33,932 nt of DNA, from NCBI GenBank assembly GCA_024684465.1, contig JAIKWW010000050.1, positions 1 to 33,932 of the forward strand, in the 5' to 3' direction. Under the pieces are notes generated by a model, which saw only the letters and a list, made by a program, of their open reading frames with translations, did no database searches and was not told the DNA's origin. Below are positions 1-33,932 of the stretch, in pieces; the first letter of the stretch is position 1; each line of letters opens with the position of its first letter. The DNA comes from Clostridia bacterium. Lineage in GTDB: Bacteria > Bacillota > Clostridia > Peptostreptococcales > Anaerovoracaceae. A program made the position numbers and the translations under genes.

Positions 1-2
1 AA

Positions 3-305
3 GACATCAAAGAGGACATCACCGACATCTGCACAGGGGACAATTACTATGATCATGAGTATTATGACGCAGACGGGATCCGCCATGTAATAGTGATCGG
101 ATGCACTGACGGAGAACCCGAAAACGCAGAGTATATCTTTAATGATAACGGTTATGTATTCTGCCTGGCTCCCTGCATCGAAAACAGTGCACCGGAAGAT
201 GAGCTGCATTTGTACCTTGTCAGCTCACCTCTTAATCGCGATATCCGATATGAGGAAGGCAAACCGGCCTGGCTGGCCAATGCGGAAGAGGCACTGGGTC
301 TGTAA
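3..305 (+). CDS. 3' end of an unknown acidic protein (partial)
   Basis: The reading frame is open from the left edge to a TAA at 303-305 and gives about 100 residues of C-terminal sequence. It is rich in Asp, Glu, Tyr and Asn and ends in AEEALGL. A GTG at 93 could start a 70-residue protein, but the frame runs upstream without a stop and the same acidic composition continues, so this is more likely the tail of a longer gene cut by the window. No family is recognised. It has no membrane segment and looks cytoplasmic. It is the only clear plus-strand gene here and converges on the FAD reductase gene, sharing a terminator hairpin with it. Confidence 0.6.
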   Translation, partial: DIKEDITDICTGDNYYDHEYYDADGIRHVIVIGCTDGEPENAEYIFNDNGYVFCLAPCIENSAPEDELHLYLVSSPLNRDIRYEEGKPAWLANAEEALGL

Positions 306-315
306 TGATCCAACG

Positions 316-344
316 AAAGCCCCGGTCTCTCAGACCGGGGCTTT
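316..344. terminator. Bidirectional terminator between convergent genes
   Basis: A perfect 13-bp stem (316-328 with 332-344) has a 3-nt loop, an A-run on one side and a T-run on the other. It starts 11 nt after the plus-strand stop at 305 and lies 1 nt beyond the minus-strand stop at 346. It can end transcription from both sides. Confidence 0.9.
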
Positions 345-345
345 C

Positions 346-2010
346 TTATCTGCCATAGCTGCGGGGACTGACCTTATCCCCCAAAACTCCCATCGCGTGT
401 TTCGCTGCGATCATACCAAAAGTATAGCAGCGCCCCAGCGACAATCCCGTCTGGTGGAAAGGATAATCCGCTCCGCCATAGAAGGGGCCGCCAAGGTTTC
501 CCGCGCAATACAGTCCCGGGATGATCTCTCCGTTTTCATCCAGGGCCTGTGCATTCTCATTGATAACCACACCGGAGACCTCTGCGGATACACGGATATG
601 TTTTCTGGCTCCCCAGAACGGCGCCTTTTCGATCTTATGCAGGTACTTCGCCGGTTTTCCGAAATCGCTGTCGCAGCCCTTCTCACACATTTCATTATAC
701 CGGTCGATGGATGCTTTCATCTTCGCATAGGGAAGATCCAGTTCCTTCGCCAGTTCTTCCAGCGTATCACAACGGTGCAGGTCGATCAGGTTTTTGAATA
801 CCCCCTTGGGATCCTCCACCGCTCCGGGAATAAACTTCTCCATCACTGCCGGAGGTACCTTGCCGCTTACAAATTCATCCGCCGGCCACTCCATATAAGA
901 ATCATCGTAGATCGCGCAATACCAGCCCTTGGATCCGCTTTCCTTATGATCCTCATCGGCCATACTGCCCTTATAGGACGGCTGGAATTTCAGGATATTC
1001 CCCATATACACAAAACCGGTGTATTCATTGGTAAAACGCTCCCCCTCCATATTCAGGAACAGGAAGGGTTCCTCCCACATCAAGGCGGAATCAAAATCAT
1101 GCATCATCTTGGTATGCCCGAGATTCTCCATTTTTGCCCCGGCGCTGATGGCAAGGATATGTCCGTCTCCGGTCTTTCCGAACTGCTTCTTGTCAAACTC
1201 CGCGATATCCGGGCACCAGCGCTTTACCATCTCTTTATTGTTGGTATAATCACCGGTTGCCAGGATCACGGCTTTGGATGCGTTGAACTGCACATAAGTC
1301 CCGTCAGCCCTCTTTCCGATCACACCGGCCACCCGCCTGCCATCCATTACAAGTTTTACTCCCGGTGTCTGATAGAACACATCAAGATCCGGACAGCTCT
1401 CCTTTATACGATCCACCACTTTACGCAGCGCATTGCCCACATTGAGAGGCTTCGGCCCGACCCAGGGTGCCCAGAAATAGCAATGGTCATCTCCGTATTC
1501 ATAACTGTTTTCCCGGTCCCTCCAGGTTCCGGTAAAGTCTCCGCTGGTGCTGATAAATGCACACAACTTATCCCCGTCATTTAAGAGCTTTGCGCTCTCG
1601 GTATTACTGTCTACTTTACTGCCGTCCCCGTATTCCGTCTCTTTTGTCATTCCCGCGCGGTTAAAAAGCCAGATCATCGCTTCCTCGGAATGCTCCGCGT
1701 AAGCCCGCAGCTGCTTTACGTCCGCGCGCCAGTCGCACAGTCCGTTGGTATGGTGTATCCATTTTTCGATCCCGGCCTGCGTCGATCTCGACTTGATGAT
1801 CGCCGAACCGCAGTTGCCCTGGGATACGACATTGATCTCCTTTTGTAAAAGCGCCGTCTTCGCTCCCAGTTCCGCTGCCCAGCCTGCTGCCGGTACACCT
1901 GCCGCACCTGCGCCGACTACCACGATATCGTAATCCTTTGTTTCCGCAATACTGATCTCACCGGTCACACATACCGATCCGGCGATCTCCTCCCTGCTGA
2001 TCTCCATCAT
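346..2010 (-). CDS. FAD-dependent oxidoreductase, fumarate reductase flavoprotein-like (FAD_binding_2)
   Basis: A 554-residue soluble flavoprotein. A dinucleotide-binding motif GAGAAG sits at about residues 33-38 after a short N-terminal extension, an ATGDYTNN segment lies mid-protein, and the C-terminus carries the family's second FAD contact (GLYCAGNLGG, then the GLSLGRC region). This is the flavoprotein fold of fumarate reductase, urocanate reductase and 3-ketosteroid dehydrogenase, enzymes that usually reduce or dehydrogenate an activated C=C bond; the substrate cannot be read here. No Tat signal, no FMN-binding domain and no heme motifs are seen, so it should act in the cytoplasm with a separate electron donor. 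The start has a GAGAGG site about 7 nt upstream. It lies 40 nt after the small gene upstream, probably in the kptA transcript. Confidence 0.85.
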   Translation of the reverse strand: MMEISREEIAGSVCVTGEISIAETKDYDIVVVGAGAAGVPAAGWAAELGAKTALLQKEINVVSQGNCGSAIIKSRSTQAGIEKWIHHTNGLCDWRADVKQLRAYAEHSEEAMIWLFNRAGMTKETEYGDGSKVDSNTESAKLLNDGDKLCAFISTSGDFTGTWRDRENSYEYGDDHCYFWAPWVGPKPLNVGNALRKVVDRIKESCPDLDVFYQTPGVKLVMDGRRVAGVIGKRADGTYVQFNASKAVILATGDYTNNKEMVKRWCPDIAEFDKKQFGKTGDGHILAISAGAKMENLGHTKMMHDFDSALMWEEPFLFLNMEGERFTNEYTGFVYMGNILKFQPSYKGSMADEDHKESGSKGWYCAIYDDSYMEWPADEFVSGKVPPAVMEKFIPGAVEDPKGVFKNLIDLHRCDTLEELAKELDLPYAKMKASIDRYNEMCEKGCDSDFGKPAKYLHKIEKAPFWGARKHIRVSAEVSGVVINENAQALDENGEIIPGLYCAGNLGGPFYGGADYPFHQTGLSLGRCYTFGMIAAKHAMGVLGDKVSPRSYGR

Positions 2011-2050
2011 TCCATCCTCTCTTCCTTTGTTAGTAAATGATCCGCCAACG

Positions 2051-2230
2051 CTACGAACAATTCACACTGATTCCTTCATCTTCCCCGTCTTCCTCCGGCC
2101 TGTTCTTCACTTCATTACAGATCTTTTCGATCTCTTCCCTCGGAAAAGCCGGGAAACAGGCATAAAGCCCGTCCAGGTCCATACCTGTGATGCACATATT
2201 TTCCACCGCCCTGCGGTCCTGCTCGTTCAT
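2051..2230 (-). CDS. Small protein of unknown function (59 aa)
   Basis: The frame opens at 2287, but an ATG at 2228-2230 has AGGAG five bases upstream, so the 59-residue form beginning MNEQDRRAVEN is preferred. The centre (MDLDGLYACFPAFPREEIEKIC) reads like a compact helix-turn-helix-like unit, with a Leu-Tyr-x-x-Phe-Pro turn between two helices, followed by an acidic tail. I recall similar short proteins in Clostridia but know no function. It sits 73 nt after kptA and 40 nt before the FAD reductase gene in the same direction, so it is probably cotranscribed. It could be a small regulator or adaptor; that is inference only. Confidence 0.65.
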   Translation of the reverse strand: MNEQDRRAVENMCITGMDLDGLYACFPAFPREEIEKICNEVKNRPEEDGEDEGISVNCS

Positions 2231-2303
2231 GCCTTCTCCTTCCCCGCTGACCTCTCCCGGATCAGCTCCCCCTATATTGAAAATCAATACTTCTGTGCTT
2301 AGT

Positions 2304-2900
2304 CTAAACCATCTTCTCCATATATTTCACCGGAACCGCCCTGATCAGCCACACGCCGTTGACCGACCGGTAGAATACATATCCGTCCCGGTGCATCTCA
2401 CCGCTCCTGATCCGATACAACACCGGCTTCCCATGCCGCATCCCGACCTTCCTTGCGGTCTCTTCATCCCCGGAAAGATGCACATACAGCCTGGACTTCG
2501 GTATCAGTCCCTCACGGTCAATAGCTTCCTCATATTTCGTCGCCGTACCGTGGTAAAGGATCTCCGGAGGCTCTACCTGCTCCAGCTCCACATCTACCGG
2601 AATGGAATGGCCCTGATTCGCCCGGATCAGAGTCTTATCCTCGTTGAAAGAATATCGCTGCTTCTCATCCTCATCTACGATGCGTTCCAGATCCTCCATC
2701 GTTAAAGGATGCGTTTTGCTCACAGCTGCGATGAGTTCAGAAACATCCGCCCATCCATGCTCATCAAGAGTGATCCCGATGGTTTCCGGCTTGTGACGAA
2801 GTATCAGAGATATGAATTTGCTAAGCCCTGTAATAATCTTTGTCCGCCCATTATCCTTCTTTGAGATCAATTGATCCAGATATTGTAATCTCGGGTACAT
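2304..2900 (-). CDS. kptA: RNA 2'-phosphotransferase (Tpt1/KptA)
   Basis: This enzyme transfers an internal RNA 2'-phosphate to NAD+, giving 2'-OH RNA, nicotinamide and ADP-ribose 1'',2''-cyclic phosphate. The family marks are all present: the N-terminal winged-helix part with SLILRHKPE, then RANQGHS, LYHGT, YVHLSGDEETA and RHGKPVLYRI, including the conserved Arg and His residues used in catalysis. The frame can be extended to an ATG at 2945, but a promoter places the transcript start near 2943. The ATG at 2900 has GAGG 7 nt upstream and gives 198 residues, close to the family size, so that start is chosen. In bacteria, which lack the eukaryotic tRNA splicing route that needs Tpt1, its natural RNA target is not settled. 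Confidence 0.9.
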   Translation of the reverse strand: MYPRLQYLDQLISKKDNGRTKIITGLSKFISLILRHKPETIGITLDEHGWADVSELIAAVSKTHPLTMEDLERIVDEDEKQRYSFNEDKTLIRANQGHSIPVDVELEQVEPPEILYHGTATKYEEAIDREGLIPKSRLYVHLSGDEETARKVGMRHGKPVLYRIRSGEMHRDGYVFYRSVNGVWLIRAVPVKYMEKMV

Positions 2901-2922
2901 CCGATCGCCTCGTGGTATTTTT

Positions 2923-3009
2923 GCGGTTATCCGCATTTTTCTCATCTATAATATAGCATACGGCCTTCCTCACGCCAACACGACGCATTAAATATTTGCG
3001 GCTATCCGC
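2923..3009 (-). promoter_or_regulatory. Pair of inverted repeats flanking the kptA promoter
   Basis: Two near-identical 12-bp dyads of the form GCGG-NTAT-CCGC lie at 2923-2934 and 2998-3009, each in an A/T-run context, with centres 75 bp apart. One is just downstream of the predicted transcript start and the other upstream of the -35 box. The placement and similarity suggest a two-site operator that could loop the promoter. Confidence 0.5.
2950..2978 (-). promoter_or_regulatory. Promoter of kptA
   Basis: On the minus strand a -35 TTGGCG (2973-2978) and a -10 TATATT (2950-2955) are separated by 17 nt. Transcription should start near 2943, which supports the shorter kptA reading frame. Confidence 0.6.
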
Positions 3010-3056
3010 TTTTTTTCCTCGTTACGGTCGGCAATTATTTTATATCCCGGGAACAC

Positions 3057-3082
3057 AAAATGGCCGCGCATGGCGGCCTTTT
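3057..3082 (-). terminator. Terminator of the TetR/DUF998 unit
   Basis: A GGCCGC/GCGGCC stem (3062-3067 with 3073-3078) with a 5-nt loop is flanked by A and T runs, 20 nt after the DUF998 stop codon. Confidence 0.65.
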
Positions 3083-3101
3083 GCAATCAGAAAAAGCACG
3101 T

Positions 3102-3773
3102 TTACCTTTTCAGAAAGCCGTCTCCGATGGATAATTTATTTCTTTTCCTGAATCCCTTTAACAAATACACTCCCAGCACCGCATTAAATCCCACAGCAGC
3201 GAAAACGCTGAATCTTTCAATGATCCCAAAGTGATCCGCTGATACCGCACTCTTACCGATCGCACCGACAAACATCATTGCAAGTGCGATCGCCGCCCAG
3301 ATCCCGATCCCCTTCATGCCGTTCTTCTTGAAGCCCGCTACGATCAGTATGGTAAGCGATGCGATGGAAAGCAGCACGACAGCTATCGTAACAGCAATAT
3401 GCATTTTCTCCTGGAAGGCAGCTATCTCTTTTCCGCTGTCCGCAAGCGGAAACATCCTGTATCCTATCGCCGAGATCCAGTTCATTATGGCGAACAGATA
3501 AATGCCCAGCCGAAACAGTTTTGTGCCGGTCTTTTTATCCGATACGAAGATGGATACACACATCATGCATACCGGGCTGCATACATTATATGCCGCCGAT
3601 AACTGGTTCCACAAAAGCCTGGAGGGAGCCGCCTCAGCCGACAGATCGCTTACTGCCTGTGCCATCCAGTCGTATCCCGGGAATGCTAAAGGCGCAAAAA
3701 CAACTGCCACCGTATAGCTTATCAATGATACGATACCGGTCAGACCGGTCCAATTGATCAGTTTTCTTTCCAT
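3102..3773 (-). CDS. DUF998 family membrane protein
   Basis: A 223-residue integral membrane protein with about six hydrophobic helices. The first is followed by the DUF998 hallmark PGYDWMAQAVSDLSAEAAP. The C-terminus is short, basic and cytoplasmic. The family is widespread but its biochemical role is unknown. Its ATG overlaps the TAA of the upstream TetR gene by one base, so the two are translationally coupled and the membrane protein is the likely target of that regulator. Length agrees with the family. A transport or stress-sensing role is possible, but the sequence does not show it. Confidence 0.8.
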   Translation of the reverse strand: MERKLINWTGLTGIVSLISYTVAVVFAPLAFPGYDWMAQAVSDLSAEAAPSRLLWNQLSAAYNVCSPVCMMCVSIFVSDKKTGTKLFRLGIYLFAIMNWISAIGYRMFPLADSGKEIAAFQEKMHIAVTIAVVLLSIASLTILIVAGFKKNGMKGIGIWAAIALAMMFVGAIGKSAVSADHFGIIERFSVFAAVGFNAVLGVYLLKGFRKRNKLSIGDGFLKR

Positions 3774-4384
3774 TATCGTACCTCCATCTGCTCACAGAAC
3801 CACTGTATGTATTCTTTTATTTCCTTTGGCATTTTGGCTGTCACAGGCGGGACATTCCGTCCTGCCGTGATCATATCCATTTGTCTGTCAACGAGAGAAT
3901 GGATCGTCATAGCATAGGACAGCGCTGCCGTATCTACATTCTCATTCTTCATCTTTCCGTGTACTACCAGCGCATAGAAGAGGTTCTTCGTCTGCAGGAT
4001 CATCCGTTCCGTCTCATCCAGCATGATCTGCGCCGCAACGGGCGATAAGCTTCGTTCTGAATAAAGGACTTTAAAGAACTTCATCATGTTCTCATCCGAA
4101 AGAAAACCAAAGTATACAGATATGCTATGCGACAATATCTGCGCAAGGCTTTTGTCTTCAGGAAATGCATCAGCTCCGGATGCAGTTCCGGCACCCGTTT
4201 TTGCCTTTTCTCTGAGAAAAGTATACATACTGTTTACAAGCTCTTCTTTGGACTTGAAATGGTTGTACAGCGACGGCTTTCTGATCCCGACTTTGTCTGC
4301 TATCTGCGATAAAGATACGGATTTCAGCCCATATTCGGCTGCAAGCTCTAAGGCAGCATAGATTATTTCTTCTTTTCTGTTCAT
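3773..4384 (-). CDS. TetR/AcrR family transcriptional regulator
   Basis: A 203-residue one-component repressor. The N-terminal helix-turn-helix (about residues 5-50) carries the usual pattern: AALELAAEYGLKSVSLSQIA, then KVGIRKPSLYNHFKSKEEL. The C-terminal ligand domain is helical and typical in length, and its ligand cannot be predicted. The start has GAGG about 8 nt upstream. A near-consensus promoter and a perfect dyad over its -10 box lie directly upstream, so it probably represses itself and the coupled DUF998 gene. Confidence 0.9.
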   Translation of the reverse strand: MNRKEEIIYAALELAAEYGLKSVSLSQIADKVGIRKPSLYNHFKSKEELVNSMYTFLREKAKTGAGTASGADAFPEDKSLAQILSHSISVYFGFLSDENMMKFFKVLYSERSLSPVAAQIMLDETERMILQTKNLFYALVVHGKMKNENVDTAALSYAMTIHSLVDRQMDMITAGRNVPPVTAKMPKEIKEYIQWFCEQMEVR

Positions 4385-4405
4385 TATTTCGCCTCGCTTT
4401 CGTAT

Positions 4406-4423
4406 GGTAGTTATTATACTACC
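4406..4423. promoter_or_regulatory. Probable TetR operator
   Basis: A perfect dyad GGTAG-N8-CTACC covers the whole -10 box of the TetR promoter. Size and placement fit a dimeric repressor that excludes RNA polymerase. Confidence 0.65.
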
Positions 4424-4440
4424 GTTCGTTAGTTTGTCAA
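4413..4440 (-). promoter_or_regulatory. Promoter of the TetR/DUF998 unit
   Basis: A consensus -35 TTGACA (4435-4440) and consensus -10 TATAAT (4413-4418) are 16 nt apart on the minus strand, just before the TetR start codon. Confidence 0.8.
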
Positions 4441-4455
4441 CAGGATCTTTGCATG

Positions 4456-4496
4456 AAAAAACGGCGGCTGCAAGATCTCTCTCATAACCGCCGTTT
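4456..4496 (-). terminator. Terminator of the rlmD-chrA unit
   Basis: A 9-bp stem AAACGGCGG/CCGCCGTTT (4459-4467 with 4488-4496) has a 20-nt loop and ends in six T residues on the minus strand. The stretch 4497-4602 between it and the chrA stop shows no gene. Confidence 0.75.
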
Positions 4497-4602
4497 CAGG
4501 GTTCAATATTCAATTATCCTCATACAAAGCTCAGTTTTCCTTTCGCACGCTTCAGGATAATGCATCCGCTTATGATAGCGTACAAAAGGTATAAGATATT
4601 TA

Positions 4603-5163
4603 TCATATTCCATAAACGCTTAATCCAACCAGAGCTGCTATACATATAAGCCCAATGGGTGACAGTCCTTTTTTGATGACTTTTCGGGAGCCAAAATAAA
4701 TCAACGCCAGGAAGCAGGTAATGAGAACTGCTGTAAAATCAACGCTGCTTTTCGTCATTACATAGCAATTGCCGATGATCATATATACTCCTGTTGCCAG
4801 GATCACGCCGATCACACAAGGCTTAAGACCGCGCAGTGCCGCCTGCAGGTATGGGTTCTTAACAAGGCTCTTCGAAAACGCCATGACAAAAAGAATAAAT
4901 AAAAAAGCAGGAAGCATTACCACAGTCGTGGCGATCAGCGCCCCGGCCAGACCTCCCTTATTGCTGCCTACATAAGTGGCAAGATTTACCATGATAGGCC
5001 CAGGTGTACTCTCACTGACCGCTATCATGTACGACAGCATCTCATCATCCAGCCAGCCGTGTGCCAGCACCACATCCCTGATAAGCGGTATCGCCGCATA
5101 CGCTCCGCCAAATGAAAACAGTCCGACTTCCAGGAAGCCTATCAAAAGGTCTAAGAATATCAT
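4603..5163 (-). CDS. chrA: Chromate transporter, short-chain half (second of pair)
   Basis: A 186-residue single-domain CHR-family protein with about six membrane helices. The N-terminal signature is clear: LFSFGGAYAAIPLIR, then VSESTPGPIMVNLATYVG. Full-size ChrA has two such domains in one chain; short-chain CHR proteins come as two genes that act together, as here. The start codon overlaps the stop of the partner gene by 4 nt. ChrA proteins are known for chromate efflux coupled to the membrane potential, but many homologues in anaerobes have no proven substrate, so chromate is a family label rather than a demonstrated ligand. Confidence 0.85.
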   Translation of the reverse strand: MIFLDLLIGFLEVGLFSFGGAYAAIPLIRDVVLAHGWLDDEMLSYMIAVSESTPGPIMVNLATYVGSNKGGLAGALIATTVVMLPAFLFILFVMAFSKSLVKNPYLQAALRGLKPCVIGVILATGVYMIIGNCYVMTKSSVDFTAVLITCFLALIYFGSRKVIKKGLSPIGLICIAALVGLSVYGI

Positions 5164-5732
5164 GCTTTTCCCTCCTTCCTGCGTGCTTTTTCCGCAAGAA
5201 AGAAGGCTACACTGACAAGCGCCGCCGCAAGCATCACCACTATCGATGATAAGTGCAGCTTCAGCACGTTGATAAGCATTATCAGAGCAAAAGAAGCCAA
5301 AAGAATACCTGTCTGTAACGCTTTCTTCTGCATCTTTCTGATCATCCTGATCGCCGCATCAAGGATCAATATGCCGACCGCTATCTTGATCCCCTTAAAT
5401 GCGTTCGCTATCCACGTGATCTCCAGGAATCCTTCCAAAAACACGGATATGACAAAAATAATAACAAACGAAGGGATCGTCACTCCGAGAGTTGCAAGGA
5501 TTGCGCCCGGAAGCTTGGCTTTCTTATAGCCAACGTACGTAGCACAGTTGATCGCTATCGGTCCGGGAGTGGATTCCGCGATCACCGTTATATTCATCAT
5601 TTCGTCATGTGTGATCCAGTTTTTCCGTTCAACGCAGATATTCTCAATGATCGAGAGCATCGCGTACCCTCCTCCGAAGGTAAATAAACCTATCTTTGCA
5701 AAGGTTAAGAACAGTTCAATAAGTATGGGCAT
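5160..5732 (-). CDS. chrA: Chromate transporter, short-chain half (first of pair)
   Basis: A 190-residue CHR-family membrane protein that pairs with the next gene. It has the same layout: LFTFGGGYAMLSIIE near residue 15, the ESTPGPIAINCATYVGYK motif, then four to five hydrophobic helices and a basic C-terminal end. It begins 14 nt after the stop of the flavin reductase gene and its own stop overlaps the second half by 4 nt, so both halves are made from one message in a fixed ratio. The two halves differ enough to suggest an antiparallel heterodimer, as known for other short-chain CHR pairs. Confidence 0.85.
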   Translation of the reverse strand: MPILIELFLTFAKIGLFTFGGGYAMLSIIENICVERKNWITHDEMMNITVIAESTPGPIAINCATYVGYKKAKLPGAILATLGVTIPSFVIIFVISVFLEGFLEITWIANAFKGIKIAVGILILDAAIRMIRKMQKKALQTGILLASFALIMLINVLKLHLSSIVVMLAAALVSVAFFLAEKARRKEGKA

Positions 5733-5746
5733 TTATATTTTCCTTT

Positions 5747-6340
5747 TTATAGTTTTTCCGCAATTTCAAATGCTTTTCTCAGATACTTACCGGCGTTTTC
5801 ATCCCTTTTAGCACCATTACCATATCCTCTGGTCATCTCATCAAAAGCATATACTTCGCAGGTTTTTGCTCTGTTTCTGATCCGGTCACCAACCATAACT
5901 GTCTTCATTGCTTCCAGCTGATCTCTTCTTACCTTATCTTTTAATGACCCACCCATGGTAATCAAAAGTATAACTTTTTCCAGACATTTCATGGTTGGTT
6001 TATCCCCATATGCAAATCCGTAAGTCCATACCCGTTGAAACCATCCCTCTAACATAGCAGGAGACGAAGTCCAAAAATCAGGGTAAATAAAGGCAATCGC
6101 ATCTGCTTCATTTATCTTTTTCTGCTCAAAGAGAACGTCCTCCGCTACCGGACTATCCAGATTATAAAACCCTTCTCTTATATACTCTTTTTCCGACATC
6201 ACGGGATTGAATCCATCTGCATACAGATCAGAAACCTCGTATGAATGCCCTGCGCTCTCCAGTCCTTTGATAAAAGCTTCTTTTACTTCGTATGTGAAAC
6301 TGTTTTTACTTGGATGACAATATATAATCAGTACTTTCAT
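5747..6340 (-). CDS. NAD(P)H-dependent flavin/quinone oxidoreductase (Flavodoxin_2 family)
   Basis: A 197-residue flavodoxin-like enzyme of the NQO1/MdaB/KefF type. It starts with MKVLIIYCHPSKNSFT, whose loop would hold the FMN or FAD phosphate, and has the family block IAFIYPDFWTSSPAMLEGWFQRVWTYGFAYG near residues 95-125, followed by a GGS loop at about 150. Such enzymes pass two electrons from NAD(P)H to quinones, nitro or azo compounds. It lies between a Vat-like acetyltransferase gene (49 nt) and the chrA pair (14 nt). A role in reducing a toxic oxyanion or quinone is suggested by this setting but not shown. Confidence 0.85.
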   Translation of the reverse strand: MKVLIIYCHPSKNSFTYEVKEAFIKGLESAGHSYEVSDLYADGFNPVMSEKEYIREGFYNLDSPVAEDVLFEQKKINEADAIAFIYPDFWTSSPAMLEGWFQRVWTYGFAYGDKPTMKCLEKVILLITMGGSLKDKVRRDQLEAMKTVMVGDRIRNRAKTCEVYAFDEMTRGYGNGAKRDENAGKYLRKAFEIAEKL

Positions 6341-6380
6341 TTTGATTTCATCACCTCTTCTTTTTTATGAATGTGTGACG

Positions 6381-6404
6381 CGCCTGAATTTATTTGTTCA
6401 GGCG
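6381..6404. other. Hairpin over the stop codon of the acetyltransferase gene
   Basis: A perfect 8-bp stem CGCCTGAA/TTCAGGCG (6381-6388 with 6397-6404) encloses the stop codon. No T-run follows on the minus strand, so it is more likely an mRNA-stabilising or attenuating element than a full terminator. Confidence 0.45.
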
Positions 6405-7040
6405 GTTCCTTAATTCCACTCTGACTGTTTCCAGATTACTGCAGGTCAGGATCGGGATAAGCTTATTGATTTCGTCAATACTCTTGTCCCACCATTTAAA
6501 CTTCAGCAGCAGGTCTGTCAGTTCATCATCAAAGCGTTTTCTAAGCACTTTTGCCGGATTGCCAACTACAATAGTATAGGAATCAACATCGTTGCCTACT
6601 ACACTGTTCGCACCGATTATAGCCCCGTCACCGATATGAACCCCTGGAAGTATAACTGCATTCTGTCCAATCCACACGTCATTTCCAATTACGATATCTC
6701 CTTTCAGCGGAAGATCGTCAGTCGCAGGAGGTTCCATATCCCAGCCTTCCAGAGTATAGAATGGGAATGTTGACACAGCATTCATCTGATGATTCGCACC
6801 GTTCATAACGAATTCGACTCCTGCCGCGATCTGGCAGAACTTGCCGATGATCAGCTTATCACCATTCCAGTCATAATGGTGTGTCACATGACTCTCAAAC
6901 TCCGAATCTGCGATATAAGTAAAATCGCCTACAATGATATTCGGATTCTTGATTGTTGGCTTCACATATATCTCTTTGTCATATCCGGCAATCGGATGAA
7001 CTTTATTCGGATCAGGCCTTTTTCTATCATTCATACTCAT
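6390..7040 (-). CDS. Vat/CatB-like xenobiotic O-acetyltransferase (left-handed beta-helix)
   Basis: A 216-residue hexapeptide-repeat acetyltransferase. The order matches streptogramin A acetyltransferases: an N-terminal HPI segment, KLIIGKFCQIAAGVEFVMNGANHQM with the probable catalytic His in NGANH, the loop with PFYTLEGWD, then repeats such as GDIVIGNDVWIGQNAVILPGV and IIGANSVVGNDV, and the C-terminal RFDDELTDLLLKFKWWD. The enzyme would transfer acetyl from acetyl-CoA to a hydroxyl of a small molecule. Its distance from known resistance Vat enzymes cannot be judged by eye, so resistance is not claimed. The start overlaps the rlmD stop by 4 nt (ATGA). Its sequence looks richer in A+T than rlmD, hinting at later acquisition. 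Confidence 0.85.
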   Translation of the reverse strand: MSMNDRKRPDPNKVHPIAGYDKEIYVKPTIKNPNIIVGDFTYIADSEFESHVTHHYDWNGDKLIIGKFCQIAAGVEFVMNGANHQMNAVSTFPFYTLEGWDMEPPATDDLPLKGDIVIGNDVWIGQNAVILPGVHIGDGAIIGANSVVGNDVDSYTIVVGNPAKVLRKRFDDELTDLLLKFKWWDKSIDEINKLIPILTCSNLETVRVELRNRLNK

Positions 7041-8713
7041 TCACTCTTTTCCGAATCCTTGATTCTGTAATAGTCCTCAGCATTCACGCCGATCTCGACA
7101 TAGTCCTTCGGCTTTGAACTATTCTTGTCCAAAAGACATACGCACTCCACATGCATCGTGTGGCAGAACTGGTCGACCTGGCGGATGCGTTTTATCTCAT
7201 AGGTTGAGAGAGACTCCGCAGGTGCGGTTTCTGCGCCGGATCCATCGGAAACCGCGCCAGTGAGGATCTTCAGATCCCTGCAGAGGGTTCCGGGATCGCA
7301 GGAAACGTAGATGATCTTTTCAGGCCCGCACTTCATGATGGCCTCCAGCAGCTCCGGACGGCATCCGGCTCTCGGCGGATCCACGATTACCACGTCGGGA
7401 CGTTCTGTGGAGCCCGCTGTTTCAGGGTCACCCGGAATCCTGTATTCCTCATCGCCGCGGAGCAGGTCAAATACACGTTCTTCAGATTTACCCGTCAGGA
7501 ATCTGATATTCACCAGACCGTTGATAACAGCGTTTCTGTTGGCATCGATGACAGCGGCCTTGTTCTGCTCTATTCCCCACACGTACTTCACGTGGGATGC
7601 GCAGTAAATGCCGATGGTTCCCACGCCGCAGTACAGGTCGTAAATGATCTCATTCCCCCGGAAGTCAGCAAACTCCACAACAGTATCGTAGAGTTTCTTC
7701 ATCTGAGGCGGGTTCACCTGATAGAAGGAGAAAGGTGAGATTTCAAAATTCACGCCGCCTATGGAGTCGTGGATGATCCGGTCTCCGTACAGTACTTCAA
7801 AATCTTTTGAAGGCACGGCCAGCGTCTTTTCGCTGTTGAAGCTGAGTATCAGGCTGCGGAGCTCGTAGGGTTCTCCGTCATGCGCGGTTCCCGGTATTTC
7901 AGGGATATCCTCATCGCTTGCTGCCGCTTCTTCCGCAGCCAGCAGCTTATCCCATTCATCGTCTGTATAATTGAGGCGGTCGACGGCATCGTACAACAGG
8001 TTTGCCAGCAGATCCTGATGACCCAGTTTTTTGCCGTTTATCACCAGAACCACCATGACCTCATGGGACTCGAACCCTGTCCTGACGATCATCTGGCGAA
8101 GGCGGCCCTTCCGGGATCTTTCATCGTACACCGAGGTCCCGGTGCGTCCGATGAAATCCCTGAGGGCAGCTGCGCAGGCGTTCGCCGGATCCGACTGGAT
8201 CATGCAGTCAGGGCAGTCGATGACTCTGCGGTCTGCACCGTCATAAAATCCCAGCGACAGAGGGCTCTTGTTCGTGATGCTCCCGTCCTTTTCAGTCACT
8301 GCCGCGCCTGAAAACATCGCATATACAGCCTTGTCCCTGTAGCGCCAGGGCTCATCCATCCCAACTATGGGCTCGATCTCAGGGTACTCACCGCCGTAGA
8401 TCCTGTCCAGCTTGTCCCTGAGCTGGCGCTCCTTCAGCTTCAGCTGCGACCCGTATGTCATGCTCTGAAGCTGGCAACCGCCGCATTTCCCATATTCCGG
8501 ACAGGGAGCATCGCACCTGTCAGCGGACGCCTCAAGGATTTCCAGGATGCTCCCGTGAGCGATATTCTTCCTGATGCTCCCGATCTTCACCCGGGCTCTG
8601 TCGCCGGGAACAAGCCCGGGAACAAAGGTCACAGTGCCCTCCACGCGCCCGATTCCTTCGCCCTTTGTACTGACGTCTGTTATTTCTATATCGTAGATCT
8701 TCCCTGTTTCCAT
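7037..8713 (-). CDS. rlmD: 23S rRNA (uracil-C5) methyltransferase, RlmD/RumA/RlmCD type
   Basis: This enzyme uses S-adenosylmethionine to make 5-methyluridine in 23S rRNA; Gram-positive members may modify both U747 and U1939. Visible parts: an N-terminal TRAM RNA-binding domain (about 1-60), Cys residues at 67, 71, 77 and 80 for the [4Fe-4S] cluster, the SAM motif DLYCGVGTIGIYCA, VDPPRAGC, and the catalytic YVSCDPGTLCRDL. At 558 residues it is about 100 longer than usual. The extra length is mostly an acidic insert at about 245-290 and two Gly/Ala/Glu-rich linkers later on. AAGGA lies 5 nt before the ATG. It is the first gene of a unit with the acetyltransferase, reductase and chrA pair. Confidence 0.93.
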   Translation of the reverse strand: METGKIYDIEITDVSTKGEGIGRVEGTVTFVPGLVPGDRARVKIGSIRKNIAHGSILEILEASADRCDAPCPEYGKCGGCQLQSMTYGSQLKLKERQLRDKLDRIYGGEYPEIEPIVGMDEPWRYRDKAVYAMFSGAAVTEKDGSITNKSPLSLGFYDGADRRVIDCPDCMIQSDPANACAAALRDFIGRTGTSVYDERSRKGRLRQMIVRTGFESHEVMVVLVINGKKLGHQDLLANLLYDAVDRLNYTDDEWDKLLAAEEAAASDEDIPEIPGTAHDGEPYELRSLILSFNSEKTLAVPSKDFEVLYGDRIIHDSIGGVNFEISPFSFYQVNPPQMKKLYDTVVEFADFRGNEIIYDLYCGVGTIGIYCASHVKYVWGIEQNKAAVIDANRNAVINGLVNIRFLTGKSEERVFDLLRGDEEYRIPGDPETAGSTERPDVVIVDPPRAGCRPELLEAIMKCGPEKIIYVSCDPGTLCRDLKILTGAVSDGSGAETAPAESLSTYEIKRIRQVDQFCHTMHVECVCLLDKNSSKPKDYVEIGVNAEDYYRIKDSEKSE

Positions 8714-8736
8714 AGTATTCCTTCCCCTCAGGCCCC

Positions 8737-8892
8737 GGCAGCCGGTGCCGCTCCATAAACAGATTCCCGGTCCTCAGCGCTCCTGCGCAGCCGGGCTCGA
8801 TTTTCCGTCTTATATTATACTATAATCCCCGTCCTTCATCGAGCATAACAGGGCGGAGCACCCGGCACGAATGCCAGCTGGCAGCCGGTGCC
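8737..8892. repeat. 13-bp direct repeat around the rlmD promoter
   Basis: GGCAGCCGGTGCC occurs exactly at 8737-8749 and 8880-8892, one copy on each side of the rlmD promoter. The second copy is part of a larger nested dyad containing TGCCAGCTGGCA. No function is known. Confidence 0.4.
8814..8842 (-). promoter_or_regulatory. Promoter of the rlmD unit
   Basis: A consensus -10 TATAAT (8814-8819) is preceded at 17 nt by TCGATG (8837-8842), a weak -35 box. The leader to the rlmD ATG would be about 95 nt. Confidence 0.55.
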
Positions 8893-8943
8893 AGGTTCGC
8901 CAGTGTACCGGAAAACGAAACTCATCAAGCAGCCGCTGACAGT

Positions 8944-8977
8944 AAAAAACCGGCAAAGCCTCTGAACTTCACCGGTT
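8944..8977 (-). terminator. Terminator of the glutathione peroxidase gene
   Basis: An 11-bp stem with two G-U pairs (8948-8958 with 8967-8977) is followed on the minus strand by six T residues, about 20 nt after the gpx stop codon. Confidence 0.8.
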
Positions 8978-8998
8978 AATCTCACAATTATTCGATTT

Positions 8999-9550
8999 TT
9001 ATTTCTCCAGTTCAGCCGCAACTGCCGCCCTCACTTCTTCCATATCCGCAGTTGGCTCGAAGCGGGCGATCACCTTGCCCTGCCTGTCCACGAGGAATTT
9101 TGTAAAGTTCCACTTGATATAGGCCTTATCGCCGAACTTTTTATTGTTAATGTCTGTAAACTTCTTCAGCGCCGCATTCTTCAGACCCTTCCCAAATCCC
9201 GAGAAAGGGATTTCTGTCGCCAGATGCGCGAACAGCGGATCAGCATCCTCCCCGTTCACATCGATCTTGGCGAACTGCGGAAACTCCGTTCCGAACTTCA
9301 GAGTGCAGAACTCGTGAATCTCCTCCTCCGATCCCGGAGCCTGGTCCGCGAACTGATTGCACGGAAAATCCAGAATCTCAAAGCCCCTGTCCCTGAAGTC
9401 CTTATACATCGCCTCCAGCGGATCGTAGTGAGGCGTAAATCCGCAGCCCGTTGCGGTATTCACGATCAGCAGCACCTTTCCCCGATAATCGGACAGACTC
9501 ACATCATTCTTCTGCAGATCCTTTACTGTAAAATCATAAACTGTATTCAT
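8999..9550 (-). CDS. Glutathione peroxidase family protein (thiol peroxidase)
   Basis: A 183-residue enzyme that reduces peroxides by a catalytic Cys; bacterial members of this type usually draw electrons from thioredoxin. The signature is NTATGCGFTPHYD with the active Cys at residue 36, followed by FPCNQFADQAPGS, which supplies the family Gln, and KWNFTKFL with the Trp-Asn pair. It uses Cys, not selenocysteine. An upstream in-frame ATG at 9556 is only 2 nt from the AAGGA site, while the ATG at 9550 is 7 nt away, so the latter is chosen. It follows an OhrR-like regulator gene by 75 nt in the same direction, which suggests peroxide-controlled expression. Confidence 0.92.
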   Translation of the reverse strand: MNTVYDFTVKDLQKNDVSLSDYRGKVLLIVNTATGCGFTPHYDPLEAMYKDFRDRGFEILDFPCNQFADQAPGSEEEIHEFCTLKFGTEFPQFAKIDVNGEDADPLFAHLATEIPFSGFGKGLKNAALKKFTDINNKKFGDKAYIKWNFTKFLVDRQGKVIARFEPTADMEEVRAAVAAELEK

Positions 9551-9625
9551 AAACATTTCCTTTCAATTCCCTTTTTTTCATCTCCGGACACTTCATTTCA
9601 TTTCATATCCGGTCATTACCCTTTT

Positions 9626-10063
9626 TTATTCCTTTTTATCCAGCAGTCCGTAGAGCAGCGTGTATAGCTTCTGGGCATCTTCCGGCTGAAGCTTTATGCA
9701 GTTCGACACCTTGGCAGGCACATCCTTCACCTTTTCCTGCAGCTCACGGCCCTCCTCCGTCAGAGTGATCCTCACAACCCGGTCGTCATCCTCGCTCCGG
9801 TTTTTCTCAATATATCCGGCCGTCTGCATTTTCTTCAGCAGCGGCGAAAGCGTTCCGTTATCCAGCATCAGCTTGTCGCAGATCTCTCCCACCGTCAGGT
9901 CATCCTTCTCCCAGAGCACCAGAAAGACCAGATACTGCGTATACGTCAGTCCCAGCGGCTTCAGCCACGGCGTATACAGGTTCACCACGCATCTCGACGC
10001 GGCGTAAAGGGGAAAACATAACTGATTGTCCAGCTTCATCGCCTCATGATAATCATATTCCAT
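9626..10063 (-). CDS. MarR-family peroxide sensor, OhrR-like
   Basis: A 145-residue winged helix-turn-helix regulator. The N-terminal stretch LDNQLCFPLYAASR is the OhrR hallmark; Cys16 corresponds to the single reactive Cys that organic hydroperoxides oxidise, releasing the protein from DNA. The DNA-binding part includes LTVGEICDKLMLDNGTLSPLLKKM and the wing with DDRVVRITLTEEG. Length is normal for the family. A perfect TTGTAT-N3-ATACAA dyad sits next to its own promoter, close to known OhrR boxes, so it should repress itself and, by position, the downstream peroxidase gene. The usual partner ohr is not in this window. Confidence 0.9.
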   Translation of the reverse strand: MEYDYHEAMKLDNQLCFPLYAASRCVVNLYTPWLKPLGLTYTQYLVFLVLWEKDDLTVGEICDKLMLDNGTLSPLLKKMQTAGYIEKNRSEDDDRVVRITLTEEGRELQEKVKDVPAKVSNCIKLQPEDAQKLYTLLYGLLDKKE

Positions 10064-10080
10064 CTTACAACATTCCTTTC

Positions 10081-10095
10081 TTGTATTTGATACAA
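10081..10095. promoter_or_regulatory. Probable OhrR operator
   Basis: The perfect dyad TTGTATTTGATACAA lies between the -10 box and the start codon of the OhrR-like gene. It matches the A/T-rich TACAA-type half sites expected for this family. Confidence 0.65.
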
Positions 10096-10099
10096 TTAT

Positions 10100-10127
10100 A
10101 TTTTACACAATATACTCACGCCGTCAA
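10100..10127 (-). promoter_or_regulatory. Promoter of the OhrR-like gene
   Basis: A -35 TTGACG (10122-10127) and -10 TAAAAT (10100-10105) are separated by 16 nt on the minus strand, directly upstream of the operator dyad. Confidence 0.65.
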
Positions 10128-10194
10128 GTTCTATTTTAACTTTTTTCGCGGAAAATATTATTCCGTCTATAACCGCTCATCCCAACACCTCGCA

Positions 10195-10230
10195 AAATAA
10201 AAAACAGACGAAGCATCCCGCTCCGCCTGT
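10195..10230 (-). terminator. Terminator at the end of the pot/kinase/hydrolase unit
   Basis: An 11-bp stem with two G-U pairs (10204-10214 with 10220-10230), a 5-nt loop and a T-run on the minus strand, about 75 nt after the hydrolase stop. Confidence 0.75.
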
Positions 10231-10233
10231 TGG

Positions 10234-10257
10234 TAATATTAATATTAATATTAATAT
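10234..10257. repeat. Four tandem TAATAT units
   Basis: Exactly four copies of TAATAT stand between the terminator stem and the end of the hydrolase gene. It is a short A/T microsatellite in an otherwise G+C-balanced spacer and may vary in copy number between strains. Confidence 0.8.
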
Positions 10258-10290
10258 CCGGGGCTCCGCCCGTCAGATCCGTGAGATCCC

Positions 10291-10314
10291 GGGACTCTGA
10301 GAACCTAGAGTCCC
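10291..10314. other. Hairpin over the stop codon of the hydrolase gene
   Basis: A perfect 8-bp stem GGGACTCT/AGAGTCCC (10291-10298 with 10307-10314) contains the TAG stop codon and is not followed by a T-run. It may protect the 3' end of the message ahead of the true terminator. Confidence 0.5.
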
Positions 10315-11315
10315 AGTCCTATCAGCTGCTCCGCCATGCCCTTCATATCCAGCATGCTGGTCTTCTGAACCCTGTCCTTCCACTCGTCAGGGAATGAAGA
10401 TGCTCCCGAATATGCTCCGCAGATATTTCCGCAGATAGCACCGTTAGTATCCGCGTCGTCACCTGCATTGATAGCCGCCATGATACCCTCCGGGCCGTTG
10501 CCTGCGACTGCATAGAATGCTCCGAGGGCGATAGGCACTGACTCGTAGGAGAACATGCTGGATCCGAAAATACCTGTCAGATCGTCCAGGATCTCCTTGA
10601 TATCCCTTTCGTTTCCGCTGTCACCGTCCACGATGGACTCGATGAGGCGGATCCTCTTTGCTACTGAAGGTGCAGTGATCTCAACACCCCTGCTCTCGCC
10701 GTAAAGAGCTGCCTCATAAGCCGCATTAAGCACTTCGCTGGGGCTGAATCCGCCCTTTACGCCGCATGCCACTGCAGCAGCCACTGCGCAGGCTGCTGCC
10801 ACCGCCGGACGGCTTCCGTGGCTTGGCAGTGAGGATGCCACAGCAGCATCCAGGCATGCGCTCATATTTTCACAGTAGGCAACGCCCACCGGCGCAACTC
10901 TCATGGCGCTTCCGTTGGTATTGCCCTGACCTGCAGTGAGCTTCGGATCTCTGCCCTCGATGATTGCTTCAAGATATCTTCTTGTGGAAGGTCCGATAAC
11001 TGTAGTCTCCAGCATCTTGTTCTCGATTGCCCACTCTCTCATCGCCTTATTGAAAGCCTCTTCCGAGAAGCCTCTGTTGTCGATGAGGTTGTGGCAGATG
11101 ATGACACTTTCCATAGTATCATCTGTGATCTCAGCAGCCTGCAGAGCGCCGTGCTTGTCCTGAGCCTCGGCATCCGGCTGGAGAAAATCACGGATATATC
11201 CATATGTCTTTTCTATCTGGGCTCTGGTCATGAAAGACGCAGGCATGCCCATGGCGTCGCCGATGGCGCCGCCTATAAGAGCCCCGTAGGCTCTGTCTTC
11301 CTTTGTTGTAGTCAT
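10305..11315 (-). CDS. ADP-ribosylglycohydrolase family protein (YegU-like)
   Basis: A 336-residue all-helical hydrolase of the ARH/DraG family, which uses two Mg2+ ions to cut ADP-ribosyl or related ribosyl N/O-glycosidic bonds. The metal-binding motifs are present: GAAIGD-like GGAIGDAMG near the start, TDDT at about residues 64-67, NGSAMRVAPVG at about 134-144, and GDDADTNGAI at about 285-294. The frame extends 31 codons upstream into the kinase gene, but the ATG at 11315, 29 nt after the kinase stop and with GGAGG upstream, fits the family N-terminus. It directly follows a PfkB-type kinase as in Escherichia coli yegUV and closes a transport unit, so a small imported N-glycoside is a more likely substrate than a protein. 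That is inference. Confidence 0.87.
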   Translation of the reverse strand: MTTTKEDRAYGALIGGAIGDAMGMPASFMTRAQIEKTYGYIRDFLQPDAEAQDKHGALQAAEITDDTMESVIICHNLIDNRGFSEEAFNKAMREWAIENKMLETTVIGPSTRRYLEAIIEGRDPKLTAGQGNTNGSAMRVAPVGVAYCENMSACLDAAVASSLPSHGSRPAVAAACAVAAAVACGVKGGFSPSEVLNAAYEAALYGESRGVEITAPSVAKRIRLIESIVDGDSGNERDIKEILDDLTGIFGSSMFSYESVPIALGAFYAVAGNGPEGIMAAINAGDDADTNGAICGNICGAYSGASSFPDEWKDRVQKTSMLDMKGMAEQLIGLGL

Positions 11316-11344
11316 TATTTTCAAATCCTCCGAAAAAGTATCTG

Positions 11345-12292
11345 TTATTCCTCGTCCAAAGTCCAGAATCCGTGAGGTCCCTCGATGGTCACAGTCTTCG
11401 ATGCGCATCTTGCTGCCAGTTCAACGGATTCCCTTATGGAAAGATCATTCATCATGGCATAGAGCAGAGCTCCCGCGAAGCTGTCTCCCGCACCGGTGGT
11501 ATCCACTGCAGTCACCTGCTCGGCCTTGTACTCCAGGCTTCTCATTATGCCCGGCAGCTTTGGATCTCCGTAGCACACCGTACCTCCGGAAGCTCCGGCC
11601 TTTATTACCACCATAGTGCCGTTCTTCGTGGCAAGTTCCACAGGCATAATCTTTTCTATGACTTCCAGCTCCACGTTATTTGGAGTGATAACAGAGCTTA
11701 TGTCCAGGATCCTCTGAAGCAGGTCTTCCCGGATCTCACCCACCAGCGGGCTCGGATCGAAGAGTATCTTTGTTCCGCATTCGTGGAGTTTTTCCAGACA
11801 ATCCATAACCCTGCCGGCGTCCCTGTCCAGGAGATAGTATCCTGTCACGCCCGCAGCTGCAGGCCGTCTGAATGCCGCCGCACTGGCAAGAGCCTCGCTG
11901 AAGACACCCTCGGCGCCCTTCTGCGTCATAAAGGTTCTCTCACCGTCAGGTTCGAGGAATACAAAGCACTTACCGCTGGGTTCATCCACGATCTTTACGA
12001 AATCAGAGGAGAGCCCGTGGCCTATCATGTAGTCGATCAGCTTTCTGCCGATCTCATCATTTCCCACGCTGGAGATGACGCTGGCCTTACCTCCGAGATT
12101 TTTTACGGTTACAGCCATATTGACAGCACAGCCGCCGACTCTGTATGTTTCGGAGTTCAGCATCACGTCCTGGCCATGGCGGGGCCACTCATCTATCTCA
12201 TAGTAGCAGTCCATTACCAGACCGCCGAAGATCAGGCATTCCGGATCACGTTCCTGCTTGCCGCCTACGATTACATCCATATCCGTCGTCAT
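11345..12292 (-). CDS. PfkB-family carbohydrate kinase (ribokinase-like, YegV-like)
   Basis: A 315-residue sugar kinase of the ribokinase superfamily. The N-terminal GG motif (YRVGGCAVNMAVTVKNLGG) binds the sugar, and the C-terminal signature DTTGAGDSFAGALL holds the catalytic Asp and the anion hole. SVITPNNVELE marks the middle of the fold. The product would be a phosphorylated sugar or nucleoside; ribose, fructosamine-type and nucleoside kinases all share this fold. AGGAG directly abuts an ATG at 12298, while the ATG at 12292 stands 6 nt from it, so the second is chosen. It lies between potA and the ADP-ribosylglycohydrolase gene, which suggests that it phosphorylates the sugar the hydrolase releases. 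Confidence 0.88.
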   Translation of the reverse strand: MTTDMDVIVGGKQERDPECLIFGGLVMDCYYEIDEWPRHGQDVMLNSETYRVGGCAVNMAVTVKNLGGKASVISSVGNDEIGRKLIDYMIGHGLSSDFVKIVDEPSGKCFVFLEPDGERTFMTQKGAEGVFSEALASAAAFRRPAAAGVTGYYLLDRDAGRVMDCLEKLHECGTKILFDPSPLVGEIREDLLQRILDISSVITPNNVELEVIEKIMPVELATKNGTMVVIKAGASGGTVCYGDPKLPGIMRSLEYKAEQVTAVDTTGAGDSFAGALLYAMMNDLSIRESVELAARCASKTVTIEGPHGFWTLDEE

Positions 12293-12301
12293 ATCCATCT
12301 C

Positions 12302-13375
12302 CTATTTCTCCAGCTGAATGAGATAGTCCGGCTCCCACGAAAGGATAACTTCTTCACCTCTCTGCGGTTCTCTGGAAAGAGAGCCACCGGTTGCCTCTGT
12401 TCTCACCATCATGCCGCCGCAATCCACGATCGAGCTGATGACATTTCCGGAATAGATTATATGATTGATCTTTCCTCTGAGTGCGCCCACCGGAGTTTCA
12501 GCACCTACCGCCGGATTCATGATCACATGTTCAGGACGGACCGCAAACAGTACATCCTCTCCCGGAGCTGCAGTGGTACTGCCCGTAAGTGTCAGTTCGC
12601 TGTTTTCGGTTGCGATGGTAACAATGCCATTTCCTGCGGAAACCAGTTTGCCCTCAAAGAAATCCGCCTTGCCGAGGAAATCCGCTACGAAACGGTTTCT
12701 CGGTGACTCGTAAACCTCTCTCGGCGTTCCGGTCTGCTCGATTATGCCGTCATGCATTACTACGATCCTGTCGGAGAGAGTCATTGCCTCTTCCTGGTCG
12801 TGTGTTACAAAGAATGTTGTAACCTTGGATTCTTCAAGAAGTCTTCTGAGCTCGGACTGCATCTCCACTCTGAGCTTCTTGTCCAGCGCGGAAAGACATT
12901 CATCCAGAAGCATTACGCTGGGACGGATAACCAGAGCTCTTGCCAGTGCAACACGCTGCTGCTGGCCGCCGGAAAGCTGTTTAGGCTTTCTCTGAGCATA
13001 CTCTGCCATGTGGACTCTCTCCAGAGCGTCCATCACTCTGCCAGGGATCTCGGACTTGGGCACTCCGTGCTGCTCCAGACCGTAAGCCACGTTCTGGGCT
13101 ACAGTCATATGAGGGAACAGTGCGTAGCTCTGGAATACCATTCCGATATTTCTCTTGTTTACAGGCACTCTGCCCACAGGCTGGTCGTCAAACAGCACTT
13201 CGCCGTCATCCGGGATCTCAAAGCCTGCGATCATACGGAGTGTCGTCGTCTTACCGCAGCCGGAAGGTCCCAGAATAGACACCAGACTGCCGTCTTCCAC
13301 ATCCAGATTGATGTGATCAACTACGGTATTGGAACCGTAGACCTTTGTTATATTCTTAAGATTAACTCGAGCCAT
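12302..13375 (-). CDS. potA: Polyamine-type ABC importer ATPase (PotA-like)
   Basis: A 357-residue ATPase that powers the PotB-PotC channel. Walker A GPSGCGKT (36-43), Q-loop in GMVFQSYALFPHM, signature LSGGQ (134-138), Walker B VMLLDE (154-159), the D-loop SALD and the switch His in FFVTHDQEEAMTLSD are all intact. A C-terminal TOBE domain follows from about residue 240. The Pro normally following Walker B in this class (LDEPLSALD) is Cys160 here. It begins 2 nt after potC and ends just ahead of the kinase gene. Family members carry spermidine, putrescine, iron(III), opines or phosphonates, so the ATPase alone does not fix the substrate. Confidence 0.92.
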   Translation of the reverse strand: MARVNLKNITKVYGSNTVVDHINLDVEDGSLVSILGPSGCGKTTTLRMIAGFEIPDDGEVLFDDQPVGRVPVNKRNIGMVFQSYALFPHMTVAQNVAYGLEQHGVPKSEIPGRVMDALERVHMAEYAQRKPKQLSGGQQQRVALARALVIRPSVMLLDECLSALDKKLRVEMQSELRRLLEESKVTTFFVTHDQEEAMTLSDRIVVMHDGIIEQTGTPREVYESPRNRFVADFLGKADFFEGKLVSAGNGIVTIATENSELTLTGSTTAAPGEDVLFAVRPEHVIMNPAVGAETPVGALRGKINHIIYSGNVISSIVDCGGMMVRTEATGGSLSREPQRGEEVILSWEPDYLIQLEK

Positions 13376-13377
13376 TC

Positions 13378-14184
13378 CTAATTATCTCCTCCAACTAATG
13401 ATTTAATATTCGAGCGCATGATCAGGCCGACGATGGCCAGTACCACAAGTGAAAATCCGATGATCACAGTAGACAGAGCGTTGATCTCCGGAGTGAAACC
13501 GAATTTAATCGAAAGCTGGATCTCGATCGGAAGTGTGGAATAACCGCTCGGCATGAGGAAGTAGCTGATAGGGAAGTTGTCAAAACTGATCATGAACGAG
13601 AGGAACCCTCCTGCGATCATAGCCGGAGCAAGTGCAGGCAGTGTGATCCTTCTGAATGTGGTCAGCGGGCCGGCTCCCAGTGATGCACTCATCTCCTCCA
13701 GGGACTTGTCCAGAGAGCTGATTCTCGCCCTGAGCACCAGCAGTGAGTACGGAAGGGAGATCACGATGTGTCCCAGCGCCACAAATATCATGTTCTTCTC
13801 AAATCCCAGCTGACGTATCATCAGCAGTGAAGAGAGACCCATTATCAGCCATGGAATACTCATCGGCATCATCACGATACTGTTGAAAATGCCTTCAGTC
13901 CTGCGGGCAAGATATCTCTGTCCCAGGATGAACATGGTTCCCAGGATCACGCAGATGATTCCGGTGATCAGGGCCAGTACCATGGAATTTTTAGCCGCTT
14001 CCATGAGAGCTCTGTCCTCCGCCAGATCCCTGTACCAGTCGAGGGTGAAAGCGAAAGGCAGCGAATTGTATCTGGATTCGTTGAAACTCAGCAGCATCAG
14101 TACGAATATCGGAGCGTAGAGGTACAGCAGAACCAGAATGATGAGGATCTTGCCCAGTACGCCGGTCTTGTTGTTATTGCTCAT
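13378..14184 (-). CDS. potC: Polyamine-type ABC importer permease (PotC-like)
   Basis: A 268-residue inner membrane permease with six helices. The EAA-like coupling loop is LDKSLEEMSASLGAGPLTTFRRITLPAL, which docks on the ATPase. An alternative upstream frame to 14277 would overlap potB deeply; the ATG at 14184 has GAGG 8 nt upstream and overlaps the potB stop by 4 nt, giving a normal PotC N-terminus (MSNNNKTG followed by the first hydrophobic helix). The FDNFPISYFLM segment late in the protein is typical of PotC. It is translationally coupled to potB. Confidence 0.92.
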   Translation of the reverse strand: MSNNNKTGVLGKILIILVLLYLYAPIFVLMLLSFNESRYNSLPFAFTLDWYRDLAEDRALMEAAKNSMVLALITGIICVILGTMFILGQRYLARRTEGIFNSIVMMPMSIPWLIMGLSSLLMIRQLGFEKNMIFVALGHIVISLPYSLLVLRARISSLDKSLEEMSASLGAGPLTTFRRITLPALAPAMIAGGFLSFMISFDNFPISYFLMPSGYSTLPIEIQLSIKFGFTPEINALSTVIIGFSLVVLAIVGLIMRSNIKSLVGGDN

Positions 14185-15005
14185 ACCTGCCACCTCTTTC
14201 CTGCACTGTTGAGTCCACCCATGCAGATCAGCACCATAGCCAGCAGAAGGAATGCAATGGCTGCGCCGAAGTTCCATCCGTAGATTTCAAAGAACTGATC
14301 CTCTATGATGTTTCCGATGGTCAGGCCGCCTGTTCCGCCGAGGATTCTCGGCTCGACGAAGGAGCCCAGGCATGGGATAAATACTATTGTCACTCCCGAA
14401 ATGACGCCGGGCATCGATAACGGGAAGATTACTTTCATGAATGTGGTCGTCTTGGATGCTCCGAGACTTCTGCTCGCTTCCAGCATGGCGTCGTCAAGAC
14501 GTTCCAGCGCCATGAAGATCGTTACTACCATATATGGGAAAAACGCGTGAGTCAGACCGATGATAACGGCAGCCTTCGTATAGAGGATGCCCAGTCCGTT
14601 CTCAGCTAAACCGAATGTCATGAACAGACGGTTGAGAATGCCTCCGTCCTGGAGGAAGATGAGCCAGCTGTACACACGAACCAGCTGATTTGTGAAAAAT
14701 GGAATGATCACCAGGACCAAAATGATATTCTTTAACCCCTTGAGCTTTTTAGCCATAATGTACGCCAGAGGATAGGCGATCACAAGGCTCACCAGTGTAA
14801 CACAGAGACTGATCAGAATGGATGTCCCGGTTACTTTTATGTACGTCAGATTTGAAAAGAACTTCGCGTAATTCGCCATGGAGAATTCCCCGGTGGCATC
14901 GCTGATAAAGCTCGTGTAAAACATTATTACCAGCGGAAACAGCGCGAACAGCAGCAATGTCAGCATTGCCGGCCACGTCATAATCGTACGTCTGTCTTTG
15001 ATCAA
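14181..15005 (-). CDS. potB: Polyamine-type ABC importer permease (PotB-like)
   Basis: A 274-residue permease with six membrane helices and the coupling loop LDDAMLEASRSLGASKTTTFMKVIFPLSMPG. The start is unusual. A GTG at 15014 directly abuts the AGAGG site and so cannot use it, while a TTG at 15003-15005 lies about 8 nt downstream of that site. TTG is chosen, giving a protein that begins MIKDRRTIMTWP. It is separated from potD by 190 nt containing a strong hairpin and overlaps potC by 4 nt. PVRVYSW-type family residues occur as QLVRVYSWLIFL in the second helix region. Confidence 0.9.
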   Translation of the reverse strand: MIKDRRTIMTWPAMLTLLLFALFPLVIMFYTSFISDATGEFSMANYAKFFSNLTYIKVTGTSILISLCVTLVSLVIAYPLAYIMAKKLKGLKNIILVLVIIPFFTNQLVRVYSWLIFLQDGGILNRLFMTFGLAENGLGILYTKAAVIIGLTHAFFPYMVVTIFMALERLDDAMLEASRSLGASKTTTFMKVIFPLSMPGVISGVTIVFIPCLGSFVEPRILGGTGGLTIGNIIEDQFFEIYGWNFGAAIAFLLLAMVLICMGGLNSAGKRWQV

Positions 15006-15107
15006 AACAGTCACCTCTGTGCGGCTCTCTCGCCGCTTACCAATAAAAAGAAATGTTGAAATTGCAATAATTGCGGCGCTCCGATAACTCGACGCGCAAA
15101 CACAGAT

Positions 15108-15142
15108 ATAAGGGACTGCACCGGTAGGGCACAGTCCCTTAT
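15108..15142 (-). other. Intercistronic hairpin after potD
   Basis: A perfect 11-bp stem (15108-15118 with 15132-15142) with a 13-nt loop and no T-run after it. It stands in the 190-nt gap between potD and potB. In ABC importer operons such hairpins protect or partly stop the message after the binding-protein gene, so more binding protein than permease is made. Confidence 0.65.
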
Positions 15143-15203
15143 TCAGAACTAGTCTAATGTTGCTCAGTCTTCCGGCTCGTCGTTCACAAAACCGGTGTGC
15201 TGA

Positions 15204-16304
15204 TTAAGAAGCCTTTACCTCTGTCCAGAGATCATTCCAGGTCTGCTTAACTTCATCTGTACGATATTCCATGAATACCAGATGGCTGAGGGATTCCTCA
15301 TCGATGCAGCACTGCTTTGCATACTCAGGATCGAGAGCTTCAGCTGCTGCCTGGTTTGCAGGAGCAGGGCCGCCCTTTTCAACCCATGCCTTCTGAGTAT
15401 CCTTGTCTAACATAGCGTTGATGAACTTGTATGCGAGATCCTTGTTCTTGGAAGAAGCAGGGATAGCCCAGTTGTCCACCCAGCCGATTCCGCCGTCAGC
15501 AGGAACAACAAATGCGATAGGCTGTCCTTCAGCTCTCATAGTAGCTGTCTGGCCGGACCACATGAGTCCCAGATCAACCTGACCGCTTGCGAAGAGCTTG
15601 GAGAACTCGTCGCCTGTCTGCCAGTAAGTCTTGTTCAGAGCCTTCTGCTTGATGAGCAGAGCCTTGATTGCATCGAGGTCGCTCGGATTGTTAGGATCCT
15701 GACCGAGAGCCATAGCTGCTGTCATGATGGCATCGTTGTAGTCATCTCTGAAAGCGATTCTGCCCTTGTACTTCTCGTCGAAGAAATCCTTTACAGAAGC
15801 CGGTGCTTCCTTCAGATTGTCAGTATTATATGCAATAGATGTTGAACCCCATACGAACGGAACTGCATAGAGCTTGCCGTCTGCGCCGATGCATTCCTTC
15901 TGAGTCTGGAATCTCTCGAAGAGCTGTTCAAAGTTAGGAACCTTTGCAGTGTCGATTGGCTCCAGAAGTCCTGCTTCGATAGCTGCCGGAAGGATAGAGC
16001 AGTTAGGGAGGCAAACGTCGATCTCGCCCTCACCGCCTGTCTTCAGCTTTGTGAGAAGGTCTTCTTCACTGTCCATGTAAGTGTTTACGATTTCGCAGTT
16101 GTTCTCCTTTTCGAACTTTTCAACGAAATCCTTGTCATCGGAAAGATAATCCTTCCAGTTTACTACATAGAGCTTTGTAACTTCGCCCTTGTCAGCATCT
16201 GCGCTGCCGCTTTCCTGAGCAGTCTTTGTGCCGCCGCATGCAGTCATGGATAAAACCATGATGGCAGTCATGCCGAAGGCTAACATTTTCTTAGCAAGTT
16301 TCAT
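15204..16304 (-). CDS. potD: Extracellular solute-binding lipoprotein (PotD-like)
   Basis: A 366-residue binding protein anchored by lipid at Cys23 (lipobox MTAC after a basic, hydrophobic signal peptide). The family layout is clear: LYVVNWKDYL at about 45-54, YMDSEEDLLTKLKTG, VPFVWGSTSIAYN, the hinge LGLMWSGQTATMR, and GGIGWVDNWAIPA near the C-terminal ligand wall. Trp and Asp of WVD match the residues that hold spermidine in E. coli PotD. At other pocket positions the match is weaker: WKDY replaces WTEY, NCS replaces STY, and an Asp replaces a Glu. The ligand may therefore be a modified or larger amine. AGGAG lies 6 nt before the ATG, and a promoter with a dyad operator precedes the gene. 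Confidence 0.9.
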   Translation of the reverse strand: MKLAKKMLAFGMTAIMVLSMTACGGTKTAQESGSADADKGEVTKLYVVNWKDYLSDDKDFVEKFEKENNCEIVNTYMDSEEDLLTKLKTGGEGEIDVCLPNCSILPAAIEAGLLEPIDTAKVPNFEQLFERFQTQKECIGADGKLYAVPFVWGSTSIAYNTDNLKEAPASVKDFFDEKYKGRIAFRDDYNDAIMTAAMALGQDPNNPSDLDAIKALLIKQKALNKTYWQTGDEFSKLFASGQVDLGLMWSGQTATMRAEGQPIAFVVPADGGIGWVDNWAIPASSKNKDLAYKFINAMLDKDTQKAWVEKGGPAPANQAAAEALDPEYAKQCCIDEESLSHLVFMEYRTDEVKQTWNDLWTEVKAS

Positions 16305-16382
16305 TTCATTCTCCTTAAATATTCAAGTAATAAAACTTTTCCAAAGATGGAAGTCTCCTTTCAGGATACTCCCAACCGACTA

Positions 16383-16412
16383 ATGTTACCACACTTCGTA
16401 ACACTTTGACAA
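16383..16412 (-). promoter_or_regulatory. Promoter of the potD unit
   Basis: A -35 TTGTCA (16407-16412) and -10 TAACAT (16383-16388) are 18 nt apart on the minus strand. The importer, kinase and hydrolase genes can thus be expressed separately from the transketolase genes upstream. Confidence 0.6.
16384..16403. promoter_or_regulatory. Dyad operator in the potD promoter
   Basis: The perfect dyad TGTTAC-N8-GTAACA spans the -10 box and most of the spacer of the potD promoter, a repressor-type position. No regulator gene for it is present between 10305 and 18219. Confidence 0.6.
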
Positions 16413-16468
16413 TTATTTTACGATAATATTACAGAATTAATTGAAGAATCCTCTATACATCGCCGCTG

Positions 16469-17395
16469 CTACAGCGCTTTTACAGCCTTTACAATATCCG
16501 CTGCAGTTATGTTGTACTCTGCCATGAGTTCAGCAGGCTTTCCCGACTGACCGAATCTGTCCTGAACGCCCACCATCTTCATCTTTACAGGCATCTCCTG
16601 AGCAACCACTTCAGCAACTGCACTGCCGAGTCCTCCTATCACGGAGTGTTCCTCCGCCGTGACGATGGCTCCGGTTTCCTTTGCGGCTTTGATGATGATC
16701 TCCCTGTCGATCGGCTTTATTGTGTGCATGTCGATAACGCGGACTTCAACGCCTTCCTTCGCAAGTTCCTCCGCAGCCAGCAGCGCTTCATTGACCATGA
16801 TGCCCGTGGCGATGACTGTGCAGTCCTTTCCGTCTCTGACACAGTTTCCCTTGCCGAGCTGTATATCTGCATCTTCGCCGTAGATGACAGGCACGCTGTA
16901 TCTGCCGAGGCGTACATAAGTCGGATCCTCCGTCTCTGCAACCTGTGCCAGCAGCTTCTTTGTGGATACCGCATCTGCAGGGTTGACAACGACCATGCCC
17001 GGGATGACTCTCATGAGTGCCAGGTCTTCTATGCACTGATGGCTGGCGCCGTCTTCGCCCACAGTCACACCTGCATGAGTTGCACAGATCTTAACTCCGA
17101 TGTGAGGATATCCCATGGAATTTCTGATAACCTCATAAGCTCTGCCGGCAGCGAACATCGCAAAAGTGCTGACGAACACCTTCTTGCCGGAAAGAGCCAG
17201 GCCTGCAGCCATGCCCATCATGTTATTCTCCGCGATTCCCGCATTGAAGAATCTCTCCGGATATACCTTCTTGAACTCAGCAGTCATTGTGGACTTTGAC
17301 AGATCTGCGTCCATTACCACCATTTCCGGATACTTTGCGCCCAGTTCAGCCAGGGCTTCTCCGTAGGCCTTACGGGTTGCGATCTTATCTGCCAT
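16469..17395 (-). CDS. Transketolase, C-terminal subunit
   Basis: A 308-residue half transketolase carrying the pyrimidine-binding and C-terminal domains. Visible marks are the catalytic-Glu segment FFNAGIAENNMMGMAAGLA, the TFAMFAAGRAYEVIRN stretch, HAGVTVGEDGASHQCIEDLALMR, and the C-domain ending DRFGQSGKPAELM. It joins with the N-terminal subunit to form the TPP enzyme that moves two-carbon units between sugar phosphates. An ATG at 17401 is 3 nt from GGAGG, while the ATG at 17395 is 9 nt away and overlaps the partner's stop as TAATG; the latter is preferred. No terminator is seen between it and the potD promoter, so readthrough into potD is possible. Confidence 0.92.
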   Translation of the reverse strand: MADKIATRKAYGEALAELGAKYPEMVVMDADLSKSTMTAEFKKVYPERFFNAGIAENNMMGMAAGLALSGKKVFVSTFAMFAAGRAYEVIRNSMGYPHIGVKICATHAGVTVGEDGASHQCIEDLALMRVIPGMVVVNPADAVSTKKLLAQVAETEDPTYVRLGRYSVPVIYGEDADIQLGKGNCVRDGKDCTVIATGIMVNEALLAAEELAKEGVEVRVIDMHTIKPIDREIIIKAAKETGAIVTAEEHSVIGGLGSAVAEVVAQEMPVKMKMVGVQDRFGQSGKPAELMAEYNITAADIVKAVKAL

Positions 17396-18219
17396 TACCA
17401 TTCACCTCCAAGTTCTTTCACTGCCTGTTCAGCCTGCTCGTCGTCCGGAGCCTTGCCGTGCCATCCTGCCTGATCCTCCATGAAGGAAACGCCCTTGCCC
17501 TTCACTGTCTTTGCGATGATCACGTGAGGCTTGCCCGGATTTGATTCCGCATGTCTCACTGCAGCTTCGATCTGATCGAAGTCATGGCCGTCTATGCTCT
17601 GTACGTCCCAGCCGAAGGATCTGAATTTCTCATCGATCGGAGTGACGGTGATAACATCCTCGTTCTTTCCGTCTATCTGCAGACCGTTCCAGTCCACAAA
17701 TGCCACGATACTGTCAAGGCCGTAGTGACCTGCAGACATTGCAGCCTCCCAGATCAGCCCCTCCTGAAGTTCGCCGTCTCCCAGCACAGCAAAGACGCGG
17801 GAGTCCGAACCGTCGATCTTGTTTGCGAGAGCCATGCCCACAGCCACAGAAAAGCCCTGGCCCAGTGAGCCGGTGGACATTTCGATTCCCGGAATGTTCT
17901 TTCTGTCCGGATGTCCCTGAAGTATCGCACCGATGTGACGAAGCTTCAGCAGTTCCTCTTTAGGAAAGAATCCCTTTTCCGCCAGCGCTGCGTAAACAGC
18001 AGGGGCAGCGTGACCCTTAGAAAGAACCAGACGATCTCTTCCCTCCATCTGAGGATTCTTCGGATCCACCTTCATTTCGCTGAAATACAGGTAAGTGATA
18101 ATGTCAGCTGCTGACAGTGAGCCGCCCGGATGTCCGGATGCGGCTGCATGAACCGCCTTTATGATGTCCACGCGGACATCTGCAGCCTTTGCCTCCAGCA
18201 TTTTCTTGTCGATTGACAT
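17395..18219 (-). CDS. Transketolase, N-terminal (TPP diphosphate-binding) subunit
   Basis: A 274-residue half transketolase. The donor-site His lies in AASGHPGGSLSAADI, SKGHAAPAVYAAL follows, and the TPP/Mg motif runs from GDGELQEG to FVDWNGLQ. The end has KTVKGKGVSFMED and a conserved His-Gly (WHGKAP). Split transketolases are common in Clostridia and archaea. The frame is open to 18249, but the ATG at 18219 has GGAGG 5 nt upstream and gives the usual N-terminus, so it is used. It is the first gene of the block and is coupled to the C-terminal half by a 1-nt overlap. It could be the general pentose phosphate enzyme or a copy dedicated to the neighbouring importer; the sequence does not decide. 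Confidence 0.92.
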   Translation of the reverse strand: MSIDKKMLEAKAADVRVDIIKAVHAAASGHPGGSLSAADIITYLYFSEMKVDPKNPQMEGRDRLVLSKGHAAPAVYAALAEKGFFPKEELLKLRHIGAILQGHPDRKNIPGIEMSTGSLGQGFSVAVGMALANKIDGSDSRVFAVLGDGELQEGLIWEAAMSAGHYGLDSIVAFVDWNGLQIDGKNEDVITVTPIDEKFRSFGWDVQSIDGHDFDQIEAAVRHAESNPGKPHVIIAKTVKGKGVSFMEDQAGWHGKAPDDEQAEQAVKELGGEW

Positions 18220-18258
18220 ATGCTCCTCCATTAGAATGAAATAATGCAAAAGTGTAAC

Positions 18259-18273
18259 GTCTGCTGAGCAGAC
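18259..18273. promoter_or_regulatory. 15-bp dyad upstream of the transketolase genes
   Basis: GTCTGCT-G-AGCAGAC is a near-perfect palindrome with a single central base, placed about 12 nt after a possible -10 box and 40 nt before the transketolase start. It could bind a dimeric repressor. Confidence 0.4.
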
Positions 18274-18285
18274 TCTAACTGATAT

Positions 18286-18291
18286 ATTCTA
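18286..18291 (-). promoter_or_regulatory. Possible extended -10 box for the transketolase genes
   Basis: TAGAAT preceded by TG at the extended -10 position is the best candidate promoter between 18220 and 18390; no good -35 box is seen. The rest of that stretch shows no gene. Confidence 0.3.
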
Positions 18292-18391
18292 TCACGTACG
18301 CGAGCAAAATGCATCCGCATCCTGAGATTATACGGAGGATCTCCGGGAAAGTATCCCATCCACGGCATATTCTTTATCCCCGCATGGAGGC

Positions 18392-18437
18392 AAAAAAAGG
18401 AACGGGCACACCTCACTCTGCAGTGCGCCCGTTCCTT
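18392..18437 (-). terminator. Terminator of the metal-type ABC importer unit
   Basis: A 15-bp stem with one G-U pair (18397-18411 with 18423-18437), 11-nt loop and seven T residues on the minus strand. It lies 34 nt after the ATPase stop and insulates the transketolase genes. Confidence 0.9.
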
Positions 18438-18470
18438 CATTTGCTATTATCTCAGGGGGTTGATCAATGA

Positions 18471-19247
18471 TCAGTCCATGGTTATGCAACTTCGTATGGT
18501 TCCGATTTCCGTAACCGTCTCAGTCACCCTGGCGTGGATTCCGTACAGTTTTTCGATCAGTGACTCATCCAGCACTTTTTCGGGAGTGCCGTCCGCTATG
18601 ATCCTGCCGTTCTTCAAAGCCAGCACTTTATTGGCATACCTGAAGGAATGCTCCGGGTTGTGGGTGGACATGAGCACTGTGTAGCCTTTTTCCGCAAGCC
18701 TTCTGCAGAATTTCAGGACGTGGTGCTGGTTTCCGTAATCCAGGTTCGCTGTAGGTTCGTCCATTATCAGCGTTCCCGCATTCTGAGCCAGTGCCCTGGC
18801 TATCAGGACCAGCTGCCTCTCGCCGCCGGAGATCTGTGCCACGCCTCGATCAGCCTTGTCTTCTATTCCCAGCTCATGCATGGCATATCTGGCTGATTCG
18901 ATCTGCTTTTTCCCGGGCGACTCGGTCATACCCAGAGTTCCCGTAGTTCCCATGAGCACGGCGTCCATAACGGTGTAGTTGAAGGTGGGCTCAGAGGACT
19001 GGGGTATGTAAGCCACTCTGGATGCCAGGCACTTTCTGGACAGCGTCCTCACATCGGAGCCGTCTATATTCACATCCCCTCTGAACCCCTGCTGAAGTCC
19101 GAGAATGCAGCGGAATAGAGTACTTTTGCCGGCACCGTTGCAGCCCAGCACGGATACCAGTTCTCCCTTTTCCGCGCGGAAATCCACACCCTTCAGCACG
19201 TCATGTCCGCTGTAGGAGAATTTCAGGTTCTTAACTTCTATCGGCAT
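18471..19247 (-). CDS. ABC importer ATPase, FecE/FhuC/BtuD type
   Basis: A 258-residue ATPase of a type II importer for iron-siderophore, heme or cobalamin. Walker A GCNGAGKST, Q-loop in AYIPQSSEP, signature ISGGERQLVLIARAL, Walker B LIMDEPTANLD and the switch His in LMSTHNPEHSF are intact. The longer frame from 19298 lies inside the permease gene; the ATG at 19247 has GGAGG 8 nt upstream and is chosen, which leaves a 17-nt overlap with the permease gene. It is the last gene of the three-gene unit. The ligand cannot be told from the ATPase. Confidence 0.92.
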   Translation of the reverse strand: MPIEVKNLKFSYSGHDVLKGVDFRAEKGELVSVLGCNGAGKSTLFRCILGLQQGFRGDVNIDGSDVRTLSRKCLASRVAYIPQSSEPTFNYTVMDAVLMGTTGTLGMTESPGKKQIESARYAMHELGIEDKADRGVAQISGGERQLVLIARALAQNAGTLIMDEPTANLDYGNQHHVLKFCRRLAEKGYTVLMSTHNPEHSFRYANKVLALKNGRIIADGTPEKVLDESLIEKLYGIHARVTETVTEIGTIRSCITMD

Positions 19248-20319
19248 TTCGTTTACCTCCTCCCAGAAGTAAATATACGAATATGGGAGTTCCCACAAAA
19301 GCAGTCAGAATTCCCAGAGGAATCTCTGAGGTTGTTGTTATTCTCGAGATATCATCCACCGTCATCAGGAACGAAGCCCCGAAGAGCAGGCTTGACGGAA
19401 CCAGTATGCGATAATCGTACCCGAATATCATCCTGCAGAAATGTGGAATTACCAGACCCACCCAGCCGATCATTCCGGAAACTGAAACGCTGGCTGCAGT
19501 CAGCAGCGTGGCGCAGAACACCACCACGGCCCGGTACGACCGGGTATTGATTCCCATGGACTCCGCTTCATCCTCCCCGAGGGTGAGCAGATTCATGCGC
19601 CAGCGCATAGCCAGCAGCGGAACCGTCCCGATCATTACCGGAATAAGTACAAATCCCACATCCTGCATTTTGATGGAAGCCAGACTTCCCATGAGCCAGT
19701 AGGTTATGGCAGGCAGCTGATCCTGAGTATCCGCCACAAGTTTTACGAATGATGTTCCTGCGGAAAAAAGCGAGGATATCATCATTCCCGAAAGGATCAT
19801 GGCCAGAGTGTGTTCCGTTTTGGCAAGTCTGCTGATGAAATATGCCAGAAAAACTGCAGCCAGACCGAAGGCGAACGCCGCTGCGGATATCACGAAATAT
19901 CCCATGCCCAGCAGAATGCTCAGCGCCGCGCCGAACCCGGCTCCGGTGGAAGCCCCCAGGATATCCGGAGAAACCATCGGATTCCGGAACATTCCCTGAT
20001 AGCTGACACCCGCCAGAGAAAGCGCCGCTCCGATGATCGCCGCAGCTGCGACTCTCGGCAACCTGATGGAAAACAGGACCGTTTCGGCACTTTCCGGCCA
20101 TGTCTGCGGCATCTCCGCAAAACGTGAAGCGAGCATGCGCCAGAAATCCTCCATGCTTATGACATATCTGCCCTGAGTGCACGAAACCGCAAAGATCAGC
20201 AGAAAAGCCAGAGCCAGTATTGCCATCTTCAAACCGGTATTGTTTTTTTTCTGTCGTTCATCCATAGTCTCTTTCATCTGCTGCCGGAGGACGCCTGCCC
20301 CCGGCCTCATAACTGTCAC
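19231..20319 (-). CDS. ABC importer permease, FecCD/BtuC type
   Basis: A 362-residue permease with about ten membrane helices, as in BtuC. Family motifs include RLPRVAAAAIIGAALSLAGVSYQGMFRNPMVSPDILGASTGAG, GMMISSLFSAGTSF and the coupling helix region GWVGLVIPHFCRMIFG, followed by EIPLGILTAFVGTPIFVYLL at the end. The GTG at 20319 overlaps the stop of the binding-protein gene by 4 nt (GTGA); a later ATG at 20310 or 20262 is possible because no strong ribosome site is seen. The stop region overlaps the ATPase gene. Metal chelate or corrinoid import is the family role. Confidence 0.92.
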   Translation of the reverse strand: MTVMRPGAGVLRQQMKETMDERQKKNNTGLKMAILALAFLLIFAVSCTQGRYVISMEDFWRMLASRFAEMPQTWPESAETVLFSIRLPRVAAAAIIGAALSLAGVSYQGMFRNPMVSPDILGASTGAGFGAALSILLGMGYFVISAAAFAFGLAAVFLAYFISRLAKTEHTLAMILSGMMISSLFSAGTSFVKLVADTQDQLPAITYWLMGSLASIKMQDVGFVLIPVMIGTVPLLAMRWRMNLLTLGEDEAESMGINTRSYRAVVVFCATLLTAASVSVSGMIGWVGLVIPHFCRMIFGYDYRILVPSSLLFGASFLMTVDDISRITTTSEIPLGILTAFVGTPIFVYLLLGGGKRNADRS

Positions 20320-21428
20320 GCTGCTCTGCCGGTCTTTTCAGCCTTTAGCGTTGAATTTGCCAACATGTCAGCAACCTCATCGTCACTGAGCTCATAATGC
20401 CAGAAAAGGCTGTAGTACTCCTTAGCCTTCTCCGCCACATCGTAATCGTTGTAAACATCCGGATAAACAAGCTGTCCCAGCCACCATACGCCAAGCACGC
20501 GATTAATGGAAGGAGGCGCTGCCATCCAGCTGTACGGCTTCCACGGGATCTGATAGTAAGCACCTGCTTTCACAGCCTTGAGGTTTGCCCATTCCCCCTG
20601 TGCCAGAGTGTCGAATGGTCCCTCCTGATCCAGGATTATCACGTCCGGATCAAATTCATACACCTTTTCCAGATCCACTACAGTACCGCCGCCCTTGTCG
20701 GTAACTTCATCAGTTTTAATGGCATTTTCCGCCCCGATCATATCGATGACACTCGCCTGGGAAGAGCCCTCTGCATTGCAGGCCAGGCCCGTTGCAGATG
20801 TTCCGAACATGACTGTTTTCACATCAGCTTCCTTGATCTCGGCGGACTTTTCCTCTGCGTACTTCAGTGTTTCATCCACGAAGGAAGCCAGCTTTTCAGC
20901 CTCGTCCTTACGGTTCAGCAGACTGCCCAGAGTTCTGTATGCATCAGGCATCTTGTCCATCTCCGCATTTATGTACACTGTAGGTATTCCGGTCTGTTCC
21001 TGTATCATGTCCATATCCTCTTTGATGCCGTCCTTCTGGTCCCCCAGGTCGATGATGATCTGCGGATCTGCAGCAACCAGCGCTTCCATGTTCAGATTCG
21101 CCTTCTTCCCATAGAACTGACCGAACACCGGCAATTTCCCGAAACTTTCAGGGAAGTACGCAACCTGATCCTCTCCCGGAGCATTTGCCAGTCCCACCAG
21201 AAGATCCGGATCCAGGGTGTACAGTATCATCTGAGCCACAGCCCCGCTGGCTGCAACTCTTGTAATGTCCGCAGGGACTTCAACGGTTCTGCCCACGCTG
21301 TCAGTGAACTCAACCGTTCCATTTTCCTGTGTCTGATCCGCAGAAGCAGCCTTCTGACTTGTTCCGCAACCGGCAAAGCATGCCAGAGTCAGGCACAGTG
21401 CCGTAACTGCTGCGATTACTTTCCTCAT
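20316..21428 (-). CDS. ABC importer substrate-binding lipoprotein (TroA-like fold, metal chelate type)
   Basis: A 370-residue lipoprotein with a signal peptide and a lipobox FAGC at Cys21, then the family opening FTDSVGRTVEVPADITRVAAS. NLNMEALVAADPQIIIDLG and YEFDPDVIILD mark the two lobes joined by one long helix. Late in the protein, PWKPYSWMAAPPSINRVLGVWWLGQLVYPDVY resembles the HemV-2-like branch of this fold. An iron chelate, heme or a metal oxyanion is likely; the sequence alone cannot choose. The frame opens at 21470, but the ATG at 21428 is 9 nt from a GAGAG site and gives a clean signal peptide. It is the first gene of the importer unit. Confidence 0.9.
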   Translation of the reverse strand: MRKVIAAVTALCLTLACFAGCGTSQKAASADQTQENGTVEFTDSVGRTVEVPADITRVAASGAVAQMILYTLDPDLLVGLANAPGEDQVAYFPESFGKLPVFGQFYGKKANLNMEALVAADPQIIIDLGDQKDGIKEDMDMIQEQTGIPTVYINAEMDKMPDAYRTLGSLLNRKDEAEKLASFVDETLKYAEEKSAEIKEADVKTVMFGTSATGLACNAEGSSQASVIDMIGAENAIKTDEVTDKGGGTVVDLEKVYEFDPDVIILDQEGPFDTLAQGEWANLKAVKAGAYYQIPWKPYSWMAAPPSINRVLGVWWLGQLVYPDVYNDYDVAEKAKEYYSLFWHYELSDDEVADMLANSTLKAEKTGRAA

Positions 21429-21553
21429 TTTGCTCATCTCTCTTTCTAAAAACAAGAATAACAAATTCAAATAAGCAAGTTTGATTAAATTTAGATTAAT
21501 ACCAGCCTCAGCTCTTTGTTTTTGTCCAATACTCTTTATTACGCCTTAGTCCA

Positions 21554-21587
21554 TATAGTATCATTTCATACCAAACTATACCAAACT
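21554..21587. promoter_or_regulatory. Tandem 10-bp repeats and nested dyad over that promoter
   Basis: ATACCAAACT occurs twice head to tail (21568-21577 and 21578-21587), covering the -35 region. The first copy also pairs with TATAGTAT at 21554-21561 as a nested dyad. This is an operator-like arrangement; it does not match a Fur box closely. Confidence 0.5.
21555..21584 (-). promoter_or_regulatory. Candidate promoter of the metal-type importer unit
   Basis: A -35 TTGGTA (21579-21584) and -10 TACTAT (21555-21560) are 18 nt apart. The leader of about 120 nt down to the binding-protein ATG holds no gene and no recognised riboswitch. Confidence 0.4.
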
Positions 21588-21651
21588 CACCACATAAGAA
21601 TACCACAAGTCTGTATTTTCGGTCAAGACACCCGGAGCAATTGAACGCAGC

Positions 21652-21685
21652 AAAAAACCGGAGCCGGGTGAACCCGATTCCGGTT
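21652..21685 (-). terminator. Terminator of the cell-surface gene block
   Basis: Stem AACCGGA/TCCGGTT (21656-21662 with 21679-21685) continues after a 2-nt bulge into CGGG/CCCG with a 4-nt loop, followed by a T-run on the minus strand. In the 69 nt between it and the tagA stop only a GATATTAATATC palindrome (21699-21710) stands out. Confidence 0.85.
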
Positions 21686-21754
21686 GTGTTTTAATCACGA
21701 TATTAATATCAACAGCCTGCATCCCGTTCCCTCCGGGAATGATCAGACCTGCAG

Positions 21755-22492
21755 CTATTTTCTTCTGCCGCCGGCTATGACTCTCAGCATGAACACCGGC
21801 AGTGCCGACATTCTCTTGATCCTGGTGGGTTCCTGGATAAGCCTGTAGAGCCACTCCAGGCCGTGCTTCTGATAGAACTCCGGCGCCCTCTTCAGCGTCC
21901 CAGCCCACACGTCCAGACTTCCGCCAACACCGATAGCTCCGTGAACCCTGAGTTCATTTCTGTGATCGTAGATGAACTTCTCCTGTTTCGGAGCGCCCAG
22001 AGCAACACACAGAAAATCCGCGCCGCTGTCGTTGATTTCCCCGACAATGCCCGCTTCTTCCTCAGGTTTGAAGTATCCGTCGTGGCATCCGGCAACCTTC
22101 AGCTGAGGATACTTCTTACGGATATTTTCCGCAGCCTTCTCCGCCACGCCGGGCTTGCTCCCGAAAAAGTATATTGATTTTCCGTTCTTTTCCAGATAAG
22201 CGACGATGGTCTCGAGAAAATCGATACCTGTAACTCTTTCCTTCAGCGGACGTCCGATGATCTTCGATGCATAGACAAGACCGATCCCGTCCGGTATGAT
22301 AATGTCCGCCTTTCCGATGAGACTGCAGAGTTCCGGCTCCTTCGACGCCCTCTGGACGATCTCGGAATTCGGAGTGACTATCATCGTCACCCCCGGCTCC
22401 GGAAAGGACCTTTCAAATTTTTCAACAGCCCGGTCTCTGTCGATGAAGTCCACCGGCACTCCCAGGATCTCAATTCTCTCGTTATCTGCCAT
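21755..22492 (-). CDS. tagA: WecG/TagA/CpsF family glycosyltransferase
   Basis: A 245-residue GT26 enzyme that adds ManNAc, or a related amino sugar, to GlcNAc-diphospho-undecaprenol at the inner face of the membrane, an early step of wall polymer synthesis. The TPNSE motif (Thr40) and IIIPDGIG with the likely catalytic Asp68 match TagA, as do YFFGSKPGV and LGAPKQEKFI. The C-terminus ends with the basic tail RIKRMSALPVFMLRVIAGGRRK that helps bind membrane. AGAGG is 7 nt from the ATG at 22492, so that start is preferred over the ATG at 22498. It follows csaB by about 20 nt and ends the block. Confidence 0.92.
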   Translation of the reverse strand: MADNERIEILGVPVDFIDRDRAVEKFERSFPEPGVTMIVTPNSEIVQRASKEPELCSLIGKADIIIPDGIGLVYASKIIGRPLKERVTGIDFLETIVAYLEKNGKSIYFFGSKPGVAEKAAENIRKKYPQLKVAGCHDGYFKPEEEAGIVGEINDSGADFLCVALGAPKQEKFIYDHRNELRVHGAIGVGGSLDVWAGTLKRAPEFYQKHGLEWLYRLIQEPTRIKRMSALPVFMLRVIAGGRRK

Positions 22493-22513
22493 TAGCATTC
22501 CTCTTCTTGTATA

Positions 22514-23608
22514 TCATTCATCCAACAGCCGGTTTATGAGTTCTTCATTGAGACTCAGCGTCCTGCTGAGCCGCTCCCTTCCGGCCTTGATCTTCTCAAT
22601 ATATGATTCTCTGTTGTTCATGATCCGTTCGAACTCTTCCACCAGGAACTCCGCCTCGAAATCGTAGACGGAGCTCAGCGCCTTGAGCCCCAGTCCCTTC
22701 ATGAACTGATTTATCTTCGGATCGTAGGAAACACCTATCATCGGCACCCCCATGGTAGCAGCATGGATAAGGGAATGAAGCCTCACACCCACGATGTAAT
22801 CCATATTGCCGATGACTGACATCATCTCCTCAGTGCTGAATTTTCTGTCCAGTGCCACAGCCATGTCACCGAGACATCCCGCAAGCTGTCTGGTTGCCGG
22901 ACTGTCCTCCGTGTAATGGAACGGGATCAGCACGATGCGAACCCCGAACTTCTCGTGCATCATCCTTGCGGCGTTTGCCATTTCCTGTTTCAGTTCCGTG
23001 TCAGCGGTACCCTTGATGGCGAATCCCACCACAGGTGTCTTCTCATCCATGTCCAGCCCCGCTTCCGCCAGAATCTCTCTGCCGGTCTCCAGCCCCGGAT
23101 TCTTCAGTTTCAGCACCGGATCCGCCGTGACGAACACGTGCTCCGCCGGGATCCCGTTCTTCCTGAGGAACTCACCGGACGCCTCGTCCCTGACAATTAT
23201 GTATTTCAGAGGCTTCAACACGCGGATAGTCCTGCGCCTGTTCTTCTCAGAGTTGATCGGTCCTATGCCCTGACTGTAGATGATGACTTTCTTTCCCAGC
23301 ATCTGCGCCATCTTTATGATCATCAGATAATAGATCACGCTCCTGCGGCTGGTCACGTCCTGCAGCAGGCTCCCGCCGCCGCTCACCAGCAGATCGCACC
23401 ACAGCAGCGCCTTCATGATCTGAAAAGGCTTCATCCTGTGGACCGCTTTTACTCCCAGCTGTGCCTTTGTGGCCTCAGGATCGTTGGAGAGCACCATTAT
23501 GTCGATGTCATCCACTCCGTTCCTGAGATTTCCCACCACCGCCTTCAGGATAGACTCGTCTCCGATGTTGTTGTAGCCGTAATATCCGGATATGACGATT
23601 TTACGCAT
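22514..23608 (-). CDS. csaB: Polysaccharide pyruvyl transferase CsaB
   Basis: A 364-residue enzyme that puts a ketal pyruvate on a wall polysaccharide, using phosphoenolpyruvate. Pyruvylated ManNAc is the group that SLH domains bind. The sequence starts ISGYYGYNNIGDESILKAVV, has LLVSGGGSLLQDVTSRRSVIYY near residue 75, IIYSQGIGPI, and the C-terminal VGVRLHSLIHAATMGVPMIGVSYDPKI that is typical of the family. It overlaps the upstream DUF5693 gene by 8 nt. Since an SLH protein is made from the same block, this enzyme very likely prepares that protein's anchor. Confidence 0.93.
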   Translation of the reverse strand: MRKIVISGYYGYNNIGDESILKAVVGNLRNGVDDIDIMVLSNDPEATKAQLGVKAVHRMKPFQIMKALLWCDLLVSGGGSLLQDVTSRRSVIYYLMIIKMAQMLGKKVIIYSQGIGPINSEKNRRRTIRVLKPLKYIIVRDEASGEFLRKNGIPAEHVFVTADPVLKLKNPGLETGREILAEAGLDMDEKTPVVGFAIKGTADTELKQEMANAARMMHEKFGVRIVLIPFHYTEDSPATRQLAGCLGDMAVALDRKFSTEEMMSVIGNMDYIVGVRLHSLIHAATMGVPMIGVSYDPKINQFMKGLGLKALSSVYDFEAEFLVEEFERIMNNRESYIEKIKAGRERLSRTLSLNEELINRLLDE

Positions 23609-25823
23609 CTGCAGATCCGCCCTCTCCTGCCGCAGCAGACTCTGCGCCGTCCCGGTTTCCGGGATCCTTTGCCATGCCCGTGACCAGCTTCGCAGCTCTG
23701 TCCAGGATCAGCAGGCAAACCAGACCGATCACCAGACCGAACAGCAGTGAGAAACCGGTCCTCGCAACGCCCAGTTCAAGCGGCGAACGTATATGCATGA
23801 AGGTGTTTATCACGGATGTGAATCCGATGGCAGCCGCCGTGCCGGACACAAATGAAAGCACCCGGTACCCCTTCACCATGGTGTATATGAAGAGCATCAC
23901 GCAAGGGAACGCCGCCAGGAATTCCTTTGTTCTCGGTCTTGCGTAGAGATAATTCTCCAGGAAGTTCCTCATCAGGAGCTCCAGGCTGGAAGCTTCCACA
24001 TCCGTCTCGTTTCCGGTTCTTGCCAGATAGATATATCCCACGACAGCCATAACGCCCAGAAGCCCGATGACCCAGACTTCGATCTTCGCCCTGAGAAGCG
24101 ACCTGACCTCACCTGCTGTGAGAGTCGTGATCTTCTTGTCCCCCCAGAGATAGCTGTAGTACACGAAGAACATCAGCATGAAGAACAGGATGACCGCAAC
24201 CTGTGCGAACTTGACGCCCCTGAAGATATCCAGTTCCAGCATGAAATTGGTGCTGGAGAGAGCGGAAGTCATGAGGAAAGCTGTCGCCAGTCCCGAAACT
24301 GTCGTAACGATGAGAGCAATAATGCTTCGCGGCAGGATCCGGCCCACCGGCGCGTCCTGTCCCAGTTCATCCCTGCATTCGACCGCATATCTCACAAACC
24401 ATATCACTATGAGGCATGCCACAAAGATCGACACGGCCAGAGCTGTGATCAGTGTCGCCAGGTTCGGCGCCACCACGAAGGCTCCCAGCACGCAGATCGC
24501 GCCTGCTCCGAAGAGTCCGTATCTCCACTTTCTCGATTTCACAGGGAAAACAGTGCAGAAGCAGATCACAGCAGCAGCCACAGCTGCCAGAGCAACAAGG
24601 ATCCTCACTGCAAGAGGAACGAAGAACACCTTCATCACAGATGCGTCACCCACAGTGAATCCGTGGGATGCAAATCTGCTGTTCAGTCCTTCGAACATCT
24701 CTCTGTACTCATCAGCATCGGTTATATAAGCGTGGTCATTGTCCTTCTCCTTCATAGGCTTGAAGTAGACAAGGCGCACATTTCTCTCGATCACAGGGCG
24801 GAACAGTGAATTTTCGATCTCCTGGAAACCGTCATAACCGTAGTACTCGTAGCGGTACTGTATGTAATTCCAGACGCTGAACACTCTGACTACATTGTAG
24901 TCACAGGCTTCGATAACCTTGTCCAGACCGTCCGGATCTATGTTCTGTCTCTGGTTGTTGTTTTCCACCACGCCGATGATCACGTTATTTTCATTGATAT
25001 AATTCGACAGGAACTCTGTGTCGTCATCATATCCCGGCACAACGTCACTGGCCAGGATCATGTACTGAGGAGCTCCGCCCAGCTGAACTTCGTACTGTTC
25101 CGTGACATCCTTCACAAACTTTGTGTCGTTCCAGCCCTCGTATGCCAGAGTTCTCGGCACCACTGTGATGCCGGCGTCCTCCACCATCTTCACCTTTTCA
25201 GGCAGAAGGCCCAGATTAATGTACATTATCTTGGATCCTGCAACATCTACGATGTTCTTGAATCCGTCGTCATCAGCTTCGTTGATCTTGTAAGATTCCC
25301 GGTACAGAGTGTCGGATACCTGACCGTTTACGAAAACATAGCCCCCTGTCTCCTGAGGTATGCATACCGAGCGGTCGCTGTCGAAACGTTCCGTGAAGGC
25401 TCTGCTTACGAAATCGTACATCTCGTCATTGTCGATCTTGATGATCACGTCATAATCATCAGTGGATTCTCTGTCGATCACATCCAGGACCGCCTGAGGA
25501 TACTCGTCCCTCCATGCAGCGTCCTTTTCCACGTCGCAGAGCATCTCAGCTTCCACGCCGCGGTTTTCCTCTGCGAGAGACAGAAGTGTCTCCTCCTGGA
25601 GTCCGGTCTTTGTCAGGCCCATGTCCTTGAATTCACTGAGCCACCAAGAGATATCGTGGTCCGACTGGGTCGCCAGATCCACCATTTCATTGTAATCATA
25701 TACATAGTCCACCGTCTTGGCGCCTGCTTCGATATTCCAGCGGATTCCGCAGACCGCCAGGCCGGCAGCCAGCGCAATTCCGATCACGCCAAAGAGCAGT
25801 TTGTTTTCCCTGAGAAACGTCAT
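23601..25823 (-). CDS. DUF5693 family polytopic membrane protein
   Basis: A 740-residue membrane protein. One N-terminal helix (about residues 8-26) is followed by a large outer domain to about residue 390, with features such as VVPRTLAYEGWND, then roughly ten membrane helices to the end and a short Gly/Ala-rich tail. This matches DUF5693, found beside csaB in many Clostridia. Its activity is unknown. The outer part could handle a polymer or sugar-phosphate while the helix bundle exports or polymerises it; this is inference. The frame is open to 25877, but the ATG at 25823 follows the murJ stop by 1 nt and fits the membrane topology. Confidence 0.82.
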   Translation of the reverse strand: MTFLRENKLLFGVIGIALAAGLAVCGIRWNIEAGAKTVDYVYDYNEMVDLATQSDHDISWWLSEFKDMGLTKTGLQEETLLSLAEENRGVEAEMLCDVEKDAAWRDEYPQAVLDVIDRESTDDYDVIIKIDNDEMYDFVSRAFTERFDSDRSVCIPQETGGYVFVNGQVSDTLYRESYKINEADDDGFKNIVDVAGSKIMYINLGLLPEKVKMVEDAGITVVPRTLAYEGWNDTKFVKDVTEQYEVQLGGAPQYMILASDVVPGYDDDTEFLSNYINENNVIIGVVENNNQRQNIDPDGLDKVIEACDYNVVRVFSVWNYIQYRYEYYGYDGFQEIENSLFRPVIERNVRLVYFKPMKEKDNDHAYITDADEYREMFEGLNSRFASHGFTVGDASVMKVFFVPLAVRILVALAAVAAAVICFCTVFPVKSRKWRYGLFGAGAICVLGAFVVAPNLATLITALAVSIFVACLIVIWFVRYAVECRDELGQDAPVGRILPRSIIALIVTTVSGLATAFLMTSALSSTNFMLELDIFRGVKFAQVAVILFFMLMFFVYYSYLWGDKKITTLTAGEVRSLLRAKIEVWVIGLLGVMAVVGYIYLARTGNETDVEASSLELLMRNFLENYLYARPRTKEFLAAFPCVMLFIYTMVKGYRVLSFVSGTAAAIGFTSVINTFMHIRSPLELGVARTGFSLLFGLVIGLVCLLILDRAAKLVTGMAKDPGNRDGAESAAAGEGGSADA

Positions 25824-25824
25824 C

Positions 25825-27444
25825 TTATTCCAATTCCTCCTTTGATCCTCCGCCCCTGCGCAGAAGCCCGGTCTCATCCAGCTTCAGGGCAATGGTGATA
25901 GCAAAATACACTATTACGCCGACTACAGTCGGAACTAAAAGTACGATCCACTTGAACATCGGTCCAGTCCATACCGATTCCAGGATGCTGACCGTCCCGC
26001 GGACTGCGACAGCCATTACTGCTGCGGCAGCCGCCATTTTTATCACATCCAGCAGGAACTTCTTCGATATGAAGCCCTCGCCCCGCTTTTCCAGCACGAG
26101 CCACAGAACCAGCGCGTTAACGGTGCTGACTACGGCGGATATGACTGCCAGTCCCGATACCTTGAACTGTTCGGCGAACAGCAGGCACAGGACGAAGTTT
26201 ATGATAATGGAGAGCGCCCCTGCGATGAAAGGCGTCTTTCCGTCCAGTTTTGCGAAATAAACCTTGTTCAGGATGTTCTGTCCTGCATAGCCGATCATTC
26301 CCAGTGAAGTGAACAGCAGCGCTCTGCCTGTGATGTCCACGTCGGAAGTGACGAACTCGCCGCCTCCGTAGATCAGGTCCACCAGCTCCCTGGACAGGGA
26401 CATTACTCCCGCCATCATGGGGATCACAAAGAACAGCGAAGCGTGCATGGTCGTGCGCAGCGTGTCGCTGAACTCGTCCTTTGCGTCGGACACCTGAAGT
26501 CTGGACAGACGCGGGAATATTACATTTGCAACGGACAGGATGAACACTCCTATGATGGTGAGATACAGGTTCATGCTGTATTCCACTGCGGATACTCCCG
26601 ATCCGCCGTACATGTGGGAGGCGAATCTGGTATTGATCAGCAGCGACAGAGGCTGTACCCAGGTGCTTATCATGACAGGCACCATGAGAGTCAGAACCTT
26701 CTTTATGTTTTCGTTCTTTATGTCAAAGGAAGGCCTGTATCTGAAGCCTTTCTTTTTCAGACTCGGTATCTGCACCAGCGCCTGCATCGCCCATCCCAGG
26801 ACGAAGGCCACGGCCAGGCCGTAGATGCCGAATCTTCCGTTCAGAAAATAGTAGTAAATGATGATGACCAGGTTCGCCAGAACGCTGATGGCTGCCGGGA
26901 TGTTGAATTCATCAAAGGACTGCAGGATCCCCACGAAGGCGTAGGCGATGCCTGTGAAGAACATGGTAGGAAACATCATTCGTGTGAGACTGATGCAGAG
27001 ATCCATGGTCTCCCGGTCGTATCCGTCTGCGATGAGCTGAACCAGCGGTCCGGAAAGAGCCACGCCCACTACGGTCAGAAGCAGCGTTCCCGCTCCCACC
27101 ACCGTGATGAAGTTGCCTCCGAATCTTATGGCCTCGTCCCTGCCCCGTTTCTTGAAAACCTCGTTGAAAACCGGGATGAAACTGGCGGAGATAGCCGAGG
27201 CGAACAGCATGTCGAAGAATACTCTCGGAAGTCTGGAGGCTGTGAGGAAGGCGTTTGCGTACATGCCGGTACCATAATTGATCGCCAGCAGCCTGTCCCT
27301 CCAAAGGCCCATGAACTTGCCCAGCAGCGTGATGATTATCACCATGCTGATGGCCTTCACCGCCGCCTTGCCCACGGCTTTGCCCATGCTTTCTCCTTCT
27401 TCATTTTCAGTTGTATTTGGGTTGTTTATCTGGTTTTCCTGCAT
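25825..27444 (-). CDS. murJ: MurJ/MviN-type lipid-linked oligosaccharide flippase
   Basis: A 539-residue MOP-superfamily transporter with about 14 helices. The MurJ start GLWRDRLLAINYGTGMYANAFLTASRLPRVFFDMLFASAISASFIPVF is clear, including the Arg residues that line the cavity in MurJ. It would flip lipid II or another undecaprenyl-linked saccharide. The ATG at 27444 has a distant AGGA; a second at 27387 has GGAG 5 nt upstream and would remove a 19-residue polar tail, so either may be used. Its place between the SLH protein gene and DUF5693-csaB-tagA suggests that it may serve the wall glycopolymer rather than, or as well as, peptidoglycan. Confidence 0.88.
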   Translation of the reverse strand: MQENQINNPNTTENEEGESMGKAVGKAAVKAISMVIIITLLGKFMGLWRDRLLAINYGTGMYANAFLTASRLPRVFFDMLFASAISASFIPVFNEVFKKRGRDEAIRFGGNFITVVGAGTLLLTVVGVALSGPLVQLIADGYDRETMDLCISLTRMMFPTMFFTGIAYAFVGILQSFDEFNIPAAISVLANLVIIIYYYFLNGRFGIYGLAVAFVLGWAMQALVQIPSLKKKGFRYRPSFDIKNENIKKVLTLMVPVMISTWVQPLSLLINTRFASHMYGGSGVSAVEYSMNLYLTIIGVFILSVANVIFPRLSRLQVSDAKDEFSDTLRTTMHASLFFVIPMMAGVMSLSRELVDLIYGGGEFVTSDVDITGRALLFTSLGMIGYAGQNILNKVYFAKLDGKTPFIAGALSIIINFVLCLLFAEQFKVSGLAVISAVVSTVNALVLWLVLEKRGEGFISKKFLLDVIKMAAAAAVMAVAVRGTVSILESVWTGPMFKWIVLLVPTVVGVIVYFAITIALKLDETGLLRRGGGSKEELE

Positions 27445-27468
27445 TATATCCCGTTTCCTGTATCCCTG

Positions 27469-29754
27469 TTACCCGATCGTCTTGCAGAGTATCTTCGCCA
27501 TCTCTGCTCTGGTCAGGTTGTTCTGAGGATGGATCATGCCCTCGGAACCGTTCACCAGTCCCATGGTCATGAGTGTCGCCGTAGGTGTCACAGCGTAGTC
27601 AGAAACAGCGCTGCTGTCGCTGAAGCCGCCGAAGGTCTCCATATCCACAGAATCAGTCAGTTTGTTCTGATTGCTCAGATATCTGTAAATGAATGTAAAT
27701 GCGTCTTCTCTGGTGAGAGATGCAAGAGGCGCGAAGTTCGTTCCGTCGCCCTTTGCGATGTTGTTTTCTGCCGCCCAGCCGATCGCTGAAGCGTAGTAGT
27801 CAGAAGCTCCCACGTCGGCAAAGCCGTCATCGGAAGGAGCCTGCGGCGAACCTGCAGCTCTGTAGAGCATCAGCACGAAGTCGCCTCTCTTTATATTGCT
27901 GGAAGGATAATACTTTCCTTCACTGCCTGTAACTATGCCCTTTTCATAGAGGGAAGTGATATAGGCTTCTGCCCAGTTCCCTACTATATCAGAAAAGACA
28001 GTTGCTGTCGATAAACTGATGGTCTTTGAAGTTCCGCCAAGGGAAACTGTCAGATAACCTGTTCCCACGGCATCTTCATTAATCGTGAGCTTTCCGTCAG
28101 ATGTGATCGTTCCGAATCCCTCTGACACAGAGTACCTGAAAAGATCTGCATCTGCGTGGAGATAGTTGCCGCCGTAGGATGCGGAAGCAGTAATCTGGAA
28201 TGTGTCGCCCGGCTCAACCTGCATGGAGGATTTTGCCGCGCTGCCGTTGACATACATGGTCACCAGTGACGCATTCTGCACCACGTGGAGTCTGCCGCTG
28301 CCGCTTGCTCCGGTGGATGGGGAACTGAGTCCGATCACCACGTCGCCGGTGGCATCAGGTGCTCTGTAGTAGCTGCCGTCCAGCTCTCCGCCGCCTGCAG
28401 TGACCGTCGGCGTCAGGTCAGATGGCACAGCCACCGGATAGTATCCGCTGTCAGTTGCAGTGTACTGCAGATTTATGCCGGAATTGGCATATACGTAGGC
28501 ATCTCTGTTGCTGAGATAGAGGTGCTGCGGGTTTCCGTCTGCAACAGTCTCCGCCACGAACACCACGTAAGTCGCGCAGCTTCTCATGGCCTTTCCTGAA
28601 GGGGAGTTCACCAGCGTAGTGGAGGAATCCCCAGGAAGCCTCAGTGCCATGGCTGTGGAACCGCCTCCGTCGAAATTGATGACATTGGTGCAGCCCATTG
28701 ACTTCAGTTCAGTGATGATCTGCCAGTAGGATACGCCGGCAGAGTAGCCGGACTGGCGTCCGTCCACCACCAGGTAAACCACCGTACCGTCAGGCTTTAT
28801 GCCCACGGCGGTTCTCGGCTGGCTTCCGCCCACGGACTTGTCCCAGGTGGATGAGTCAGTGACAGATCCGTCCCTCACAAGAACTGTACCGCCGCCCGTT
28901 GCCCAGGCTGCATTTGTGATAGCCGGGCTGTCACAGGTCGTGGTCAGGGATATCTGATCTCCTACGTGGAACTGCTCGAACTGCCACTGGAGATTTGAAG
29001 TATCATCCGCAGTCAGCACCATTTCTCCTTCGTTCAGTGCAACCGCACCTGTGCCCTGGTATACGTCATATACTTCCAGAGTCATGTTGCCGCTCACTGT
29101 CATGGACCCGCTGAGGATCCTCATCTTCACGAACCAGCCGGAAGATGAAGTCTTGGTATCGCTTCCGAAGTTGGAATCGTACAGACATATGCCGTTTCCG
29201 TTGACTCTCTGCTTGTTGAAATGGGTGAATGTGACAGTATTGCCGTTGCTCTCCACACCGTTGTTGGTCAGTGTAATATACACGTTGGCGCTGTCCACTA
29301 TCGTGGCATTTCCGTTGTAATCGAAAGCCACTGCCGGATATCCGTCCGGATTTGATTTATATACTCCGTTTTCCACATTGATTCCCAGAGGAATGCCCGT
29401 GGAAAAAGTGAAGAAGTCCGAGTTCACCGCGCCCAGTACGTTGTAGCCCTTGTTCCGTGCTACTTCCACAGCTTTCTGGATATTCATGCCTCCGTAGATA
29501 TCTCCTGATACCACGATTGGCTTGATCTGGGTGCCGGGCTGAGTTGTCAGCTGAAAAGCCGTCTCCGCTCCGTATGTGGAATTGCTGTAGGATCCCTTTG
29601 TATATGTAAAACCGTTGCCGTACTCAGTAATCTCCCTGTAGTTGAGTGTTCCCAGTCCGCCTTCGACAGCAAACGATGTCACCGGCGCCATGGTCATGAG
29701 AGCTGCCAGCGCTGCCGAAGTCAATTTCTTCGCTAAACCCCTTTTTAATTTCAT
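27469..29754 (-). CDS. SLH-anchored phosphodiester glycosidase (NAGPA family)
   Basis: A 761-residue exported protein. A signal peptide ends after SFA at about residue 29. The NAGPA-type catalytic domain spans about 60-400, with GAVNSDFF, RTAVGIKPDGTVVYLVVDGRQ and the signature NVINFDGGGSTAMAL. A beta-rich linker (about 400-585) with an Ig-like look follows. Three SLH repeats end the protein: FSDIVGNWAEAYI at about 588, FADVGASDYYASAI at about 645 and FSDSSAVSDYAV at about 710, each closing with an R-E/G-D or TRAE-type turn. The family cuts sugar-1-phosphodiesters. Anchored in the wall, it may trim phosphodiester-linked sugars on wall polymers. Downstream csaB would supply its pyruvylated anchor. 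Confidence 0.9.
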   Translation of the reverse strand: MKLKRGLAKKLTSAALAALMTMAPVTSFAVEGGLGTLNYREITEYGNGFTYTKGSYSNSTYGAETAFQLTTQPGTQIKPIVVSGDIYGGMNIQKAVEVARNKGYNVLGAVNSDFFTFSTGIPLGINVENGVYKSNPDGYPAVAFDYNGNATIVDSANVYITLTNNGVESNGNTVTFTHFNKQRVNGNGICLYDSNFGSDTKTSSSGWFVKMRILSGSMTVSGNMTLEVYDVYQGTGAVALNEGEMVLTADDTSNLQWQFEQFHVGDQISLTTTCDSPAITNAAWATGGGTVLVRDGSVTDSSTWDKSVGGSQPRTAVGIKPDGTVVYLVVDGRQSGYSAGVSYWQIITELKSMGCTNVINFDGGGSTAMALRLPGDSSTTLVNSPSGKAMRSCATYVVFVAETVADGNPQHLYLSNRDAYVYANSGINLQYTATDSGYYPVAVPSDLTPTVTAGGGELDGSYYRAPDATGDVVIGLSSPSTGASGSGRLHVVQNASLVTMYVNGSAAKSSMQVEPGDTFQITASASYGGNYLHADADLFRYSVSEGFGTITSDGKLTINEDAVGTGYLTVSLGGTSKTISLSTATVFSDIVGNWAEAYITSLYEKGIVTGSEGKYYPSSNIKRGDFVLMLYRAAGSPQAPSDDGFADVGASDYYASAIGWAAENNIAKGDGTNFAPLASLTREDAFTFIYRYLSNQNKLTDSVDMETFGGFSDSSAVSDYAVTPTATLMTMGLVNGSEGMIHPQNNLTRAEMAKILCKTIG

Positions 29755-29786
29755 TTTCGTTTTTCCAGTCTCCTTTACAATTTCAA

Positions 29787-29847
29787 TAAAAACGGGCAGC
29801 AGACCCGGTTCAGGTTTCCGTACCAGGCTGCCGCCCCGCTCTGCCCG
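29787..29847 (-). terminator. Possible terminator or attenuator between the small secreted protein and SLH genes
   Basis: CGGGCAG/CTGCCCG (29793-29799 with 29841-29847) encloses further G+C-rich pairing, including an alternative GGCAGC/GCTGCC stem, and is followed by a T-run on the minus strand. It may let only part of the transcription reach the SLH gene and beyond. Confidence 0.5.
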
Positions 29848-29884
29848 CTGCAGAGCATCATTAATTATCGTTTTATAACCGCCG

Positions 29885-30358
29885 CTACTTGAGTGTGTAG
29901 CCGCCTCTTACCATGAGATATGCTTCGGTGGACATTGCGAGACCTCTGCCGTCATTTCTCGGAACCAGAAGCAGATGATTCGTCTGGATCGCTTTGCCCA
30001 TTGTGAGGTCCTCGCCGGATGTCAGATCCGAAACTCCGTTTGATCCGTTGTCGATAGCCGTTGCCTCACCGGAACGAAGGATGATCTCAGTACCCTCTGC
30101 CCCCAGGATCTTCTGTCCCTGATCCAGATGCACCACACTGAAGGTGCCGGAACTTCCGGAAGTCGTGCCGCCTGAAGAGTAGCCCGCATTTGAAATGGCT
30201 GCGGAGATTGCCTGATCCACATAGCTCTTTGTGACAACCGGATCGCTGTCACTGCCCGGAGTTGCAGCGTAAACCGCGATTCCGCCGAGGGCCATGACCA
30301 GCACCGCCACAATGGCAGTTATCGTCTTGTGAGATTTTGCAAACTCGATCTTCTTCAT
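29885..30358 (-). CDS. Small secreted protein of unknown function
   Basis: A 157-residue exported protein. A basic N-terminus and one long hydrophobic segment end in VYAATPG, a signal peptidase-like site at about residue 31. Next comes SDPVVTKSYVDQAI, a short motif seen after the signal in various Clostridial surface proteins, then a Gly/Ser linker and a C-terminal domain with GQKILGAEGTEIILRSGEATAID, SDLTSGEDLTMG and HLLLVPRNDGRGL. No Cys, no metal site and no SLH repeat are seen. It is first in the cell-surface block and close behind the promoter. It may be a structural or sensing part of the envelope; no function is known to me. Confidence 0.8.
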   Translation of the reverse strand: MKKIEFAKSHKTITAIVAVLVMALGGIAVYAATPGSDSDPVVTKSYVDQAISAAISNAGYSSGGTTSGSSGTFSVVHLDQGQKILGAEGTEIILRSGEATAIDNGSNGVSDLTSGEDLTMGKAIQTNHLLLVPRNDGRGLAMSTEAYLMVRGGYTLK

Positions 30359-30430
30359 AGAGCATCATTCCTTCCTTAATCGTAAAGCCGCGCCCCGTGG
30401 CGCCGCTGAAATGCATAACAATTCACCATT

Positions 30431-30459
30431 AGCATATTAGAATTCCCGAAAAACATCAA
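30431..30459 (-). promoter_or_regulatory. Promoter of the cell-surface gene block
   Basis: A -35 TTGATG (30454-30459) and -10 TATGCT (30431-30436) are 17 nt apart on the minus strand, in the only A/T-rich part of the gap after mgtE. The stretch 30480-30563 shows weak pairing but no clear mgtE terminator. Confidence 0.6.
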
Positions 30460-30563
30460 TATCTTTCAGATTTATTTAATAAAAACGCAACTTTTCACCG
30501 CTCCTCCGCAAATGCGCTGTTCAGAGCGATCTTCCGGCTGAAGCGTGCTGCGCACATCTCCCA

Positions 30564-31967
30564 TTACAGCTGGAGTATCTGAGTGGCCAGCACGAAGTAG
30601 ATCAGGGTGGAGACCAGGTCGGTCAGCGAGGAGACCAGCGGGCCCGCCATGATGGCAGGGTCCAGGCCGATGACCTTCGCCAGGATCGGCAGCATACTGC
30701 CGGTGAGCTTTGCGACTATTATTATCACTATCATGGAAAGGGACACCGTAAGCCCCACCATGAAACCGTTGCCGTCCAGCAGCATGACTCTCACCATATT
30801 CAGAATGCTCAGGACGATGCCGATGCAGAAGCTGACTCTAAGTTCCTTCCAAAGGACCTTCGCCGCGTCTTTCAGTTCTATTTCCTCAGTTGCCAGGCCT
30901 CGTATTATCAGGGTCGAGGACTGGGAGCCGGAGTTTCCGCCCGTGCCTGAGAGCATCGGCATGTATGTGACAAGGCAGATCATCGCAGAAAGCATGTCCT
31001 GGAATCTGGTGATGATTCCGCCGGTCACGATGTAGGAGCACATGAGGGCTATGAGCCATGGGAGTCTGGACATAATGTGACTGAACACGCTCTTGTCCAG
31101 GTATTCCTCATCCGCACGTCCGCTCAGAGCCGCCATTCGCTGAAAGTCCTCTGTGGCCTCGTCATCGATGACATCGAAGATATCGTCCACGGTGATGATT
31201 CCCACGAGACGATTTTCGTTGTCCACCACCGGCAGGGCCAGCAGACCGTAGCGTTTAAATTCCTTTGATACATCTTCCTGGTCGGTCTTCACCGTCACGG
31301 AGAGGATGTTCTCGTCGTGCATGACCTCGCTCACAAGAGTCTGTCCGTCCACCACCAGCATGGATCGCAGGGACACTACTCCGATGAGATGCCTGCTGTC
31401 GTCCATCACGTAGCCGGTGTAAACGGTCTCCGAGTCCAGACCCACTTCCCGGATGTGCTGGATAGCTTCGTCCACCGTCATATTCTCCCTGAAGGAGATG
31501 TAATCGATGGTCATCAGGCTTCCGGCACTGTTCTCCGGATAGTTCAGGAAGGTGTTGATGAGCTTTCGCTCTTCCTTCGGAGTGTTCATGAGGATCCGGT
31601 CCACCAGGTTTGCGGGAAGTTCCTCCAGGATGTCGATCATATCGTCGAATGCGGATTCCTGGACGATCTGGTTGATCTCACTCTGGGTTATGCCGTTTAT
31701 GATGTCGATCTGGTCATCCTCAGGCAGGTAGGCGAAAACGTCAACCGACACGTCCTTCGGCAGCATCCTGAACACCAGGATCTCCTTTTCCAGACCCATC
31801 CGGTCGTTGATCTCCTCCAGAGTCTCCGCGATGTCTACTTCATTTAGCTCCAGGAGCTTACTTCGCATGAGACCGTACTTCTTTCCGTCGATCAGTTCGA
31901 CGATCTCATCTTTGAGCTCGTCCAGATCGAGTTTTTCAACGACTTCTGGAACTCTTTCGTTTTCCAT
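30564..31967 (-). CDS. mgtE: Magnesium transporter MgtE
   Basis: A 467-residue Mg2+ channel. The cytoplasmic N domain (about 1-130) has the LPANLVDRILMNTP and YPENSAGSLMT segments, two CBS domains follow (about 130-255), and a five-helix pore region completes it with MLSGTGGNSGSQSSTLIIRGLA and GLDPAIMAGPLVSSLTD, the latter holding the pore Asp. The N and CBS domains sense inner Mg2+ and close the pore. The frame runs open to 32090 through the leader, but AGGAGGT stands 8 nt before the ATG at 31967. A promoter and a folded leader of about 116 nt precede it. Confidence 0.94.
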   Translation of the reverse strand: MENERVPEVVEKLDLDELKDEIVELIDGKKYGLMRSKLLELNEVDIAETLEEINDRMGLEKEILVFRMLPKDVSVDVFAYLPEDDQIDIINGITQSEINQIVQESAFDDMIDILEELPANLVDRILMNTPKEERKLINTFLNYPENSAGSLMTIDYISFRENMTVDEAIQHIREVGLDSETVYTGYVMDDSRHLIGVVSLRSMLVVDGQTLVSEVMHDENILSVTVKTDQEDVSKEFKRYGLLALPVVDNENRLVGIITVDDIFDVIDDEATEDFQRMAALSGRADEEYLDKSVFSHIMSRLPWLIALMCSYIVTGGIITRFQDMLSAMICLVTYMPMLSGTGGNSGSQSSTLIIRGLATEEIELKDAAKVLWKELRVSFCIGIVLSILNMVRVMLLDGNGFMVGLTVSLSMIVIIIVAKLTGSMLPILAKVIGLDPAIMAGPLVSSLTDLVSTLIYFVLATQILQL

Positions 31968-32083
31968 GCGTTTCACCTCCTGTTTTTTCTTTAAAGCAAT
32001 ATCCCACAGGCGCCCGTCACCTGCCCTTCCCCCGGAAGGCATGCCCGATTGCACTGCAAACAGAGCGGGACGGGCCCACTCTC
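31968..32083 (-). promoter_or_regulatory. Structured 5' leader of mgtE
   Basis: The predicted 116-nt leader contains a long-range 7-bp stem GCCCGTC/GACGGGC (32069-32075 with 32012-32018) enclosing a tight hairpin CCTTCC-GGG-GGAAGG (32034-32039 with 32025-32030). The conserved M-box riboswitch segments are not visible. It could still regulate mgtE by an unknown route. Confidence 0.45.
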
Positions 32084-32089
32084 GTTCCA

Positions 32090-32118
32090 ATTATAAACTA
32101 TCTCTCTTTAACTTTAAA
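32090..32118 (-). promoter_or_regulatory. Promoter of mgtE
   Basis: A consensus -10 TATAAT (32090-32095) is preceded at 17 nt by TTTAAA (32113-32118) as a weak -35 box. Confidence 0.6.
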
Positions 32119-32141
32119 CCAATTAATGGAATTGAAATAAT

Positions 32142-32169
32142 AAAACGCCGGCGCCCCGAAGGGCGCCGG
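32142..32169 (-). terminator. Terminator of the MoxR unit
   Basis: A perfect 9-bp G+C stem (32148-32156 with 32161-32169) closed by a UUCG tetraloop on the minus strand and followed by a T-rich tail. It separates the MoxR unit from the mgtE promoter. Confidence 0.9.
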
Positions 32170-32212
32170 AAATTGCATCCTGTAATCCCGCAGAGACTTA
32201 ACCCTCCGGAAT

Positions 32213-33748
32213 CTACAGAATTGATATGTCGATCTCGTCGTTCTCGTTGAGCAGCTTGATCTCTGAGAGCAGTTCCTGCTGACGTTCGTAAACCAGCAGT
32301 TCCTTGTTATGCTCGAAGTACTTGTCGCATCCGTAGCGGCTTATGAATTTCGCAGTGTAGTAATTTGCAGTCAGTTCTGTCACTGCCACCAGCATTTCCT
32401 GATCTTCGAACACCGCCTCCACGAAGAGGAACATGTTCTCCAGCTGGCTCTGGGTATCCTCCAGATGTTTCTTCATTTCCGCCACATCCAGAGAGAACCA
32501 TTCCTTCACCATTTCGAAGCCCTCCCGGACATCCGCGATGCTCAGCTGAGCCAGTTCGTTCTTGTACTTCTCGATGGTGAGGATTACTCTTCTGAGGACA
32601 TGCTCCCTCTCCTTCGTCATGATGGTGGTGCGCTTCTCCTCTTTGTAAGCAGCCGTACGCTGAACGATATACTTTCCGAGAATGGAATCCACCGACTCTG
32701 CTGCTATCGCCGCAACCCGCTTGAACTCCGCCAGCACACCGTGGAGCTCGATCATGTAGTCCTCGGTGTCCACGTCGTCTTTCGCCCTCTGCGTCAGAGC
32801 CTCCAGCATGAGCCCGATGAGGACCAGACGCTCGTCGAACTTTGCATTCTTCGCTCTTTCCGCGATCTCGTCAGAGTATGTTCCATCCAGGATGTTCTGG
32901 ATCTGATAATCGGATTTGTACTTATTGTACAGGTCGTAGTAGATCGCAAATTCCTTGCACACTTTCTCGTGCTGGATGTATTCGCTTATTATCTGCTCAT
33001 CAACTGCATATTCCTGCTCCTCGTAGAGCTTTATGATGGTGGAGAGATCCTCCCAGCCTCTGGCTGTCACGAACTGCTCACCGTCCACAGTGTTCTCTAT
33101 GCGGTAAAAATCGTTTTTCTTGATTTCCAGATAGGTGAGTATCGCCCTGTGGATTCCCTTCTTGTATGCGTATTCCTTCCATACGGCAAAGTCAGGATCG
33201 ATGGTGATCTTCTTTACACGGTCCAGAGTTGCCACGTCAAATTCCCTTACCGACTTGTTGTGCTCAGGAGGGTTTCCCGCAGTTACGATGACCCAGCCCT
33301 CCGGAACCTCGTGTTTGCCGAAGGTCTTGTACTGAAGGAACTGGAGCATTGCAGGAGCCAGCGTCTCGGAAACGCAGTTGATCTCATCCAGGAACAGGAT
33401 ACCTTCTTTGATGCCGGTCTCCTCGATCTTATCATAGACGGAAGCTATGATTTCTGACATTGTATACTCGGAAATCTCGTACTCCCTGCCATCGTAGATC
33501 TTTGTGACGATCTTCGGCAGACCGATGGCACTCTGTCTCGTGTGATGAGTCATGGAATAGGAAACCAGACCGATCCCCAGTTCCTCCGAAATCTGTTCCA
33601 TGATGGCGGTTTTTCCGATACCCGGATCACCGATCAGAAATACAGGTCTCTGACGGACTCTGCTGATCACATAGTCCCCGAAGTCATCCTTCATCAGGTA
33701 CGATGTGATGGCGCGCTTTACTTCTTCCTTTGCCTCTTTTATATTCAT
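32213..33748 (-). CDS. MoxR-type AAA+ ATPase
   Basis: A 511-residue AAA+ protein. Walker A GDPGIGKT is near residue 40, Walker B GILFLDEINCV near 118, sensor 1 TAGNPPEHN near 155, and an Arg finger region DVATLDRVKKI follows, all in the N-terminal third. The remaining 300 residues are helical and rich in Lys and Glu, longer than in standard MoxR proteins, which are about 330 residues. AGGAGG lies about 6 nt before the ATG. It begins 10 nt after a gene whose end looks like a VWA-domain protein; MoxR-VWA pairs act as chaperones that insert metals or remodel complexes. The client here is unknown. Confidence 0.87.
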   Translation of the reverse strand: MNIKEAKEEVKRAITSYLMKDDFGDYVISRVRQRPVFLIGDPGIGKTAIMEQISEELGIGLVSYSMTHHTRQSAIGLPKIVTKIYDGREYEISEYTMSEIIASVYDKIEETGIKEGILFLDEINCVSETLAPAMLQFLQYKTFGKHEVPEGWVIVTAGNPPEHNKSVREFDVATLDRVKKITIDPDFAVWKEYAYKKGIHRAILTYLEIKKNDFYRIENTVDGEQFVTARGWEDLSTIIKLYEEQEYAVDEQIISEYIQHEKVCKEFAIYYDLYNKYKSDYQIQNILDGTYSDEIAERAKNAKFDERLVLIGLMLEALTQRAKDDVDTEDYMIELHGVLAEFKRVAAIAAESVDSILGKYIVQRTAAYKEEKRTTIMTKEREHVLRRVILTIEKYKNELAQLSIADVREGFEMVKEWFSLDVAEMKKHLEDTQSQLENMFLFVEAVFEDQEMLVAVTELTANYYTAKFISRYGCDKYFEHNKELLVYERQQELLSEIKLLNENDEIDISIL

Positions 33749-33758
33749 TACGATCCTC

Positions 33759-33932
33759 CTATATTTCGATCTCGTCAGTGATCTCGGTGGTCTCGAGAAC
33801 GAGCTTCATTGCCCAGCTCGGAACCTGATAGTCAAATTCATCGTCGTCCACGAAGACGAACGCTGTTTCATACGGCGGACGCCTCTTCGGATAAGTTCCG
33901 TTGCCGTCCGTGAAATAGATGAGCCCCTTCAG
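33759..33932 (-). CDS. VWA-like metallopeptidase-type protein, C-terminal end (partial)
   Basis: The minus-strand frame is open from the right edge to a TAG at 33759-33761 and gives 57 residues. It starts LKGLIYFTDGNGTYPKRRPP, where FTDG is the end of a VWA domain, and continues with AFVFVDDDEF and VPSWAMKLVLE, as in the DUF2201-type VWA proteins encoded next to MoxR ATPases. The stop is 10 nt before the MoxR gene, so the two are cotranscribed. The N-terminal part lies outside the window. Confidence 0.75.
   Translation of the reverse strand: MKGLIYFTDGNGTYPKRRPPYETAFVFVDDDEFDYQVPSWAMKLVLETTEITDEIEI

Follow-up and report, generated by a model that had tools for sequence, protein, structure and literature searches.

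In many Gram-positive bacteria, S-layers and other surface proteins are held by polymers that anchor SLH proteins to the cell wall; how the repeats of these polymers are polymerized and how the polymers are attached is a stated open question (PMC6030368). The locus analyzed here, from a Clostridia bacterium of the Anaerovoracaceae, encodes an SLH protein next to enzymes for an anchor polymer, and raises the question of which of its products carry out the steps on the outer side of the membrane. That one locus makes both an SLH protein and its wall anchor, as the original prediction held, was borne out in gene content, but such a locus is known in kind, because one has already been described in Paenibacillus alvei (PMC6030368, PMC6801904). 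What is new here is the functional placing of the membrane protein DUF5693 and of a MurJ lineage linked to csaB.

The operon and its predicted boundaries

The window, meaning the whole stretch of 33,932 nucleotides that was analyzed, is contig 91 of a 2.06 Mb genome bin that is 84% complete; genome-wide gene counts given below come from family searches, and the named relatives of the source genome belong to the Anaerovoracaceae and other Peptostreptococcales or clostridial families. A TagA/WecG protein, CsaB, a MurJ-type flippase and DUF5693 had been predicted to share a unit with an SLH-bearing enzyme, and all five genes are present on the minus strand, running nearly end to end from 29754 to 21755 in the order NAGPA-SLH, MurJ, DUF5693, CsaB and TagA. 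NAGPA-SLH and MurJ are 24 bp apart and MurJ and DUF5693 1 bp, DUF5693 and CsaB overlap by 8 bp, and 15 bp separate CsaB from TagA. The features of the locus are as follows.

29885..30358, minus strand: small secreted protein of a conserved family, 157 aa, upstream of the operon (ORF)
29792..29836, minus strand: predicted intrinsic terminator that separates the operon from the 157-aa gene (z -5.9)
27469..29754, minus strand: NAGPA (phosphodiester glycosidase) with three C-terminal SLH domains, secreted, 761 aa (PF09992, 2e-27)
25825..27444, minus strand: MurJ (MviN-type) flippase of the csaB-locus lineage, 539 aa (TIGR01695, 365.9 bits, cut-off 235.55)
23601..25823, minus strand: DUF5693 membrane protein, 740 aa (PF18949, 1e-149)
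22514..23608, minus strand: CsaB polysaccharide pyruvyltransferase, 364 aa (TIGR03609, 288.8 bits, cut-off 213.1)
21755..22498, minus strand: TagA/WecG/CpsF-family glycosyltransferase, 247 aa (PF03808, 1e-68, 230.6 bits)
21655..21684, minus strand: predicted intrinsic terminator 3′ of tagA (z -3.2, then a T run)

The span first proposed for the unit, 21755–30358, holds for its five-gene part but also takes in the 157-aa gene, which lies upstream of the first terminator. The region 29786–29860 folds at -45.5 kcal/mol (z -5.9) and contains a terminator scan match at 29807–29793, and the region 21645–21710 folds at -20.6 kcal/mol (z -3.2); because these terminator folds flank the NAGPA gene upstream and tagA downstream, the transcription unit is likely to be 29754–21755, and the 157-aa gene, being separated from the NAGPA gene by the first terminator, is probably transcribed separately. 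The 157-aa protein has no match in Pfam, and its family is found in 69 of 104 csaB loci that contain DUF5693 and in 16 of 34 other csaB loci, being often syntenic with csaB despite the probable separate transcript. An Rfam search of the window gave no matches. For DUF5693, a start at 25823, preceded by GGAGG, is likely, and the ATG at 25877 of the ORF list is disfavored.

The NAGPA protein has three SLH stretches scoring above the cut-off and, judged by them, is expected to be held by the anchor polymer. Its gene adjoins csaB also in two loci of relatives (L065 and L067), and a literature search on NAGPA in cell walls returned nothing directly useful; as a guess, the enzyme may act on GlcNAc-1-phosphodiesters, for example the polymer's own linkage to peptidoglycan. 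TagA scores 185.5 bits against TIGR00696 (cut-off 69) and 195.9 bits against the TarA/TagA equivalog model NF041710, under its cut-off of 350; it is thus best described as a superfamily member that, by analogy only, would add ManNAc to lipid-PP-GlcNAc. TagA was originally assigned the start of the polymer, but in the usual order TagO comes first and TagA acts second. TagO and a ligase were missing from that pathway list, and both lie on other contigs: the source genome contains one TagO/WecA-like transferase (contig C74) and one LCP ligase, closest to TagU (contig C65), as well as 64 SLH motifs on about 20 contigs. By these family matches, the bin holds at least one candidate gene for each proposed pathway step that was searched for, and we are confident that all five operon genes belong to the anchor-polymer pathway.

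DUF5693 and two kinds of csaB locus

In a set of 148 relatives, DUF5693, counted above the Pfam cut-off, was found in 55 genomes, and csaB starts directly downstream of it in all of these except G128; the first 30 loci of relatives to be read all have the order DUF5693-csaB-tagA. Across the phylum, 194 of 329 sampled genomes have DUF5693 above the cut-off, and comparison of the DUF5693 and CsaB tables showed that a CsaB match is missing in only four of these (G195, G234, G269 and G465, the last being incomplete). Among 14 control genomes, DUF5693 exceeded the cut-off in three and gave a weak signal in a fourth; these genomes are from Thermus, Deinobacterium, Thermotoga and Bacteroides, the first three of which also match SLH and CsaB. 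LCP and TagO genes adjoin DUF5693-csaB in some relatives. The distribution identifies DUF5693 as a predicted core part of the csaB pathway, and the protein is named in no paper within the literature searched. Two observations were set aside in the course of this survey. A DUF5693-csaB-tagA set on contig C36 of the bin was rejected as a true second locus, as it shows 83.6% DNA identity and a different G+C, which suggests a co-binned contig from a related species. A single ORF of 1263 aa joining MurJ and DUF5693 (L139) was not used as evidence of fusion, because the junction fits a Shine-Dalgarno sequence before the DUF5693 ATG and a one-base metagenome error could explain it.

The csaB loci fall into two kinds, type I and type II (DISPLACEMENT). 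Type I has the arrangement (157-aa family)-[MurJ]-DUF5693-csaB-tagA, and type II has (157-aa family)-[NAGPA-SLH]-[MurJ] followed by a GT4/DUF4330/Wzy_C module around csaB; in many type II members of the window's family, csaB is fused behind a GT4 domain, and the module comprises at least three kinds of gene. With both strands considered, Wzy_C and DUF4330 are absent within reach from all 104 type I loci, and these loci yielded no polymerase candidate other than DUF5693. In one wider locus, L238, a Wzy-like gene is located some 3 kb away from DUF5693 and on the other strand. Wzy_C occurs in 28 of the 34 csaB loci that have no DUF5693 nearby; the other six comprise four on contigs under 7 kb, one in G128 and one unexplained (L068). 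In the CsaB tree, a quick one, the loci switch between the types at least three times. Such a switch can be located within genus g96, in which G095 (type I, L064) and G117 (type II, L221) are 87% identical in DNA through csaB-tagA-yitT-transketolase and their similarity breaks off where csaB begins, G095 having DUF5693 beyond that point and G117 DUF4330; a third member, G106, has a Wzy_C-GT4-DUF4330 module at that place. These gene contents indicate that DUF5693 stands in for a Wzy_C/DUF4330 module; the displacement means that one module substitutes for another, and does not by itself fix the step that DUF5693 performs.

The two types differ also in a GT4 glycosyltransferase, which is present in one of the 104 type I loci versus 31 of the 34 csaB loci without DUF5693. 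This scarcity would be consistent with type I repeats that are disaccharides built by only TagO and TagA, as in P. alvei; the type II loci would fit longer repeats, as in Bacillus anthracis (PMC6030368, PMC6801904).

The probable flippase and the candidate outer-face enzyme

The original prediction proposed that the locus also carries the export step of the polymer, with the MurJ paralogue or DUF5693 as the missing transporter or polymerase, and it left the choice between them open. That the locus encodes outer-side steps is very probable, given that its MurJ belongs to a csaB lineage and DUF5693 is a near-invariant partner of csaB; for MurJ, the claim finds no support as a general rule, as 32 of the 55 DUF5693-positive relatives contain no MviN-type MurJ. 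In these 32 another flippase must serve, and MurJ is thus, by gene content, not a general requirement of DUF5693 loci. In a MurJ tree, a branch with support of 96/91 separates 21 MviN-type sequences of csaB loci from 20 encoded elsewhere and E. coli MurJ; a larger tree (26 sequences from csaB loci and 29 from other loci) keeps the split with support down to 78, and the csaB sequences in it are divided between two well supported groups. The window MurJ groups with those of csaB loci, apart from the MviN-type proteins encoded elsewhere. Because this lineage is found at both kinds of locus, the exchange of DUF5693 and Wzy_C leaves MurJ in place; in Oscillospiraceae and others, it is placed after csaB.

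The rival explanation for MurJ is that it is a housekeeping lipid II flippase present here by chance, the anchor pathway of the locus being confined to CsaB, TagA and DUF5693. A search for a second murJ, suggested with the original prediction, speaks for this reading in one respect, since the window gene is the only MviN-type murJ found in the 84%-complete genome, and against it in another, since two SpoVB/YtgP-type flippases, along with MATE proteins, are encoded as well. The lipid II flippases of Bacillus (B. subtilis) belong to the SpoVB/YtgP group. SpoVB itself has been treated as a sporulation homologue of MurJ (PMC12096821). The separation of csaB-locus MurJs from the 29 encoded elsewhere also argues against a housekeeping role, as does the absence of any MviN-type MurJ from about half of the relatives, and we consider the housekeeping reading unlikely. 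The branching and the two SpoVB/YtgP-type proteins together make a dedicated polymer flippase plausible, and the window MurJ is probably the flippase of this polymer's lipid intermediate. Residue comparison was less informative: at the positions of E. coli R18, R24, D39, R52, R270 and E273, which we take to be important for lipid II flipping, the window MurJ has K, R, N, F, N and L, but the loss of cationic residues is weakened as a mark of a different substrate because most clostridial MviN-type MurJs outside csaB loci deviate too.

A structure model of DUF5693 built from 55 homologues (mean pLDDT 89.7, pTM 0.85) begins with a single membrane helix at the N-terminus, which is followed by an alpha/beta barrel (about residues 35–400) and about nine further membrane helices. 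The topology, assigned from the model with the N-terminus inside and moderately supported by charge bias (positive-inside), would place the barrel on the outer face. The membrane part, modeled alone (pLDDT 87.9), had no Foldseek hit in the PDB below E 0.38, and its best VIA-align matches there were unrelated transporters at Z 6.7. DUF5693 sequence profiles found nothing credible in the PDB, no match to Pfam Wzy_C was obtained, and hhalign against the Wzy_C proteins of type II loci gave a probability of 0.2%. Invariant residues of the membrane part occupy 36 of 176 outer membrane or loop positions versus 0 of 195 inner ones (Fisher p ~3e-13), sitting in the outer loops and outer helix halves; they include E615, R619, N620, R629, R631, N673, H677 and R688, and the first helix contributes R28 and E32 at its outer end. 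With every invariant of this part facing outward, the pattern is that of an outer-face enzyme.

On the choice left open by the original prediction, the evidence favors MurJ as the flippase and DUF5693 as the polymerase, because DUF5693 displaces the Wzy_C module while MurJ occurs with both, and because the invariant membrane-part residues all face outward. That DUF5693 is an outer-face polymerase of the pyruvylated disaccharide, acting in place of Wzy, is a reading of gene content and model that we hold to be evenly poised. Against it count the lack of a profile relation to Wzy/WaaL, the failure of the membrane part to find a clear PDB counterpart, and the Wzy-like gene near DUF5693 in L238. 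The reverse assignment, in which DUF5693 transports the polymer and the local MurJ flips lipid II or has another role, could draw on the polytopic nature of DUF5693, on a membrane fold without a clear known match, and on the need for another flipping agent in the relatives that have no MviN-type MurJ. A transporter, however, would be expected to keep residues along its membrane path, and the inner half has none that are invariant; DUF5693 has no clear match to a transporter fold; and the retention of same-lineage MurJ at both kinds of locus means that what DUF5693 replaces is not the flippase. A transporter role is therefore quite improbable. A greater chance, though still a doubtful one, attaches to DUF5693 being another outer-face enzyme with a catalytic barrel, such as a ligase, a factor that caps the chain or sets its length, or a hydrolase or deacetylase that modifies the polymer, with polymerization left to another component. 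The barrel does resemble TIM-barrel or deacetylase-like enzymes (ChbG, DUF610 BH1492 and a CE4 pseudoenzyme; Z about 10, 4–4.5 A), and it contains invariant acidic and basic residues, as the membrane part does. A Z of about 10, however, tells little on function, being reached by many unrelated barrels; a ligase role would be redundant with the separate LCP ligases, which lie near DUF5693 in L232, L234 and L238; and no other candidate for polymerization turned up at type I loci. Beyond the polymerase assignment itself, we tentatively suggest, at somewhat less than even confidence, that DUF5693 is the first family of a novel polysaccharide polymerase class, combining a barrel on the outer face with a membrane fold that has no clear match, which polymerizes the pyruvylated ManNAc-GlcNAc SLH-anchor polymer and has repeatedly replaced Wzy-type assembly at csaB loci of clostridia and relatives.

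A proposed pathway and its known counterparts

In the pathway proposed for this bacterium, TagO would start the chain as Und-PP-GlcNAc, TagA would add ManNAc, and CsaB would attach pyruvate to the ManNAc as a ketal. The MurJ of the csaB lineage would then flip the lipid-linked disaccharide, and DUF5693 would join disaccharides into polymer by means of its outer-face barrel and invariant outer-face residues; the LCP protein would attach the polymer to peptidoglycan, and SLH proteins, the NAGPA enzyme among them, would bind it. This resembles Wzx/Wzy-dependent assembly in its proposed lipid-linked repeat, flippase and outer-face polymerase, and differs in that DUF5693 has no detectable sequence relation to Wzy.

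The closest counterpart is the SCWP locus of P. alvei, with the order orf1-csaB-tagA-tagO-slhA-spaA-orf7, whose TagA and CsaB were shown to build a pyruvylated lipid-linked disaccharide (PMC6030368). Pyruvylation of lipid-linked ManNAc-GlcNAc has been shown for the P. alvei CsaB only (PMC6030368), and the same chemistry is assigned to CsaB and TagA of this locus by analogy. Both loci have csaB followed by tagA, SLH gene(s), and a gene upstream of csaB, one of unknown function in P. alvei and DUF5693 here; unlike in P. alvei, tagO here lies on another contig, the SLH gene is upstream and bears the NAGPA enzyme, and MurJ is part of the unit. Two ORFs of the P. alvei locus are of unknown function (PMC6801904), and the polymerization and ligation of its SCWP repeats have been called remaining open questions (PMC6030368). 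Relatives with 6–7 Mb genomes have the order pgm-DUF5693-csaB-tagA-tagO-SLH-SLH (pgm read from sequence), and by its agreement with the order published for P. alvei, DUF5693 is the most likely identity of orf1.

The B. anthracis SCWP system shares the TagA-CsaB logic and SLH anchoring, but uses the Wzy-like proteins WpaA/WpaB and a MATE-like flippase (PMC6030368, PMC6801904) and a trisaccharide repeat whose pyruvylation is confined to the end of the chain; with Wzy_C and GT4, the type II loci are its likeness, and the DUF5693 locus is not. The Clostridioides difficile PSII locus likewise has an mviN/murJ homologue and anchor-polymer genes beside surface-protein genes, but represents a different anchoring system, in which CWB2 motifs bind PSII, a hexaglycosyl phosphate polymer (PMC4973711).

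The importance of this pathway is evident from B. anthracis, which releases its SLH proteins when CsaB is lost; tagO, the start gene, has resisted deletion in both B. anthracis and P. alvei (PMC6801904, PMC6030368). Gene content predicts two polymer chemistries, with disaccharide repeats at DUF5693 loci and longer ones at Wzy_C loci. As a near-universal partner of csaB that swaps with a Wzy module, DUF5693 is a concrete gene to test for polymerization, its predicted substrate having already been prepared in the P. alvei work, and it is the best candidate for the enzyme that joins the repeats of the anchor polymer.

Genes neighboring the csaB locus

Three features of the window flank the operon that encodes the predicted SLH-anchor polymer pathway.

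16469-18249, split transketolase pair
18471-21470, FecCD-type ABC transporter cluster
29885-30358, small secreted protein gene of a family for which there is no Pfam model

The small secreted protein family accompanies csaB loci of both types, being present at 69 of the 104 type I loci (those with DUF5693) and at 16 of the 34 other csaB loci, and its consensus reads PGSxxDPxVTKSYVD ... EGTEIILRSGEATAI ... NHLLLVPRxDGRG ... MVRGxYxI. In most relatives, the split transketolase pair directly follows tagA (or yitT); in the window, the FecCD-type transporter cluster intervenes between tagA and this pair.

An additional copy, a possible sequence remnant, and long open frames

A further DUF5693-csaB-tagA copy (L038), with a DNA identity of 83.6% and a higher G+C content, was identified on contig C36 of the genome bin to which the window belongs; this contig probably derives from a related species and was co-binned. 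Between two genomes of one genus, a 54-bp stretch matches at 89% (positions 1022-1075 of the type II locus L221 in G117, and 16420-16473 of the type I locus L064 in G095). It is positioned immediately upstream of csaB in G117 and approximately 9 kb upstream of DUF5693 in G095, and is possibly a remnant of the cassette swap.

CsaB is also contained in open frames of 615-680 aa in eight genomes (G224, G225, G261, G351, G372, G396, G420, and G470), a length sufficient for a candidate CsaB-TagA fusion. Within the window's family, many of those members lacking DUF5693 have a GT4 glycosyltransferase domain fused ahead of CsaB, and such GT4-CsaB frames comprise 730-800 aa (L065, L067, L205-L218, and others). 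Separately, a single 1263-aa open frame spans MurJ and DUF5693 in a Marinisporobacter metagenome contig (L139, 6369-10160), which may represent either a genuine fusion or a sequencing error.

Clustering of pathway genes and NAGPA enzymes

At three loci (L232, L234, and L238), DUF5693-csaB is adjoined by genes for an LCP ligase and TagO, and at L232 and L234 a NAGPA protein gene is also adjacent; thus, the pathway is almost complete at a single site in these loci. NAGPA enzymes bearing SLH domains were found repeatedly at csaB loci of both types (window 27469-29754; L065 and L067). The substrates of NAGPA are GlcNAc-1-phosphodiesters, and the linkage between the polymer and peptidoglycan is expected to be a bond of this same kind.
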